Positions 1-64,000 are shown, counted from the stretch's first letter. The stretch: DNA of 64,000 bases from Bacteroidetes Order II. bacterium (GCA_016788705.1 JAEUSQ010000065.1:62001-126000), one strand, 5' to 3'. Numbers and translations: made by a program. The notes: generated from the letters alone by a model not told the origin.

Positions 1-4
1 GGCA

Positions 5-691
5 TTACTGTTTCCCTATTAGTTTAAAAAAATTCTCTCGCCTACTTTCACTAATGGGTATATATTTATCTTTGATGACAACCCTGTTTCGTTCTATAAA
101 ATTAATTTTATCTATTGCCACTATAAAGGAATTATGCACTCGGCAAAAATTTGAAGTATTAAAAATCTCGGTAATTTCTTTGAAATTCATTAAAGTCATT
201 ATCTGCTTGTTGGCGGTTACTATTCTTATATAGTCTTTCATTCCTTCCAGATACAACACCTCATTGAGCATTATTTTTTCTAAACGATATTCTGTTTTGA
301 TAAAAACATAGTCTTTATCTAACGCAGTATTTTGATTTGGTTTGGGTAGTTTATTCAATGCCTGCAAAAAATCTGCAAATGAGTATGGCTTCAGCAAATA
401 AGCATTGATGAAATATTGATAACTCTCTAAGGCGTATTCACTAAATGCAGTTGTGATAATCACTAAAGGCGTAAAATCAATGTTCTTGAGCAAATCGAAA
501 CCAATAAGTTCGCCTAAATGCAAATCAAGAAAGATTAAATCTGTTTTATGGCTATTCAGCCAATTATAAGCATCTGTAACATTATCAAAAGATTCTAAAA
601 GATTGAGATAATTAACCTTTTGAATAAAAGATGTCAGTTTTTGTGCTGCCGAAGACTCATCTTCGACAATAACGCAAGTTATTTTATCCAT
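5..691 (-). CDS. LytTR-family response regulator
   Basis: This 228-residue protein is a two-component response regulator that should bind DNA when phosphorylated by its partner kinase. The receiver domain covers about residues 3-118, with acidic pair E10/D11, the phosphoacceptor D56 in the stretch FLDLHLGE, and conserved T81 and K101. A LytTR DNA-binding domain follows at about 128-225, with the typical FCRVHNSFIVA segment. Its start overlaps the end of the sensor kinase gene by 13 nt, so the two are translationally coupled. It is the last gene of cassette C12 seen in the window; the trailing att site lies outside. The regulated target is not visible here. Family assignment is secure. Confidence 0.93.
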   Translation of the reverse strand: MDKITCVIVEDESSAAQKLTSFIQKVNYLNLLESFDNVTDAYNWLNSHKTDLIFLDLHLGELIGFDLLKNIDFTPLVIITTAFSEYALESYQYFINAYLLKPYSFADFLQALNKLPKPNQNTALDKDYVFIKTEYRLEKIMLNEVLYLEGMKDYIRIVTANKQIMTLMNFKEITEIFNTSNFCRVHNSFIVAIDKINFIERNRVVIKDKYIPISESRRENFFKLIGKQ

Positions 692-1704
692 ACTTTTATT
701 TCAACTGAAAATAAATTTTCCTGCTTATGGATAGATACCGAAAAACAGTTCGGGTAATACATTTGCAGTCGCCCTTTGGCAATTTCTAAACCTTTTCCAC
801 CTTGTTTATACGATGAAACTTCTTGAAGAATAGGATTTTGAACTGAAAAAAAAATTAAATTACCTTCTTGTTTCAGTACAATAGAAACAATATTTATTTC
901 CTTAGTTAAATCACAATATTTAAAGGCATTTTCGATATAGGGTAAAAAGATAGCTGGTGCTATCCAAACGTTTTCATTGTTAATTTCTTTTTCAAAATGA
1001 CAAGTAATTTTTGCCTGATTTCTCGCTGTTTGTAGTTCGGTGTATTCTTCTACAAATTTAATTTCTTTTGATAGTAGAACTTCTTTATCCTCATAAATTA
1101 TATATCGCATCAATTTTGAAAGCCGAATTAATAAATCAGAAGCAAAGGCTGGATTAGTCATTATTTCTGCATCAATGTTGTTAAGAACATTGAATAAAAA
1201 ATGTGGATTTAGTTGGTTTTTTAATGATGAGAGATTGAGTTCTTGCAGTTCTTTTTCACGAATTTGCAAATACTCTTTTTCAAGCAAAGAACTTTTATAA
1301 AAATAAACCAAAAAGCCTAATACTGACGAAAAACCGCACAAGAATAAGCTCCACAAAGGTTGAGATACTACACCAAATCTATGTGAAATTCTATCAAAAG
1401 GAAGTTCTAAAATGCTCAAAATGATTAAAAAATATATCGTGGCAAAAACGAAATTCAATAAAACTATTCCGCCTATTTTATATCTGAAATCAAAAAATAG
1501 TTTTGATAAAAAATAGTTACCTAAAAATAAGCATATAGAAGCAAACGCAGAAAATAGAAAAATCTGCTTTGCTTGTTCTATATTTAGTTTTATCCTGAAA
1601 GGACTTTCAAAATGTGGCAGAAAAAGCACCCAAAGATTGGTGATTAAGAAAATAATCACCAATGCTTCGGGAATATAATTTTGTAATTTTTTTAGAAACG
1701 CCAT
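679..1704 (-). CDS. LytS-like membrane sensor histidine kinase
   Basis: A 341-residue sensor kinase of the LytS/AlgZ type that should phosphorylate the adjacent LytTR regulator. Four membrane segments are seen at about residues 12-30, 47-65, 79-99 and 116-135, with no large sensor domain. They are followed by the His_kinase box around H168 (NPHFLFNVLNN) and a HATPase domain with the loop residues IENAFKYC. The reading frame extends 29 codons upstream, but M30 (MAFLKKLQ) is chosen as start because it gives a sensible first membrane helix and a 13-nt overlap with the upstream gene, the same overlap size as at the other end. The signal sensed is unknown. Confidence 0.9.
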   Translation of the reverse strand: MAFLKKLQNYIPEALVIIFLITNLWVLFLPHFESPFRIKLNIEQAKQIFLFSAFASICLFLGNYFLSKLFFDFRYKIGGIVLLNFVFATIYFLIILSILELPFDRISHRFGVVSQPLWSLFLCGFSSVLGFLVYFYKSSLLEKEYLQIREKELQELNLSSLKNQLNPHFLFNVLNNIDAEIMTNPAFASDLLIRLSKLMRYIIYEDKEVLLSKEIKFVEEYTELQTARNQAKITCHFEKEINNENVWIAPAIFLPYIENAFKYCDLTKEINIVSIVLKQEGNLIFFSVQNPILQEVSSYKQGGKGLEIAKGRLQMYYPNCFSVSIHKQENLFSVEIKVWIK

Positions 1705-3626
1705 ATTTTCATTCGTCTTGTGTAGTTTCCGTATTTCAAGGTGATGAGTCTCCTTGTGATGTGGTAATGTGTACCGCCTCTTTGCACCCAATCTATATTG
1801 GCAATATTTTCTAAATCGTGGCTAATGTAGAGTTCACTTTTGCGCTCAGGGTTCGTAGGGTGCAACCAAGCCGTAATCAGAACCAAGTCATCGGCTTCAT
1901 AACTTCTATCAGCAACAAAGCCTTTTTGTGTAAATTTTACGGGCAAATTGGCGTAATGAGTTCTCAAAAAGGAATTATTTTGGAAGTTACCAAACACTAC
2001 TAAATCGTGTACTGTCAAGTCCATTGTTAAAGCGTCTTCGTCCGTAACAATTTTAGCGTTTTGAAAATAGCTTTTGTAGCGTTGAATAAAATCTGCAAAA
2101 CTATTTTGTGCATCATCTTCCCAAACGTAAATATTAGGCTTTTCTTTCCAATTTTTAGGTGCTTTGAAAAAGAGTAAAATACTATTTCTCTTTTGCAATT
2201 GACTTATATCAAAGGGTTTGTCAGGATTTACCCATTTTTTTTTATCCCAATCATAAAACTTTGTACCTGTGATGTTAAGTAGGTCTTCTGTTTGAAGCCC
2301 TTTATTGTTATTGAAAATAAGATTAGCTTTGCTTGTATTTTCTATCTGATAATAATACCAGCCTTCTTTATACTTTTTCATCTCGACACCAGGCCAAGTC
2401 ATTGCTTTTTTACTTTGTAGAGCAACATTTTCAGGGATAATCAATAAAATATCCTTTTTTACTTCACCTATTTTTGGAAAATCTTCCACATTAGGCTTGC
2501 GGATCTCTTCTACTTTGGCTAATATTTGAGATATTGCAGTAGTATCAAAGTTATTTAATTTATTAGCAATCAATTTTACTGTTTGTTCAAAACTTTGATT
2601 CGTATTATTCTCAAAAGCTTTCAATTCATCAAGCATAATCGGTAAATAAATATATTTTTTCCCGATTTCAGGTATCGTGTAATTCCATTCGGCAAAATCA
2701 TTTCCGTATTTTTGAGTGGCAAGTCTGCACGTTACAGCCCTCACCAAATGTTCTTTGAGTGTAACTTTCCAATCAGTGTAGGCTTGTGCCTCCATAGAAC
2801 CTTTGATAGGCAAAAACAAATGTCCACTTTTGTGAAACTCATCATAGTATTTATCAATCAAGGGATTTACGAATGAATGACTGAATTCGTGCCAAACTAA
2901 ATAATGCACTTCATTCAAGTCAAAGGCAGGCAGATTGCCTATTGAGGCATTTGGTGAAATGATAGCATAAAGTTCTTGACTATTAGTTGTTTGTAGTCCG
3001 GGTCCGAAGTTGCCTTTTCCCAAAAGGTTTAATACGATTTGAAAATCGTAAGCAGTATTATCAGTTAGCTTATAATAGTTCAACATTCTACTTTTCTCGT
3101 CAAAGTCAATGAGATTATATTCAAAAGTTGAGAGTGTTGTTTGATATAACAATTTATTTTGATTAAAGAATGAAACAAAATCCATTTCTATTGCCAAATT
3201 TTTAATCAATTCCAGCAAGGCTTGTATCTCTTTATCTTCTTGGTAGGTTGAGTTGTCAATATCTGTTCTTAGCTCAAAATACTCTGTTAGCCTCATAAAA
3301 AAGAAAATTGGGGCATCAAGGCTATTAAACTTTTTTCTTAATATATCCCGAAAGGTATTTATTGAAGAATGGTTTTTAAGCCCCTCAAACTTATCCAAAA
3401 CAGCCATTTTGTAGGCTAAGTTCTCGTTATTTATGTGTGGATTGCCTGCTAAAAGCATCAAAGTTTGCAAAAGCTCGATTCGTGGGTCGATTTTTACTAC
3501 AATTCCATATTTCTTGATGGAAAAATCCTTGAATGGGTTTTCCGTGAAATATTTTCTGGAATCTATTTGCCCATAAGCAACAGAAATTAAAGAAAAACAA
3601 AATAAAAAAATAACAAATGATTTCAT
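1692..3626 (-). CDS. Secreted DUF4932-type zinc metalloprotease with starch-binding-like module
   Basis: A 644-residue exported protein. Residues 1-20 form a signal peptide ending in AYGQ. A gluzincin-type motif HEFSH lies at 246-250 (WHEFSHSF), within a region resembling the Bacteroidota DUF4932 family. Around residues 405-500 a module with aromatic spacing (WPGVEMK...GWYYYQIE...FNNN...YDWDKKKW) resembles CBM26-like starch-binding domains. The C-terminal part has no clear match. It is the first gene of the C12 module, followed by the kinase and regulator with short overlaps, so the two-component pair may control or respond to this extracellular enzyme. The substrate is unknown; the metalloprotease role rests on the HExxH motif. 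Confidence 0.8.
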   Translation of the reverse strand: MKSFVIFLFCFSLISVAYGQIDSRKYFTENPFKDFSIKKYGIVVKIDPRIELLQTLMLLAGNPHINNENLAYKMAVLDKFEGLKNHSSINTFRDILRKKFNSLDAPIFFFMRLTEYFELRTDIDNSTYQEDKEIQALLELIKNLAIEMDFVSFFNQNKLLYQTTLSTFEYNLIDFDEKSRMLNYYKLTDNTAYDFQIVLNLLGKGNFGPGLQTTNSQELYAIISPNASIGNLPAFDLNEVHYLVWHEFSHSFVNPLIDKYYDEFHKSGHLFLPIKGSMEAQAYTDWKVTLKEHLVRAVTCRLATQKYGNDFAEWNYTIPEIGKKYIYLPIMLDELKAFENNTNQSFEQTVKLIANKLNNFDTTAISQILAKVEEIRKPNVEDFPKIGEVKKDILLIIPENVALQSKKAMTWPGVEMKKYKEGWYYYQIENTSKANLIFNNNKGLQTEDLLNITGTKFYDWDKKKWVNPDKPFDISQLQKRNSILLFFKAPKNWKEKPNIYVWEDDAQNSFADFIQRYKSYFQNAKIVTDEDALTMDLTVHDLVVFGNFQNNSFLRTHYANLPVKFTQKGFVADRSYEADDLVLITAWLHPTNPERKSELYISHDLENIANIDWVQRGGTHYHITRRLITLKYGNYTRRMKIWRF

Positions 3627-3746
3627 AAACTTCTTGATTTAAAATGAATTGAATACCCAAATTTCAAGATGTTTACTTGGTTTTAAAAATGAAATAGACC
3701 GTTGATTGGATTCATCCTATAATTAGGCTGATTTTGTCTATACTTG

Positions 3747-4028
3747 CCCACAACGGACCGATTGGCGATAGTTGGTGGTATTCGTTGTTGTGTCAACCTG
3801 GCCGGTCAAGTCAAAAGTAAGGAAGGTTGCGGAACACACCAAAAATGCAGCCAGCCGACAACAGAGCGTAGCCAAAATCGGCTGGCGGATTAAGTAACGG
3901 TCAGGAGATTGGCCGAGATATAAAGCCGATGTGCCTTGTGTCAGCCCCAATTTCGCCAATCGGCTGCATGAGCGGCGTGATGGGTTGGGCTTTCGCCGCC
4001 ATATGCGGCCATGCGTTGTTAGCGGTAA
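3747..4028. repeat. attC-like site of cassette C11 (unusually long, 282 bp)
   Basis: The site lies between cassettes C12 and C11. The left edge CCCACAAC (ends 3754) is the leading end of C12. The right edge GTTAGCGGTAA (4018-4028) is the exact reverse complement of the C11 leading end TTACCGCTAAC at 7795-7805 (11 of 11). Inner arms include ACCGATTGGCGA near 3757 and TCGCCAATCGG near 3953. The loop holds a further hairpin around CGCCGCCATATGCGGC. At 282 bp it is about twice the size of the other sites and could contain a second degenerate site or a decayed empty cassette. Confidence 0.75.
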
Positions 4029-4031
4029 AAT

Positions 4032-4072
4032 AAATAAAATCGGGTCAGAATATCCCCTGCCCGATTTTATTT
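4032..4072 (-). terminator. Intrinsic terminator-like hairpin
   Basis: Perfect 13-bp arms AAATAAAATCGGG (4032-4044) and CCCGATTTTATTT (4060-4072) lie just downstream of the stop codon of the lipoprotein gene ending at 4093. Read on the minus strand, the stem ends in a T-rich stretch. It probably ends transcription of the 5,997-to-4,093 operon before the att site. Confidence 0.7.
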
Positions 4073-4092
4073 TAATCAGTAAGTGAATCAAT

Positions 4093-4836
4093 TTATTTCA
4101 CCACTGTGCATACCTCACCAAAATTGGTAGGTGGATAGGCTCCCAAAAATGCCCCAACTGCTGGATTGCTGGCAAAGACTGGGTCGTTGGCAAGTTGAAA
4201 AAACGCCTGCTGATTGGTGTAAACCGTCATGCCAACTACAATATTAGGATCCAGGGCAGAAACCCACTGAAATTCGGCGACCCTCGCAGGTTGTTTCGCC
4301 AATTCGGCTAAAAAGGCGTCCCGTTTGGCTTCATAATCGGCTTTGTTGAAATTGGGGTATTTCGACAAGTCCCGAACCGCAATTTCAAGTACTTGCCCCG
4401 ATGAGGCAACCTGGGTCAAATCCACGGCCGTCCCTGCTTTTACAGGCTTTAAAACTGTATAAGTCAGGGCATCAAACGTATTAAAAAAAGCCGCCGCCTC
4501 GGAGGAACTCCCCAGTTTTTGACCCGCCGCCTCGAAAGTAGCCAAATCTTCATATTGTGTCATACCAACATAAACTGCCCGGTTTGTATCCTGTACGGGA
4601 TTGTAATGAAGAAACGATTCGTATTCCCGGTCGTTGAAGACGCCCGGTTCTTTGGTCAGCGAGTTGATAAAATTGGTGCGGGCTTGCTCGAAAGCGGTAA
4701 GTTGCCCGGTTTTCACCTGCCGGATGGCGATTTCCACCACATCATCGGTTTTGTCGGCGGAAGTATCGTCATCTTTGTCACAGCCTGTCATGAGAGTGCC
4801 AACCACCAAGAGCATTAAAATTGAGATGTTTTTCAT
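4093..4836 (-). CDS. Lipoprotein with two ABM-like (dimeric alpha/beta barrel) repeats
   Basis: A 247-residue predicted lipoprotein with lipobox LMTGC (Cys19) followed by an acidic linker. Two similar halves (about 32-130 and 143-245) each start with a strand of the type VEIAIRQVKTG or VLEIAVRDLSK. They then carry F.......F.........PG or equivalent, a Y/F-rich strand and VGMTQYEDL or VGMTVYTNQ. This resembles antibiotic-biosynthesis monooxygenase (ABM)/EthD-like folds. It is a paralogue of the gene at 5275-5997, with a SnoaL-like gene between them. No catalytic role can be read from the sequence. It forms the last gene of cassette C11. Confidence 0.75.
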   Translation of the reverse strand: MKNISILMLLVVGTLMTGCDKDDDTSADKTDDVVEIAIRQVKTGQLTAFEQARTNFINSLTKEPGVFNDREYESFLHYNPVQDTNRAVYVGMTQYEDLATFEAAGQKLGSSSEAAAFFNTFDALTYTVLKPVKAGTAVDLTQVASSGQVLEIAVRDLSKYPNFNKADYEAKRDAFLAELAKQPARVAEFQWVSALDPNIVVGMTVYTNQQAFFQLANDPVFASNPAVGAFLGAYPPTNFGEVCTVVK

Positions 4837-4849
4837 CGAAAAATTTTTA

Positions 4850-5269
4850 TTACTGTGTTTTTAAATATGATTGAATCTGAGCCACGACGGTGGGAAAATC
4901 AAAATAGTCCCAGTCTTCCACCACTTTGCCGTCCACAAAACGGCGCATAATCATGCCTTCGAAATGCAACGGCGCACCGCTCGCCGGAAAGCCCAGGAAC
5001 TCGCCCTGATGCGTGCCGGTAAAGTGAAAACGAAGTACCAAACGATCGCCTTCTGCCACCACGTCTAATATCTCCGACTTCAAATCAGGGATGGCGGCGT
5101 GAAATCCTTCGATGGCGGCTTTAAAGCCCTGCTGCGTATGCGCTGTCATGCCCCCCAAACCGTGATAGACATAATCGTCGGTGAGGTATTCGTCAATCGG
5201 TGCATAGTCCTTTTCGTTGACCACTTTTTGCGAGATAAAGCGGGCAATTTCCTTATGCTTTTCCGTCAT
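4850..5269 (-). CDS. SnoaL-like ester cyclase family protein
   Basis: A 139-residue cytoplasmic protein of the SnoaL/NTF2-like fold, annotated in databases as ester cyclase or polyketide cyclase-like. Diagnostic segments are the DEYLTDDYVYHG opening, F.AAIPDLKSEI, the paired strands RLVLRFHFTGTHQGEFLG and FEGMIMRRF.DGKVVEDWDYFD. The family is broad and many members have no known substrate. It lies 13 nt upstream of the lipoprotein gene ending at 4093 and 5 nt downstream of its paralogue, so the three are one transcription unit. Confidence 0.85.
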   Translation of the reverse strand: MTEKHKEIARFISQKVVNEKDYAPIDEYLTDDYVYHGLGGMTAHTQQGFKAAIEGFHAAIPDLKSEILDVVAEGDRLVLRFHFTGTHQGEFLGFPASGAPLHFEGMIMRRFVDGKVVEDWDYFDFPTVVAQIQSYLKTQ

Positions 5270-5274
5270 CCTAT

Positions 5275-5997
5275 TTATTGGTTATTTGCAGAAACCGCAT
5301 ATTGCAAAGCGACCGGCTCAAAGGTAGAGAAATAGGCACCGGCTTCGGGGAGCGATTGTACCTTGCCTGCAATGGCCTGGAAGGCTTCCTGACTTTCATA
5401 AACCGACATGCCAACGGTCAGATTTTCGATGTTTTTACCGCCCACTACTTTGAATTCCCAACTGCCCGCTACGCCTTCCTGCTTATTGAGCCAATTGACA
5501 AATGCCTTTCGTGAGGTTTGAAAAGTCCCTTCCTGACCGGGCTTCACCCGGCGCACCGCCAGTTCCAGCACCTGTCCGGGCTTGGCAGCGAGTTTGCCCA
5601 AATTGAAAGCACCACCCTCTATCGGCTGCACAAAAGCATACGCTTTCAAATCCATGGTTTTGGCGAATTTCATGAATTTGCCCAACACCTTGCTTTGCAC
5701 TTTGTCCACCGTTTTGCCGGTGGCGTACTGCGTCATCCCGATAAAAACTTCTTGCTTGTCGGGTTCGGGAAGGGCATAAAAAGACTGGAATTCCCGGTCG
5801 TTGCTCACGCCGTTCTGTGCCTTGAGTTTGGTGATAAAATCGGCACGGCGGCTGACAAATTCATCCTTTTTGCCTTCTTTCACCTTACGGACGGCGATTT
5901 CAAAAACAGGCGCGTTTTTATCCTTTAAAAGCCCTTTTTTCACGGGCGAGCAACTGGCTAAAACGCCAATGATTGCTATAAAGGCGAAATATTTCAT
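5275..5997 (-). CDS. Lipoprotein with two ABM-like repeats (paralogue)
   Basis: A 240-residue predicted lipoprotein with lipobox LASC (Cys16). Like its paralogue at 4093-4836, it has two repeated halves: about 30-128 beginning VFEIAVRKVKEGKK, and 138-235 beginning VLELAVRRVKPGQ, with VFIGMTQYATG and LTVGMSVYESQ strands. The repeats resemble the ABM/dimeric alpha-beta barrel fold. Duplication of both the gene and its internal domain is evident. It is first in the three-gene run with the SnoaL-like gene, 25 nt after the metallo-beta-lactamase-fold gene. Function unknown. Confidence 0.75.
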   Translation of the reverse strand: MKYFAFIAIIGVLASCSPVKKGLLKDKNAPVFEIAVRKVKEGKKDEFVSRRADFITKLKAQNGVSNDREFQSFYALPEPDKQEVFIGMTQYATGKTVDKVQSKVLGKFMKFAKTMDLKAYAFVQPIEGGAFNLGKLAAKPGQVLELAVRRVKPGQEGTFQTSRKAFVNWLNKQEGVAGSWEFKVVGGKNIENLTVGMSVYESQEAFQAIAGKVQSLPEAGAYFSTFEPVALQYAVSANNQ

Positions 5998-6022
5998 GGT
6001 CTGAATTTTTATGAAAAGTGAA

Positions 6023-6850
6023 TTAATGACTGCCCATTTGACCGAAAAGGAAGCCGAGATAGAGGTCGAACATCATGGGTGATTCCCGATGCGGATAGGC
6101 TTCGAGCAGTTGGGCTTTGAAAGCATCCTGTTCCAAACCATCTTCAAAAAGCCTTTGTGCGGTTTGGATATAGCGGATATTGTTGTGGATTTCGTCTTTG
6201 GTGCAGGGCAAGCCATGTCCGGCAAGGATATAGTCATAGCCGTCCGTATCGGCCAGCCGTTGGAGTTCGGCTGTCCATTTTTCAAACCAGCCCATGCCCA
6301 ACCAGATATGCACACCGCTGTACACCAAATCTTGGGCGATGACAGTGCCCAGTTCGGGCAATTTGATAAGGAGTTGGGCTTCGGATTCGGTACCTTCCAC
6401 CACTTCGTACTCGTAGGTCAAGCCATCAATGACTTCGGAGGTACCGGGAGTAACGCTGTGTTGCGGCACCAGCACGGCATCGGGTATCAAATCGCCAAAA
6501 GTGGGTTTCTGGTTTTTAATCATCTGCGGCCCCCATTCCGCAATAATTTGGTTCACACCAGCCAGCGAATAGGCTTTACAATCTGAAAACGCCAAAGCCA
6601 AGCCGAAATAATGGTCGGGATGCCCATGCGAGATGAAAACCCGATTGACGGGCTTGTCGAGGCTATCCACATATGCCCGGAAGGCTTGCGCCATCGGGCT
6701 GAGGAATTGCGTGTCCACCACCACCAATTCGTGTGCCGTTTCGATAACATGAGTGGCGTTGGCAGCATACGGATAAGGCGAGATGAAACTATGGATTTTT
6801 ACACCTTGAAAATCCTTGATGACCAACGAGGTCGAGTTGTTTCTGTCCAT
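6023..6850 (-). CDS. Metallo-beta-lactamase fold hydrolase
   Basis: A 275-residue cytoplasmic enzyme with the MBL metal-binding signature HGHPDH at residues 75-80, a downstream metal aspartate in the stretch VIAQDLVYSGVH, and a late histidine in ILAGHG. No signal peptide is seen. The fold hydrolyses diverse esters, thioesters, lactams and lactones; the substrate cannot be read. It lies between the divergently specialised lipoprotein/SnoaL group and the AraC regulator, all on one strand. The 84-nt gap to the regulator gene is large enough for a promoter, so the regulator may control this run. Confidence 0.88.
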   Translation of the reverse strand: MDRNNSTSLVIKDFQGVKIHSFISPYPYAANATHVIETAHELVVVDTQFLSPMAQAFRAYVDSLDKPVNRVFISHGHPDHYFGLALAFSDCKAYSLAGVNQIIAEWGPQMIKNQKPTFGDLIPDAVLVPQHSVTPGTSEVIDGLTYEYEVVEGTESEAQLLIKLPELGTVIAQDLVYSGVHIWLGMGWFEKWTAELQRLADTDGYDYILAGHGLPCTKDEIHNNIRYIQTAQRLFEDGLEQDAFKAQLLEAYPHRESPMMFDLYLGFLFGQMGSH

Positions 6851-6934
6851 TTTACAGCATTTTTTTGATAAAAAATTAATGCTGCAAAGATGGAGACAGG
6901 CAGGGGCGGGAATTTTACCTGTTTGAAAAAAGGC

Positions 6935-7789
6935 TTACCAATTTGATAACTGCTCCCGAAAAGTCAGCGGAGACGATCCAGTCATCTGCTTAAAAAAGCG
7001 GGCGAAATGCGAGGGTGCCGAAAAACTGAACTCGTAGGCGATTTCGGAAAAATTCTTGGCGGTGTAGCGGATTTCCTTTTTGATTTCGGCAAGGATGCGC
7101 TCCCGGATGATTTGGTGTGCGGTTTTTGAAAAATGCCGTTGGCAGAGGTTATTCAGGTGTACCCGGCTGATTCCGAGCCGCTCGGCAAACTGCTCCACAG
7201 AAAGGTTGTTGCGCACTTCCTTACCCAAAAGGCGGGAGAATTTGAGTACTACGGGGTCTGTCATCGTGTCCCTCGACTGACCATAGTGCTGGCTGTATGC
7301 CCGGTGCAGTTTTACAAGCAGGTAATAAATCTGGGAGCGCAGGATGTGGTGGCTGTCCTGTGAGAGATTTTTGATTTCTGCCCAAATTTCATGGGCAATA
7401 TTGTTCAACTGGGTGAATTCCTGCCCATCTTCAAAAGACAGATAGGGCGGACTATCGTTTTTATGGTAAAAGCCAAACCTGAATATAAAATCCTTGTCGC
7501 TAAAAAATTCATCGAGAAAATCGCCCTCAAAAAAAAGCAGGTGGCATTTTTCAAAAACGGCTTTATCCACTTTATTGATTTGCCCGGGCTTAATAAAAAG
7601 AACCGTTTGGTCACGAAATGGGATTTCCTCTGTATCCAAAAAATAAGTCCCGCTTCCTTTTTCCAAAAAAACGAGCGTATAAAAATTAAGCACCATAGTT
7701 TCCGCTACGATATCCAGTTCGGATTCGTTGCAAGCATCCATGAGTAGTTCTTTGCCATACTTATTGCGCTCGAAATGTAGTTTTTCCAT
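6935..7789 (-). CDS. AraC-family transcriptional regulator
   Basis: A 284-residue regulator with an N-terminal cupin-like sensor region (about 15-150) and a C-terminal double helix-turn-helix (about 185-282). The latter includes LSVEQFAERLGISRVHLNNLC and the second HTH FSEIAYEFSFSAPSHFARFF, ending in the family-typical P.TFR. It is the first gene of cassette C11. The start codon lies only about 15 nt from the cassette junction (7,804), leaving no room for its own promoter, so expression must come from upstream DNA. It probably controls the downstream MBL-fold, SnoaL and lipoprotein genes. Confidence 0.9.
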   Translation of the reverse strand: MEKLHFERNKYGKELLMDACNESELDIVAETMVLNFYTLVFLEKGSGTYFLDTEEIPFRDQTVLFIKPGQINKVDKAVFEKCHLLFFEGDFLDEFFSDKDFIFRFGFYHKNDSPPYLSFEDGQEFTQLNNIAHEIWAEIKNLSQDSHHILRSQIYYLLVKLHRAYSQHYGQSRDTMTDPVVLKFSRLLGKEVRNNLSVEQFAERLGISRVHLNNLCQRHFSKTAHQIIRERILAEIKKEIRYTAKNFSEIAYEFSFSAPSHFARFFKQMTGSSPLTFREQLSNW

Positions 7790-7794
7790 TTTTG

Positions 7795-7932
7795 TTACCG
7801 CTAACGGTTTGGGGCTTGACGCAGTGGCGGATTTCGGAGCACAAAACTGTCAATACACCACAAAAGTTGATGCGAGGTAGAATGTTCAATTAACCACGTC
7901 ACCCGCCATTGAGCCAAACGCCTGCTATCGGT
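7795..7932. repeat. attC-like site of cassette C10
   Basis: Leading end of C11, TTACCGCTAAC (7795-7805), followed by a stem with arms GGGCTTGACGCAGTGGCGG and CCGCCATTGAGCCAAACG, and the C10 core GCTATCGGT (7924-7932). The latter matches, with one mismatch, the reverse complement of the C10 leading end ACCGATAAC at 15,750-15,758. The loop carries the AGCACAAAA-type words seen in other sites. Confidence 0.8.
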
Positions 7933-7989
7933 TCGGTGTTCATCTTCGTCCGTTGGCTTGTCGGTCGTTTTGGGTGTGCGGTTGGGTAG

Positions 7990-8048
7990 ACACACTCTTT
8001 GCCAATCTTTGGTTTCAGCGTTGGATTGTGCGGATTGGCAATGTGTGT
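7990..8048. repeat. Second-family hairpin, copy A (3' side of cassette C10)
   Basis: Arms ACACACTCTTTGCCAATC (7990-8007) and GATTGGCAATGTGTGT (8033-8048) are complementary apart from a conserved internal mismatch around CTCTTT/AATGTG. Related hairpins with different arm sequences occur at 15,667, 29,282 and 37,529. It lies between the last gene of C10 and its att site. It could be a terminator-like RNA or a recombination relic. Confidence 0.65.
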
Positions 8049-8074
8049 GGCTATGAAGCGTAGGCATATTCATT

Positions 8075-8812
8075 CTACAATTCTTTTTCTATCGTTTCAA
8101 GTTTATAATTGCCAAGTCTTAATAATGCCACAATTAGCAAAAGCATAACCGCTGATGTATAATTTTTAGTCGTAAAAAAGCAATGAGCAATATTGTTTCT
8201 TAAATTCATTCCGTTTGCTGTGAACAGAAATTTAAAAAAGGCAATATCGTCTTCAGGAATCAATGCCTTTAGTTTTTCATTATCCAATAATTTGTCGAAA
8301 CCAATCCTTTCTTCTGTACCGTTTTCTTTAATTTCTATTGTTTGAGCACCAATCATTCTGGATAATTCACGTAAAAGACCTTCAAATTTCAATACCAAAC
8401 TGTCTATTGCCAAAATGTAGCCTTGTGGATTATGTTTATTTGTTTTTAAATCAATTTCAGTTTGAACAAAGAAGCTTTGTAATGCTGGAGTAAGTAATTC
8501 AATCCAATTAAATCCTTGTGTTTCTTTGTTAGTGTCCAAATAAGTAAAATCTTGTCCGTACCAAGAATCATTTTTTAAGTAGTTAACTAAACTGTCAAAT
8601 GAAATTTTGCCACTTTTAAATCCTTTTGAAACAACAAGCCCAATATGATTGATAGTAAAATTATTTATATGAAGTGAATAAGGGTTGATAACACCTGATT
8701 TGTTTTTGCTGATGTTTTTATTGATGTCGAAGGTCATTGTAGAAACTAAATCGAGCATAACTGGTCTAATCTCTTCTTTTAAAACACTAGCTTTAGGAAA
8801 CAATGGCTCCAA
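8075..8812 (-). CDS. DUF4209-like protein, C-terminal part (frameshifted from upstream half)
   Basis: The conserved end, RNNIAHCFFTTKNYTSAVMLLL, resembles the DUF4209 signature RNxxAHG near the C-terminus of that family. The open frame continues upstream of position 8812 without a stop, through ALNQWWDFTKKKIDYLIENG, back to a run of nine T (A on the coding strand) at 8907-8915. A -1 shift there joins it to the gene part at 8896-9843, giving a protein of about 589 residues, close to normal DUF4209 length. On its own this piece has only a TTG codon (LEPLFPK) to start from. DUF4209 proteins often occur in defence-rich regions; no biochemical role is known to me. Confidence 0.7.
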   Translation of the reverse strand: MEPLFPKASVLKEEIRPVMLDLVSTMTFDINKNISKNKSGVINPYSLHINNFTINHIGLVVSKGFKSGKISFDSLVNYLKNDSWYGQDFTYLDTNKETQGFNWIELLTPALQSFFVQTEIDLKTNKHNPQGYILAIDSLVLKFEGLLRELSRMIGAQTIEIKENGTEERIGFDKLLDNEKLKALIPEDDIAFFKFLFTANGMNLRNNIAHCFFTTKNYTSAVMLLLIVALLRLGNYKLETIEKEL

Positions 8813-8895
8813 AATAAGATACCCGTATATTTCTTTATCATTTCCGTTTTCAATTAGATAGTCGATTTTTTTCTTTGTAAAATCCCACCATTGAT

Positions 8896-9843
8896 TTAAG
8901 GCTTCATTTTTTTTTCGTCTTTAAGTTCAAATAAAACCTTTTTAAGGTCAATTGTCTTTTTCGCTTGCTCCAATAAAACGGCTGTCTGCTCAATTTTTTC
9001 TTTAATATTCGCTTTCTTATATTCTTCTAAAGCGTTTGTGTAATAATGATGAGCGATAAAACCTTTGTTTTTTTCATTTTCAAGTTGGGAAATATGATAA
9101 TCACCTAATTTTTCGTGAAATTCACTTGGTGAAGTTTTGAGTTTTTGACTTAGTAGAACAAGAAGATTTAGATAACTTTCTAACTCTCTGTCGGTCAAGT
9201 TGCCAATCCTTTTTTTTGAATAATCGAAGAATGTTTGTTTAATCGAAGTATCAATATTTTTCCCATTCTCAACTATAAATTCCATTAGGGAGTATTTGGT
9301 AAAATCATTTAGCTTTTCACTTTCTAATAGCGAAACAAAATATGTGATAATTTCAACTTTTTTATATCCTACTTTTTGGCTTAGAACAAAGAGATTTTTA
9401 AAGTATTTGCCAAAAGAATAGCATTGCAAATTATTATCAACTGAAAACGAAGAATTTATCAAAAGAAACAAATAACTTTCAATTGCTTGTTTGGCAAAAT
9501 CAATGTGTTTTTGTGAGCTTAACCAAAGTAAATGATTGTATTTTGCTTTGTATTTTGGGTTTTGTACTTTGCTTGCTCTTGTTTTGATGTAATCAAAATT
9601 ATCGTCAAATAATTCCAAAGTAGGATAAGCGTTTTCACCTACTTGAAATTTCGGAATTTGTATGCCGTTTTCTATTGCAAAGTCAGCAAAAAATAACTCA
9701 TACGAACAAAGTTTTTTAGTGTTTTCGTTTTCTGACTTATCTCGTAGAGCCGTGATAAATTTATATGTGTCTAATTCCAAATACTGTAATTTAGCATCAT
9801 ATTCAAGGTATTCGTAATATTCATCTAAGTTGTTAAAATCCAT
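8896..9843 (-). CDS. DUF4209-like protein, N-terminal part
   Basis: A 315-residue reading frame rich in Lys, Glu and Tyr with predicted helical content and no motif I recognise on its own. It begins MDFNNLDEYYEY and ends DEKKMKP at a stop just after an A9 run (8907-8915, coding strand). Sliding back one base on this run continues into the conserved DUF4209-like part at 8075-8812, so the two are almost certainly halves of one gene. Either the run is a real mutation or sequencing error, or it supports programmed -1 frameshifting. It starts 4 nt after the SprT gene and is the last gene of cassette C10. Confidence 0.75.
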   Translation of the reverse strand: MDFNNLDEYYEYLEYDAKLQYLELDTYKFITALRDKSENENTKKLCSYELFFADFAIENGIQIPKFQVGENAYPTLELFDDNFDYIKTRASKVQNPKYKAKYNHLLWLSSQKHIDFAKQAIESYLFLLINSSFSVDNNLQCYSFGKYFKNLFVLSQKVGYKKVEIITYFVSLLESEKLNDFTKYSLMEFIVENGKNIDTSIKQTFFDYSKKRIGNLTDRELESYLNLLVLLSQKLKTSPSEFHEKLGDYHISQLENEKNKGFIAHHYYTNALEEYKKANIKEKIEQTAVLLEQAKKTIDLKKVLFELKDEKKMKP

Positions 9844-9847
9844 AAAT

Positions 9848-10390
9848 TTACTTTATTGGAATCGAACCTATAATAGTGTCGTATTTTTCAGTTTGATGCC
9901 ATTTTGCCGTTCTCGTCTTTGAAGATGATTCTTTACTTATGTTTGACTTAAAATTTAAGATTCTTTCTTCAAAAGGTAAGTGCCTACATTTTCCACAAGC
10001 TCTTTTCCCTTTTGGTTTTCTGTGCTTGTAATATATATGATTACAATGAGGGCATTCTGCAACTAATCTACCTATAACAGGGTTTACTATATTTGAATCA
10101 TAACACCTATTACCATCACAACCTATTTCAATTGCTGTTTGTCTCCACACCCAATTATGACCGTTTCTTGGACCAACCAATGCGTGTGCAATTTCGTGTA
10201 AAATCACATTTTTTACAACATTGTAATCATTTAATTGAACCAAGTTTTTTGATAAAGATATTATTCTTGGATTAAAACAACAATAACCAAATCTTCGTTT
10301 TGCACGATCAAATTCAAAACGAAACCGATATTCTAAACCATGTTGCTTCATTAACTCAAGGGCTAATTCTCTTGCGTGTTCTAATTCCAT
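9848..10390 (-). CDS. SprT-like zinc metalloprotease domain protein
   Basis: A 180-residue protein of the SprT/Spartan-like family. The protease motif HEIAH lies at residues 65-69, with the likely third ligand H78 (NGHNWVWR). A zinc ribbon follows, with C113/C116 (CPHC) and C132/C135 (CGKC). Eukaryotic Spartan relatives cleave DNA-protein crosslinks; bacterial SprT proteins are less understood. It lies 12 nt downstream of the giant restriction-type gene and 4 nt upstream of the DUF4209-like gene, within one co-directional operon. A DNA-associated protease beside a restriction-modification enzyme is notable. Family call is secure; role in the operon is inference. Confidence 0.88.
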   Translation of the reverse strand: MELEHARELALELMKQHGLEYRFRFEFDRAKRRFGYCCFNPRIISLSKNLVQLNDYNVVKNVILHEIAHALVGPRNGHNWVWRQTAIEIGCDGNRCYDSNIVNPVIGRLVAECPHCNHIYYKHRKPKGKRACGKCRHLPFEERILNFKSNISKESSSKTRTAKWHQTEKYDTIIGSIPIK

Positions 10391-10402
10391 AAACCCAAAT
10401 TT

Positions 10403-13400
10403 TTACATTGGTTTTATCATTTCTTCTATAAACTCAATTTCTTCATTGCTTAGCTGATACTTTTCGTACAATTGTTTGTCGATTTCTTGTGTCGATTTAC
10501 TCCAGTCTATATCTGAATTATCAGTGAAATTTTGAACGGGTACAAATCGAAATGTTTTTGAAGTTGCATCTTGACTTGCTTTGCCCAAACTATGTTGGAA
10601 TCTCGCAAACTTGGTGGTTAAATATTTCATCAGATTTTTTGCTGATTGCTCGTTTAAATTCAAGTCAACACCAATTACTAAATATGATTCAGTACATATT
10701 GTATTTGGATTTCCTACAAATGAATTAAGGTTGTCATCATTTAGTTCTGTTCCAATATTGTTTGCTCTTGGAGTATAAACCTTGAATCGGTCTATCCATT
10801 TTGTATTTTTAGAAATTTCATCTCTTTCTAAGTATCCAACTTGCTTACCCTTACCATAGCAAATAACAGGATTAGTTAATCTATTTTTTGATTCACGAAA
10901 TTTTTCATCTTTAGTAAAATAGCCTCTAAACCCAAAAGGTCTTAATGATGAAATATGAGATTCAAATGATTCAAAATCTTTATGAGAATTAATTTTATTA
11001 ATCATCTCGATGCCAATACTATGACGAATGAGAATGTCAGAATCATCTGTTTTTAAACTTCGTTCAATCATCTTAGGCGTTAAGTCGTCTTTGTAAGTAA
11101 ACACCTTGGTTAATTCAGTTGAATTATCATACCCTTTATCCCAAAGGAAATAGCAAATTCCGCCTCTTAAATTGATGTTTTGAAAAATTAATTCAGGTTT
11201 AAGGAAATCGTGCAGTTCAGAAATATGAGTATCATTAAGCATTTGGTCTCTAAATTCATTTAATCCTCTACCACCTGCAAACCATCTTGTAGGCATAATC
11301 ATAGCAATGTTACTTGGGCTTAATTGCTTTGCTACATCCACAAATAAATTATAAATTGGTTTGGCACTTGCTTGTGCCCCACCGTCACTTTGCTGATAGG
11401 GCGGATTGCCTACAATTACATTGAACTTCATTTTCTTGTTGTTTATTTTAATGCTTTCTTTTTCAATGATTTGATTGTTTTTGTTTTCATCAATCAAATC
11501 ATAACTGGTGAAGGTTGCTTCTATATTTTTCATATCTAAATCTAGTAATTTATACACTTTTCTGGTAAACTCATACGCAATTTTTGAGGTGGGAATGGAG
11601 TAGAATTTATTGGCGACATCTTTACCAAACTTTTTATACACTGCATACACAAACTCACCTTGTTTGGAAGCAATATCTAAAAGCATTGTATGCTTGTCAA
11701 TGGCTTTGGCTGGCAAACCGTTTATGATTTTGTCGGTAACAAATTCGGGGGTTACAATTTCGGAATCTGATAAGCGACTAAATTTTTTCATAGCATTACT
11801 CGCTCTTTCTATTGGAGAAATTGCGGCATCATTGGCTAATGAGTTAATGTTGTGAATTTTATAATCTAGTTCGCTTAAAATAAATGGGTTGATGTGCTTT
11901 TGAAACAAGTTGAGTATGGTGATTTCAAGACTCAAATTTGAAGCTATTCGCAAATTGTCAGCATTCCCTTTGATGTGGATAATGATTTCTTGTAAGGATT
12001 TAACTCTTGAATTTGTCAAAAATGCAAAAAATAAAATCCTTGCATAATACATAGAAAATTGACCTTTGTAATCATTTACTACTTCATCTTCTTTTGATTT
12101 GGATTTTGCATTTTCTTCATTTTCGTCCGCATTGTCATCATTTGAATCATCAATGTCTATTTCGTCACCTTCGCCTTTTGTTGGTTTTACCTCCAAACCA
12201 CCACGAGAACTTATTTTGTTTTGTCTTTCAATTTCAGCTTTGATTGCTTCAATATCCAACAAAGACATATCAATAGAAATAGTTGTAGCTTCATCAAATA
12301 CGCTTCTACTACTCGAATATTTGCGAACTGCATCCAAAATATCAGCAGGTTGTATTTGTACAATCTTATTGTGGTGCAAAACTACAATGGGAGATATTTC
12401 AAGCTCTTTGCGGATTCGTTCTTCTAATAAACTGTTGCCGTTTTTATCCGTATTTACATTATAAATCTGTGATTTATGTTCCTGCATTTGGAACATTCTG
12501 TTTGGGTTAAAATCAACTAATAAAGTTTGAGGTTTCATATTGAATTTAACCACATCACCATTCGGCTCTTTGAAAATTTTTACGAATTGATTTTGTAATC
12601 GGAAAATTGCCTGATCATATTCTTGTGGTGAAGCAGTATCTTTTAGGTAAAGCATAGTATCCCATTCAGGAACAGTACTACCTGTAAGCATTCTATTTAC
12701 GGTCAAAGTGATTGTTTTTATATTCTCACTTTCACATTTTTTTATTTTGGTTTGAACTGCTTGAGTGTCTTTGAAGTTTTTTTCGTTCTCAACTCCAGAG
12801 ATATTTATGATTTCGTAATGGCTAAGATGTTTAAACTTGTTGCTCTTGATTAATTTCTCCAATGCATCACAAGATGCTCTGTAAGGTAAAACGCAAACAA
12901 GGTGACGGCACATTTTGCCATCTTTCAGTTTGTCGTAGTCCAAGAAACTCAATAAATTTTCATCTGTTTCTGAACCGTCAATGACTTTTAGTAAGTCAAG
13001 AATTTCCTTTTCGTGAATAAATTTTTGATGAAAATTGGTTTTGGTGTCTTTGGTTATAGATTGCGGTCTGAAAAGTTCTGAAAAAGCATAGGTTACACCT
13101 TTCTTTTTCATTTCTTCCATTTTTTTACGTGAGGATTTATTGGGATTAAATGCAAAACGAATCATTTGAGGAAAGCCATAATAAGGATTATCCCATTCTT
13201 TGGTTTCATCTTTATTTAGATTTTCTAAATCCCATTGTTCTTGGTCTTCTGCAATGTTTGTAAATTGATAGAATGCAATAATATCATCACTCGTAAACTC
13301 ACTATTCATCAAAATACGATAAGGAGTTCCCGAAAGATGAATACGAATTTTTGCATTAAAAACTTTATTGGTAATTTCTATATCGTCTAAAGTATTGTCA

Positions 13401-14365
13401 TTCAGCTTTAACTCGCTTTTTATTTCTTTGGCACTTAAATTTTCATCTTTTAAGACTTTACCATACTCAGCTGCTCTTGCTCCAAAATGCGTTTCATCAA
13501 TTAGCAATAAGTCAATTTGATTTTCAAAAACTTCTTTGTGCTTTGATTTAATTTCATCTCCTTGAAGGTCTTGTAATGTTAAAAATAAAACGATTTTTTC
13601 ATTTGCATTCTGCTTTTCGGCAATAATCGTATCGCTTGTCAGAAGAGAAGTACTATCTAAAAAACAAAAACCATCAAACTTAATATGGCTTTCAACCGTT
13701 TTTTTCCATTCTTCTCTTACGTCAGCTTTTGCAGAAACCACAACCACCAATTTTGCATTCATTTCAACTGCACAAGACATTGAGGTAAATGATTTACCAA
13801 AACGCATTACAGCATACATCAGCAAGTTGGTTCTGCCTTTATTTATAGCTTCCTTGAACCGTTTTACTGTTTCCTCTTGATTGGGTCGAAGTGGATAATT
13901 TTCACTTCTCGCATAAGTGTGTGTAATTGGGATATGGCTCTCGTCAAAGCGATAATACTGATATTTTGATTCGTTGTTTTGATGTCCACTTTTTATATCT
14001 TCAATCGCTTCTCGCAGGTCTGCCTTGGTTGCGTTTTCAAAAAACTCATTGGAGTAATATGGGATTCCTTTTAAAGCGTTTGGCTTTAATCTACTTCTGT
14101 TTAACTCGTTTTCAAGAAAAAAGTGAACTGCATAATCTCTAAAAAAAGTTTCGTCATTAACTTTTGCAACATCTTCAAACTTTTTTTCAAGGTTAGGGAA
14201 GTGTTTGCGCCACTCATTTAACCTAATTTCAAGAGGTCGATAGGTATCGCCAACTTTTAGAAAATTTGGTATTGTTTCAGTTGTAAAAGCATAGATTTGA
14301 GGTTCTACTCTTCCAATGATTAAATCGTTAAGTATATCTACATTTATATTGTTAGATTTTGGCAT
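10403..14365 (-). CDS. Single-chain restriction-modification giant: GIY-YIG-like nuclease, SF2 helicase, N6-adenine methyltransferase
   Basis: A 1,320-residue multidomain protein. Residues about 20-130 resemble a GIY-YIG nuclease of the T5orf172 type (IYAFTT...FLKVGDT.RPLEIRLNEW). An SF2 helicase core follows, with Walker A-like MRFGKSFTS, DETH box (LLLIDETHFGAR), motif III SGTPYR and a late helicase part around NRMLTGSTVPEWD. After an acidic linker comes an adenine methyltransferase, with a weak motif I (DIASKQGEF) near 905, motif IV NPPY near 988, and a C-terminal part that may be the target-recognition domain. The order nuclease-helicase-methyltransferase recalls type ISP or type III-like enzymes, but the nuclease type differs. 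It lies 3 nt from the upstream methyltransferase-like gene. Confidence 0.85.
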   Translation of the reverse strand: MPKSNNINVDILNDLIIGRVEPQIYAFTTETIPNFLKVGDTYRPLEIRLNEWRKHFPNLEKKFEDVAKVNDETFFRDYAVHFFLENELNRSRLKPNALKGIPYYSNEFFENATKADLREAIEDIKSGHQNNESKYQYYRFDESHIPITHTYARSENYPLRPNQEETVKRFKEAINKGRTNLLMYAVMRFGKSFTSMSCAVEMNAKLVVVVSAKADVREEWKKTVESHIKFDGFCFLDSTSLLTSDTIIAEKQNANEKIVLFLTLQDLQGDEIKSKHKEVFENQIDLLLIDETHFGARAAEYGKVLKDENLSAKEIKSELKLNDNTLDDIEITNKVFNAKIRIHLSGTPYRILMNSEFTSDDIIAFYQFTNIAEDQEQWDLENLNKDETKEWDNPYYGFPQMIRFAFNPNKSSRKKMEEMKKKGVTYAFSELFRPQSITKDTKTNFHQKFIHEKEILDLLKVIDGSETDENLLSFLDYDKLKDGKMCRHLVCVLPYRASCDALEKLIKSNKFKHLSHYEIINISGVENEKNFKDTQAVQTKIKKCESENIKTITLTVNRMLTGSTVPEWDTMLYLKDTASPQEYDQAIFRLQNQFVKIFKEPNGDVVKFNMKPQTLLVDFNPNRMFQMQEHKSQIYNVNTDKNGNSLLEERIRKELEISPIVVLHHNKIVQIQPADILDAVRKYSSSRSVFDEATTISIDMSLLDIEAIKAEIERQNKISSRGGLEVKPTKGEGDEIDIDDSNDDNADENEENAKSKSKEDEVVNDYKGQFSMYYARILFFAFLTNSRVKSLQEIIIHIKGNADNLRIASNLSLEITILNLFQKHINPFILSELDYKIHNINSLANDAAISPIERASNAMKKFSRLSDSEIVTPEFVTDKIINGLPAKAIDKHTMLLDIASKQGEFVYAVYKKFGKDVANKFYSIPTSKIAYEFTRKVYKLLDLDMKNIEATFTSYDLIDENKNNQIIEKESIKINNKKMKFNVIVGNPPYQQSDGGAQASAKPIYNLFVDVAKQLSPSNIAMIMPTRWFAGGRGLNEFRDQMLNDTHISELHDFLKPELIFQNINLRGGICYFLWDKGYDNSTELTKVFTYKDDLTPKMIERSLKTDDSDILIRHSIGIEMINKINSHKDFESFESHISSLRPFGFRGYFTKDEKFRESKNRLTNPVICYGKGKQVGYLERDEISKNTKWIDRFKVYTPRANNIGTELNDDNLNSFVGNPNTICTESYLVIGVDLNLNEQSAKNLMKYLTTKFARFQHSLGKASQDATSKTFRFVPVQNFTDNSDIDWSKSTQEIDKQLYEKYQLSNEEIEFIEEMIKPM

Positions 14366-14368
14366 AGC

Positions 14369-15349
14369 TTACTTTTCCAAAAGTGATATAAATTTGATAG
14401 GATTTTCTATTCCCCAATCCATAATATTACAATAGATACCATTGTGAAGTTTTATATTTGAGGTTGCACAACCTTTGCACTTCTTGATTTCTGTTTTAGT
14501 TTCAAAAATATCTGAGATTACCATAATTTCATCTTTACAACTATTTGGAATAACGCCTTTCAGACCGTCCATTTGCCAGATATTCCAAGAAATGATTTTT
14601 GCAATTTTTTGTATATTTTCAATCGGTGGTTCAATTTCAAATTTGTAAGTAAAGTTTTCAATGAATGTAACAAGTAATGCTTCACGGGCTAATAACAAAC
14701 TGTCTCCTTGCCATTCAAAACCATAAATATTTTTGTATGCTATTTCAGTTGCTTCTAACCACTCAGTTTTAGATTCCAAATTTTCATTTATAATCCTTAA
14801 TTTTCTGTCTAAAAGTCCTATTCTGTCAAATACTTTAATAGATTTTCCCGTGGTGGTATCATATCTGCTAACCAAATAAGGAGCTTCACCACAAGAGATT
14901 TCCAACCGAGTATCTTGAACATAGTCAAGCCAAGTTTTGCCTTTTGGAAATGTGATTTTATCTTTAGTTGTTTCCCAAGCTTTAGTTTTGTTTTTCAAAA
15001 CTATTTCTTTATTGAAAACACCATCTCTTCCAAACCAAGAATTGTCAACAAGATTGTTTTGTGCATTACATATCCAAGAAGGAGTGAAAACCTCTGCCAT
15101 TTCTTTGGAACGTGATAATTGCAAAACTTTGTCTTTATGAACCCTGGGCATTATTACATTGCCTTTTTCTCCTGTGATTAATTCAGGTAATATTTCAGAA
15201 TTGAATCTGTATGAATCTCCGAAGTGTTCGTAATTGTCTGTCGCCCAAAAAATATTTTTTTGAGTGGTCTGGTCTCGCAGTAGTATTCCGAGAATGTCAG
15301 GATACTTCTCGATTAACTCATTTTCTAATATGTCGACAACTACTTGCAC
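14369..15349 (-). CDS. Methyltransferase-like restriction subunit (EVFTP-type)
   Basis: A 326-residue protein with the EVFTPSW segment found before motif I in many adenine methyltransferases, and a degenerate motif I, LEISCGEAPYLVSRYD. The GLLDRKLR and YGFEWQGDSLLLARE blocks are typical of Bacteroidota proteins annotated as restriction endonuclease subunit M. No NPPY/NPPW motif is seen, so it may be inactive or act as a partner. Four cysteines near the end (KKCKGCATS..NGIYCN) might bind metal. It overlaps the HTH gene by 10 nt and precedes the giant nuclease-helicase-methyltransferase gene by 3 nt, so it probably works with both. Confidence 0.75.
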   Translation of the reverse strand: MQVVVDILENELIEKYPDILGILLRDQTTQKNIFWATDNYEHFGDSYRFNSEILPELITGEKGNVIMPRVHKDKVLQLSRSKEMAEVFTPSWICNAQNNLVDNSWFGRDGVFNKEIVLKNKTKAWETTKDKITFPKGKTWLDYVQDTRLEISCGEAPYLVSRYDTTTGKSIKVFDRIGLLDRKLRIINENLESKTEWLEATEIAYKNIYGFEWQGDSLLLAREALLVTFIENFTYKFEIEPPIENIQKIAKIISWNIWQMDGLKGVIPNSCKDEIMVISDIFETKTEIKKCKGCATSNIKLHNGIYCNIMDWGIENPIKFISLLEK

Positions 15350-15549
15350 TTGTATACTTCTTCGTTAGTTTTTAAAAGTTCTTTTACATCAATATTTAGA
15401 ATGTTCGCTATTTCATAAAGTACTTCAAGTCTTGGTTGTTGTCGATTTTGCACATAACCGTTTACCATATTGTAGCTTTTGCCTAGCTGTTCGGCTAACC
15501 AAGTTTGCTTAATTCCTTTTTCTTCAAGTACTTCTTTAATTCTGTTCAT
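15340..15549 (-). CDS. XRE-family HTH regulator, C-protein-like
   Basis: A 69-residue DNA-binding protein. A Cro/CI-type helix-turn-helix spans about residues 5-58 (IKQTWLAEQLGKSYNMVNGY, then the ANILNIDVKELL ending). Its size and position upstream of restriction-modification genes match controller (C) proteins, which delay nuclease expression until the host is methylated. Its 3' end overlaps the methyltransferase-like gene by 10 nt. It is the first gene of cassette C10, about 208 nt from the cassette junction. That leaves room for a promoter and holds hairpin copy B at 15,667-15,721. Confidence 0.88.
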   Translation of the reverse strand: MNRIKEVLEEKGIKQTWLAEQLGKSYNMVNGYVQNRQQPRLEVLYEIANILNIDVKELLKTNEEVYKCK

Positions 15550-15666
15550 TGTTGTCTAAAGATGTCTAGTCGCAAATTTAGGTTTTATTTTTTCATTATC
15601 TCGTTTTTCAAGATAAAAAATGTTTGAATAATTGTCTAGTTGTCCTGTCAGTGCGTTGGCTAAAAA

Positions 15667-15721
15667 TGGCTCTTTTGGTTTTTTGGGTCGGCTTTTGTGT
15701 TGGGCAAAATCAAATGTGCCA
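15667..15721. repeat. Second-family hairpin, copy B (5' side of cassette C10)
   Basis: Arms TGGCTCTTTTGGTTTT (15667-15682) and CAAAATCAAATGTGCCA (15705-15721) pair with the same kind of internal mismatches (GCTCTTTTG against CAAATGTGC) as the copies at 29,282 and 37,529. It lies upstream of the first gene of C10, next to the att junction. Confidence 0.65.
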
Positions 15722-15744
15722 TTTGTGGGTTGGCTGTCTTTTTA

Positions 15745-15885
15745 CACTGACCGATAACGGTTCTCGGCTTTGCGAAGTGGCGGAGTTTTAGCACAAAAGT
15801 TTATACGATGCACAAATGTTGAATACTGCACAAAAGTTTCTACGAAGCACTTCAGCCGCCATATTGCCAAACCGATGTTAGTGGC
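15745..15885. repeat. attC-like site of cassette C9
   Basis: Leading end of C10, CACTGACCGATAAC (15745-15758), then arms CGGCTTTGCGAAGTGGCGG and CCGCCATATTGCCAAACCG around a loop with repeated AGCACAAA/GCACAAATGTT words. The C9 core GTTAGTGGC (15877-15885) is the exact reverse complement of GCCACTAAC at 16,617-16,625. The match resumes after two mismatches (GTGT). Confidence 0.85.
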
Positions 15886-15905
15886 TGGTGTTCTTCTTTT
15901 AATCG

Positions 15906-16586
15906 TCAAAATCTTTCTTTTGAGTCTCCTAAGTTCCAAATATTACCTTCAAGTTCATACTCCCCAAAAATTCGTTTTGCATCTTCAACAGTCCATTTTG
16001 TCCATTCTGGATTTAGATGATTACCATACCACTTTTTTGAAAAAGCCCAAATTTTCCCAATGGGTTGAATGTCGCCTTTGGGAATATTGTGTCGTTCTGT
16101 CCAACTATCTATTTGTTCTTCATTTTCAAACACCAACATATTGCTACAAGTGTAAATTACATTGTCCCAAGCACTTTTCATTGGTATTGGAAAGTGAATA
16201 AAATAATTCTTTTCTTGAATTTGTCCGTTTACAATATTGATTTCAACTTGTTTTGTTTCTGCTCCGATTGTTGTTGTTATTTTTACGTCTTCGTTAAGAA
16301 GTGCAGCAACTCCCAAAGAACACCAAGCACAATTTCCCCACCATTGTCCTTTTTTTGTTTGTACATAAAAATTTGTTGGGGCTAATGAAAATGGATGAAT
16401 AACCCAAACTTTTGGTTCATTTGGGTGTAACACTACTCCGTGATAGTCTTGCAGTTCATACAGTCCATTTATTACTTGTTCTTTGTCGGCTTGCAAAGTG
16501 TTAGCAAGGTCGTCAACGGTCGGTGCGAAACCTTTGTCAATGATACCTTTGATTATATGATAATGAAGATTTGAATTTGTTACCAT
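15906..16586 (-). CDS. Alkylmercury lyase (MerB)-like protein lacking the catalytic Asp
   Basis: A 226-residue protein. The frame is open for 70 further codons upstream, but M at 16,586 is chosen because the upstream part crosses the att site. An N-terminal winged-helix-like part (10-60) precedes a MerB-like core. That core has AWCSLG with Cys89 at the position of MerB Cys96, and a second cysteine (Cys147, YTCSNMLVF) at the position of Cys159. The MerB aspartate three residues after the first cysteine (C-A-L-D) is replaced by Gly92, so organomercurial cleavage is doubtful. It is the sole gene of cassette C9, ending 20 nt from its att core. Confidence 0.8.
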   Translation of the reverse strand: MVTNSNLHYHIIKGIIDKGFAPTVDDLANTLQADKEQVINGLYELQDYHGVVLHPNEPKVWVIHPFSLAPTNFYVQTKKGQWWGNCAWCSLGVAALLNEDVKITTTIGAETKQVEINIVNGQIQEKNYFIHFPIPMKSAWDNVIYTCSNMLVFENEEQIDSWTERHNIPKGDIQPIGKIWAFSKKWYGNHLNPEWTKWTVEDAKRIFGEYELEGNIWNLGDSKERF

Positions 16587-16616
16587 TTTTTCGCGTTGTT
16601 TGTCTTTCTTACACTT

Positions 16617-16753
16617 GCCACTAACGGTTTGCAGCTTGGCGAAGTGGCGGAAATCGAAGGACAAATGTTCAAATTTAGCACAATATTCAGTAGAATTCCA
16701 AATGTTCAATTTAGCACTGAACCCGCCATTTTGCCAAACTGCTGTTATGCACA
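16617..16753. repeat. attC-like site of cassette C8
   Basis: Leading end of C9, GCCACTAAC (16617-16625). Arms GCAGCTTGGCGAAGTGGCGG (16631-16650) and CCGCCATTTTGCCAAACTGC (16723-16742) form an imperfect stem around a loop with two related TTCAAATTTAGCAC-type words. The C8 core GTTATGCACAGTGCC (16744-16758) matches the reverse complement of GGCATTGTGCATAAC at 19,310-19,324 in 14 of 15 positions. Confidence 0.87.
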
Positions 16754-16770
16754 GTGCCTTTTCGCTCGAT

Positions 16771-18540
16771 TTACGCAAACAATTCAATTTGTCCACTTTC
16801 TATTGGTGTCATTTCGTTTATGAAGTCGCACCACAAGTCCAAAGTCAAGTTGAAATTGTATGTTTCGTTTATATAATTTAGTTCTCTTTGTAATTCTAAT
16901 TTGTCAATCGTTTGAGCCAATTTCAAAATGTCAATACGCATTAAAACGTCTTTTGTAAAAGTTCGTTTTGCGTCTGCAAAAGTTATGGATTGCAGAAACT
17001 GCATTGTCGTTTCAGAGTTTAAAAGTATCAACGAATAAACCGCAAATTCCAATTTATCAAAACCCAACATATAGCAAGTGTCGTCAAGCATTACAGGCTT
17101 TTCGTTTTGCGGAAGAACAAGCGTAAAATGAAAGGTTTTGTAAAGTCCCGAAATTGCAACTTTGTATGGTTTGAACGAATAGTCGCCCACACCAAAAATA
17201 GAAAATGGCGGTTTGTTGTTGTAAATACTTGATTTTCTTGAACTAAAAATGTCCTGATGCTCAATTAAATACTTGTAAGTTTTCGGAAAGTCATGTTTGA
17301 TATAATTGGTTTCTTGTCCAACTTTTTTCTGTGTTATAATCGTGTATTTTCTCGTTTCGTTTACGACAGTATTTTTTAAGTCAGAACTTTTTAAAATACC
17401 ATAGACCAAATTATTTTCTAATTTTATTTCTTCTTTCAGCCCGTTTACAAAATGTCCGTTCACTTTGTCTAATTCCATAATGGAAGAACAATCGTGTTTA
17501 ATACCTTGTCGCCACTCAAACGGACATTTTCCGTCAATTTGTTCAGCGTTGGTATAAGTGTCAAGATTGGAAACAAACTTTTTGGACAGCCAACCGAAAT
17601 TCAATTTTGCATTTGCGTTGTTGTAAATATCGAACTCTGCACAATCGAATGTCGGTTTTGAATTTAGCTTACAATAAAACAATGCAGCTTCAACCGAAAC
17701 ATTAAACTCTTTTTTGCTGTCAATACAATGTTTTTCTATGTCAGAAATGGTATATTTTTTTACGAATTGGTCGAAAACAATATTTTTAATTACTGTATTT
17801 TTTACTAATAAAGCAATGTTGCCTTTTTGATGTTGAAAGGTTTCAATCATCATCAAAGTAATATATTCTGCAATGTCGAAATTACCTTTTCCTGTCATTG
17901 CATCTAATCCGTTGTGGTTTTTGAAGTTTGTTTTTTTGGGAAGGTTAGACGAATTTAAACTACCCAATTTTGAATTAGTAACCCAAGGCGGATTGCCGAT
18001 AATTAAAATTTCTTTTGTGCTGTTTTCTTTGGCAATAGCTTTAAAGTCAAAATCAAAAACGCTACTGTGAATGATTGAAATTTCGGGCTTATTTTCTGTC
18101 GGATTGCTCAAATAAAAATCAATGACATTGAATTTGCTTTCCCAAACGTAAGGTTTGTAAATTTCAATACCGAAAACTTTCTTTATGTCTATGAACTGTC
18201 GCAAAGAAGCAACAATAAAATTGCCTTTTCCGCAAGTTGGTTCAATAACAATTTTAGGCGAAATACTTTTTGCTGTCAGATGAAAAGTGACTTTGTTTGC
18301 CAACTCTGTATTAGTTTGGAAATCGCCATATTCGGCTCTGTCGGGTTCTGAAACGATATTTTGAGAAATAGAAATTGTTTCTTTAAGTATTTGCAAATCT
18401 TCCGCATTATCAAAAAAATGTATGAAGCCGAAGGCTTCATACATTTTTTGATTAGCCTTTTCAATAGACACAACATTTTTCAGACTATCGTTCAAATAAT
18501 CTGAAACCTGATGAGTAATATTTGCTTCAAATACTTTCAT
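16771..18540 (-). CDS. N6-adenine DNA methyltransferase of a type II restriction-modification system
   Basis: A 589-residue methyltransferase. Motif I is EPTCGKGNF at residues 100-108, preceded by the NTELANK segment, and motif IV is NPPW at 183-186, which points to N6-adenine methylation. The C-terminal half (about 330-560) probably holds target recognition. It overlaps the restriction endonuclease gene by one base (18,540), an ATGA-type coupling, and the two alone make up cassette C8. An intrinsic-terminator-like hairpin lies inside the coding region at codons 31-44. Recognition sequence unknown. Confidence 0.9.
   Translation of the reverse strand: MKVFEANITHQVSDYLNDSLKNVVSIEKANQKMYEAFGFIHFFDNAEDLQILKETISISQNIVSEPDRAEYGDFQTNTELANKVTFHLTAKSISPKIVIEPTCGKGNFIVASLRQFIDIKKVFGIEIYKPYVWESKFNVIDFYLSNPTENKPEISIIHSSVFDFDFKAIAKENSTKEILIIGNPPWVTNSKLGSLNSSNLPKKTNFKNHNGLDAMTGKGNFDIAEYITLMMIETFQHQKGNIALLVKNTVIKNIVFDQFVKKYTISDIEKHCIDSKKEFNVSVEAALFYCKLNSKPTFDCAEFDIYNNANAKLNFGWLSKKFVSNLDTYTNAEQIDGKCPFEWRQGIKHDCSSIMELDKVNGHFVNGLKEEIKLENNLVYGILKSSDLKNTVVNETRKYTIITQKKVGQETNYIKHDFPKTYKYLIEHQDIFSSRKSSIYNNKPPFSIFGVGDYSFKPYKVAISGLYKTFHFTLVLPQNEKPVMLDDTCYMLGFDKLEFAVYSLILLNSETTMQFLQSITFADAKRTFTKDVLMRIDILKLAQTIDKLELQRELNYINETYNFNLTLDLWCDFINEMTPIESGQIELFA
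18411..18450 (-). promoter_or_regulatory. Terminator-like hairpin inside the methyltransferase gene
   Basis: An 18-bp nearly perfect stem with a 3-nt loop (GAAGCC/GGCTTC at its tip, 18424-18438) lies in codons 31-44 of the methyltransferase gene. On the coding strand it ends in a run of seven T, the form of an intrinsic terminator. It could attenuate methyltransferase transcription. Alternatively it may be a chance palindrome encoding YEAFGF. Confidence 0.5.
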
Positions 18541-19223
18541 TACTGAGGTTTGTTGTAGCTTACAATTTTTTCAATTCCCGAAATGTCGTCTGTTAAGGCA
18601 ACAATTCTTTGATATTGCAATCGCCATTGCAAAGCATTGGAAATTGTCAAGTAACCTTGTTCGGGTGGTGTCTGTAAAATCTGTTCGGCAACTTTCGCCA
18701 AAGTAATTTCGTCCGCAGGAATGTTTTTGTCTTGCAGATAAGCAATAATGTCTGCTTCATTTGCTCCGTCTTTTACCATTTCACGCAAACGGAAAGTTGT
18801 CGTGTAATCGGCTGTCCGTTCTTTGTGAACGAAAGAACAACTTACGAAATTTAAAATTGCTGTTTGGGTTGCAGTGTCGTCTGTTTTGTCGTAAACAAAT
18901 ACAAGAAGATTGTAACCCAATCCGAAAATCTTTTGTTTAGCATCTTTGAAAGGACAAGAAGACTGTGGTTGCTTAATTGAAGTTACTTTTATGTCTGTCT
19001 GAATGTCGTCAGATGGCAAGTCTATTCCTTTGGCAGAAGAACCTACCAAAACTTCGTATTTCTCGTTTAGATGTGATTGAAACTTGTGTTCAATAAGTGT
19101 TCCTACTGCTTTTCCGTCTGTCACGCCATAAAGTTCGCTGTGTTGAATTTTTGATTGTTCAACACAGAATATTTGAGCTTCGTCTATCAGCTTTTCTATT
19201 GTTAATTTCTCTTTTTGTCCCAT
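18540..19223 (-). CDS. Type II restriction endonuclease (PD-(D/E)XK-like)
   Basis: A 227-residue protein placed directly upstream of and coupled to the methyltransferase gene. A candidate PD-(D/E)XK core has E45 in a helix (GTLIEHKFQ), D68 in KGIDLP, and D77-I-K79 in the strand QTDIKVTS. The C-terminal half (130-220) is mainly helical and could contribute DNA recognition. No close named enzyme is recognised. Endonuclease-first order with a one-base overlap suggests co-transcription, so the balance of the two activities may depend on the hairpin inside the methyltransferase gene. Confidence 0.78.
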   Translation of the reverse strand: MGQKEKLTIEKLIDEAQIFCVEQSKIQHSELYGVTDGKAVGTLIEHKFQSHLNEKYEVLVGSSAKGIDLPSDDIQTDIKVTSIKQPQSSCPFKDAKQKIFGLGYNLLVFVYDKTDDTATQTAILNFVSCSFVHKERTADYTTTFRLREMVKDGANEADIIAYLQDKNIPADEITLAKVAEQILQTPPEQGYLTISNALQWRLQYQRIVALTDDISGIEKIVSYNKPQ

Positions 19224-19309
19224 TTTGCAAAGTTACAATTTTTATTTGGGTCAGGTTTAGTTTGTCACTTGTTTTCTGTCTGTCCGTTGATGTTGGTACG
19301 GTCGCTGGT

Positions 19310-19480
19310 GGCATTGTGCATAACGTCTGCGGCTTTGCGTCTGTTGCTGCTGCCGACACTGACCAAAACAAAACTACAACTTTTCTTTGGAAAATATAAT
19401 TGTAATCACCAGATTATTGTCCACGAAGAACAAAATAGCAATCGCAAGCCCAGCAATAGCGCAAAATCGTTGTTGTGCGT
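19310..19480. repeat. attC-like site of cassette C7
   Basis: Leading end of C8, GGCATTGTGCATAAC (19310-19324). The arms are weak but traceable (CGGCTTTGCGTCTGTTGCTG against CAGCAATAGCGCAAAATCG). The C7 core GTTGTGCGT (19472-19480) is the exact reverse complement of ACGCACAAC at 21,043-21,051. It is the most degenerate stem of the series. Confidence 0.75.
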
Positions 19481-19503
19481 TCGTACCTATTTTTTCAATT
19501 ACG

Positions 19504-20997
19504 TCATTCCTTTTTTAATAATTTTTCTAATTCCGATTTAGCTTCTTCATTATTTGAGTCCATTTTTAAGGCTTTTTGATATACCCAAATAGCTTCTTCT
19601 TTTTTACCAGCATTTAATAATGCCCAAGCATACCAATTATGAGTAATTACGCTATTTGGGAACAGCATAATATTTATTTTCAATGCTTCAATGGCTAAAT
19701 CCAAATTATTTTTGATTTCTGTTCTATCCATTAATTCACCAGCTAAATTATTTATTGAATTATCTCTAAATTTAGAATAGGTAATTGTATCTTCTAAACA
19801 TTTTTGCAAATAAACAAATGCTTCGTTAGTCCCTTTGCCTACTAAAAGACGCATATAATTTATTGCTTGGGCTCGTGAAGATTTATATTGAGTTGGTTTT
19901 TTATTATTAATTATTTCTAAAAGATTTTCTCCAGTTGAGTAAGTTCGTGAGCTATGTGTGTTATCTAATAAAATAACTGTTTGTTTTTGACTTGAGTTAG
20001 TAAAAAAGAAACTTAATGAGCCAGGAACACCACCTGTATGACCTACTATTTTACCATTAGTGGTGTCGGGCAATATAAACCATCCAAGCCCGAAATAAGA
20101 ATCAGTCATTCCACCATCTACCTTAATTACATTCCCATCATTCAATACTGTCGGTTTAAGAATCTCATCAACTGTTTCTGTTTTTAATAATTTATTGTTA
20201 AAAAAAGCATATTGAAATTTGTCTAAATCAATGGAAGTGGATAATACTCCGTCCGCTCCATAAATTCCTTGAGTTAGTTTAAAAAAAACATTTGTGTCAA
20301 CCCTATTAAATTTTCCTTTAAAAAAGTTATCTTCTTCATAAGAATGAATTTTTGAATAATCATTCCCATGGAAGTAAGTTTCTGACATACCTGCTTTTTG
20401 GAAAATGTTTTTCTTTACATATTCTGAAAATTTTGTACCAGTAACTTTTTCTACAACTAGTGCTAATATACAATAGGCCGTATTGGAATATTCCCATTTA
20501 GTGCCTGGCTCGCGCAACAGCTCTCTATTTTTAAGATTATCTAAAATATATTCATTATTTAAGTTTGAAATTATTTTTTCACTCCTAATGATTTCGTCAA
20601 ATATATAAGGAAGCCCAGCAGTATGTGTAAGTAAATGTTTTATAGTAATGTTATTGTAAGGAAAAGTTGGAAGAAACTTTTGAACAGGGTCTGTTACTTT
20701 TATCTTTCCTCTTTCTTCCAGTTGCATAATTGCGGTTGACGTAAAAAGTTTAGCAATGGATGCTATGTTAAAAGTAGAGTTTACCGTATGTCGTTTTTGG
20801 TTTTCAATATCAGAAAACCCATATGATTTCTGAAGGATTATGCTTCCTTTATCTCTTACCAAGATGTTCCCATTAAGTGCTTTTTCATTATACAATGAAT
20901 CAGTAAATGACTCCATTTTTGCCTTTACAGATTGAGCTCTTAAAACAGTAAACGCAGATAAAAAAATTAGCATTAAATAAAAATGTTTATTTCTCAT
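19504..20997 (-). CDS. Exported beta-lactamase-family serine hydrolase with C-terminal TPR-like region
   Basis: A 497-residue protein of the class C beta-lactamase/penicillin-binding-protein fold. M at 20,997 is chosen because it opens a signal peptide (residues 1-22, ending LRAQ); the frame upstream crosses the att site. Active-site motifs are S80-I-A-K83, Y170-S-N172 and the HTGG stretch. The last 110 residues contain TPR-like repeats (WYAWALLNAGKKEEAIWVYQ). Such proteins can be esterases, peptidases or D-alanyl-aminopeptidases; true beta-lactamase activity is not implied. It is the sole gene of cassette C7, stopping 24 nt from its att core. Confidence 0.88.
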   Translation of the reverse strand: MRNKHFYLMLIFLSAFTVLRAQSVKAKMESFTDSLYNEKALNGNILVRDKGSIILQKSYGFSDIENQKRHTVNSTFNIASIAKLFTSTAIMQLEERGKIKVTDPVQKFLPTFPYNNITIKHLLTHTAGLPYIFDEIIRSEKIISNLNNEYILDNLKNRELLREPGTKWEYSNTAYCILALVVEKVTGTKFSEYVKKNIFQKAGMSETYFHGNDYSKIHSYEEDNFFKGKFNRVDTNVFFKLTQGIYGADGVLSTSIDLDKFQYAFFNNKLLKTETVDEILKPTVLNDGNVIKVDGGMTDSYFGLGWFILPDTTNGKIVGHTGGVPGSLSFFFTNSSQKQTVILLDNTHSSRTYSTGENLLEIINNKKPTQYKSSRAQAINYMRLLVGKGTNEAFVYLQKCLEDTITYSKFRDNSINNLAGELMDRTEIKNNLDLAIEALKINIMLFPNSVITHNWYAWALLNAGKKEEAIWVYQKALKMDSNNEEAKSELEKLLKKE

Positions 20998-21042
20998 ATT
21001 TTTAATTTGTTTAAAAGTTTCACGAAGATGTGATGCGGTATG

Positions 21043-21184
21043 ACGCACAACGTGTCGCGGCTTGGCGATGGCAGGGTTTAAAAGCACCACACTTCAAACA
21101 AGCACAAATGTAAATAAAAAGCACTTCACTACAAATTAGCACCTCAGCCCCGCTTTTCGCCAAGCCAATGTTGGCTGAATTTGT
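21043..21184. repeat. attC-like site of cassette C6
   Basis: Leading end of C7, ACGCACAAC (21043-21051). Arms CGCGGCTTGGCGATGGCAGGG and CCCCGCTTTTCGCCAAGCC enclose a loop with AGCACCACA and AGCACAAATGT words. The C6 core GTTGGCTGAATTTGT (21170-21184) matches the reverse complement of ACAATTTCAGCCAAC at 21,844-21,858 in 14 of 15 positions. Confidence 0.87.
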
Positions 21185-21606
21185 TATTCTTTCGGTGCGT
21201 AATTATCCCAATACTCTCTCGGTGTCAAAATTCTTGTGTATTCAAACTCTGTCATTGTGAAGTCAAGAGTGTTCCCTGTTGTCAAATAGTCCGCTGCACT
21301 TACTGCTGCTAATTCCAAAAACTTGTTGTCGCTTGTGTCTGTCAAAACTTCAATTTTTCTGTCTGTTTGGTAGAAAGTAGCAATTTCTTGCAGTCTATTC
21401 AACACAACTTCGGCTTTGGTTTTGAAATTAGCGAATTTTGAGAACTTCTCTCTGTTCAACACTTCTACATACTCAGATAATACTTCTTCCGAAAGACAAA
21501 TCTCTACTTTTTCAGTTAGTACCAATTCGTACAAAATCTTGCTCGGAATAGAACTTGAAATGAGTGCAGAAACGATAACATTTGTATCAAGAATGAGTTT
21601 TTGCAT
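21184..21606 (-). CDS. PIN-domain toxin
   Basis: A 140-residue PIN-domain protein, the ribonuclease toxin of a type II toxin-antitoxin pair. The first catalytic aspartate is D7 (LILDTNVIVSALIS). A glutamate lies in VLSEYVEVL, and further acidic residues occur in DTSDNKFLELA and DYLTTGN. The start codon lies 20 nt inside the antitoxin gene, so translation is coupled. The toxin stop codon abuts the att core. Toxin-antitoxin cassettes are well known in chromosomal integrons, where they are thought to stabilise the array. Confidence 0.92.
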   Translation of the reverse strand: MQKLILDTNVIVSALISSSIPSKILYELVLTEKVEICLSEEVLSEYVEVLNREKFSKFANFKTKAEVVLNRLQEIATFYQTDRKIEVLTDTSDNKFLELAAVSAADYLTTGNTLDFTMTEFEYTRILTPREYWDNYAPKE

Positions 21607-21814
21607 CTCTTACGGCTTTGATTTCAGCGTTGATTTCGTCCATTGTCATTTTGGAAAGTCCAACCTTCTCGGCTATTTCATTGCATTCCAACAATGCTTT
21701 GCGTGCATATTCACGACTAATCACTTCTACCAAATCGGTAAATTTGATTTCGCCACTTCCCAAGTTGTACTTTTTGAAGTCGGTTTCGCTTACTTTTATC
21801 TGGACTGTCCGCAT
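21587..21814 (-). CDS. Antitoxin partner of PIN toxin
   Basis: A 75-residue protein preceding the PIN toxin gene and overlapping it by 20 nt, the usual antitoxin position. It begins with a short strand (MRTVQIKVSETDFKKY) and continues as a helical region ending in a charged tail (MTMDEINAEIKAVRDAK) that could wrap the toxin. No named antitoxin family is recognised with confidence. The two genes alone make up cassette C6. The start codon is about 43 nt from the cassette junction. Confidence 0.82.
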   Translation of the reverse strand: MRTVQIKVSETDFKKYNLGSGEIKFTDLVEVISREYARKALLECNEIAEKVGLSKMTMDEINAEIKAVRDAKTHS

Positions 21815-21849
21815 ATCCTTATTTGTTTGAGTTTCGGTTTTCTACAATT

Positions 21850-21984
21850 TCAGCCAACGGTCTAGTATAAGCGTAGTGCGGGATTTCGGAGCAATTCCCT
21901 GTCCGCCTGCCGCAAAGTTTCTTAGGAGCAAAAAGCTTAATTTTAGCTGTTCAGCCCGCATTACGCTTATACAATGTTGGGGCA
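21850..21984. repeat. attC-like site of cassette C5
   Basis: Leading end of C6, TCAGCCAAC (21850-21858). Arms GTATAAGCGTAGTGCGGG and CCCGCATTACGCTTATAC give a strong stem whose sequence differs from the CGGCTTGGCG-type sites. The C5 core GTTGGGGCA (21976-21984) is the reverse complement of TGCCCCAAC at 26,882-26,890. Confidence 0.85.
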
Positions 21985-21992
21985 TCGTGCTT

Positions 21993-24900
21993 TTATTCTT
22001 CATTCTGATGTTTCTCAAAGTAAAGTTCTGGTAATAAAATTTTCACCTCGTGTTCTGCTCCTTCTTTCAACCAGTAAACGATGAAGTTTACTTTCACACT
22101 TTTCAGTATATAATTCTTCTCTTTTAAGCTCTCAATTTGTCTCAAAAAGTGCTGTGAAAACTTCAAAACTGATTGTCCGTGCGAGTTCAAACATTCATCA
22201 CCGTTCAAAGTCAATACATCCCCACTCATGAGTTGAGAAATTAAATGTTGCCTATTTACGAAGTAGTCAAGCCAAACATCTTTGTAGGTTAAATGCATTG
22301 CCAACTCTTTTGGTGATAGGTAAATTTCAATATCCTCAATTCGTTCTAAATTTTCTGCGGAAAGATTGTCAAGAAAGTTTGAGTTAAGATGCACTGTTAA
22401 GTTTTGTTTTGCTCTTGTCATGGCAACATACAACTGTCTCTTGGCCTCGTCCGTTGCAGGATTAAAATTTTCAAGCATCAGGAAAACATTGTCAAACTCT
22501 TTACCCTTTGCTTTATGAATGGTTGAAACGAAAATTGTTTCACCATTCTCATTGAAAAAATCTTCAAGTTTGGATTCGCGAATAAAGACTTCCAAATCAG
22601 ATTTGTATTTCTTCTTTGGATTGGTCGCTTCAAAATCCTTAATGATGTTCGTACATACTTCCAACTTTGTGCTGTTGCGAAACTTATTTATCAATTCTCG
22701 TTTAGCATTTGCCCAAACATCATCACTGATTATGAAAACATCGCCAGCCAAATTCAGTTGACTAAAAAAGAATCTGACTTCCGAAAGATTATACAAACTG
22801 AAACCATCATTTGTCTGAATCAACCTCGCTTGCATTTCGTTTTTCAAAAGCAGCCCTGTGATTTGAAGTGCTTCTTCATTTGTCTTAGTTAGCACACATA
22901 TAGTTCCAGTAAGCCCGGTTGTGAGAATGTCATGAACAAGCGGTGTAATGAGATTGCCACTTTGATAACGAACCAATTTTATTCTTCCGTTGTCGGTTTG
23001 TTTGGCAATAATTGGAATATCTTTTAAACGATGATGGATTTTTGTTACATACTGATTTGTGAATTCTACAAGATTGCTTTTGCTTCTGTAGTTCTCAACT
23101 AACTCATGCTTGGCTGCGCTGTTCACCTGAATAAACTGTTCAAGATATTTTGAACTTGCTCCTCTAAACTCATAAATATTCTGGTCGTCATCACCAACTG
23201 CAATTACTCGCATTTCTTCGTTCTGTTCCATCAAGGCATTTATTAAGTTGAACTCATCTTCATCCATGTCCTGTGCTTCATCAATCACCAAAACGGTTTT
23301 TGTAATTCGACTTGGCTCAACTTCTCTACTCTTGATTTTATCAATCGTTTTTTTCAAAATTGCATCTGACTTTTCCAAGCTGCCAACCTTTCCCAATAAG
23401 TCAAAGCAATAGGAATGAAAGGTTTTTATTTCGATATAATTTGCTGCATTGCCAATTAGTTTAAGCAAACGCTTTTTGAATTCTGTTGCTGCCGCTCTTG
23501 AAAAAGTCACCATAAGCAACTGCTCATGTTTTACATCTTCCATCAAAAGCAATGAAGCAAGTTTGTGAACCAACACTCTTGTCTTTCCGCTTCCAGGACC
23601 AGCAGCTACAACAATGTGTTTTGTTTCATTATCATTTATGATTTTCAATTGCGTTGGCGAAAGTTCTCCGAAAAGCTGTCTGAACTTGGCTGGTGTTAAG
23701 TTGCGTTTGATTTCATTCTGACGGCTACCTTTGAAATATTTATTGAGAAACGATTGATAGTTGAGTTGAAAATAATCTTCTACAAATTGTAAAGCATCTT
23801 TGTAGTCGCTTATCATTTTCTTGGCATACTCACCAACAATATGAATTTGCTGAACCTTGTTTTCGTAAAACTGATTCAGCTTTTGATAATCTTCAGCTTT
23901 ATAGCGTTTTTTGTTGTCCTGCTCAACTCGTTCAATAGTAAGTCGGTTATAAACAACAAGAAACCCACCTTCAATTTTGATTGCTTCAATCCTTGAAAGA
24001 TAAAAGAGGGTATCCTCAATATCATCGATACCAATTTCAAGCTTGAAAAGACTTTGGTGGTTTTCATAAGCTGCTTTTAATTCATGAACTGAAAACTCAA
24101 CTAATACTTCTTCTTTTTCAACTTCATCTTCGTTTACATTCAAATTACTTTTCTCATGAAGAAATTCTATAATGAACTTTGCCAACTCGTGCCGCTTCTC
24201 TAATTTCTCTTTCAGCAAAGCCCTCGGATGAAGTGAAATAGCGGCAATATGGTTCTTTGAGTATTGAAGGTTTTGTCGCTTAATCCAATTCTTGATTGCC
24301 CAAAAATTGATGACAGTTTTAATCTTATTTGGAGATACATCATCACAACCTTTCTGTTCGGCTTCCTCATTCAATTCTTTGACGTGAAATGTTTTTTCCT
24401 GTTCCTCAAAAACCGATAAAAGAAAATTTTCAATTTTGCCGAATGATTCAACGATATTGAGAGAGCGATTTTTGTTTTCACCCTTCTTGATAAAGGCAGT
24501 CAAATCTTTTGCATCAGCCAGAATCTTTTCCTCACGAAGAAGATTGACAATGTTTATCACTTCTTCTTTCACAATTCCCAGATGATCGCTGATGTAATCA
24601 ATTCTTGATTCAGCAGGATCTTCACTTGACTGCTTTCTGCTTTTGCTTGAAAAAAGTTTCTTGATGATGCGGATACCTTTTTCTTTCTGCTTTTCCTCAA
24701 ACCTTTCCGAAGCGTTGATTTTGTCAATAGCTTCTTGTGCATTCTTTGAGAGGATACTGTTGGCGAAAATTCTAGGCATATTTTGCCCTCTCTTTAAATA
24801 CCCAGCATCTTCTAAGGCTGCAATGGCTGTTGTTACTCTGGTTTCAATTTCAACCACATTATCGTCCCAGCCTGCTTTACGTGCAATTTCTAAAGCAGAG

Positions 24901-26819
24901 TTTGAAACTTTTAATCGGAATCTAGTAATGTCTTTTATCGCTTTCCAGATTTGCTGAATCTCTTTGATTGAAAGTTTCGTTTGATTCAATAGAATGAAAT
25001 GTTTACTTAAGTCTTCTTCGTTAAACAATACGAAGCAATCAGCAACAATATTTTCATCTCTGCCGGCTCTTCCTGCTTCCTGAATGTAGTTCTCAAGTGA
25101 ATCCGAAATTTCATAATGAATCACCATACCTACGTCTTTTTTATCAACTCCCATTCCGAAAGCAGAGGTTGCTACCATAATTTGGGTTTCACCGCTGATA
25201 AATGAATCTTGATTTTCGGACTTCTCTTGCTTGTCCATCTTTCCATGGTAGGGTTTGGCATTAAAACCATCCTTGGTTAATCGTTCAGCAAGCAGATAGG
25301 CCTTTCTGGTTCTTGAAACATAAATGATAGTCGGACAATTCTTTTCCTCAATCAAATCTCTTGCTGCCTGATATTTTTCTTCCTCGTCACCCTTTTCAAA
25401 AACTTTGTATTGAAGATTTGTCCTTGATGCCTTGGATGTATATAGCTCAAGGTCAAGAGAAAGCTTTTCTTTGAAGTACTCCCGAATATCTTCTATTACT
25501 TTCTGTTTTGCAGTCGCGGTAAAACACGAAACAGGAATTCCATCCTCAAGATTTTTCTTCTCCTGAAGTTGTTTAATGAAATCACCAATATATAGGTAGT
25601 CAACTCTAAAATCTTGACCCCATGATGAAAAACAGTGTGCCTCGTCAATAACAAAACGGACAATCTTTCTACCTAAAATCAATCGCTCAATTGTCTTTGA
25701 ACGAAGCGATTCAGGTGAGATGTAAAGAATAGTTGCTGAACCATCTTCTACTCGTTCAAAAGATTTGGCTCTTTCAATCGGGTCAAGTAATCCATTTATG
25801 GTTACCGCTTCTGTAATCCCTATTTTTTCAAGATTGTCAACTTGATCTTTCATCAGCGATTGCAAGGGGGAAATCACAACCGTCAAGCCTTTGGCAGCTT
25901 CACCACTCATTAATGCAGGAACTTGAAAGGTAATTGACTTTCCGCCACCAGTCGGAAAAACCGCAAGCATTGATTTGTTGTCAACTGCTGCCTTAACTGC
26001 TTTTTCTTGGAGTGGCTCGCCTCCGTAAGTTCTAAACGAATCAAAACCAAAAAACCTTTTCAACCCTTTATGAATATCTAAGGCGTTGTTGCAATACTCA
26101 CAACCAGTAACACAAGGTTGGTTACGTAAGCGAAACATGATTCTTTCAACTTCGGGATAATTTTTCAGTACCCAAGGCGGTGTGATTGAATGAATTTTTT
26201 TATGTTCAATGAAAGAGCTTACGAGCGATAAGCAATAGGCAAGTTCAATTGGGTGCTCTGAAATTATTTTGGAAAGGTCAACTTGTTTGCAAATTTCATT
26301 TTCAAACTTTTGGTGAATCAGTTTTTTCAGGTCTATGGTCTCAGTTGTGTATGCTATGAAACGGAAAAAAGAGTGGAACTCCCTTTTGTCATTCAGTAGT
26401 AAATAGAAAATTTGCCTAAGCGTTTCGTCAGTCTGTTTGAACGCTGCAACTTCATCATTGAACAAATCTTTTGCCTTGATGGAATCATTTAATGGATTGT
26501 TTATGTCTTCCGATTGTAGTTTGTCGTCTTTTAATAAAGCATGATAAGGCTTTGTCGGAAATAGTAGGGGAGAAAGAAACAAAGTATCAATTATGTTTGC
26601 TGAATTTATCCCTGCATCAGTGAGTGCTTTGCCAATATACTTTATATCGTGATTAAAAATGTTGTGTCCGCAGATGAAGCGTGTTCCATTTAGAAACTGG
26701 ATGAAGTCAGCAACCGAAGTTTTATGAAAAGAACTTCCATCACCTTTGACGCTTCCAATGTCAAGAATCTTTCGGCTCTTTGGTTCAATCTCGGTATCAA
26801 TGAATGCAATTGACTTCAC
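21993..26819 (-). CDS. DnaQ-like exonuclease / RecQ helicase / UvrD helicase fusion
   Basis: A 1,608-residue fusion. Residues 1-130 are a DEDD-type 3'-5' exonuclease (D8-T-E10, H52-N53, D58). A RecQ-like SF2 helicase follows: Walker A FPTGGGKS near 288-295, DEAHCFSSWGQDFR near 392, and a helicase C part with the QEAGRAGRD signature. Four cysteines at 236-243 (CVTGCEYC) lie before the helicase. The C-terminal third is a UvrD/PcrA SF1 helicase, with Walker A GPGSGKT near 1077 and DEAQD near 1181. Two opposed-type motors plus an exonuclease suggest DNA processing, possibly anti-phage. It is the sole gene of cassette C5. Confidence 0.92.
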   Translation of the reverse strand: MKSIAFIDTEIEPKSRKILDIGSVKGDGSSFHKTSVADFIQFLNGTRFICGHNIFNHDIKYIGKALTDAGINSANIIDTLFLSPLLFPTKPYHALLKDDKLQSEDINNPLNDSIKAKDLFNDEVAAFKQTDETLRQIFYLLLNDKREFHSFFRFIAYTTETIDLKKLIHQKFENEICKQVDLSKIISEHPIELAYCLSLVSSFIEHKKIHSITPPWVLKNYPEVERIMFRLRNQPCVTGCEYCNNALDIHKGLKRFFGFDSFRTYGGEPLQEKAVKAAVDNKSMLAVFPTGGGKSITFQVPALMSGEAAKGLTVVISPLQSLMKDQVDNLEKIGITEAVTINGLLDPIERAKSFERVEDGSATILYISPESLRSKTIERLILGRKIVRFVIDEAHCFSSWGQDFRVDYLYIGDFIKQLQEKKNLEDGIPVSCFTATAKQKVIEDIREYFKEKLSLDLELYTSKASRTNLQYKVFEKGDEEEKYQAARDLIEEKNCPTIIYVSRTRKAYLLAERLTKDGFNAKPYHGKMDKQEKSENQDSFISGETQIMVATSAFGMGVDKKDVGMVIHYEISDSLENYIQEAGRAGRDENIVADCFVLFNEEDLSKHFILLNQTKLSIKEIQQIWKAIKDITRFRLKVSNSALEIARKAGWDDNVVEIETRVTTAIAALEDAGYLKRGQNMPRIFANSILSKNAQEAIDKINASERFEEKQKEKGIRIIKKLFSSKSRKQSSEDPAESRIDYISDHLGIVKEEVINIVNLLREEKILADAKDLTAFIKKGENKNRSLNIVESFGKIENFLLSVFEEQEKTFHVKELNEEAEQKGCDDVSPNKIKTVINFWAIKNWIKRQNLQYSKNHIAAISLHPRALLKEKLEKRHELAKFIIEFLHEKSNLNVNEDEVEKEEVLVEFSVHELKAAYENHQSLFKLEIGIDDIEDTLFYLSRIEAIKIEGGFLVVYNRLTIERVEQDNKKRYKAEDYQKLNQFYENKVQQIHIVGEYAKKMISDYKDALQFVEDYFQLNYQSFLNKYFKGSRQNEIKRNLTPAKFRQLFGELSPTQLKIINDNETKHIVVAAGPGSGKTRVLVHKLASLLLMEDVKHEQLLMVTFSRAAATEFKKRLLKLIGNAANYIEIKTFHSYCFDLLGKVGSLEKSDAILKKTIDKIKSREVEPSRITKTVLVIDEAQDMDEDEFNLINALMEQNEEMRVIAVGDDDQNIYEFRGASSKYLEQFIQVNSAAKHELVENYRSKSNLVEFTNQYVTKIHHRLKDIPIIAKQTDNGRIKLVRYQSGNLITPLVHDILTTGLTGTICVLTKTNEEALQITGLLLKNEMQARLIQTNDGFSLYNLSEVRFFFSQLNLAGDVFIISDDVWANAKRELINKFRNSTKLEVCTNIIKDFEATNPKKKYKSDLEVFIRESKLEDFFNENGETIFVSTIHKAKGKEFDNVFLMLENFNPATDEAKRQLYVAMTRAKQNLTVHLNSNFLDNLSAENLERIEDIEIYLSPKELAMHLTYKDVWLDYFVNRQHLISQLMSGDVLTLNGDECLNSHGQSVLKFSQHFLRQIESLKEKNYILKSVKVNFIVYWLKEGAEHEVKILLPELYFEKHQNEE

Positions 26820-26880
26820 GCTAAGTTTTTCAGATTCTATTTGTTATCATTTTTAATGTTTCCACTGTCTTTTTTCGCAT

Positions 26881-27015
26881 GTGCCCCAACGGTTGAGGCT
26901 ATATGCAGTAAGGGATTGCGGGTTACATTTCTTTCCACTTACACCGAAGTTTGAGCGTGGCAGAATGCTAGATTTACCACTGAAACCCTTATTGCATATA
27001 GCCTTTGTTAGCGGT
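26881..27015. repeat. attC-like site of cassette C4
   Basis: Leading end of C5, GTGCCCCAAC (26881-26890). Arms AGGCTATATGCAGTAAGGG and CCCTTATTGCATATAGCCT form a strong stem of its own sequence type. The C4 core GTTAGCGGT (27007-27015) is the exact reverse complement of ACCGCTAAC at 28,126-28,134. Confidence 0.86.
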
Positions 27016-27030
27016 TCGTTGTTTTTTATT

Positions 27031-28098
27031 CTATTCATTATTTGGTAATTCAAATGGTTTATCGAAAAGAATATTTTCCATAGCGATGATTATTTGTTGT
27101 TCTATTTCTAAGTTTTTGGGTTGATTACATAAAGAAACAATTGAATATCCCTCGTCTAAATAAATTGAATTGTAAGTAGAGTAGCCGGGCCAGCTTCCAC
27201 CGTGATATACAATTTTTCCTAATTTTGCATCATCATTGATTATCCAACCCATTCCGTATTCAACTTTTTCGTTGTTTAGAATTTGAGTGTTTGAAAGCAT
27301 TATGTCAACTAAATTTCTGTCGAGGATACTTTTATTTAAAATTTCATTATTCCATTTCAACAAGTCTGATATTGTAGAATTTATTGTTCCGTCACCTTGA
27401 ATTCCGTCTAAATAAAATACATCATTGAAATCAGAGATATTGTCTGGTAACTCAAAAATATTTTTTGCTTCGTTGTACACAATTCCATACGCGTAATTAT
27501 TGATTTTCTTCGGTTTCAACCGTCTATTATACACAAATGAATTTTGCATAGTAATCGGTTTGAAAATATTTTCATCAATAAATTCAGCGAATGAAGTTCC
27601 GCTTATGATTTCAATCAATGATGCTAACAATACATAACCTGTATTTGAGTACTCCCACTTTTCATTTGGCGAAAAATGAATTTTTGGATTTACTTTTACA
27701 ATTAAATCTAAAACATCTTTGTTGCAAGCTATTTTATTTTTATCCCAATTTTCATCTAATAATTGAAAATAATCAGGAAGTCCTGAAGTATGATTTAGCA
27801 GATTTCTTGTTGTAATATTTTCGTAAGGAAAATTAGGAATGAATACTCTAATATCATTGTCAATATTTTCTCGGGCAGTTTTGAAAGCAAAGAGTGCTGC
27901 ATATGCCGTAAATTGTTTAGAAACGGAAGCTAACTCAAAAATTGTATTAGAGTTGATTAAGTTGTTCTGCTTACTGTTATTGGTAAAACCAAAAGAACCT
28001 TGATAAATAACTTCTTCGTTCAGTGCTACCAAAAGGTTTCCATTGAATAAATTGTTATGTCTTATGTGTTTGTCAAGTCTTTCAAAATTTGCTTTCAT
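27031..28098 (-). CDS. Cytoplasmic beta-lactamase-family serine hydrolase
   Basis: A 355-residue serine hydrolase of the class C beta-lactamase fold with active-site S58-V-S-K61, Y150-S-N152 and a HGGSWPG segment in place of HTGG. Unlike the homologue in cassette C7 it has no signal peptide and no repeat region, so it probably acts in the cytoplasm. It is the sole gene of cassette C4, with the start 35 nt from the leading junction and the stop 16 nt from the att core. Substrate unknown; esterase or peptidase activity is as likely as beta-lactam cleavage. Confidence 0.88.
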   Translation of the reverse strand: MKANFERLDKHIRHNNLFNGNLLVALNEEVIYQGSFGFTNNSKQNNLINSNTIFELASVSKQFTAYAALFAFKTARENIDNDIRVFIPNFPYENITTRNLLNHTSGLPDYFQLLDENWDKNKIACNKDVLDLIVKVNPKIHFSPNEKWEYSNTGYVLLASLIEIISGTSFAEFIDENIFKPITMQNSFVYNRRLKPKKINNYAYGIVYNEAKNIFELPDNISDFNDVFYLDGIQGDGTINSTISDLLKWNNEILNKSILDRNLVDIMLSNTQILNNEKVEYGMGWIINDDAKLGKIVYHGGSWPGYSTYNSIYLDEGYSIVSLCNQPKNLEIEQQIIIAMENILFDKPFELPNNE

Positions 28099-28119
28099 CT
28101 ATTTAATGATGGGGGTTCT

Positions 28120-28253
28120 ACAATGACCGCTAACGTACGAGAGTTGACGACGTTGCGGCGGCCTCATCGCCGCAATGTGCCGAAGGCCGAGCACCGCGCG
28201 GAGCCCCGCGAGCACGGAGCGGAGCGTCAACTCTCAGTTATGCGACGTTGGTT
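28120..28253. repeat. attC-like site of cassette C3 (GC-rich)
   Basis: Leading end of C4, ACAATGACCGCTAAC (28120-28134). The outer arms GAGAGTTGACG and CGTCAACTCTC pair perfectly, with inner GC-rich hairpins (TTGCGGC...GCCGCAA and others). The C3 core GTTATGCGACGTTGGTTC (28237-28254) matches the reverse complement of the C3 leading end (29,025-29,042) in 17 of 18 positions, the longest match of the array. Confidence 0.88.
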
Positions 28254-28260
28254 CTGCATA

Positions 28261-28962
28261 TTATTTATGTGTATATCTACATTTAGGAAAGTTTGAGCAT
28301 CCATAGAAATTACCAAATCTTCCTTTTCTTGTTACAAGTTTTCCTCCACATCTTGGACAAAATCCAGAGTTTATACTTGTTTCTATTTTCTTCAGATTTT
28401 GTTTAACTTTACTAGCATGATATCTATTATCATGGTTATGTTTGTGATTAATTTCAACAAGCAATTCATAAATTTCTTTTAGTTCTGGCTCTGTTATTGT
28501 TCTATTCTTATATGATTTAATCTTACTTATTAAATCGTGATAATGTACTACATTTGATGGCACTTCTGTCTTGATTTTTGCAGCAGATGAAAATACAACA
28601 ATAGGTATGTATATAATTTTGGAAAACTTAATTAAAAAGTGTTTTAAGACATTAATATGACCGTTATTTTGCTTTATTGGATTATAGAACTTGTTTCTCA
28701 TTTTATAATGTATTTGAGTCCAATAATCATTATTTTCGCCAGCAAAAATCCAACCGGAATAATTTTTCGTTTCAATAACAAAGAGACCGTACGGAGAAAT
28801 TATTAAATGGTCAATTTGACAGGACCTTCCATTGATTTCTGTCATAAAATTATTAATTACTTTATATCGTGAATTATCCAAAGATAATAAAAGGATATCG
28901 GTTTTTAATTCACCTGTGAATCCTTTAATTTTTGATTTTATGAATCTTGATAATAATCCCAT
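28261..28962 (-). CDS. NERD nuclease-related domain protein with topoisomerase zinc ribbon
   Basis: A 233-residue protein. Residues about 15-125 form a NERD domain ([36 protein letters not shown]), a PD-(D/E)XK-like fold with D, E-T-K at the expected active-site positions. The C-terminal 40 residues form a topoisomerase-type C4 zinc ribbon (CPRCGG...[10 protein letters not shown]). NERD proteins are predicted DNA-processing nucleases and are enriched on mobile DNA. It is the sole gene of cassette C3. Nuclease activity is a family-based prediction. Confidence 0.9.
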
Positions 28963-29025
28963 AAATATTTTCCATTATCTTAAGTAAGAAATTGCAAGAA
29001 AAAAATCAATATATTACGAATCAAG

Positions 29026-29170
29026 AACCAATGTCGCATAACGTTTTACGGCTTGGCGTTGTGGCGGTAAATTTAGCACAAAAGTTTAATAGTAGCACTA
29101 ACGTTGAATACAGTACAAATGTTCAATAGTAGCACTTCACCCGCCATAACGCCAAACCGATGTTGGCAGC
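29026..29170. repeat. attC-like site of cassette C2
   Basis: Leading end of C3, AACCAATGTCGCATAAC (29026-29042). Arms CGGCTTGGCGTTGTGGCGG and CCGCCATAACGCCAAACCG enclose a loop with repeated AGCACAAAAGTTTAATAG-type words. The C2 core GTTGGCAGC (29162-29170) is the reverse complement of GCTGCCAAC at 37,710-37,718, and pairing resumes after two mismatches (TGG). Confidence 0.88.
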
Positions 29171-29281
29171 TGTGGTTTTTTCCGTCCGTTCGTATTTGTC
29201 TGTCGGGTTTGGTGTGTCGGCAGATTTAATTTTTTGCGAAGCGTGGAAAGATTTTTTTGTTTTTCTGTCGTGCGTTGGAAA

Positions 29282-29346
29282 AAGCAAGCTCTTTTGCAAA
29301 CTTTGGCTTGTGTGTCGCCTTGTGCGGTTTGCAAATGTGCTTGCTT
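29282..29346. repeat. Second-family hairpin, copy C (3' side of cassette C2)
   Basis: Arms AAGCAAGCTCTTTTGCAAAC (29282-29301) and GTTTGCAAATGTGCTTGCTT (29327-29346) are complementary except for two internal mismatches, as in copies B and D. GCGTTGG words flank it at 29,272 and 29,350. It lies between the ATPase stop codon and the att core. The whole 28,963-29,360 stretch holds only this and the att site. Confidence 0.7.
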
Positions 29347-29360
29347 TTAGCGTTGGCTTG

Positions 29361-31409
29361 TCAAAACTTCATTCGTTGTATTCTTACTGCGTTTAAGATT
29401 GCCAATAATGCTACACCTACATCGGCAAAAACGGCTTCCCACATTGTAGCCAATCCACCTGCACCAAGTACCAACACAATAGCTTTTACACCGAATGCCA
29501 ATGTGATATTTTGCCAAACAATTTTCTTTGTCTGTTTACCGATATTGATTGCCATAGGTATTTTACTTGGTTTGTCGTCTTGTATTACCACATCTGCCGT
29601 TTCAATAGTGGCATCGCTTCCCAAACCACCCATTGCAATACCTACATCGCTTAATGCCACAACAGGTGCATCATTTACACCGTCTCCGACAAAGGCAACG
29701 GTTTCATTTTTGGCTTTGATTTCTTTTACTTTGCTTACTTTGTCTTCGGGTAGCAAGTCGCCAAAAGCGTTTGCAATTCCTAATTGTTCCGCAACAAATT
29801 TCACAACCGAACTTTTGTCGCCACTCAACATTGTCGGTTTTACGTTGAGTGATTTTAGTTTGTCAATCGTGTTTTGTGAGTCTTGTTTTATGCTGTCGGC
29901 AACTGTGAGATAACCCACAAATTTGTTGTCGTAAGCAACGGCAATTATGGTGTAAACAATTTTACTTACATCAACATCGTGCTGAATGTTGAACTTGTTC
30001 ATCAACTTAAAATTTCCTACTAATAATTGTTTTTCGTTTACTTCGGCTTTCAGTCCGTGTCCTGCAATTTCTTCGGTATTTTGTAATTTGATTTCATTGT
30101 TTGTTTTGCCGACATATTCGTGAATGGCGGTTGCTACGGGATGCGTACTCAATCGTTCCAAAGCGTCCACCATAAGTAACATTTCTTCTTTGTTGTAATC
30201 GGAATTAAAAACAACTTCCTGCACTTTGAAAACGCCTTCGGTCATTGTACCTGTTTTGTCCATTACTACATTTTGAACGGAAGCCAATACATCTAAAAAG
30301 GTACTTCCTTTTACCAAAATTCCGTTGCGACTTGCCGCACCAATACCACCAAAATAACCTAACGGAATAGAAATTACCAACGCACAAGGACACGAAATTA
30401 CCAAGAAAATTAAGGCACGATACAACCAATCTGTAAACTGATAATCTGCCACGAAAAAGTAAGGAACAAAACAAATAGCAACTGCTAACGCAACAACGGC
30501 AGGTGTGTAGATTTTTGCAAACTTGCGAATAAATAATTCCGTAGGTGCTTTTTGAGAAGTGGCATTTTGCACCAATTCTAAAATTTTGCTCAACTTACTA
30601 TCGGTGTATGCTGTTGTAACCTGTACTTGTGCAACTGTATTTAAGTTTATCATTCCTGCCAAAACAGTTTCGCCTTTGGCTTTGGTGTCGGGTTTGCTTT
30701 CGCCTGTGAGTGCTGCGGTGTTGAACGATGCTGTTTCTGATAACAACACTCCGTCTAATCCCAATTTTTCGCCCGATTTTAATTGAATAATGTCGCCAAT
30801 GTTTACGATTTCTGCTTTTACGGTTTGCGGTTGATTGTTGCGTAAAACGGTTACTTCATCAGGTCGTTGGTCAAGCAACGATTTGATGTTTGCTTTTGCT
30901 CTTTTTACCGCCAATGTTTGAAACACTTCGCCAACGGCATAAAACAACATTACGGCAACACCTTCGGGAAATTCGCCAATGGCAAATGCTCCAACGGTTG
31001 CAATCGTCATCAATAAAAATTCCGAAAAAATTTCGCCTTTGGCAATGCTTTCAAATGCTTCTTTGATAACAGGAACACCAACAGGAATATAAGCCACCAC
31101 ATACCAAACTATCCTTACCCAATCGGTAAACCATTCGGGTTTTAGGAAATTGTCTAACGCAATTCCCGACAACAAAACAACCAATGAAATGATTGCAGGT
31201 AAAAACATTTTTATCGTGCTTTCATTTCCGCTTGAATGTTCGTGTCCGTCATCATCGCTGTGGTCGTGATTGTGATTTTCTTTTTCTTGTTTGGTGTAGA
31301 TTAAATCTTTTGCACCTGCTTTGATGTAGATTTTATCTTCCAACGTGCAACAAGTCATTCTGCCTTGTGCATCATAAGTATGCTTGTGATTTTTGTCTGT
31401 ATTTATCAT
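29361..31409 (-). CDS. Heavy-metal P1B-type ATPase (Zn/Cd/Pb exporter)
   Basis: A 682-residue inner-membrane cation-exporting ATPase. The N-terminus has a CC pair (MTCCTLED) and a histidine-rich stretch (HDHSDDDGHEH) that likely binds metal. The ion-path motif SCPCAL is near residue 339, the phosphorylation motif DKTGTM near 383, and GDGVNDAP near 573. CPC plus the His/Asp-rich leader fits Zn/Cd/Pb-type pumps (ZntA/CadA group) rather than copper pumps. It is the last gene of cassette C2, 12 nt after the periplasmic adaptor gene, and completes a two-step efflux route. Confidence 0.93.
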   Translation of the reverse strand: MINTDKNHKHTYDAQGRMTCCTLEDKIYIKAGAKDLIYTKQEKENHNHDHSDDDGHEHSSGNESTIKMFLPAIISLVVLLSGIALDNFLKPEWFTDWVRIVWYVVAYIPVGVPVIKEAFESIAKGEIFSEFLLMTIATVGAFAIGEFPEGVAVMLFYAVGEVFQTLAVKRAKANIKSLLDQRPDEVTVLRNNQPQTVKAEIVNIGDIIQLKSGEKLGLDGVLLSETASFNTAALTGESKPDTKAKGETVLAGMINLNTVAQVQVTTAYTDSKLSKILELVQNATSQKAPTELFIRKFAKIYTPAVVALAVAICFVPYFFVADYQFTDWLYRALIFLVISCPCALVISIPLGYFGGIGAASRNGILVKGSTFLDVLASVQNVVMDKTGTMTEGVFKVQEVVFNSDYNKEEMLLMVDALERLSTHPVATAIHEYVGKTNNEIKLQNTEEIAGHGLKAEVNEKQLLVGNFKLMNKFNIQHDVDVSKIVYTIIAVAYDNKFVGYLTVADSIKQDSQNTIDKLKSLNVKPTMLSGDKSSVVKFVAEQLGIANAFGDLLPEDKVSKVKEIKAKNETVAFVGDGVNDAPVVALSDVGIAMGGLGSDATIETADVVIQDDKPSKIPMAINIGKQTKKIVWQNITLAFGVKAIVLVLGAGGLATMWEAVFADVGVALLAILNAVRIQRMKF

Positions 31410-31421
31410 CGCTTTTATTTT

Positions 31422-32678
31422 TTAATGTTCGTGTCCTCCTGTGTTAGATAATTTGGCATTGACAAAAAATGCTCCTTTAACTATAATTTGAGCATTGGCA
31501 GGAATATCCTGTACAAAAGTTATTGCGGTGTAGCCCATATTGGAAACGCCTTTTACAACTTCTATCTTTTCAAAATTGATGTTGCCGTTTTCTTCATCAC
31601 TGTGTTTATGGTCTTCACTTTCGTGGTTGTGTTCTTCGCTTTCTTCTTCGTGATGTTCTTCCGCTTTTTTATCGGTAACAACAAAAATGTAGTCTTTACC
31701 GTCTGCGTTTACGATTGCTTCATTGGGTACGGCAGGTGTTAGGGCATTGTTCAAACTCACAATTCCTGTAATGTTCATTCCGTCAATCAAACCTGCTTTG
31801 TTTCCTGTAACGGTTGCGTGAACGGAAATTGTTTTGCTCTCGTTTTCAAATGACGAACCAATGCTGAAAACCTTTGCATCGTATTCATTTGCAGGATTAT
31901 TGGTTAAAGTAAAATGAATGATTTGCCCGACTTTCAAAAGCGGTAAATCTTTTTCAAAAACCTGTAAATCCAAATGCAATGAACTGTTATCTACGATTTC
32001 GGCAACAGGCGAAGAAACATCTACATAACTGCCGATTTTTGCAAACAAATTGCTTATTGTTCCATTCAACGGACTTGCTACCACCAAAGCCGATTTCAAA
32101 TTGTTGTTTGAAACCAAATTAGGATTGATGCCCATTAGTTGAATTTGCTGCTGCAACGATGCTTTTCGTGTATGCAATGCGTTTAATTCTGCTTGTGCAT
32201 TTTGCAAGTTTTTCAAAGCTCCTGCGTTTCCTGCATTGAGTTCATTTTGACGTTGTACTTCCTGCTCGGCAAAAGTGATTTTACTGCCAATGGTCAAATA
32301 TTCTTCCTGCAACTGTATAAACTGCGGATTGGCAATCGTAGCAATTACCTGTCCTTTCTTTACATAATCGCCAATTTGCACATTCAGCGTTTTGATAACT
32401 CCACCATACAAAGAAGTTGCATTTGCTTTGTTGTTGTTGGGAACTTTAAGCATACCATTTGCCTTTATAGTGGCTGTGAGTTCCTTGTTTTCTACTTTGC
32501 CCAACGTGATGCCTACGGCTTTTATCTGCTCTTGCGTAAGCGTTGCAATGGTTGGCGTTTCTTCTTCGTGTCCGTGTTCTTCCGTTGCCGTTTCTTTGGT
32601 TTCGGATTTATTTGAATTTCCGCAACTCGCTACGAAAAGGGAAAAACAAAAGATTGAAATTATTATTTTACTTTTCAT
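31422..32678 (-). CDS. RND efflux periplasmic adaptor (CzcB-like) lipoprotein
   Basis: A 418-residue membrane-fusion protein with lipobox VASC (Cys19). The usual adaptor order is visible: barrel and lipoyl halves around GGVIKTLNVQIGDYVKKGQ and VASPLNGTISNLFAKIGSYV, an alpha-hairpin between them, and a beta-barrel region. Histidine-rich clusters occur near the N-terminus (EEHGHEEE) and at about 340-365 (HHEEESEEHNHESEDHKH), suggesting metal capture in the periplasm. It lies 6 nt downstream of the RND pump gene and 12 nt upstream of the P-type ATPase gene. Confidence 0.92.
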   Translation of the reverse strand: MKSKIIISIFCFSLFVASCGNSNKSETKETATEEHGHEEETPTIATLTQEQIKAVGITLGKVENKELTATIKANGMLKVPNNNKANATSLYGGVIKTLNVQIGDYVKKGQVIATIANPQFIQLQEEYLTIGSKITFAEQEVQRQNELNAGNAGALKNLQNAQAELNALHTRKASLQQQIQLMGINPNLVSNNNLKSALVVASPLNGTISNLFAKIGSYVDVSSPVAEIVDNSSLHLDLQVFEKDLPLLKVGQIIHFTLTNNPANEYDAKVFSIGSSFENESKTISVHATVTGNKAGLIDGMNITGIVSLNNALTPAVPNEAIVNADGKDYIFVVTDKKAEEHHEEESEEHNHESEDHKHSDEENGNINFEKIEVVKGVSNMGYTAITFVQDIPANAQIIVKGAFFVNAKLSNTGGHEH

Positions 32679-32684
32679 TTTTAC

Positions 32685-35600
32685 TTACTGATTGATAATT
32701 GAATAAATGTTGATTACCGATTGATTTACCTGCTGAATACTTTTTAAGTAATTCAACTGTATGTCTGTGGCGGTTTGCAAAGCAAAAAGGTATTCCACAT
32801 AACTGATGTCGCCTGTGCGATAACCTAATTGAGCCGATGAAACAATCTCGTTTGCATTGGGTAATGCCTGTTGTTGATAATAGTTGAACGCTGCCAAATC
32901 TTGCTCGTATTGCTGTATGGCGTTTTTCAACTGCGTTTCCAACAAAATTTGCTCTTGTTGTACGTTGGCTTCTGTTGCTTGGCGTTGGTAGTCTAATGAT
33001 TTTATCCTTGCTTTTGTAGCTCCGAAAGTCAAAGGAATGGCAATACCAATGTTTACATAACTGAAACGATTGCCCGAATTAAAAAACTGTTCCTGTCCGT
33101 TGATAGTTTGAAAACCGATTAACGATTGATTGGTGTAACCAATAGTAAAATCGGGCAAACCTTGTGCTTTTTCAACCTTTTTGGTTTTCTCTGCAATTAA
33201 AATTTCTTGGTGCAGATTTTTAATAATCGGGTGATTTGCAATAACCGAACTATCCAACAAAGTGCTTACCTGCAAGGGCTGAAATTCTGTGTCGGTACTT
33301 ACTTCAAACGGTTCTTGTGTGTTCATCAACGCTTGTAAATTTTGATACGCATTTTGTAAATACACTTCGTTTTGTTTCAGCAACAAATTGATTTCGCCTT
33401 GCTTGGCTTGTGCCGTGCTGATTTCAACTTTTTTGGTGTCGCCCGTTTTGTAACGCAGTTCTGCCACTTTAATAAAATCGTTGTACAAACTATCTAAATG
33501 CAACAACTGTTTTTGATTGTGTTGCAAATACTGAATTTGATAGAAATAAGTACGCACTTGGTTTTTGAGTTCAAGCACCGTGATTTCACTTTGTAATTCC
33601 TTGCTTTTTACTTGTTCGTTTATCAGTTGTTTTTTAGCGACAAAAAGCGTTGGAAACGGAATTGTTTGTGCCACCTGAAAAGATTGGTCAAAATTTACGC
33701 TGTTGTATTGTCCTAACTGTGCGTTAAATTCCAATTTCGGTAATTCGCCTGATGTTCGTTTCAAACTTTGTGTTGATTGCAGTTCTAAATTTTTCGCTTT
33801 TACATTTCCGTTATTTTGCAAAGCAATGTTTATCGCCTCGTCAATTCCAATAACCTTTTTTGTTTGAGCATTGGCATTGAAACTAAAAACAGAAAGCAAC
33901 AACACGATTACGGTTGTAACGGTTTTCATATTTCCTTTTTTCTTGAATTTTATTTTTGAATTAAAAATGATGTAGAGTAACGGCAACACAAACAGCGTTA
34001 AGAAAGTAGCCGTTATCAAACCGCCAATTACAACAGTTGCCAATGGTTTCTGCACTTCTGCACCTGCACCTGTGCTTAATGCCATAGGCAAAAAGCCCAA
34101 ACTTGCAACGGTTGCCGTCATTAAAACAGGTCGCAATCTTTCTTTTGTGCCTTGTAAAACTCTTTGCAAAATGTCTGTAATTCCGTCTTTTTCTAATTGG
34201 TTGAAAGTGCCAATCAACACAATTCCATTGAGTACAGCCACACCAAACAGAGCAATAAAGCCTATACCCGCACTAATGCTGAAAGGCATATCACGCAACA
34301 GCAAAGCAAAAACGCCACCTATGGCACTCATTGGGATTGCGGTAAAAATCAGACTTGCCTGTTTGAGTGAACGGAATGTAAAGTACAGCAATGAAAAAAT
34401 GAGTAACAGCGAAACAGGTACAGCAATCATCAGACGTTTACTTGCTTTCTGTAAATTCTCAAACTGTCCGCCATAAGTGAAATAATAACCTGTCGGCAAT
34501 TTTACCTGCTCGTTCAATTTCTGCTGAATATCTTCTACCACACTTTGCACATCTCTACCCGATACATTGAAACCGATAACAATTCTGCGTTTGCTACTTT
34601 CACGGCTGATTTGCGAAGCACCTAATTTGTAACTGATAGTTGCCACTTGCGAAAGCGGAATTTGATTGCCTGTATTGGTAGGTATCATCAAATTACTTAC
34701 ATCGTCTATATCGGTTCTGTAAGTGCTGTCTAACCGAACAACCAAGTCAAAACGCCTTTCGTTTTCAAATACCTGCCCTGCGGTTTTTCCTGCAAAAGCC
34801 GTACTTAGTACATTGTTTACATCTTCTACATTGATGCCGTAATTGGCAAGCCGTGTTCTGTCGTATTCAACGTTAATTTGTGGCAATCCGCTAACTCGTT
34901 CCACTTGTGGCGAAGTTGCTCCGTTTACCGTTTGAATTACTTTACTAACCTTGTCTGCATACACGGCAAGGCTATCCAAATTTTCCCCGAAAATCTTAAC
35001 CGCTACATCTTGCCGTATGCCTGTCATCAGTTCGTTGAAACGCATTTGAATTGGCTGATTTTTTTCAAAGAATACGCCCGGAATGACTTCTAATTTTTCC
35101 GAAATTTCATCGGCTAACTCGTCATAACTTTTGTATGTTTTCCATTCTTTTTGCGGTTTCAACACAATGATTAAATCGGTGGCTTCGGGTGGCATCGGGT
35201 CGGTTGGAACTTCTGCCGTACCTGTTTTACCGACAACCATTTTTACTTCGTCAAATTCTTTGATAATTCTTGATGCCTGCATTGATGTTTCAATACTTTG
35301 GCTCAATGAACTGCCCTGCGGTAAAATGCAATGAAAAGCAAAATCGCCCTCCTGTAACTGCGGTATAAATTCGCCACCTAAATTTTTGAAAACGAAAAGA
35401 CTGATTGTAAAAAGTAAAAGAGTTGCTCCCACAATCGCAAACTTTGCTTTAACAGCTTTCTGCAAAAGCGGTTGGTAAATGCTTTGCAAAAAGTTCATCA
35501 TCTTGTCGGAAATGGTTTGCTTGTGCGAAATGTTTTTTGAGAGAAACAAAGCACACATCATTGGAATATAGGTAAGCGACAAAATCAATGCTCCGAAAAT

Positions 35601-37052
35601 GGCAAATCCTACGGTTTTAGCCATTGGCGTAAACATTTTGCCCTCAACACCAACCAATGTAAGAATAGGAATGTACACGATTAAAATAATGATTTCGCCA
35701 AACGCTGCACTGTTTCTGATTTTGGAAGCCGATAAAAAAACTTCATCGTCCATTTCTTGCTGTGTCAGCTTGTTCATTGATTTTCGCAAACCCAAATGGT
35801 GCAAAGTGGCTTCTACAATAATAACTGCACCGTCCACAATCAAACCGAAGTCAATAGCTCCCAAACTCATTAAGTTGGCACTTACTCCGAAAACATTCAT
35901 CAATCCCAATGCAAAAAGCATTGACAACGGAATGGCAGAAGCCACAATTAAACCTGCTCGTAAATTCCCCAAAAACAACACCAATACGAAAATGACTATC
36001 AATGCACCCTCAATCAAATTCTTTTCTACCGTGCTGATTGCTCTGCCAACTAAATCTGTTCTGTCCAAATAAGGCTCAATCACAATATCATCAGGCAAAG
36101 ATTTCTGAATGACAGGCAATTTTTCTTTGATACGTTTTACTACTTCATTGCTGTTTTCGCCTTTGAGCATCATAACGACACCACCAACGGCATCTACTTC
36201 GCCATTGTAGGTTAAAGCTCCGTAGCGAACCGCACTGCCAAAACGAACTTCGGCAACATCTTTTATAAAAATCGGAATACTGCCGTTAGTGTTTTTTACA
36301 GCTATGTTTTTTACATCTTCCAACGAAGTAACCAAACCAATACCCCGAATGAAGTAAGCATTTGGTTTCTTGTCAATGTACGCACCGCCTGTATTTTGAT
36401 TGTTCTTTTCAAGAGCATTGAAAATATCGGTAACACTTACACCCATTGCCTTTAAGCGGTTGGGATTTACGGCTACTTCGTATTGTTTCAGTTCGCCACC
36501 AAAACTGTTTACTTCGGCTATGCCTTTTGTTCCATTGAGCTGTCGGGCAACAATCCAATCCTGCATAGTACGCAGGTCTTTTGCGTTGTATTTGCTTTCA
36601 CTTCCTTTTTTCGGGTGCAAAATGTATTGATACACTTCACCCAAACCTGTGCTTACAGGTGCAAGTTCGGGTGTGCCGATGCCTTGCGGAATGTTCTGTT
36701 CGGCTTCTTTCAGTTTTTCATTGACAAGTTGTCGGGCAAAATAAATGTCCACATCATCGTCAAACACAACTGTAATAACAGAAAGCCCAAACCGTGAAAT
36801 GCTTCGGGTTTCTTCCAAGTCGGGAAGATTGGCAATGCTTTGTTCAATGGGAAATGTAACCAACTGTTCCACTTCCTGCCCTGCAAGCGTAGGGCAAACG
36901 GTAATAATTTGCACCTGATTGTTGGTAATATCAGGCACGGCATCTATGGGTAATTTGGTAACGCTCCAACTTCCCCATAAGATGAGTAACAAGGTCATTA
37001 TTCCAATGACTAACTTGTTTTTTATGCTAAATTTTATGATACTGTCTAACAT
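32685..37052 (-). CDS. Heavy-metal RND pump fused to TolC-type outer-membrane factor (CzcA-CzcC fusion)
   Basis: A 1,455-residue fusion. Residues 1-1030 are an HME-type RND transporter with the proton-relay motif DFGLIVDG.....E near 401, matching CzcA-like divalent-cation pumps. Residues from about 1042 start with a new signal-peptide-like segment (MKTVTTVIVLLLSVFSFNANAQ) and continue as an outer-membrane factor of the TolC/CzcC family. The frame is continuous, so either a fusion protein is cleaved after export or M1042 is an internal start. Such fusions recur in Bacteroidota. With the adaptor it forms the tripartite export system of cassette C2. Confidence 0.92.
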   Translation of the reverse strand: MLDSIIKFSIKNKLVIGIMTLLLILWGSWSVTKLPIDAVPDITNNQVQIITVCPTLAGQEVEQLVTFPIEQSIANLPDLEETRSISRFGLSVITVVFDDDVDIYFARQLVNEKLKEAEQNIPQGIGTPELAPVSTGLGEVYQYILHPKKGSESKYNAKDLRTMQDWIVARQLNGTKGIAEVNSFGGELKQYEVAVNPNRLKAMGVSVTDIFNALEKNNQNTGGAYIDKKPNAYFIRGIGLVTSLEDVKNIAVKNTNGSIPIFIKDVAEVRFGSAVRYGALTYNGEVDAVGGVVMMLKGENSNEVVKRIKEKLPVIQKSLPDDIVIEPYLDRTDLVGRAISTVEKNLIEGALIVIFVLVLFLGNLRAGLIVASAIPLSMLFALGLMNVFGVSANLMSLGAIDFGLIVDGAVIIVEATLHHLGLRKSMNKLTQQEMDDEVFLSASKIRNSAAFGEIIILIVYIPILTLVGVEGKMFTPMAKTVGFAIFGALILSLTYIPMMCALFLSKNISHKQTISDKMMNFLQSIYQPLLQKAVKAKFAIVGATLLLFTISLFVFKNLGGEFIPQLQEGDFAFHCILPQGSSLSQSIETSMQASRIIKEFDEVKMVVGKTGTAEVPTDPMPPEATDLIIVLKPQKEWKTYKSYDELADEISEKLEVIPGVFFEKNQPIQMRFNELMTGIRQDVAVKIFGENLDSLAVYADKVSKVIQTVNGATSPQVERVSGLPQINVEYDRTRLANYGINVEDVNNVLSTAFAGKTAGQVFENERRFDLVVRLDSTYRTDIDDVSNLMIPTNTGNQIPLSQVATISYKLGASQISRESSKRRIVIGFNVSGRDVQSVVEDIQQKLNEQVKLPTGYYFTYGGQFENLQKASKRLMIAVPVSLLLIFSLLYFTFRSLKQASLIFTAIPMSAIGGVFALLLRDMPFSISAGIGFIALFGVAVLNGIVLIGTFNQLEKDGITDILQRVLQGTKERLRPVLMTATVASLGFLPMALSTGAGAEVQKPLATVVIGGLITATFLTLFVLPLLYIIFNSKIKFKKKGNMKTVTTVIVLLLSVFSFNANAQTKKVIGIDEAINIALQNNGNVKAKNLELQSTQSLKRTSGELPKLEFNAQLGQYNSVNFDQSFQVAQTIPFPTLFVAKKQLINEQVKSKELQSEITVLELKNQVRTYFYQIQYLQHNQKQLLHLDSLYNDFIKVAELRYKTGDTKKVEISTAQAKQGEINLLLKQNEVYLQNAYQNLQALMNTQEPFEVSTDTEFQPLQVSTLLDSSVIANHPIIKNLHQEILIAEKTKKVEKAQGLPDFTIGYTNQSLIGFQTINGQEQFFNSGNRFSYVNIGIAIPLTFGATKARIKSLDYQRQATEANVQQEQILLETQLKNAIQQYEQDLAAFNYYQQQALPNANEIVSSAQLGYRTGDISYVEYLFALQTATDIQLNYLKSIQQVNQSVINIYSIINQ

Positions 37053-37087
37053 TATTAAATCAGTTAAATGAATAAATGAAATGACTA

Positions 37088-37136
37088 ATTGCGGTGCGTC
37101 AGCACCGTAATTATTTTGTTTTCCGCCTTAGCGGAA
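37088..37136. promoter_or_regulatory. Two tandem short palindromes upstream of the RND gene
   Basis: GCGGTGC/GCACCG arms (37088-37111, loop GTCA) and TTCCGC/GCGGAA (37121-37136, loop CTTA) lie in the gap between the DUF6660-like gene and the RND pump gene. Neither is followed by a clear T run on the minus strand. They may be an operator, an mRNA-processing site or a weak attenuator. Confidence 0.45.
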
Positions 37137-37149
37137 TTTCAATAATTCA

Positions 37150-37473
37150 TTAACTGATTTTTGGCGGTTGCCAAATGTTTCCGTAGAAGTTGGAAACGAA
37201 AGAGAACTCCCGATTTGGGAATGTGAGTTTTGAAACTACTACGAGTTTTGCAATTTTAATACTGAAAGGCGTGAACTTCGGGTTTGCTGAAACGCTGCAA
37301 CAAGTACAAGTGCAAAACGGACTGCAAATATCGTTGGTGTCGTTCTTGTGGCTGTGAGATTGTGAGTTGTCCGAAAGTTCGGTGTTAGTCTTGCAGTCGT
37401 TATACGCATCGCTACACGGCATTATTGACAATGCCAAAATGTAAATGCTGAATATGACTGTAAAAAACTTCAT
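37150..37473 (-). CDS. Small Cys-rich exported protein, DUF6660-like
   Basis: A 107-residue protein with an N-terminal hydrophobic segment (1-18), a His/Asp patch (SQSHSHKNDTND) and a cysteine cluster CSPFCTCTCC around residues 71-80. This is the pattern of the small DUF6660 proteins found at the head of metal-efflux operons in Bacteroidota. It may bind metal in the envelope or act in sensing. It is the first gene of cassette C2, upstream of the RND pump by about 100 nt. The function is a guess from context. Confidence 0.75.
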   Translation of the reverse strand: MKFFTVIFSIYILALSIMPCSDAYNDCKTNTELSDNSQSHSHKNDTNDICSPFCTCTCCSVSANPKFTPFSIKIAKLVVVSKLTFPNREFSFVSNFYGNIWQPPKIS

Positions 37474-37528
37474 TTGGTGGCAAAGTTAGTAAAATTCTGA
37501 AACGCTGTACTCAAAGCGTTGGAAAAAA

Positions 37529-37588
37529 TTGGCTCTTTTGGTTTTGTGAAGCGTTGGCGTTGTGTGTCGGGCAAAACCAAATGTGCCA
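37529..37588. repeat. Second-family hairpin, copy D (5' side of cassette C2)
   Basis: Arms TTGGCTCTTTTGGTTTTG (37529-37546) and CAAAACCAAATGTGCCA (37572-37588) pair except for the conserved mismatches. GCGTTGG words occur at 37,516, 37,551, 37,620 and 37,756. The stretch 37,474-37,866 holds only this hairpin and the att site; a 113-codon frame across it looks non-coding. Confidence 0.7.
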
Positions 37589-37709
37589 CTTGTGCGGTGG
37601 CAGAAAAACAAAAAAATGTGCGTTGGGCAAAAACTAAATCTTTGTCTTGTGTCATTGTCTGCTCGTTTTTTCTGTCCGTTTGGTCTTGGTGGTGTCGTCC
37701 GTTACCATT

Positions 37710-37821
37710 GCTGCCAACGGAAAGCAACAGCCGCCGTGCCTTCCCGCTTTTTCGTGCGTTGGGATTTTGTGCGGTGGCAAAAAGCGGGAAGGCATGGTCG
37801 GTCTGTTGCATGTTATAGCCA
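37710..37821. repeat. attC-like site of cassette C1
   Basis: Leading end of C2, GCTGCCAAC (37710-37718). Paired arms GCAACAG and CTGTTGC, then GCCTTCCCGCTTTTT and AAAAAGCGGGAAGGC, form the strongest stem in the array. The C1 core GTTATAGCCA (37812-37821) is the exact reverse complement of TGGCTATAAC at 40,761-40,770 (10 of 10). Confidence 0.88.
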
Positions 37822-37866
37822 TTTTTATTTGTTTTTTTATTAATTCATTAAATTTTAAAGGCGTAA

Positions 37867-38574
37867 TCATATAGATTTAATATAATTACATATTTTATTT
37901 ATATAACTAACATAGTCATTGTGTATAACGCTATTGCTAAAACTACCATAATTACGTGTACTTTTTTCAATACGCAAATTTTGATAATTTCTGTAAAAAT
38001 CATAATATTCATCTTTTGTACTAATTGCAAAATTTATTTCAGGTAATTTTACAACGTATAATAACGTTTTTGTAGGCGTATGTAAAAAATTATCAACATT
38101 ATCCTCTGAGAGTATATTATATTTTTTTGAGTTATGTAATGAAAATTCTTCCCATTTATCCCATTGTCCACTACTTTTATAATAAGGCATTTTTTCTGGT
38201 ATAACAAATATTTGAAAATAGGGTATATTATTGCTACGAATGTTCGCTGTCTCTCCTAACATATTTTCAAAATAATTATTAGAATTTTGAGAGTAATTTT
38301 GCATGACAAATTTAACCCCAATACCTGCAATTACTTTATTTTTTTGTAAAATAACGATATCTACATTTTTGTTTATATATCTTCCTTGTATTGAACCTTC
38401 TTTACCATCACCTATGTTTAGTGATTTTACAATATAATCTGTACCTATAATATTTATAATGTCTTTTGAAATAAAACTATGAAGTATTTTTAATTTTTCA
38501 TTACTTCTTGAGCCTGTTTCAAGAAATGCTTTAAACGAATTTGTTAAAGCATTTAAAAAGTTGTTTTCGTTCAT
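37867..38574 (-). CDS. Nuclease-like protein, partner in restriction-modification cassette C1
   Basis: A 235-residue protein. A possible PD-(D/E)XK-type core is seen at about residues 70-115 (NVDIVILQKN, IAGIGVKFVMQNYSQN, FENMLGETANI), with D and a lysine in the expected spacing but no clear acidic residue next to it. No named family is recognised. It lies 4 nt downstream of the gene at 38,579-39,235 and is the last gene of C1. It may be a second subunit of a heterodimeric restriction enzyme or the endonuclease itself. Confidence 0.65.
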   Translation of the reverse strand: MNENNFLNALTNSFKAFLETGSRSNEKLKILHSFISKDIINIIGTDYIVKSLNIGDGKEGSIQGRYINKNVDIVILQKNKVIAGIGVKFVMQNYSQNSNNYFENMLGETANIRSNNIPYFQIFVIPEKMPYYKSSGQWDKWEEFSLHNSKKYNILSEDNVDNFLHTPTKTLLYVVKLPEINFAISTKDEYYDFYRNYQNLRIEKSTRNYGSFSNSVIHNDYVSYINKICNYIKSI

Positions 38575-38578
38575 TTTT

Positions 38579-39235
38579 TTATTTTTTATAAGGTGGTAAA
38601 ATATTACGTTGTTTAAACCCTTTTATTTTTTTTATGTGTTCAGTTACAAATGGGGTTCTAATGTCTTTAAAGTCTACTTCATATGTATCTCGTTGGAAAA
38701 TAAAACTACCTCCATCATCTTTAATTCTTTTTGTGCCTGCCTTATATAATATACCAACCTTCCCCTGATAGACTAACTCTTTTTCAATGTAACCAATAAA
38801 AGAGGCGATGTAATGATTAAACTCTTCATGTATACTTATACAAAAATAGCAATCTGTAATTACCATATCTTTTTCCATTTGATATTTAGGCAAATTCAAA
38901 ACATAATTCTCACGAAAATTATTGTTTTTTCTTCCCATTGATTTAATATCAAATGAAATTGCTTTATCTTTTACAGTTAATTTAAAATCCATACCATAAT
39001 CTTGTCCATCTATTGCACCAAAGGCTCTTGTTGGTCTTGGAAGTTGATAAGCATCTGCAAAAACTATTTCACCCAATGAACCTGTAAACCTAAATTCACG
39101 TTGACGTTCTTTACCTTGTGGGTCATTTGCAAAAATATCGGTAACAGGGTGATTTAAAATAGAATAATCAACAATACTATTTGCATAATCAACTTGCTCT
39201 TCACTAACATCAATTTGGAAATAATACTCATTCAT
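38579..39235 (-). CDS. Probable type II restriction endonuclease (PD-(D/E)XK-like)
   Basis: A 218-residue protein with a plausible PD-(D/E)XK core: GSLGEIVFADAY (Glu), then DYGMDFKL (Asp), then AISFDIKSMGRK (D-I-K). It lies 2 nt downstream of an adenine methyltransferase gene and 4 nt upstream of a second nuclease-like gene, so the three are one operon and one cassette. Specificity is unknown. The call rests on the motif and on being next to the methyltransferase. Confidence 0.72.
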   Translation of the reverse strand: MNEYYFQIDVSEEQVDYANSIVDYSILNHPVTDIFANDPQGKERQREFRFTGSLGEIVFADAYQLPRPTRAFGAIDGQDYGMDFKLTVKDKAISFDIKSMGRKNNNFRENYVLNLPKYQMEKDMVITDCYFCISIHEEFNHYIASFIGYIEKELVYQGKVGILYKAGTKRIKDDGGSFIFQRDTYEVDFKDIRTPFVTEHIKKIKGFKQRNILPPYKK

Positions 39236-39237
39236 AA

Positions 39238-40743
39238 TTAAAACATTTTATTGTTATTTTCAAAATGTACTTTGAAATTTTTGATTTGTTTACTTGTAAT
39301 GGATTTATATCCTCCTGAAAAATCCTTTCCTGTAATTCGGATAAATTGATAAAATTCGTCAGAAGATAAAACGTTTTCGATTATTCTCCAATCTATAAAA
39401 GGTTGCTTTTTTGTTATAAATATGCCAGAATACATTAACACATCGGAACTTACTTTGTAATATTTAATCGCCCCGTTTATTAGTGTGCTTAGCACTATTT
39501 TTTCTTTATGCATAGACTGCACACCTTGACTTCTACCGTATTCATACCAAATTGCATTTTTATCTAAGTCTCTCGACATTAGTTCTTCTTTGTTTGATAA
39601 TAAGTATTTAAAACAAAAAGGATAATCTTTTATCATTTCATTTTCAGAAATAACAATATATCTATTCCCTACTTTTTTATATGGAAATATGATTTTAATA
39701 TTATCATCTTTTTCGCCTTTATATCTTGAACCCTTTATGCAAGTTTTTAAAATACTTTTCTCAATTAAATGTTCATTGAAATAAACTAAATCATTTTTAT
39801 TTTCACAAGTTCGAATATTTCCAATATATATTTTATCTCTTAATGTAGCAAAACCATATTGGACATCAAATAATTCACTAATAAAAGTGTTTTTATCAGA
39901 ATGTAATGTATTTAAAAAATTTTCACTTTCCTTATTTGTAAAAGACCAATCTCTCATATCTAATTCATTAAAATTAATATTATTAATGGTCTTGATTTTA
40001 TTATTTATTAGTTCTTTATAACAAAATTCATCTTTGTAAGTACCTAATTCAAGTATAGTTATTGCAGTATATGTTGAAAAACCTTTAAATATTTTATTTG
40101 CTTTAAAATCTATTAATGTATGTATCCATTTTTTTATCTTTAAGAAATCACGAAACCTATTATATGAACTGTTATGCAAATAACTATTAGGTGTTATATA
40201 ACCTATTTTGCCATTTGAATTTATCATATAAAAAGCCATCTCGAAAAAGGTTAAATAAATATCTATTGTACCATCTGAATATTCAAAATTTTCTTTTATT
40301 AAATCTCTTGTTGTACTATCTAAATTATGTATTCTTATATATGGTGGGTTGCCAACTATATAGTCAAATAAATTATGATATTTACTGTAAATAAATAATG
40401 TGTTTTCATTAAAGATATTCCATTTAATTTTTTCAATACCTAATAATTGATTAACTAAATTATTTAGATTGTCTATACATTTTTTATATTCTATTTCGTC
40501 TAATTCAATACCATAGATATACTTTTCTAAACCTTGTACTATTTCTTCTTTATATAAATTATTTCTTTTCCCTTCATTTATATAACGCTTTACAATTTCT
40601 TTCAGGAATGCTCCGTCTCCGCAAGCAGGCTCTAAAATATATCTTGTCAAAATTTCAACCTCATAATAATTTACTAAGTCTAATATTTCATTAACTACCC
40701 ATTCTGGTGTAAATACTTGTCCTAATGTTTTATGTTTAGTCAT
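39238..40743 (-). CDS. N6-adenine DNA methyltransferase (Eco57I-like class)
   Basis: A 501-residue methyltransferase. The LGQVFTPEWVV segment precedes motif I EPACGDGAF (about 58-66), and motif IV NPPYIRIH is near residue 131. The C-terminal 200 residues likely form the target-recognition part. It is the first gene of the first cassette, starting only about 26 nt from the junction with the recombinase gene. It therefore probably has no full promoter of its own and may be read from the recombinase promoter. Two nuclease-like genes follow at once. Confidence 0.9.
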   Translation of the reverse strand: MTKHKTLGQVFTPEWVVNEILDLVNYYEVEILTRYILEPACGDGAFLKEIVKRYINEGKRNNLYKEEIVQGLEKYIYGIELDEIEYKKCIDNLNNLVNQLLGIEKIKWNIFNENTLFIYSKYHNLFDYIVGNPPYIRIHNLDSTTRDLIKENFEYSDGTIDIYLTFFEMAFYMINSNGKIGYITPNSYLHNSSYNRFRDFLKIKKWIHTLIDFKANKIFKGFSTYTAITILELGTYKDEFCYKELINNKIKTINNINFNELDMRDWSFTNKESENFLNTLHSDKNTFISELFDVQYGFATLRDKIYIGNIRTCENKNDLVYFNEHLIEKSILKTCIKGSRYKGEKDDNIKIIFPYKKVGNRYIVISENEMIKDYPFCFKYLLSNKEELMSRDLDKNAIWYEYGRSQGVQSMHKEKIVLSTLINGAIKYYKVSSDVLMYSGIFITKKQPFIDWRIIENVLSSDEFYQFIRITGKDFSGGYKSITSKQIKNFKVHFENNNKMF

Positions 40744-40754
40744 ATTTTTTCTTT

Positions 40755-40790
40755 TTTTATTGGCTATAACTTAGTTATATCTGCCCTTTT
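40755..40790. other. attI-like insertion site at the end of the recombinase gene
   Basis: The leading end of cassette C1 (TGGCTATAAC, 40761-40770) touches the recombinase stop codon (40,771-40,773) with the expected G|TT break one base beyond it. The junction forms a near-perfect inverted repeat, TATAACTTAGTTATA. The recombinase's last codons thus supply half of the core site. No long stem is present, unlike the attC-like sites, as expected for attI. Confidence 0.72.
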
Positions 40791-42519
40791 CGTGTTTTTT
40801 GTCGTACTTTTCGGTAAAAAGGGTGTCCAAAGGACTACGGATATTCTGTATGGTTCGCTGACTTACGTGGGTGTAACGCAAGGTCGTTTTGATGTCGCGA
40901 TGCCCTAATAGTTCTTGGATCAGCCGCAGATCTGTACCCGACTCCAGTAAGTGGGTGGCATAACTGTGCCGTAGTGTATGAAAACTTACCGCTTTCCGAA
41001 TCCCTGCCTGTTCTTTGGCGCGGCAAAAAATCGTCTGGAGGCTTCTTACTGCGTAAGGCTCTCCTGAAAACTGTCCTTCAAAAAGCCATTTTTCGGGTTT
41101 GTAGCTCAGAAAGTACTGCCGTAGCAACCCTAATAGGGATTTACTCAATGGAACCATTCGGTCTTTACGACCTTTACTACAGACAATATGTATCAGCATT
41201 CGTTCTGAGTCTATATCGGATACGCGCAGGTTACACACTTCGCTCACCCGTAGGCCTGCACTATAGGCGATATAGACCATGCACTGGTGCTTGAGGTTGC
41301 TAATCTGCCCAAACAATCGGCGTAGTTCTCCTGCCGATAATACGGAAGGGAGTTTTTCTTCTTTGCGTGGACGTTTAAGGTCATACACCACCCGATGTTG
41401 CCCCAACACCTTCTCGTAGTAAAACTTAATGGCATTGATGTGTTGGTTCAAGGTGGATAACGCAATATCACCCTTTGATAAATTGTTGCAGTAGCGCTGA
41501 ACCTCACTTTTGGAAATGGTTTCCACGGTATTCACCCCAAAATGTTCGGCGAATATCCGAAAACAATGGGTATAACCTTTAATGGTGGCCCAACTGTACC
41601 GCATACCGATCATCAGGTCTGTATAAGCGTACAACAGGTTTTTCAAAGAGGCTTCCGTATCTTTCAGTAAGTGTTTTTGCCTGCTACGCCAATCCTGTCG
41701 TTTTAGGGGCTGGTTCAGTCTTTGTCCATTTAATACGAGGGTAATATTTAATACCTCAAGACGGCTTGCCAGTTCACGAACCAACACTTCGTCATTGGGT
41801 ATCATCCAACAACCTGCATTTTTTGAAAATCGCCGGCCAGCAACTTGCTTTACCACCGCTAAGGTGTCTGCCTTCCAAGGAAATCGCAATTGCAACCATT
41901 GTCCGTCGGTTTTGCACTCGCACAAATCGGTGAGGGCATTTCCGTTTGGAATAGGCTGGGTTTCTTCAGCCAATAAAGAGCGGATGGCATCAGGAATACA
42001 ATTCCCGAACCGCGCTTCCAGTTGCTCGGCATTTCTTTTGCAGGCTTTCATCACCCAGCAACGCTGTTCTTTGTGCCAAAACGACTGGGCTAATGTCTTC
42101 AAAAACGTTACATCATCGGCATTATAAGGCAATGCTACCGCCAATTTGCCGCCAATCCATGAAACCTGTACACGCCCTTCCATAAGTTGGAGCGTTATGT
42201 CAACCTTGTGCCTCGGCCTCCCTTGAGCAGCAGTTGAATGAGGATAGATGTCCGCTTTGTCGAACGATATGGGGGGCAGTCCGGTGCGGAAAGATGGTTT
42301 CAGGGATTCCGGCCATGCGATGGTATCGGCGAAACGATTTGTTAATACGCCCATGGCTTCCTCGGTAGCGGGCAGGTGCCAACACTTGCGGCTTCGGCTC
42401 CAGCGCACACCTGATAACGGACGTACCTGCGCCACCAACTGCGCTTCGTAAGGAAAGAGCAATGCGATACGTGCCTCTCCTTTATGTACGATTTGTTCCG
42501 TTTGTATTTGTGCTGTCAT
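40771..42519 (-). CDS. Tyrosine recombinase (integron-integrase-like) with three HARP-like N-terminal repeats
   Basis: A 582-residue recombinase. The catalytic domain has R424 (GLRVSEV), the SKGRKDR lysine near 449-452, H514-x-x-R517 (HTLRHSYATHLL), H540 and Y549 (YTHVS), then RSPLD as in IntI proteins. About 60 residues separate KGRKDR from HTLRH, as in XerC/D, so the extra IntI insertion is missing. A SAM-like core-binding domain covers about 285-375. Before it are three repeats at about 18-60, 126-172 and 209-253. Each has F/L-P-aromatic followed 24 residues later by Cys-Trp (46-47, 154-155, 237-238), resembling the HARP module of SMARCAL1-type proteins. It likely drives cassette exchange. 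Confidence 0.9.
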   Translation of the reverse strand: MTAQIQTEQIVHKGEARIALLFPYEAQLVAQVRPLSGVRWSRSRKCWHLPATEEAMGVLTNRFADTIAWPESLKPSFRTGLPPISFDKADIYPHSTAAQGRPRHKVDITLQLMEGRVQVSWIGGKLAVALPYNADDVTFLKTLAQSFWHKEQRCWVMKACKRNAEQLEARFGNCIPDAIRSLLAEETQPIPNGNALTDLCECKTDGQWLQLRFPWKADTLAVVKQVAGRRFSKNAGCWMIPNDEVLVRELASRLEVLNITLVLNGQRLNQPLKRQDWRSRQKHLLKDTEASLKNLLYAYTDLMIGMRYSWATIKGYTHCFRIFAEHFGVNTVETISKSEVQRYCNNLSKGDIALSTLNQHINAIKFYYEKVLGQHRVVYDLKRPRKEEKLPSVLSAGELRRLFGQISNLKHQCMVYIAYSAGLRVSEVCNLRVSDIDSERMLIHIVCSKGRKDRMVPLSKSLLGLLRQYFLSYKPEKWLFEGQFSGEPYAVRSLQTIFCRAKEQAGIRKAVSFHTLRHSYATHLLESGTDLRLIQELLGHRDIKTTLRYTHVSQRTIQNIRSPLDTLFTEKYDKKHEKGRYN

Positions 42520-42913
42520 GAGCCGTCGGAAGTCTAAGTAGATTTACCCATTGCAATATAAGGTTTTCTAAAGTGAGGGGCAACTTTTAAAGGACGCATT
42601 TTTTCAGAAAGTTATTCAAAAGTGCAACATAAGCGCTGGGTTGATAATAAGGGGAAAGAAATAAGTTATTTGGCTGGGGTAATGGTTTGTGGAAGCTGTA
42701 TTCGGTGCAGGTTTGTTTGTCGTCGGAGGATGAGGGGCTTGTCAATAAGGAACGAGTCCGTCTTATTGTCTGCTCTTCGACGTGTTACTTTTCATATCAT
42801 ATCCTAAAGCCGCGATTTTTTATTCCCAAAAATGGACTTTGTGCTACTTGTCGCAACCTTAATAAATATCACATTTTAACCATAAAGCCTTCGTATAAAA
42901 AAGTATTTCGTTG
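42520..42913. other. Non-coding stretch between recombinase and chromosomal operon
   Basis: No gene, strong hairpin or repeat was found. It should contain the recombinase promoter near its left end and the end of the sugar-permease operon on its right. The short frames present are not convincing. The change from AT-rich to GC-richer DNA occurs from here on to the right. Confidence 0.5.
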
Positions 42914-44176
42914 TTATGTTTTCATGCCTGTTGTGGCGATTCCGGCTACGATGTAACGCTGGAAAATCAGGAACAGTATGGCTACAGGAAACATGGCCAA
43001 GACTGCTCCGGTCATAATCAGGTGACGGGTATCCACATAAGGCGATCGGAAGTATTCCAGCCCCAGCGTCACGGTACGATAATCGGGGTCGTCCAAATAG
43101 ATCAGCGGCCCCATCACATCTTGCCAAGCGCCAACGAACGTAAACAGCCCCACCACAATCAAAACCGGAATGGAATTGGGTAGAATGACATAAAAAAACG
43201 TTCTAAAAGGGCCACAGCCGTCAATCGCCGCCGAGTCGTCTAATTCTTTGGGCAATGTGAGCATATATTGGCGCAACAAAAACACATTAAAAGCCCCCGC
43301 CGTAAATTGCGGAACCACCAAAGGCAAGAAAGAATTGACCCATCCGATGGTTTTAAAAATCGCAAACATGGGAATCATGGTCACCTGTGCGGGAATCATC
43401 ATGGTGGCCAGTAGGACAACAAACCACCCCTCTCGGCCCCGAAAGTTCAAGCGGGCAAAGCCATAGGCCACCAAACTACTGGAAAGCACCTGCCCGATCA
43501 TCGAGAGGATGCTGATGATAAAACTATTCCGCATAAACAGCAGAAATCCGGTGGATTGTTCTTGTCCGATGGTGGCTTCGGGTCCTTTTAGGGTTTCCGG
43601 ATAGTTTTCCCATCGTGCATGGAATTTCCGCTCCTCCTGATGGGCGCGGTTTTTGGCAATGTACACTTCGCTTGGCTTCTTATTTTCCGTAAAGAAAAGC
43701 AGTTCGTCGTATGAAGCGCCTTTAGCACGCACCATTTTGGCCAAAAGCGGTACAGCCTCTGGCTCGCCCTCTATGCGGTGCAGCGTCAGGTTATCAAAGG
43801 TGATGTTGGGCGGCCCAGCTACGGGCTGAACGACACTTTCTGGAAACCAAGAAAGGTATTGCCCGGGTTTTAGGCTGTCTAAACGTACATAATACGCACC
43901 GGGCGTAGGGTCTTGGGTGAGCAGGTCTCGGCTTTTGCGCAACCGAAACCACCACACGGAATCTGGCCCGGCCACCTCCCGAACAATCCGGCTGGTAGCG
44001 TTAAGCGTTACTGTGGTTTTATGATATTCGGAAGGATAATAAGAAGGTGGGCGCATGGAGATGCCTTCCACCGATTTTACCGAGGAAATCAGCACCCAAT
44101 AAAACGGAAATAAAAATAGGCCCGAAATCCCAATAAGCGTTAGATAGAGCAGTGCGCGTTTAAATTTCTTTTCCAT
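42914..44176 (-). CDS. Carbohydrate ABC transporter permease (MalG-type, CUT1)
   Basis: A 421-residue inner-membrane permease. M at 44,176 (MEKKFKRALLYL) is chosen; it opens the first helix and lies 2 nt after the upstream gene's stop. The cytoplasmic EAA-type loop is seen as LDDSAAIDGCGPFRTFFYVILP. An unusual extracytoplasmic insertion of roughly 180 residues separates the first helix from the others, larger than in typical MalG relatives. It partners the fused binding-protein/permease encoded just upstream. No ATPase gene is nearby, so a shared MsmK-type ATPase elsewhere is likely. The sugar is unknown. Confidence 0.9.
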   Translation of the reverse strand: MEKKFKRALLYLTLIGISGLFLFPFYWVLISSVKSVEGISMRPPSYYPSEYHKTTVTLNATSRIVREVAGPDSVWWFRLRKSRDLLTQDPTPGAYYVRLDSLKPGQYLSWFPESVVQPVAGPPNITFDNLTLHRIEGEPEAVPLLAKMVRAKGASYDELLFFTENKKPSEVYIAKNRAHQEERKFHARWENYPETLKGPEATIGQEQSTGFLLFMRNSFIISILSMIGQVLSSSLVAYGFARLNFRGREGWFVVLLATMMIPAQVTMIPMFAIFKTIGWVNSFLPLVVPQFTAGAFNVFLLRQYMLTLPKELDDSAAIDGCGPFRTFFYVILPNSIPVLIVVGLFTFVGAWQDVMGPLIYLDDPDYRTVTLGLEYFRSPYVDTRHLIMTGAVLAMFPVAILFLIFQRYIVAGIATTGMKT

Positions 44177-44178
44177 GT

Positions 44179-46611
44179 TTATGCCTCCGAATGTACGAAT
44201 TTCTTTGATAATTTGAACTGTATCATCGTAATCATAAAAATGATGACAAACAGCACGACGGCCCAACTGGAGGCCTTGCCCATGCGCAAATTATTAAATG
44301 CCTCGTGATAAATATTGACCGAATAAAACTTGAGCGACTCCCCCGGCCCACCGATCGTGATGGCGTATTCCGCAAAGAAGAGTGCGGGTGTAAACACCTG
44401 AAAAGCCCCGATGGTTGTCATGACCACCATAAACAAAATCACTGGCGAGAGCATTGGGATGGTGATGGAGAAAAACCGTCGGAATGCCCCGGCTCCATCA
44501 ATCTCTGCGGCCTCATAGAGCGAGCGTGGTATTTGCTTCATTCCTGCATAGTATATAATGGTGGCGCCACCCACCCAGAAGAAATTCATCAGGACAACGG
44601 TGGTAAAGGCATGGGCTTCGTCTAACCAATTAATGGGGTCGCCGCCAAAAAAGCCAATGAGGTGGTTCACCACGCCAAATTCTTTGTGGAACATATTCAT
44701 CCACAAGACAGTGGCCGCCGCACCTGTAAAGAGGGATGGAAAATAAAAAATGGCCTTAAAGGCATCGCTCCCTCGGACGTCGCTGGTCAGCAAGCCAGCA
44801 GTAAAAATGCCCCCAACCAGCGAAATAGGGATGACCCAAGCCGCATAAGCAAAGGTTTTTTGCAGTCCCAAGGTAAAAAAGCGGTCCGAAAATAGGTTTG
44901 TATAGTGCTGCGCCCCCACCCATTCCGGCGGCTTAATCATGTTCCAGTCGGTAAAGGACAAATAAATAGAAGCCAGCATGGGGCCTAAAGTGAACAACAA
45001 AAACCCAATGAGCCAAGGCGATAAAGCGGCATATCCGGCAATGCTTTGCTTCCAAGTGGGTTTACTGATATAGGCTTTGGGTTCTTGGTTGCGCTTAAAC
45101 CAAACCATATATCCTGCGGCAGCCGAGGCCAACAAAAGCAGGATCAGCAAAGGCAGCACCACTTTTTCGGTAAAGGTGGGGGTTCGTTTTTCTAAGGTTT
45201 TAAAAGCAGCGGCCATTTCTTGATGAAAACCAGGCAGTCCCGCCCGTACTTCTTGCTCCACCAGTCGGTTCATTTCCCGTTCAAACGCCCCATGATCGGC
45301 TTCGGTAAAGTTTTTTTTGCGCGCACGCCACTCCGCCAATTTTCGGTCGTAGAGTAGGCCTAATTTAAGTTCCATGCGTTCTTCCCATTTTATCGGGATC
45401 TGCTCGATGTCGGATAAGCGGGGACAAATGTAGGTTTGTGCGGTTTCCATATCCACCGTATAGGCTTCCAAGCCCTTCACTCCTGCCTCATTATTCAGGA
45501 AGGCTTCTTTGGCAGAAATGAGGGTTGGAAGGCCGCGCAATGTGCGTCCAATTTCCTGCTGGGTAAAGGTCGAGGCCAAAAACCGCACCAACTTCCAAGC
45601 GGCTTCCGGATTTTTGGCACCTGTATAAATGCCCACCCCATTGGCACTAAACAATTGATTGGCCTGGGTACCATGTGGGGTTGGCGTGGCAATCACCCGA
45701 ACGCCAGCGGCCTTATAATCTGGTAATACCCAAGGGCCAAGCCACGCCATCGCAATGAGATTGGACTTTAGCACAGCATCTCCACCAAATTCCAGACTGG
45801 TGAGATTGGCTTTGGGTGCTTGAATACGGGAGGCAAAACGGTCTTGAAACGTATGGATGAGGCCCTTGGCTAATCTTTCGTTGCCCAAAATGGTGGGGCG
45901 TGTGGGGTTCACCTGCCGATCCACGTACAGGCCGCCCCAAATACCGTTCATGTGGTCATTAAACCACCCACCGGAACCAACACCAATTTGCTTGACCTGT
46001 CCTTGACCATCTCGTAGCGTCAGTTTTCGGGCAAGGGCTTGGTATTCGTCATAAGTCATGGCTTTGTCTGGTTTGGGCCAGAGTTCCCTTGGTATGCCAC
46101 GGGCTTCTAATTTATCTACCGAAATAAGTAAAGCCCCCACAGCCAATTCAATCGGAAAACTATATAGTTTGCCATCCCAACGAAAAGCATCCAAAGCACC
46201 TTTATAATATGCCCCTTGGTCTAAGCCATCCCGTGCCATAAATGGGTCTAATGGCTGAAAAACCCCGTGCGAAATCCAGACGCCCGCTCCCGAACCGAAC
46301 ATGGAGATCACATCTGGTGCAATTCCCGCCGCCACTTGCGTTTGGAGTTTAGACCAATACTGCCCCCAGGGATAGATCGAAACATCTACGGCAATGTCGG
46401 GATGTTCTTGGACAAAGCGCTCGGTAACTTTTTTAAACAGTCGAACAGTACTTTCACCTCCCCAGAAAGCCCAGCGCACTACCGTTTTTTTGCCCTTATA
46501 GGCTTTATTTTCAACAATTTCGCCTGCACGAATTCGTATTGGCAATAAAAGTAGAATGAATACACCTATAGTAAAGAAAAGGGTTCGGAGTTGCATGTTA
46601 GATCGGGTCAT
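44179..46611 (-). CDS. Sugar-binding protein fused to MalF-type ABC permease
   Basis: About 810 residues from M at 46,611 (MTRSNMQLRTLFF). A membrane or signal segment is followed by an extracellular solute-binding domain of the sugar type (VVRWAFWGGES...RFVQEHPDIAV...GIAPDVISMF, to about residue 440). Then come a charged helical linker, a new transmembrane segment (LPLLILLLLASAAAGYMVW) and a full MalF-like permease (SPWLIGFLLFTLGP...EAAEIDGAGAFRRFFSITIP). Binding protein and permease are normally separate, so the fusion tethers the receptor to the pore. It forms an operon with the MalG-type gene. Confidence 0.88.
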   Translation of the reverse strand: MTRSNMQLRTLFFTIGVFILLLLPIRIRAGEIVENKAYKGKKTVVRWAFWGGESTVRLFKKVTERFVQEHPDIAVDVSIYPWGQYWSKLQTQVAAGIAPDVISMFGSGAGVWISHGVFQPLDPFMARDGLDQGAYYKGALDAFRWDGKLYSFPIELAVGALLISVDKLEARGIPRELWPKPDKAMTYDEYQALARKLTLRDGQGQVKQIGVGSGGWFNDHMNGIWGGLYVDRQVNPTRPTILGNERLAKGLIHTFQDRFASRIQAPKANLTSLEFGGDAVLKSNLIAMAWLGPWVLPDYKAAGVRVIATPTPHGTQANQLFSANGVGIYTGAKNPEAAWKLVRFLASTFTQQEIGRTLRGLPTLISAKEAFLNNEAGVKGLEAYTVDMETAQTYICPRLSDIEQIPIKWEERMELKLGLLYDRKLAEWRARKKNFTEADHGAFEREMNRLVEQEVRAGLPGFHQEMAAAFKTLEKRTPTFTEKVVLPLLILLLLASAAAGYMVWFKRNQEPKAYISKPTWKQSIAGYAALSPWLIGFLLFTLGPMLASIYLSFTDWNMIKPPEWVGAQHYTNLFSDRFFTLGLQKTFAYAAWVIPISLVGGIFTAGLLTSDVRGSDAFKAIFYFPSLFTGAAATVLWMNMFHKEFGVVNHLIGFFGGDPINWLDEAHAFTTVVLMNFFWVGGATIIYYAGMKQIPRSLYEAAEIDGAGAFRRFFSITIPMLSPVILFMVVMTTIGAFQVFTPALFFAEYAITIGGPGESLKFYSVNIYHEAFNNLRMGKASSWAVVLFVIIFMITMIQFKLSKKFVHSEA

Positions 46612-46864
46612 AGCGGTTGGGTCAATGGGGGTTTGGGCCAGGTCTTGCTTTAGAAAAGAGATATTAAGATACAACGTAAACCGCGTTAACCGAACAGAAA
46701 GCGCTTTTTGCGGTAAGATTTTTCGCGATGACCTCCGCCTTAAAGAGCCACCAAGTGGAAAAACCGTTGCAGTCCTGATAAACGGTATGCCAAAATTAAG
46801 TAAACACGGATGTTATGACGATGCTTGCTAAATGGTTGCCTTCAAATGATGATGACCATGTCGC

Positions 46865-46894
46865 TTGAAACCATAGACGAAAAGTGTATCTTTA
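46865..46894 (+). promoter_or_regulatory. Bacteroidota-type promoter candidate for the GH95 gene
   Basis: TTG at 46865-46867 is followed after 19 nt by TATCTTTA (46887-46894), close to the TTTG...TAnnTTTG consensus of Bacteroidota sigma factors. It lies 25 nt upstream of the chosen start codon. It fits the divergent arrangement with the transporter operon. Confidence 0.4.
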
Positions 46895-46918
46895 GCTCTC
46901 CTTCAAACCTTGCTTACT

Positions 46919-49186
46919 ATGCGTACCCTGTTTATCCTTTTGATCATTTTTTCAGGCTGCCTCGTTACCCACAGCCAACCCAGCCCCTTACACGATTTGC
47001 GGTTTGCGCGTCTTGCCCAAACTTGGGACGAGGGCTTACCATTGGGAAATGGCCAAGTGGGGGCATTGGTTTGGCAGCAACAAAACAACCTGCGGATGTC
47101 TTTGGACCGCTCAGACTTATGGGATCTACGCCCAACGCCGGGTTTATCCGACCGAAACTGGCAGTGGGTAATCGCACAATGGAAGCAAGGAAATTATAAG
47201 GCAGTACAGCAGTGGGGCGATGAGCCGTATGAGGCATTTCCAGCCCCGACCAAACTGCCTGGTGCTGGTCTTCACTTCGAAACGGCCTCGTTTGGAGCGG
47301 TTGAATCGGTACACCTCCGCCTCGAAGAGGGGTTGGCATCGGTAAAGTGGCAAAATGGCACCCGTTTTTCCACCTTTGTTCATGCCGAAAAAGCCATCGG
47401 CTGGTTCCGGTTCGAGGGACTTCCCACCAATCATTTCATGCCCATGCTTTCGCCCCCCACCTACCAGCGAGACACAAACCGTTCCAGCAGTAACTCCGTG
47501 GAGGGATCTGGCTTAGAGACCCTAAAATATCCCCAAGGAGGTGTAACGCGGACATCCCAAAGCCAGTTATATGTACAAAAAGGCTGGGGTGGATTTTCGT
47601 ACCACGTTTCTGTTCGATGGCAACAAACGGGCCGTGTACTCGTGGGCGTTTGGAGCATATCTGCCCATTATCCCGACCAAGCCGCCACCACATCTGCGGA
47701 AAACCGCACCCAGACGGCCCTCCGGCAAGGTTGGCATCGGGCGTTGGCCACGCATCGGCTTTGGTGGAAGGATTTTTGGAGCCGCTCCCGTATTCGCTTG
47801 CCCGACGAAACAATTGAGCGACAATATTACCGCGACCTGTATAAATTTGGATCTGTGGCTCGTGCCGATACCCCGCCCATCTCTTTACAATCCGTCTGGA
47901 CGGCCGACAATGGAAAACTCCCACCTTGGAAAGGAGATTTCCACCATGACCTCAACACCCAGCTAAGTTATTGGCCCGGTTATACCGCTAACAGAACCGA
48001 CCTCACCGCAGGCTTTACACACTGGCTTTGGAACCATCGGGGAACGTTTCAAAAATGGACAAAGGCTTATTTTGGCACCGATGGCCTCAATGTCCCGGGC
48101 GTTACCACTTTACGCGGGGAACCTATGGGAGGCTGGATTCAATACAGTCTTTCCCCAACAATGGGCGCTTGGACGGCTCATCATTTCTATCTGCAATGGC
48201 GCTATACGATGGACAAAACCTTTTTAAAGACACAGGCTTATCCGTTTGTTAAGGCTGTGGCAAAACACCTGTCGCAAATCGCTGTACAAAAAAACGGAAA
48301 CCGCCAATTGCCCCTCAGTTCAAGTCCAGAAATCCACGACAATGCACCAGAAGCATGGTTTGAGGAAACCACCAATTTTGATCTTGCCCTGATCCGTTGG
48401 ACTTTCTCGGCGGCCATCCAAATGGCAGAAGCCTTAAACTTATCCGAAGAAAAGGCGCAATGGGTGGCCGAGATAAAACAGTGGCCCGATCTACACACCT
48501 CCGAAACAGATGGCTTGATGGTGGCTCCGGGGCATCGTTTAGCAGGTTCACACCGTCATTTTAGCCACCTCATGGCCATTCATCCGCTTGGGATGTATCA
48601 GTGGCGGTCGGAAAAAGACCGCATGGTTATCGCGTCTTCTCTTCACAATCTGGAGAAAAATGGTACCGATTGGTGGACAGGGTATTCCTTTGCGTGGCAG
48701 GCAAGCCTCTATGCACGAGCAAGAAAAGGCGATCAGGCGGCTAAAGCCCTTCGGATTTTCGCCACTTGTTTTGTACTGCCCAATAGTTTTCATGCCAATG
48801 GTACACAGTGCAAAGGACAACATTCCAAATTTGAATACCGTCCGTTTACCTTGGAAGGCAATTTTGCATCGGCTGCCGGGGTACAGGAAATGCTACTCCA
48901 AAGCCATCTAAATACCATCGAAGTTTTTCCGGCAATTCCAGCATCATGGGAAACGGTGTCGTTTCAGCAATTACGAACCGATGGCGCCTTCTTGGTTTCT
49001 GCCGCATTACAAGACGGAAAACTAACCCATCTTCGCATACAAGCGCTGGCAGGTGGAACGGTTCGGGTCTATCTCCCTACGTCCGTTTTGACCGATGCAC
49101 TCCGCCATGCGGGTTTTGGAGAAAACGCCTTTATGGAGAAGGACTTCAAACTCGGCGAAGTGTACGAATGGAAGGTGTCTGAATGA
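46919..49186 (+). CDS. GH95-family glycoside hydrolase (alpha-L-fucosidase-like), exported
   Basis: A 755-residue secreted enzyme; the ATG at 46,919 opens a signal sequence (MRTLFILLIIFSG, possible lipobox Cys). GH95 landmarks are the N-terminal WDEGLPLGNGQVGALVW block, the active-site stretch HHDLNTQLSYWP with the conserved Asn/Gln positions, SSSPEIHDN (candidate catalytic Glu), and the late EGNFASAAGVQEMLLQS block. GH95 enzymes cleave alpha-1,2-linked L-fucose or L-galactose. It is divergent from the sugar ABC operon, whose product may import the released sugars. Family call good; substrate inferred. Confidence 0.85.
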   Translation: MRTLFILLIIFSGCLVTHSQPSPLHDLRFARLAQTWDEGLPLGNGQVGALVWQQQNNLRMSLDRSDLWDLRPTPGLSDRNWQWVIAQWKQGNYKAVQQWGDEPYEAFPAPTKLPGAGLHFETASFGAVESVHLRLEEGLASVKWQNGTRFSTFVHAEKAIGWFRFEGLPTNHFMPMLSPPTYQRDTNRSSSNSVEGSGLETLKYPQGGVTRTSQSQLYVQKGWGGFSYHVSVRWQQTGRVLVGVWSISAHYPDQAATTSAENRTQTALRQGWHRALATHRLWWKDFWSRSRIRLPDETIERQYYRDLYKFGSVARADTPPISLQSVWTADNGKLPPWKGDFHHDLNTQLSYWPGYTANRTDLTAGFTHWLWNHRGTFQKWTKAYFGTDGLNVPGVTTLRGEPMGGWIQYSLSPTMGAWTAHHFYLQWRYTMDKTFLKTQAYPFVKAVAKHLSQIAVQKNGNRQLPLSSSPEIHDNAPEAWFEETTNFDLALIRWTFSAAIQMAEALNLSEEKAQWVAEIKQWPDLHTSETDGLMVAPGHRLAGSHRHFSHLMAIHPLGMYQWRSEKDRMVIASSLHNLEKNGTDWWTGYSFAWQASLYARARKGDQAAKALRIFATCFVLPNSFHANGTQCKGQHSKFEYRPFTLEGNFASAAGVQEMLLQSHLNTIEVFPAIPASWETVSFQQLRTDGAFLVSAALQDGKLTHLRIQALAGGTVRVYLPTSVLTDALRHAGFGENAFMEKDFKLGEVYEWKVSE

Positions 49187-49261
49187 TCTCTTCAGCTCCC
49201 TAACATAAAGATACGCCTTGGCGTTACAAAACTTTAATGGGCGTACAACCCCCCAACTGTT

Positions 49262-50689
49262 TTAAGAGCGCCAAATAAATCCTCTTCGAGTGGCCCAGCG
49301 TACCAAATAGGCCAATAATATCGTAAGCAACAACGCACGCGCCATCGCCAATACGGGTGTTGACGTAAAGGCGACCACCCATTTATAAACCCCCACAAGG
49401 TGCAAAACTGGCAACATCACATTTCCCATTAGCACATATGCCAACATAGGATTTTCACCGTTTTCGGAGAGTAAGCCGAGCACGCCACCTTTTTTTCCTT
49501 CAACATCCATCCAAATAAACAATGCACCCAAAACAAGCATGGCCAGCCCTGTGGTTACCCAGAAGTAAGCATAGGTTGGCTCGTCTTTTTTAATCCCTCC
49601 CTCAAACGGTTCAACAAGCAGGCCGAGAATCAGCCAGAAACTCCCCCAACGTACTAACTTTTGTAGAAAATCTTCGTCCAGAGAAGTGGGCCTGCGTGTC
49701 ATCCACCACAACATGCCAACAAAACCAAGAGAAAACAGCAAGGTAAAACCGGATTGTCGTGCCTGTAACCCAACACAGACCACAACCGGAACCAGCGCCA
49801 AGAGCCAAGGCAACCACATAATGGGCTTCCTAATACCTACCGACGCTTCCGGATTACCCCGCCTTTCCAACACTTCTATCAACCAGTCTCCCACCATGGT
49901 GCCGGGCAAGACAATCAACAAATACCGCAAGTATTCCCACTCGAATAACCAATTTACCGGATTGGATGCCCAAATCATGGTTGCCCATGTAGCTTCTGAC
50001 GTGAGCGCGGACAAACGCAGGGCTACCAATCCTGCCATCAAAGCCAGCCGATAAAGCGGTTGCGTGCGCGTACACCACCAAATTAACCCACCCCAAAACG
50101 CCATATGCGCCAAAAACAACAAAATGATGTCTTTGCGCTGCACCGAGAACCCGGTGCCATTGGCATACGTCAGGCCAGCCAAGAACGTTAGAAGACCCGC
50201 CCAGCCCAGCACCCGAAAAAACCGTCGTTCGGAAAGAGACCACGACGCGGGCAGTCGGACAAACACCCCTGACAACAATAAAAAACCCACAAAGGCTGTC
50301 ATCCAAGTGACGGCGTTCGGTGACGGCTGGAGGGCATAGGGGCGGACATGTTGAAGGGCAAAGGCAAAGAACGCCAACAACGCAAACCGCTGAAACAGTC
50401 GTTTTGTGGCAACACCTACGGGGGCCACTCGGCGAAGGACGATAGGCAAAGCGGCTCCCAAGGCAAACAGGAAAAAGGGGAAAACCAGGTCCACCCACGT
50501 AAGTCCCGAAATCGCAGGATTAAACCGATGTTCCGGCGGGGGTAATTGTGCATGATACATCCAATTTGGTAAAACCCCAAAGGGAAGAATTCCAGAAAGC
50601 ACCATGGCCAGAATCGCCCAGCCCCGAAGGGCATCCAAGGCAGCAAAACGTTGTTTTGTTGATACTTCTTTCATGTTTTCAATGGGCAT
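49262..50689 (-). CDS. DUF5009/acyltransferase-like polytopic membrane protein
   Basis: About 475 residues with some eleven membrane helices. The N-terminal RFAALDALRGWAILAMVLSGI and the loop GLTWVDLVFPFFLFALGAALP are typical of DUF5009 and the related heparan-alpha-glucosaminide N-acetyltransferase (NagX/HGSNAT) group, which acetylate sugars across the membrane. The start at 50,689 (MPIENMKEV) is one of three possibilities (50,722, 50,689 or 50,674). It lies between two glycan-related genes and is divergent from the DUF4434 gene. The substrate is not known. Confidence 0.82.
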   Translation of the reverse strand: MPIENMKEVSTKQRFAALDALRGWAILAMVLSGILPFGVLPNWMYHAQLPPPEHRFNPAISGLTWVDLVFPFFLFALGAALPIVLRRVAPVGVATKRLFQRFALLAFFAFALQHVRPYALQPSPNAVTWMTAFVGFLLLSGVFVRLPASWSLSERRFFRVLGWAGLLTFLAGLTYANGTGFSVQRKDIILLFLAHMAFWGGLIWWCTRTQPLYRLALMAGLVALRLSALTSEATWATMIWASNPVNWLFEWEYLRYLLIVLPGTMVGDWLIEVLERRGNPEASVGIRKPIMWLPWLLALVPVVVCVGLQARQSGFTLLFSLGFVGMLWWMTRRPTSLDEDFLQKLVRWGSFWLILGLLVEPFEGGIKKDEPTYAYFWVTTGLAMLVLGALFIWMDVEGKKGGVLGLLSENGENPMLAYVLMGNVMLPVLHLVGVYKWVVAFTSTPVLAMARALLLTILLAYLVRWATRRGFIWRS

Positions 50690-50741
50690 ATTGAAGTATG
50701 TTAAGGAAGTTAAGTTAACCACGAAAAGCCTCTAACCCACC

Positions 50742-51671
50742 ATGATTCAAATTACTGGAACTTTTTTAGACGAGATCACCCACGACATCCCCTCCCAAAA
50801 CTGGGGGCACCGCGAATGGGCCAAGGATTTTGACGCCATGAAGGCCGTTGGGATAGATACGGTCATCCTCATCCGTGCCGGATATGACCACCACTGCACC
50901 TTCGACTCTGCGGTATTGCAGCAAAAACGGCTTATGCTCCCCACTTATACCGACTTGGTGGACATTTTCCTGACAGAGGCGGAACGTTGTAACATGAAGT
51001 TCTATTTTGGTACCTATGATTCTGGTAAATATTGGATCAATGGCGATTATCAGGCCGAGGCCGATCTTAACAAGGCGTTTTGCGACGAGGTAATGAAGCG
51101 ATATGGACACCGAAAAGCCTTTAATGGCTGGTATATTTGCCACGAGATTAACACCTTTAACGATGGTATGATGCGGGTTTATGAAGACCTCTCGACACAC
51201 CTGCGTGGCCTTAAATCTCAACCAATCCTCATTTCGCCGTATATAAAAGGGGCTTTGCAATTCGGCGCAGAAGCCATTTCCTTAGACCGTCATATCCGAG
51301 AATGGGAACAGGTTTTTGCAAGAATCGAAGGGATCGTGGATGTGGTGGCCTTTCAGGATGGACAGGTTCCGTTTCATGAACTGAAGGACTATCTACAAGC
51401 AAATGCAGCATTGGCGAAGCGTCATCACATCACTTCGTGGAGCAATGTGGAGTCTTTTGAACGGGGCTTCCCAATCAAATTTCCCCCATTAGACTACCGC
51501 CGTCTGCGCTATAAAATGGAACAGGCCCATGCCGCTGGTGTGGAAAAACTCATCACCTTTGAGTTTTCGCACTTTATGAGCCCAAACAGCATTTACCCGG
51601 CGGCCCACCACCTATACAGCCGTTACCAAGAATGGTTAGCAACACAACAAAATGGTCTTTATAGTTTATAG
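50742..51671 (+). CDS. DUF4434 TIM-barrel protein (putative glycosidase-like)
   Basis: A 309-residue cytoplasmic protein matching the DUF4434 family. The opening TGTFLDEITHDIPSQNWG, the MKAVGIDTVILIRAG strand, the FYFGTYDSG strand, NGWYICHEIN (Glu at a barrel strand end), and the closing KLITFEFSHFMSPNS all fit. The TIM-barrel layout and conserved acids suggest a glycoside hydrolase-like enzyme, but no activity is established to my knowledge. No signal peptide is seen. It is the only plus-strand gene in this stretch, divergent from the DUF5009 gene by some 50 nt. Confidence 0.82.
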   Translation: MIQITGTFLDEITHDIPSQNWGHREWAKDFDAMKAVGIDTVILIRAGYDHHCTFDSAVLQQKRLMLPTYTDLVDIFLTEAERCNMKFYFGTYDSGKYWINGDYQAEADLNKAFCDEVMKRYGHRKAFNGWYICHEINTFNDGMMRVYEDLSTHLRGLKSQPILISPYIKGALQFGAEAISLDRHIREWEQVFARIEGIVDVVAFQDGQVPFHELKDYLQANAALAKRHHITSWSNVESFERGFPIKFPPLDYRRLRYKMEQAHAAGVEKLITFEFSHFMSPNSIYPAAHHLYSRYQEWLATQQNGLYSL

Positions 51672-51799
51672 GCAAGGAAAGGGTAATTTTGAAGGATAAT
51701 GATCGCTAAAAGATAAAATCGCTAAACGACGATTAACATTAATGGTCATTTAGCACCTGATACAGCCTGTACCAGCATGGCCGGAAAGTTGCTGTCTTT

Positions 51800-53035
51800 T
51801 TATTTTTCCACATAGTTAAGATCTTTAGAAAACGTTTCCTCTACCTGCAAGGTGGCAATGACCGAAATAATCAACACCCCATACCCCACAACAACCGCCG
51901 CTTGAACCAAACTTCCATTCAAGACCGGAACCAGCCAGAGGAACATACCGGTCATTGGAATTGTGAGGCCCCGTACAAAATTGGGAACTGTATTTGTAAC
52001 CGTAGAACGGATATTGGTGCCGAATTGTTCAGCGGCCATCGAGATAAACACCGCCCAGAATCCACATGTTATACCTAATAAAAACAGTACTATATAAAAA
52101 AGGAATGGGCTTAAGCCGGATGTTGCGAAGAGCAAGGCATAAAGCGGAAAGGAAAGAATATGAAAACCCAAAAGCACTTTTTTACGACTTTTAAAATATT
52201 GGCTCAATCCCCCACTCACCAAGTCTCCAACGGCAATACCGAGATAAAACACAATTACCGCATCATTCACCGTAATGGGCCCCGTCGCCCCAAGGGCCTC
52301 TCCAAAACGATGTGCCTGTGGCACCACAATTCCACCCAAAAACCAGACGGGTAGGCCAATTAGAACCACCCAAACGTACCGCATCAATCGTTTACGCGCT
52401 CGCAAAAACAACCATAGACTTCCTTTTTTGATGTCTGGGTTGTATAAGAGCCGCTCAAACATCTCCGACTCCAAGGTGCCTGCCCGCAAGAAAAGCAAAG
52501 CCAAGCCCAATAAACCGCCCAAAAGATACGCCGTCTGCCAATGCAGCATTTTCCCAACCAATGCCGCACACACCGCCCCCATCACCCCAACAGTCGTGAT
52601 AATCATTGTTCCAATACCCCGTTTTTCACGTTCCATGGTCTCAACCACCAATGTGACGCCTGCACCGAGTTCTCCGGCCAAACCAACCCCCGCCAAAAAA
52701 CGCAATGGGGCATACCAAGACACATCGGTAATGAAAGCATTAACAAGATTCGCAAGCGAGTACATAAGGATAGACCCAAACAAAACCGAAAGACGCCCTT
52801 TTTTGTCTCCCCAAATGCCCCACATCAAGCCGCCCACCAACATCCCGCCCAGTTGCCAGTTGAGCAACGAGACCTCGTAGCCCAGCATCTGTTCTGGCAA
52901 CACACGAAGGTCACGTAAACTATCCGTTTTTACTATATTAAATAGAACAATATCAAACACATCTACAAAATACCCAAGGGCGGCTACTAGGGTAATCCGA
53001 CGCGCCACTTTTTGTTGTTCGATCTGAAAAGACAT
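51800..53035 (-). CDS. MFS transporter (copy 1 of tandem pair)
   Basis: A 411-residue major-facilitator protein with twelve predicted helices. M at 53,035 (MSFQIEQQKVARR) is chosen over an upstream one. Signatures include the helix-2/3 loop GGLMWGIWGDKKGRLSVLFGS and GVGLAGELGAGVTLVVETMEREKRG, characteristic of the sugar/metabolite-proton symporter group. It is about half identical by eye to the next gene upstream (53,105-54,481) and shares the same C-terminal end (TFSKDLNYVE), so the pair arose by duplication. The transported solute is unknown; nearby glycan genes suggest a sugar or sugar acid. Confidence 0.88.
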   Translation of the reverse strand: MSFQIEQQKVARRITLVAALGYFVDVFDIVLFNIVKTDSLRDLRVLPEQMLGYEVSLLNWQLGGMLVGGLMWGIWGDKKGRLSVLFGSILMYSLANLVNAFITDVSWYAPLRFLAGVGLAGELGAGVTLVVETMEREKRGIGTMIITTVGVMGAVCAALVGKMLHWQTAYLLGGLLGLALLFLRAGTLESEMFERLLYNPDIKKGSLWLFLRARKRLMRYVWVVLIGLPVWFLGGIVVPQAHRFGEALGATGPITVNDAVIVFYLGIAVGDLVSGGLSQYFKSRKKVLLGFHILSFPLYALLFATSGLSPFLFYIVLFLLGITCGFWAVFISMAAEQFGTNIRSTVTNTVPNFVRGLTIPMTGMFLWLVPVLNGSLVQAAVVVGYGVLIISVIATLQVEETFSKDLNYVEK

Positions 53036-53104
53036 ATCAATTGTGCCAAAATGAAAAAGGGTCACCACACGGGCAACCCTCAAAGTACGGTCAAAATACG
53101 ATGT

Positions 53105-54481
53105 TTACTCTTCTACATAGTCTAAGTCTTTTGAGAAAGTTTCCTGAATAGACAACGTGGAAAAAACCGCAATGGCAATGGTAATAGCACCGACAATCAA
53201 TGCAGAGTGAATAAAGTACTCATCTGGCACTTTCGGATTTGGAATAAGCGCCAGAAAGGCCGCCGACATGGCCACCAGCCCTCCCCGAACAAAGTTGGGG
53301 ACGGTATTCGTAACGGTGGAACGTAGGTTCGTCCCAAATTGCTCGGAAGCATTCTGTACAAAAATGGCCCAATATCCAGCAGAAAAACCCAACAGAAAAC
53401 ACAACCCATAATAGACCGCTGGACTCAGCCCGCGCAAGAACAAGAAGGCCAGCACCACAATCGCCATCAGCACCAGAAAGAACAAGATGGCTTTTTTCCG
53501 ACTTCGTAGTTTTTGGCTCAACAAGCCGGAAGAAAAATCTCCGATAGAAAGTCCCAGATAACAAAATGCAACGGCTGTCGGAACCAAAATATCTCCGGTT
53601 ACTCCTGTAACCACTGCAAAGCGATTAGAGAAAGACACCAAAATGCCAATCACATACCAAATGGGCATTCCCAACAAAATGCAGAACATGTATTTTCGGA
53701 AGCGGGCATCATTCACCATTTGAATCACAATACCAACGCCAAAAATGCCAAAAATTACGCGATACAAGGTGCTGTAGGCGGGCATCAAAAAACTGAGCAC
53801 AAACGCCAGCAGTGAGACGGGTAACAAGAACTCCCAGACCCGCCGGATGGTTCGATCTTTGGTAATCAGGTGGAAAAAATCTCCCCGATGGGCCGCATCA
53901 GATTTTTTAATGCCTTCAAACATGCCCGATTCCAACGCTCCAGCGCGTAACAAAAGTAACGCCAACCCCATCAGTCCACCTACGATAAACGCATTTTGCC
54001 AACCGAGGGCTTCATGTACCAAGACGGCGACTACGGCCCCCAAAACCCCAAAAGACACAATAATCATCGTGCCAATTCCCCTTTTTTCTTTTTCCATAGT
54101 CTCGGAAACCAAGGTGACGCCGGCGCCCAATTCTCCAGCCAAACCAAAACCCGCAATGAAGCGCCAAAGGGCATAATCCCAAAATCCCACCACAAAGGCA
54201 TTCGCTAAGTTTGCAATGGAATACGTAAGGATAGAACCAAAAAGGACGGTAACGCGCCCCTTTTTATCGCCCAAAATACCCCACATAATGCCCCCCAATA
54301 ACATGCCAAACATCTGAAAGTTTAACAATGCGGCCTCGTTTTCGATTCCGGCAAGTCCCAAATCTTTCAGGCTGTCGCCCTTAATCACATTAAACAACAA
54401 AAGATCATACACGTCCACAAAATAGCCAAGGGCCGCCACAAGCGCGAGCCGACTTACGTTTTTACTGGAAAAAATTGACAT
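53105..54481 (-). CDS. MFS transporter (copy 2 of tandem pair)
   Basis: A 458-residue major-facilitator protein, a paralogue of the gene at 51,800-53,035, with GGIMWGILGDKKGRVTVLFGS and GFGLAGELGAGVTLVSETMEKEKRG at matching places. It is longer by about 47 residues. Most of the extra length is in the middle, around residues 210-255 (PVSLLAFVLSFLMPAYSTL), which adds hydrophobic segments absent from copy 1. The 69-nt spacing suggests co-transcription. The difference in helices may change the fold or the substrate. Solute unknown. Confidence 0.88.
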   Translation of the reverse strand: MSIFSSKNVSRLALVAALGYFVDVYDLLLFNVIKGDSLKDLGLAGIENEAALLNFQMFGMLLGGIMWGILGDKKGRVTVLFGSILTYSIANLANAFVVGFWDYALWRFIAGFGLAGELGAGVTLVSETMEKEKRGIGTMIIVSFGVLGAVVAVLVHEALGWQNAFIVGGLMGLALLLLRAGALESGMFEGIKKSDAAHRGDFFHLITKDRTIRRVWEFLLPVSLLAFVLSFLMPAYSTLYRVIFGIFGVGIVIQMVNDARFRKYMFCILLGMPIWYVIGILVSFSNRFAVVTGVTGDILVPTAVAFCYLGLSIGDFSSGLLSQKLRSRKKAILFFLVLMAIVVLAFLFLRGLSPAVYYGLCFLLGFSAGYWAIFVQNASEQFGTNLRSTVTNTVPNFVRGGLVAMSAAFLALIPNPKVPDEYFIHSALIVGAITIAIAVFSTLSIQETFSKDLDYVEE

Positions 54482-54689
54482 TGCTCTAAAGGGGTTGGGT
54501 GAAGGTTAAAAAGGTACTTTCCAAAAGATTGAAAGACACAAAATATAACCATTCATCGGTCATTCACAAACCTTTTTTTAACCTCATTAACCATTTAAGG
54601 CGACGTCGGCCAAAATCGCACTGGGAACTTGCTCAATATTGCGATGGCCCCTTTTTGGTAAAAAACGAGCAGGAATTGCTCCATGTGCG

Positions 54690-55940
54690 TCACCGGACCT
54701 GCCCGTCACCCCGGACCATCCATTTTTCGGTCACCAATTTTTCCAATGCAAAGGGCCCACGTGCATGAAGTTTTTGGGTAGAGATACCAATTTCTGCACC
54801 AAGCCCGAACACCCCGCCATCCGAAAAGCGGGTAGATGCATTCACAAACACGGCAGCGGCATCTACTTCGTTCAGGAAGCGGGTAGCAGCCTCTCGATTT
54901 TCCGTAACGATGGCTTCCGAGTGCTTAGAGGAGTATTCCGCTATGTGTGTCATGGCCTCTTCCAAATCCGAAACCAATTTTACAGAGCATTGATAGCTGA
55001 GGTACTCCCGACCAAAATCATCCTCGCTGGCATGTGCTAAAAAGGGATAACCTGTTTGATCCAAAAGACGAAAAGCCCCTTCATCTGCAAATAGGTGTAC
55101 TTCATATGCCGCCATACCAGGCAAGATCATTGGTAAAAAGCGATCGGCAATGGATTTATCCACCAGAATGGTATCTAACGAATTGCAAACAGAAGGACGT
55201 GTCACCTTGGCATTGACCACAATGGCTGCCGCTTTTTCCAAGTTTGCGGTGGATTCTACGTATGTATGGCAAACGCCAGCCCCAGTTTCGATACTGGGAA
55301 CGCGGGCATGATCCCGAACATAATCAATAAGTTGTTTGGAACCACGCGGAATGAGCATATCCACATAGGCGGTGGCAGTAAGTAATTCCTGAACCAAGGC
55401 ACGATCCGTCGGCAGCAACGTCACCAGTTCTGTAGGAAGGCGATGTGCCCTTAACGCTTCATGTATTAAACCTACCAATACGGAGTTGGAAGACCATGCA
55501 TCAGTCCCTCCACGGAGTACAACGGCATTTCCCGAACGCAAACAAAGAGCGGCTACATCAATGGTAACATTGGGCCGGGATTCATAAATCACCCCAATAA
55601 CGCCTAATGGAACCGCCTTTTTTTGGATATGCAACCCATTTTCCATGACCCGATCAGAAAGGACCACACCCGTAGGATCTGGTAAACACGCCACATCCAA
55701 ACAAGCATTCGCCAAGTCTTTAATTCGGGTTTCATTCAACATCAATCGGTCTTTTTTGGGGTCTGCATCATCCATCCGCGCTAGGTCTAAGGCATTGGCT
55801 GCCAAGATTTGCGGTATCCCCGCCAATAATGTATTGGATAGGGTTTGCAAGAAAGACTGTCGCTCTTCATCACTCGTACGTTGTATGGCAATTGAGGCCT
55901 TTTTGGTGGCCGCCAATAAGTGTTTTATTGAGGTAGGCAT
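54690..55940 (-). CDS. proA: Glutamate-5-semialdehyde dehydrogenase (gamma-glutamyl phosphate reductase)
   Basis: A 416-residue cytoplasmic enzyme, the second step of proline synthesis: NADPH-dependent reduction of gamma-glutamyl phosphate to glutamate-5-semialdehyde. Family blocks seen are PLGVIGVIYESRPNVTIDVA, LRSGNAVVLRGG, the catalytic cysteine in VTRPSVCNSLDT, and the end FSDGGVFGLGAEIGISTQKLHARGPF. Length is normal. It lies 79 nt downstream of proB on the same strand, so proBA is probably an operon. Confidence 0.97.
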   Translation of the reverse strand: MPTSIKHLLAATKKASIAIQRTSDEERQSFLQTLSNTLLAGIPQILAANALDLARMDDADPKKDRLMLNETRIKDLANACLDVACLPDPTGVVLSDRVMENGLHIQKKAVPLGVIGVIYESRPNVTIDVAALCLRSGNAVVLRGGTDAWSSNSVLVGLIHEALRAHRLPTELVTLLPTDRALVQELLTATAYVDMLIPRGSKQLIDYVRDHARVPSIETGAGVCHTYVESTANLEKAAAIVVNAKVTRPSVCNSLDTILVDKSIADRFLPMILPGMAAYEVHLFADEGAFRLLDQTGYPFLAHASEDDFGREYLSYQCSVKLVSDLEEAMTHIAEYSSKHSEAIVTENREAATRFLNEVDAAAVFVNASTRFSDGGVFGLGAEIGISTQKLHARGPFALEKLVTEKWMVRGDGQVR

Positions 55941-56019
55941 TTCTATATTTAAATTTATTTTTATATGCTTTAGATGATATACCCATGCTTGACTTATCCA
56001 TCCTTAAAAAGGATTACGA

Positions 56020-57051
56020 TTACAGCAATACAATCTCATCGGCATGGGCCACTTCAAGATTTTTCGTTCTCACCAATTCGTCCGAGGAAACCTTCACCCG
56101 CCCTACCGCAAAAGGCGTTTTTCCGGTATGTCCCATCATTTCAATGACCTCTCCCCGGTTAAAAGGTTGTACAACCTTCTCAATTCCAACAGCGAGGAGG
56201 CTTTTACGTTCCATCAATGCTTTTTGCGCGCCTTTATCCACCTTAATGCGCCCTCCTAACAAACACCCACTGGCTAACCATTTTCTACGCGCATTGGTGG
56301 TGGTATCTCGTGCCGGACAAACAGTCCCCACCTTTTGTTGTTCGGCCTGCATCAAACTATTTTCTTGGTTTGCCTGAAAAATAATAGTCCTAACTCCCAA
56401 CCCTGTAGCCAAACGGGCAAAGGTCAGTTTTGAAATCATGCCACCCAAACCACCCGAAGAGGTTTCGGTATGGGCCAACCCTAAAATTTCGTCCGTAAAC
56501 ACACATATTTCCCGAACCACCTGCCCATTGGCATCTAATACCCCTGGCACCGAAGTCCCAATGAGCAACAATTCCGCGCCAAAACCGACGGCAATAAGGG
56601 TTGCCAATTCGTCGTTATCGGAAAATTTTAGTTCATAATCACTTACCACATCGTTTTCGTTTGCGATGGGAATAATGCCATTGGCCCACAATTCCTCATA
56701 GGTTTGCTTCAGTTGGAGAAACTGTTTACGGTCAGAGAAATGGCGGCGCTCACAAAGACTTTGGGCAATTGGAATATCGTATGGCCGGAATGCCTCAAAA
56801 TACATCGAAATCAATAACGGATTACCAACTGCTGCTGCTGCTTTCCGTTCCGGCATCTGACCCGAATAGTGACGTAGGTATTTCTTGCCAGCTCCCACAG
56901 CACCGGAAGAAACCATCACAATATGATAACGCTTCTGCAAGAATGCCAGCTGGCGTGCAAAATCACGAATGAGCGCTTCGTTTATTCGCCCATCGGAATG
57001 GGTCAAAGAAGACGTCCCAACCTTAAAAACAAGAATAGGTTTGTTCATCAA
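56020..57051 (-). CDS. proB: Glutamate 5-kinase
   Basis: A 343-residue cytoplasmic kinase that phosphorylates glutamate in the first step of proline synthesis. The amino-acid kinase domain shows VFKVGTSSLTHSDG, VSSGAVGAGKKYL, IPIANENDVVSDYELKFSDN and GGMISKLTFARLA. A C-terminal PUA domain is present from about 265 (KGAQKALMERKSLLAVGI...FNRGEVIEM). The start could be either of two adjacent ATGs (57,051 or 57,048). Proline feedback inhibition is usual for this family. Partner of proA downstream. Confidence 0.96.
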   Translation of the reverse strand: MMNKPILVFKVGTSSLTHSDGRINEALIRDFARQLAFLQKRYHIVMVSSGAVGAGKKYLRHYSGQMPERKAAAAVGNPLLISMYFEAFRPYDIPIAQSLCERRHFSDRKQFLQLKQTYEELWANGIIPIANENDVVSDYELKFSDNDELATLIAVGFGAELLLIGTSVPGVLDANGQVVREICVFTDEILGLAHTETSSGGLGGMISKLTFARLATGLGVRTIIFQANQENSLMQAEQQKVGTVCPARDTTTNARRKWLASGCLLGGRIKVDKGAQKALMERKSLLAVGIEKVVQPFNRGEVIEMMGHTGKTPFAVGRVKVSSDELVRTKNLEVAHADEIVLL

Positions 57052-57169
57052 TTTGGGTGATTGGTACCCACGTTAAAATAACAGAATACACCCTTACGCC
57101 CTATGAAGCCTTGAAAAGCCCGCAAAAAATAAGCGAATCATGTCCTACCTTATCTGTTTCATTTTGATC

Positions 57170-58060
57170 TTAATCAAGGTCATTGGATTTTTCTACCGGA
57201 CAGCCCCAATAGACCACTACAATACGCCTACGAGGGTCGTCATCTTTTAGGACACTTCCGGCAGGAAGGCGATGAGCGCCCGGTGGGTCCAACTCTCCTT
57301 TACCGATTGCCTTAATCACCACTTCACTTCCGTAAGGAATTGTCTTCATCAAATTTCCAATTCCTTCCGCTCGCCAGTGGGAGAGTTGACGGTTCAACTC
57401 GGATCTGGTTGGAGCCTCTACCTTAAGTTCGGATTTTAGTTCTTCGTAGAGACCACTGCCCTCTCGGATACCCGTACGATCCGCATACCCATTCACCTCA
57501 ACCTTCCCAACACATGGGAAATATGGATATTCTGTTTTGAAACGCTTTATGCCTTGTAAAGTTGGTTTCAGGGCTTCTTGAAGGACTTGTTTTTTATCCT
57601 CCGGTACTTCATATTTACCGGGTGGATAATAGGCCGCAGTCTCAAAAGGTCGCATTTTTGATTCATCGCGAAGGAGACCTGTCATGGCCCTAATCAGGTC
57701 TTGGTATCGCTGATGCTTCGCCATATACTCTACGACCATTTCCTGGGCAGATTTATTAAGGAAAGGTGCCCTGAGTGGTGCGTTTTTTTGGGCTAAATAA
57801 ATAATTTCCCGCTTCCACCGTTCAGATTGTACACTCATTGCCTCTAATGCTTGCCGAAAACTTGCACAGGTCTCTTCATCCGTTTCGGCTGCAATACACG
57901 ATTCAGACGTTTCGGCATTCAAAGCAGCAATTTGCTCTTGCTGGTGAGAAATCTGCTGGGTAAGATTCCGGATGTGTTCGTTGATCCGACTGAAAGAACA
58001 GCCATTAAACAGGGTGAAAGCCCCTATAAATAGTAGGGTTCTATATAAACGATTCTTCAT
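57170..58060 (-). CDS. Lipoprotein with coiled coil and OmpA-like C-terminal part
   Basis: A 296-residue predicted lipoprotein with lipobox LFNGC (Cys21). A coiled-coil region spans about 24-105 (NEHIRNLTQQISHQQEQIAALNA). The C-terminal 120 residues look like a diverged OmpA/MotB peptidoglycan-binding fold: KVEVNGYADRTG, then a loop insertion, RSELNRQLSHWRAEGIGNLM, and the family-like end DPRRRIVVVYW. It is 3 nt from the membrane-protein gene at 58,064-58,675, so the two are one operon and may form an envelope complex. OmpA-likeness is moderate. Confidence 0.7.
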   Translation of the reverse strand: MKNRLYRTLLFIGAFTLFNGCSFSRINEHIRNLTQQISHQQEQIAALNAETSESCIAAETDEETCASFRQALEAMSVQSERWKREIIYLAQKNAPLRAPFLNKSAQEMVVEYMAKHQRYQDLIRAMTGLLRDESKMRPFETAAYYPPGKYEVPEDKKQVLQEALKPTLQGIKRFKTEYPYFPCVGKVEVNGYADRTGIREGSGLYEELKSELKVEAPTRSELNRQLSHWRAEGIGNLMKTIPYGSEVVIKAIGKGELDPPGAHRLPAGSVLKDDDPRRRIVVVYWGCPVEKSNDLD

Positions 58061-58063
58061 TTT

Positions 58064-58675
58064 TTATTGGTTTTCAGGGTAAGGTTCTTGCAAGATGAAA
58101 GTAGGAGTCGGTATGGGTCTAACGTTTTTGGAAGCGGTCACAGGCTTCTCATCAATTTGCATAGACGTTTTGGCCCTTTTGTGCTCTTTTTTGGTTTTTA
58201 GAATACTTGCCTGAATACCTCGGTTGGTGTCCAACCCGGATTCTTTGAAGGACTTCGACTCAACACGAGGACGATTGTACATTTGTTGGGGAGAAGAAAG
58301 GGCACTAGGGGTTATAGGATATACTTTTCGAGATTCTGGACTTCCATTGGCATGGACTTGAGGTTTATATTCTTGGCCTTTTTCTTGCGGTGTGGGCTTA
58401 AAATAGCTTTCTGATGCGTGTTCAAGCGATAGGATACCCCAAAAACAACTCATTACAAGCATTAGACAAAAAGCCATCAGGTAGCCAACCCTATTATTGC
58501 GGTGTAGCGTTTTTTGGTATAACCCCAAAAGTAGGAGCAATATCAGAAAGGCGGAGAACGATAAAATACCGTACATGGCGCCACGGACACCCCAAAAAGC
58601 GCTTCCTATGCCTAAGACCAAAGAGACAAGGACCACCAGCATCAACAGATACCGAGACCGTACAAAGAAGTTCAT
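58064..58675 (-). CDS. Small membrane protein with three helices, unknown function
   Basis: A 203-residue protein with predicted helices at about 9-28, 30-50 and 63-81, followed by a low-complexity, proline/serine- and lysine-rich tail (110-200). No named family is recognised. It precedes the OmpA-like lipoprotein gene by only 3 nt, so the two are co-transcribed. The tail could reach into the periplasm and meet the lipoprotein. Gene call supported by operon spacing and by clean membrane helices; function unknown. Confidence 0.7.
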   Translation of the reverse strand: MNFFVRSRYLLMLVVLVSLVLGIGSAFWGVRGAMYGILSFSAFLILLLLLGLYQKTLHRNNRVGYLMAFCLMLVMSCFWGILSLEHASESYFKPTPQEKGQEYKPQVHANGSPESRKVYPITPSALSSPQQMYNRPRVESKSFKESGLDTNRGIQASILKTKKEHKRAKTSMQIDEKPVTASKNVRPIPTPTFILQEPYPENQ

Positions 58676-58860
58676 CTATTAGGTAGTTATGGTTTCCCAA
58701 AAGAGAAGCCCTAATTACCTTAAAGTTTAATCATTGTGGAAAACTTTATGCTTTTCGAACGTGATTTCTACAAACCAAACAAAATGACGCCTATAATGCT
58801 CAAAAGGGCGTTTGGGTGCAACCACAAAGTGGATTTTTTATAGGTCTATCCGCAAAACAT

Positions 58861-59784
58861 CTAAAAGACCGTAACCAACCGATTTAGCACGGAAAAAGTA
58901 ACGGGCGTCACACCCACATATTCCCCATCCATATCAATTGGCAAGGGCCTGCCATTTGAAGTGGCAACGGTGACCGAAGCGGACGACGCATACGAAACTT
59001 CTGGATGGACAAGCACTTCGCAACGCTTCAATTTGGGCAATTGGCGTATATAATCTGTAAGCGAGATATTTTTCAACATCACCACTTCCATCAGGCCGTC
59101 ATCCAATCGGGCATTTGGAGCAATACCTAGACCGTTTCCAAAAAACTTTCCATTGGCCACCACCAAACTCATCATTGGAGACACCATGGTTTCTTCACTG
59201 GTTTCAACGGCAAGCATTTCAGGGGAATAGCCCCAAAGCGCCGAAATAATGGCCCGTTGATAAGTAAACGCTGGACCAAACCATGATTTATACCGACTTA
59301 GCTTTGCTGCAATGACCCCGCCAATGCCCACATCTGCAATATTGATGAAATATCGTTTCTCAGGCACCTGAAGAACAGACGTGAAGGCTGCCACACCAAT
59401 ATCAATGGAATAAGATTTTGACTGCCTGATGCTTTCTTTTAGGCTTTCGAGAGTCCTGCTTCCCGCTAAAGTTTTCACGAAATCATTGCCCGACCCTGTG
59501 GGTAAAATCCCCAAACCGACTTTATTAGGCGGCTTTCCTACTGCTTCACAGCCACGAACAAGCCCATTCAGCACCTCGTTCAAGGTACCATCACCACCAA
59601 CACTGACCACAACCTCGGTGCCTGACTGGACCGCCTCGGATGCCAACGAGGTGGCATGTCCTGCATATGCGGTGGCAGCAACCTGAATGGGATATGCCGA
59701 AAATACACGTTCAATTTCCGGAATAAGATTTTGGTTTTTCCGTTTTTGGGTATTCAGAATAAAAGCGATCTTAGGAATATTCAT
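58861..59784 (-). CDS. Diacylglycerol/lipid kinase (YegS/DagK-like)
   Basis: A 307-residue kinase of the diacylglycerol-kinase catalytic superfamily. M at 59,784 (MNIPKIAFILNTQKRKN) is chosen because the upstream frame is not family-like. Signatures are VVSVGGDGTLNEVLNGLV (nucleotide site) and LGILPTGSGNDFVKTL. The second half has the VANGKFFGNGLGIAPNARLDDGLMEVVML block of YegS/BmrU proteins. It probably phosphorylates a membrane lipid in the cytoplasm-facing leaflet. It is a single gene upstream of the 58.7 kb pair and downstream of the DAHP synthase gene. Confidence 0.92.
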   Translation of the reverse strand: MNIPKIAFILNTQKRKNQNLIPEIERVFSAYPIQVAATAYAGHATSLASEAVQSGTEVVVSVGGDGTLNEVLNGLVRGCEAVGKPPNKVGLGILPTGSGNDFVKTLAGSRTLESLKESIRQSKSYSIDIGVAAFTSVLQVPEKRYFINIADVGIGGVIAAKLSRYKSWFGPAFTYQRAIISALWGYSPEMLAVETSEETMVSPMMSLVVANGKFFGNGLGIAPNARLDDGLMEVVMLKNISLTDYIRQLPKLKRCEVLVHPEVSYASSASVTVATSNGRPLPIDMDGEYVGVTPVTFSVLNRLVTVF

Positions 59785-59924
59785 GATGATAACGAATGAA
59801 AGATTTACCAACCAATACGATATTTTTACAAATAGTACTTCCACAAACCTATCCACAAAAACAAGCCCTTTCAGTCAATACCAAAAGGGCACATTCAGTT
59901 CCGTATCCATTTCAGAAAAATCAA

Positions 59925-61031
59925 TCAGCTTTCCCATAAGGCACGACGTTTTTCATAGGCCTCGCGGGTGATCCGCACATCCTCTACAAATCGCTCAAGT
60001 TCGTTCATCAGCATCGCTTGTGGGCCATCCACAAATGCTTCTGGTGGTTTGGGATGAAAATCCACCAAAATCATATTGGCACCTGCAATAACTCCCTGAG
60101 CAGTTACATGCAGCGTATCCAAAATCCCATCCGAAGACCGTTCACGCGACCCTACCGAGTGCGAAGGATCCACGCAGACGGGCATCCGAGTAAGGCGCTT
60201 AACGACGGGGACATGGGCAAAATCCACCATATTCCGGTGTGGGTCACCAAAATTGGCCTTCATCCCGCGCAAACAGAATATAACATTTGCATTGCCTTCA
60301 CTCGCGAGATATTCTGCGGCATTCAACGACTCCGACAGGGTAATCCCAAAACCACGTTTGAGCAAAACGGGATGGGTCTTTTGGGATCCAACGGCTTTGA
60401 GTAATTCAAAGTTTTGGGTATTACGGGTACCAATTTGGAGCATCACACCCGTTGGTTGGCCTGTTTTTTCCAAGGCTTCGTTTATTTCGTCCACATGACG
60501 CTCGTGCGTGACTTCCATGGCAATCACCTTAATACCATACTTCCCTGCAAGTTCAAAAACCCACGGCAAACAGGCCGCCCCATGCCCTTGAAAGGCGTAT
60601 GGATTTGTTCTTGGTTTATAAGCGCCCATACGGGTACATTGCAGCCCCAAGTCGCTCACACCCTTCATCATGGCTTCCACATTGGTTGGATTATCCACCG
60701 CACACAAGCCTGCAAAGATATGCAGGTTATCCTGATTGAACGCGACGCCATTATAGGTAAACCCTACTACGCGGTTTTCATCTTTGTGCTTGCCCAGTAT
60801 CCGGTAGTCCTGAGAGACCCTAACCACCCGCTCTACACCCGGCAAAGCAGCTATTTGCTCCATGTTCAATTCACGGGTTTTGCCCAGTAAATACACTTCC
60901 GTCAACTTATCCTGCCGACCTTCGATTGTATGCAACCTGACTTCTACATTCGGAAGGCGATTTAGGTAAGCAAGCGTGGTCTGGTATGTCTCGGAGCGTT
61001 CATCAATGTTGGGGTGAAGAATTACAACCAT
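59925..61031 (-). CDS. aroF: 3-deoxy-7-phosphoheptulonate (DAHP) synthase
   Basis: A 368-residue enzyme of the type I-beta (AroF/KDPS-like) DAHP synthase family, first step of the shikimate pathway (PEP plus erythrose-4-phosphate). Blocks seen are MGAYKPRTNPYAFQGHG, KPVLLKRG-type HPVLLKRGFG, VIFCLRGMKANFGDPHRNMVD, PVCVDPSHSVGSRE and VDFHPKPPEAFVDGPQ. An N-terminal ferredoxin-like regulatory domain (1-90) is present, as in Thermotoga- and Bacillus-type enzymes, which allows feedback control. The gene symbol is by family only. Confidence 0.93.
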   Translation of the reverse strand: MVVILHPNIDERSETYQTTLAYLNRLPNVEVRLHTIEGRQDKLTEVYLLGKTRELNMEQIAALPGVERVVRVSQDYRILGKHKDENRVVGFTYNGVAFNQDNLHIFAGLCAVDNPTNVEAMMKGVSDLGLQCTRMGAYKPRTNPYAFQGHGAACLPWVFELAGKYGIKVIAMEVTHERHVDEINEALEKTGQPTGVMLQIGTRNTQNFELLKAVGSQKTHPVLLKRGFGITLSESLNAAEYLASEGNANVIFCLRGMKANFGDPHRNMVDFAHVPVVKRLTRMPVCVDPSHSVGSRERSSDGILDTLHVTAQGVIAGANMILVDFHPKPPEAFVDGPQAMLMNELERFVEDVRITREAYEKRRALWES

Positions 61032-61160
61032 TATTTTTAAAAGGTAAAAGGTATTTTGGTGAGTTATTTAAGCGGTCATACGATTTTTGTTCGGCAAAAT
61101 AACCGTCAGACCGCATTATTTTTGCCAAACATCCGCGAAATTTTACATCTTCATTTCATC

Positions 61161-61191
61161 TTGTTTAAAAAGCAATAAGTTCATACCTTTG
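61161..61191 (+). promoter_or_regulatory. Bacteroidota-type promoter candidate for the mannosidase gene
   Basis: TTG at 61161-61163 and TACCTTTG at 61184-61191 with a 20-nt gap match the -33 TTTG and -7 TAnnTTTG consensus of Bacteroidota. It would leave a leader of roughly 110 nt before the ATG at 61,313. A 78-codon frame across this leader (61,087-61,323) is probably not a gene. Confidence 0.45.
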
Positions 61192-61312
61192 CTGGCTATT
61201 ATCTGCGTGTGTATTTCATCCGTCTTGGCACCCTCTCCGAAGCTTCTGCCTCGTCTTGCTGATGGATCAACCACGTCGAACCACTATCCTCCCCAAAAAA
61301 CCTTCAAGACCC

Positions 61313-64000
61313 ATGCAACTTAGACCGGAAATGATTGATACCCGCGTAGAGCGACGTCTTCGCGAGTTAGAGCGATGGATTTATGAACAACGCATTCCCA
61401 TTACAGATTGGCGGCCCTCTAATAAGTGGCCAGGGCATATCCCACAACCGGCCGCCATTGCACCTTTGGTGACGGACGTCCCGGAAGTGGATGAGTCACC
61501 CACTCATTTTGCACAATTCCCCCATGTACATGCAAAAGCATTTTGGGCTTCTACCACCGTTACCATACCAGAAAAATGGGCCGGAAAGCGGGTTTTTGCA
61601 CACATGAACACCGGTAGTGATGGCTTTTTATCTGAAAGTACCGTATATCTAAATGGCCGTATTTCCGGTGGTTTAGACATCAATCGCAAAGATATCCTCT
61701 TGGCCGAACGTGCAGAAGCCGGACAAACCTTCCGCTTAGACGTGATGGTACACTCGGGCCGGATGCGAACCCCCCAATCCATTTCGGGCGAATTAGTGGT
61801 CATCAACGAAGCCATCTACCAGTTCCGCTACGACCTGCGGGCAGCATTAGGAGCGGTTCGTTCATTAGACAAAGAACACCCCACAGCAATCCGACTTTGG
61901 TACATATTGGAACAAACCCTGAACGCCATAGACTTTCATTCGGATTATAACCGGGTGAACGTTGAAACCGCTGCCCACTTGTTGAAGGAGAAGACCCAAG
62001 CCCTTTTACCAACCCACCAGCCCCCCGATTTTAACCTGTATCTTTGTGCAAACTCGCACATTGATGTGGTTTGGCTCTGGACATTGGCCGAAACCCGCCA
62101 AAAAATGGCCCGCACCTCTTCTACGGCGGTTCGGTACATGGATGAATTACCAGAATACCACTTCTCGCAAAGCCAAGCCCAGTTATATGATTTTTTATTG
62201 AACGACCACCCAGACCTATTTGCTGCAGTACAGGAAAAAGTAAAAGATGGGCAATGGGAATTTGTGGGGGCCGCTTGGGTGGAACCAGACTGCAATATCA
62301 CGGGCGGCGAGTCATTGATCCGGCAATTGCTGTATGGGCAAAAATTCTGGAAACAACATTTCGGTACCACCTCTCGAACCATGTGGCTTGTGGATACGTT
62401 TGGATACGCTTCGGCCATGCCCCAAATCCTGCTAAAATCTGGCTTAGACACCTTCGTAACGCAAAAACTGACCTGGAGCGAAACCAATCCTTTCCCATAT
62501 GGTCACTTTGACTGGGAAGGCATTGATGGCTCACGGATCCGCTGCGTATTTCCACAAAGCTATGTCACACGCACTTACCCCGACGAGATGATGCAGTGGT
62601 ACAAACGCTACCCGTCGAAAGACATCGCACCAGACTTGCTATACCTGTATGGGTATGGAGATGGCGGCGGTGGCCCGGTACGGGAAGACGTGGAATTGGG
62701 CAAGCGGATGCAAGGGTTTCCTGCGTATCCTCGGGTCAAGTTTTCCCGTGTAGAAGACGCCTTAGAGGCCATCAAATCTCGCGCCGATGCCCTCGCCAAA
62801 GAATATGGCTACCAGATTCCGGTATGGAAAGGAGAGCTTTACCTCGAATTCCATCGTGGAACCCTCACTACCCATGCCTTGGTAAAACGACGCAACCGGA
62901 AAAACGAATTGCTCCTCCGTGAAGCCGAAATTTGGGCCGCATTAGCCGAAATCAATAATAATGCTCCATATCCGGACGAAGCCTTAGAAAATAACTGGAA
63001 AAAATTAATGCTGCTCCAGTTCCACGACATTCTTCCCGGTACCAGTATTGCCCAGGCTTATCCCGACGTACATCGCATCTATGGAGAGATCGAGACCGAA
63101 GTCCAAGCGCTTTTAGACAAAGCCATTAAACAATTAGAAACCCCCAATATCCAGCCGCCGTACCGCTTCTCGGTCTTAAACAGTTTGTCTTTTACGGTGA
63201 CGGACTGGGCAGAGGCGGATGTCGCATTAAAAATGCCTTTTACCCTGCAAGATGCCCAAGGTAAATCGGTCGCTTTTCAGGTCTTGCAGGAATCTGAAGA
63301 AAGTACGAAGATCGGACTTGAAGCCACCGTTGCACCTTTTGCCGCTACGCAATATGTGGCAACCCCTGAAACGCCCAAAACCCTACCAGAAAACGATTTA
63401 ACACCATTAATCGAACAAGCACTTGCAGATATTCCGCTTTCGGAGGCCGATCTTTTCCGTATGTGGCTCGGATTAACAGGAGAGGGTGCCTTATCCACAG
63501 AAGAAATTGGTCAAAAGTTAGACTTGTCCAAAGAGGAGGTGAAAGAAATCCGAGGCCATGTCATGAGCCATGTTGCCAAATCCCATAAAGTCCTGAAGGA
63601 AAAAGCACTGGAAAAATTTAGGAAAGCCCAGAAAGCCATTCCAAAGCCTATGGGTGAGAGAGGAGGACCACAAGTCACGGAAACAGGAATGGAAAACGCA
63701 TTCTTCCGAATTGCCTTTAACCCTCACGGCGGAATTGATTCCCTTTTTGACAAAAGACTGCAACGGGAATGGTTAACAGGAAAAGGCAACGACTTGCAAA
63801 CCTTCGAAGACCGCCCCAACAGTTGGGACGCTTGGGATGTTAACGATTGGTTTGAACAAAAACCATTGGGCTTGCTCAACTTAGAACAAGTAACGGTGAT
63901 CGAAAAGGGCCCTATCCGAGCAACTGTCCGGTTTGACTATAAAACCCACAATGGAAGCACGCTCAGTCAATGTGTGGTGATCTATCAATCTATCCCCCGC
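61313..64000 (+). CDS. GH38 alpha-mannosidase (3' end outside window)
   Basis: The open frame runs from ATG 61,313 (MQLRPEMIDTRVERRL) to the window end, 896 codons. GH38 marks are the zinc ligands in NSHIDVVWLWT (His, Asp), the nucleophile Asp near residue 361 in MWLVDTFGYASAMPQIL, YGYGDGGGGP, and LLQFHDILPGTS (zinc His). An N-terminal accessory domain (1-240) precedes the barrel, as in Ams1-type bacterial mannosidases. No signal peptide is seen, so it is likely cytoplasmic. It probably trims mannose-containing glycans. The stop codon lies beyond 64,000. Confidence 0.93.
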   Translation, partial: MQLRPEMIDTRVERRLRELERWIYEQRIPITDWRPSNKWPGHIPQPAAIAPLVTDVPEVDESPTHFAQFPHVHAKAFWASTTVTIPEKWAGKRVFAHMNTGSDGFLSESTVYLNGRISGGLDINRKDILLAERAEAGQTFRLDVMVHSGRMRTPQSISGELVVINEAIYQFRYDLRAALGAVRSLDKEHPTAIRLWYILEQTLNAIDFHSDYNRVNVETAAHLLKEKTQALLPTHQPPDFNLYLCANSHIDVVWLWTLAETRQKMARTSSTAVRYMDELPEYHFSQSQAQLYDFLLNDHPDLFAAVQEKVKDGQWEFVGAAWVEPDCNITGGESLIRQLLYGQKFWKQHFGTTSRTMWLVDTFGYASAMPQILLKSGLDTFVTQKLTWSETNPFPYGHFDWEGIDGSRIRCVFPQSYVTRTYPDEMMQWYKRYPSKDIAPDLLYLYGYGDGGGGPVREDVELGKRMQGFPAYPRVKFSRVEDALEAIKSRADALAKEYGYQIPVWKGELYLEFHRGTLTTHALVKRRNRKNELLLREAEIWAALAEINNNAPYPDEALENNWKKLMLLQFHDILPGTSIAQAYPDVHRIYGEIETEVQALLDKAIKQLETPNIQPPYRFSVLNSLSFTVTDWAEADVALKMPFTLQDAQGKSVAFQVLQESEESTKIGLEATVAPFAATQYVATPETPKTLPENDLTPLIEQALADIPLSEADLFRMWLGLTGEGALSTEEIGQKLDLSKEEVKEIRGHVMSHVAKSHKVLKEKALEKFRKAQKAIPKPMGERGGPQVTETGMENAFFRIAFNPHGGIDSLFDKRLQREWLTGKGNDLQTFEDRPNSWDAWDVNDWFEQKPLGLLNLEQVTVIEKGPIRATVRFDYKTHNGSTLSQCVVIYQSIPR

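Follow-up and report, generated by a model that had tools for sequence, protein, structure and literature searches.

A Bacteroidota restriction-modification locus with a conserved three-gene core, a variable downstream slot and attC-like repeats at its borders

Introduction

Restriction and methylation are held in one chain both by type IIG enzymes (PADLOC REase_MTase_IIG, Eco57I family), whose methylase is of Eco57I type, and by the type ISP enzymes LlaGI and LlaBIII, in which an Mrr-family nuclease is followed by an SF2 ATPase, a methylase and a recognition domain (PMC4666363). Restriction-modification (R-M) operons may also hold HEPN RNase genes: PrrC, which has an ABC ATPase domain, belongs to EcoprrI, and DUF4209, itself a HEPN family, was earlier noted in operons related to R-M (PMC3710099). 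Type I enzymes are known to be subject to restriction alleviation by ClpXP (PMC11109961). Proteolysis that depends on DNA is a property of SprT and IrrE relatives, and ArdC, one domain of which is an SprT/IrrE-like metalloprotease, does not require its proteolytic activity to block restriction (PMC7213743). Integron gene cassettes and CALIN arrays consist of same-strand units, each closed by a hairpin site whose ends read AAC...GTT and whose stem varies and covaries, and very few integrons were found in Bacteroidota by IntegronFinder 2.0 (PMC9024848).

Here we describe a locus in a 64,000-nt stretch of DNA (the window) from Bacteroidetes Order II. bacterium (GCA_016788705.1 JAEUSQ010000065.1:62001-126000), in which a sequence-only reading had proposed five adjacent genes as a new composite defence system: a C-protein-like regulator, a methyltransferase-like subunit (M2), a nuclease/helicase/methyltransferase fusion (the giant), an SprT-like protease and a DUF4209-like protein.

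Results

A six-frame ORF list and a Pfam scan place these genes on the minus strand (15549-8075) in the order HTH regulator, M2, giant, SprT and DUF4209, with spacings of -10, 3, 12 and 4 nt; the 10-nt overlap is that of the regulator (15549-15340) with M2 (15349-14369). The run sits between two ~148-bp attC-like repeats (15895-15748 and 7942-7795). Order, gaps and membership in one cassette are therefore as the sequence-only reading had them, and the genes are co-directional, but the DUF4209 gene is not intact, being split into two ORFs by the loss of one base at a run of nine A residues. The features of the cassette, all on the minus strand, are as follows.

15748..15895, minus: attC-like repeat that closes the preceding cassette and forms the 5' border of the R-M cassette (nhmmer, 104 bits)
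15598..15614, minus: inverted repeat ATCTTGAAAAACGAGAT, ~50 nt upstream of the HTH regulator
15340..15549, minus: HTH regulator, Cro/C1-type, C-protein-like, 69 aa (HTH_26, 5e-11)
14369..15349, minus: M2, small N6-methylase-like subunit, 326 aa, GTG start (PADLOC MTase_II, 3.7e-123)
10403..14365, minus: giant, 1320 aa (PADLOC REase_MTase_IIG, PDLC03626, residues 8-1320, full length, 1409 bits)
13886..14365, minus: T5orf172 (GIY-YIG) nuclease domain at the N-terminus of the giant (PF10544, 28.9 bits, cut-off 20)
13319..13897, minus: SF2 ATPase (ResIII) domain of the giant (PF04851, 5.8e-12)
11183..11608, minus: Eco57I-type methylase domain of the giant with NPPY, motifs conserved (PF07669, 1.9e-24)
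10406..11185, minus: target-recognition region of the giant, exchanged between relatives
9848..10390, minus: SprT-like zinc metalloprotease (PF10263, 2.5e-10, 40.6 bits, cut-off 25.6)
9851..9907, minus: captured tail of SprT, AKWHQTEKYDTIIGSIPIK, derived from the 3' end of a 102-aa gene located after the giant in other genomes
8896..9843, minus: N-terminal half of the DUF4209/PDC-S39 protein, DUF7380 (PF24098, 5.6e-7; PDC-S39 positions 93-306)
8907..8915, minus: run of nine A, one base short of the open frame, with an A AAA AAA slippery sequence in -1 phase
8075..8812, minus: C-terminal half, DUF4209 HEPN domain (PF13910, 1.2e-10, 41.8 bits, cut-off 22.3; PDC-S39 positions 475-583)
7795..7942, minus: attC-like repeat, 3' end of the R-M cassette (nhmmer, 96 bits)

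With the giant as query against 84,980 species genomes, we found relatives at 37 loci (designated by L numbers below), mostly in Bacteroidota and with 49-91% identity; a close relative is present in only about 1% of 394 sampled genomes of the phylum. The order HTH-M2-giant and its tight spacing are kept almost wherever the contig extends, M2 is found in all related loci whose contig extends that far, and the regulator is 97-100% identical across many genera. The stable core is thus three genes: the HTH regulator, M2 and the T5orf172/SF2-ATPase/Eco57I-methylase fusion. An unfused set occurs on Rhizobium and Variovorax plasmids, where a small methylase or a hypothetical gene lies upstream of an Eco57I methylase and a T5orf172 protein; the Rhizobium T5orf172 protein also matches the ResIII ATPase. 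As partners of such distant giants, M2-like small methylases are convincing for Rhizobium alone, the Staphylococcus and Variovorax neighbours aligning weakly. Among the viral contigs searched there were no relatives of the giant, SprT or DUF4209.

The domains of the giant are those that the sequence-only reading had recognized, and T5orf172 is present in 33 of 36 members of the family (Pfam). The GIY-YIG nuclease is predicted from the Pfam match; the AF2 model of the domain was poor and gave no fold match, and neither model found a solved relative in Foldseek. Motif I of the methylase (DIASKQGEF, just upstream of the Eco57I domain) had been thought unusual, but because it is near-invariant in 35 giants it is the norm of the family. 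Residues 1061-1215 share 18-25% identity in 12 loci where the ATPase domain stays 79-90% identical, and so variable a recognition region beside a conserved ATPase is the mark of exchanged specificity. Second copies or remnants of the 3' end encoding the methylase and recognition regions lie downstream of an intact giant in three relatives (L007:10479-11714, L019:12225-12422 and L022:12119-12454) and are apparently spare or discarded specificity modules.

M2 does lack NPPY, as had been noted, and has a conserved NxWQMDG in its place, while it retains SAM motif I, largely invariant as EISCGEAPY, and a motif-X-like FTP. Because a Rhizobium small N-6 methylase aligns with it over motifs X and I (E 5e-5, probability 67%), M2 is best read as a small methylase subunit with a diverged motif IV; AF2 and Foldseek gave no usable fold match for it. 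Upstream of the regulator, the inverted repeat seen in the window as ATCTTGAAAAACGAGAT recurs in almost every one of 17 aligned upstream regions, those of distant relatives included, and is a candidate operator of the HTH protein.

What follows the giant is far less constant. Downstream DNA longer than 1.3 kb is available for 32 relatives; SprT is absent from all of them, and DUF4209 is present only in Flavobacterium branchiophilum (L001), in a cassette of identical gene order except that SprT is absent. The slot is otherwise occupied by SIR2 and HerA (L004, L017), an LmuB-like SMC ATPase with two small genes (L005, L032), GmrSD (L015, L016) or a CBASS 4TM effector (L028), and it is empty before the next repeat in, for example, L010, L018, L031 and L035. 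The position after the giant is therefore variable and repeatedly holds defence effectors. In six relatives (L014, L019, L020, L022, L025 and L053) a 102-aa gene lies -1 to +6 nt after the giant; this gene (L019:11972-12280 and homologues) is uncharacterised and has no Pfam or PADLOC match.

The SprT gene scores above the PF10263 cut-off and encodes the HEIAH (HExxH) motif that the sequence-only reading had also named, together with a downstream His and a Cys zinc ribbon. Its last 19 residues (AKWHQTEKYDTIIGSIPIK) correspond to the final codons of the 102-aa gene (GKWHQTEKYHTMKGSIPIK in L019); SprT is therefore a secondary insertion that took the place of the front of the 102-aa gene and kept its tail. 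SprT homologues were found in 886 of 50,697 phage records. On plasmids there were three distant matches, two of which were inspected (Allochromatium and Curtobacterium) and lie outside R-M operons; chromosomal homologues in three sample genomes were not at recognizable R-M loci.

A fixed five-gene composite system is not supported, because SprT accompanies the core in 0 of 32 and DUF4209 in 1 of 32 related loci and the SprT tail is captured; the gene order, for which the sequence-only reading had suggested a check in other genomes, is conserved for the core of three genes only. The earlier reading had itself held that failure of SprT and DUF4209 to co-occur with the other three elsewhere would indicate chance adjacency, and such failure is largely what was observed.

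The two DUF4209 ORFs, although in different frames, match a single 615-residue PADLOC model family, PDC-S39 (S39 below). The F. branchiophilum gene is in frame at the point of the A run and has lost a different single base in an A run ~500 nt downstream. Because each gene has its own single-base loss in an A run, S39 is frameshifted in both cassettes that carry it; a sequencing error may be the cause of either frameshift. The Rx4H motif is RNNIAH in the window and RN-x3-H in six intact homologues.

Seven further S39 loci were examined for R-M neighbours. S39 lies downstream of a type I HsdR and a YgjP protease in L091 and L092, after an MmeI enzyme and an M78-like protease in L087 (where an IS element intervenes), between HsdS and HsdR in L086, and alongside an M78 protein in the hsd operon of L090; the remaining two (L085, L089) have no R-M neighbour. 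Most S39 homologues found thus lie in R-M operons, where S39 is recurrently present. On annotated plasmids, YgjP is next to hsdR in five of the six cases viewed, Runella, Synechococcus and Vibrio among these plasmids. In a phylum sample of 68 loci with an HsdR match, YgjP is directly downstream in 8 (L169-L176), at -4 to +11 nt in seven and overlapping by 229 nt in one (ORF starts were assigned mechanically), and all 8 belong to a weaker-scoring HsdR subclade; S39 is at none of the 68. Because YgjP recurs directly after hsdR, the coupling of metalloprotease and restriction is real for type I enzymes. The same base-rate test weakened a direct SprT-S39 linkage as the source of the protease-HEPN pattern: because YgjP is the standing partner of its HsdR subclade with or without S39, the pairing of protease and S39 could be indirect.

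The cassette belongs to an array. In the window, 7795-29180 is divided by attC-like hairpin repeats into cassettes, all on the minus strand, and comparable repeat-separated arrays occur in many Bacteroidota (L001, L009, L018, L031, L032). Elements of the window outside the R-M cassette are listed below.

16756-16615, 19479-19314, 21187-21041, 21993-21850, 27027-26883 and 29180-29033, minus: further attC-like repeats
15906-16796, minus: adjoining cassette with an alkylmercury lyase, MerB-like (1.2e-36), bordered by the same repeats
16771-19223, minus: second R-M module, a 589-aa methylase and a 227-aa restriction-enzyme-like partner
37867-40743, minus: third R-M module, a 501-aa Eco57I-type methylase and two unknown genes
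40771-42519, minus: tyrosine recombinase, 582 aa, with a ~290-aa N-terminal extension

An iterated profile detected 53 repeats above 30 bits in the giant loci, and all 53 share the giant's strand, as do 8 of 8 in the window; repeats bracket the core on both sides in 9 of 31 loci. In an alignment of 38 copies, compensatory changes affect 13 of 14 stem pairs and the stem sequence itself is variable, so that the hairpin is conserved in structure and not in sequence, as for integron attC. The repeats are lacking in canonical RYYYAAC/GTTRRRY core sites, of which AAC and GTT alone are kept, and match no known RNA family in Rfam; they are attC-like sites without strict integron core motifs. The 582-aa recombinase, a candidate for acting on them, scores 210 bits against the integrase_gron profile (cut-off 265), nearer to integron integrases than to XerC/D; it is without the IntI insert, and its nearest solved relative in the PDB is IntI4.

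Discussion

We think it probable, if well short of certain, that the locus is a mobile R-M cassette of integron type with second-line cargo appended to it. The gene content, conserved core, variable slot, SprT chimera, frameshift and orientation-locked covarying repeats are observations, to which we add biochemical steps that we infer. The cassette would carry an ATP-dependent R-M system made up of a self-regulating HTH protein, M2 and the fused nuclease-translocase-methylase, most likely an ATP-driven methylating and cutting enzyme of type ISP-like layout with another nuclease. M2 and the giant would methylate a short target in the host's own DNA; when incoming DNA is unmodified, the ATPase of the giant would move along it and the GIY-YIG domain would cut. 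By binding the conserved inverted repeat that precedes its gene, the HTH protein would delay restriction. The slot would accept second-line defence genes, here SprT over a resident small gene and a since-frameshifted HEPN RNase, which most likely served as a backup halting the infected cell upon failure of restriction, as PrrC does for EcoprrI.

SprT, whose pairing with the R-M core is seen once, most likely acts on DNA-bound protein. Restriction alleviation, in which the protease would clear the restriction enzyme off self DNA, is a somewhat likelier role than activation of the RNase, because the same protease fold is coupled to restriction translocases that have no HEPN gene. ArdC, whose block of restriction is independent of proteolysis (PMC7213743), counts against this reading. 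YgjP after hsdR is a possible dedicated restriction-alleviation protease; we know of no dedicated operon protease with that function.

That the five genes work as one system, with restriction triggering SprT to cleave DUF4209 and free a HEPN RNase that halts the cell, seems to us doubtful. The 4-nt spacing of SprT and DUF4209 is what such a system might show, a protease precedes S39 in two other kinds of R-M operon (YgjP in L091 and L092, M78-like in L087), and the DNA-dependence of SprT and IrrE relatives (PMC7213743) would provide a trigger; yet SprT is at no other giant locus, F. branchiophilum carries S39 without it, YgjP partners its HsdR subclade whether S39 is present or not (8 of 68 loci with YgjP, none with S39), and the S39 frame is broken in the window. 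We give the same low standing to the broader notion of a three-stage defence in one mobile cassette, in which restriction would detect foreign DNA, a protease of SprT/YgjP/IrrE fold would be switched on by DNA-protein complexes or ends, and the DUF4209 HEPN RNase would then be activated and stop the cell. If true, the same logic would have arisen separately around type I, MmeI-type and GIY-YIG restriction enzymes.

Somewhat better placed, though still unlikely, is the view that SprT and DUF4209 are unrelated passengers joined by recombination, SprT being perhaps of phage origin. The SprT tail is a recombination scar, SprT homologues are abundant in phages, slot contents vary among genomes and the S39 frame is broken in both cassettes; but most slot genes are established defence effectors, and restriction genes elsewhere have S39 and zinc metalloproteases as recurrent neighbours. 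Least probable by far is that the split of S39 is regulation and not decay, the protein being made from both ORFs by -1 frameshifting or transcriptional slippage at the A run. The slippery sequence has the phase that this requires, and reading in the -1 frame gives back a full-length protein whose alignment to that of F. branchiophilum is gap-free around the run; nevertheless, the run is missing from F. branchiophilum, and intact S39 homologues have a single frame.

Under the preferred reading of a mobile cassette with appended cargo, the locus shows a route to composite defence, whereby a constant R-M core moves in an integron-like cassette and varied second-line effectors are appended at a fixed site. 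The interval from the giant to the next repeat is thus a ready source of candidate effector genes, and a testable claim also follows, namely that zinc metalloproteases serve the restriction translocases beside which they are encoded.

Compared with type IIG enzymes, the giant likewise has restriction and an Eco57I-type methylase in one chain and matches the profile over its full length, but it adds an SF2 ATPase, a T5orf172 nuclease and the companion M2; because the ATPase domain is present, it may well not share the ATP-independent cutting of type IIG enzymes at a fixed distance from the site. With LlaGI and LlaBIII (PMC4666363) it shares the one-chain order of nuclease, SF2 ATPase, methylase and recognition domain, and an SF2 ATPase (ResIII) and m6A methylase (Eco57I) are indeed present in one chain; those enzymes have an N-terminal Mrr-family nuclease, which the giant lacks, and no separate M2, whereas the system here has T5orf172 and M2. 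HSDR_N_2 has no match in the window's own genome. In type I hsd operons with YgjP a zincin gene also directly follows the restriction translocase, but there YgjP is a fixed partner and here an SprT-family gene is a single case. As in PrrC-EcoprrI and other R-M-linked HEPN RNases (PMC3710099), a HEPN RNase gene lies within the R-M operon, although here it is DUF4209 with a DUF7380 N-terminal part, and frameshifted, in place of a protein with an ABC ATPase domain. The array resembles integron gene cassettes and CALIN arrays (PMC9024848) in its same-strand units that close in a hairpin site, its AAC...GTT ends and its variable, covarying stem, but differs from them in that the cassette holds several genes over 8 kb, the site is without the strict RYYYAAC/GTTRRRY motifs and the nearby recombinase is without the IntI insert. 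The locus is a variant that combines known kinds, namely IIG-like R-M, R-M-linked HEPN and the integron-type cassette.
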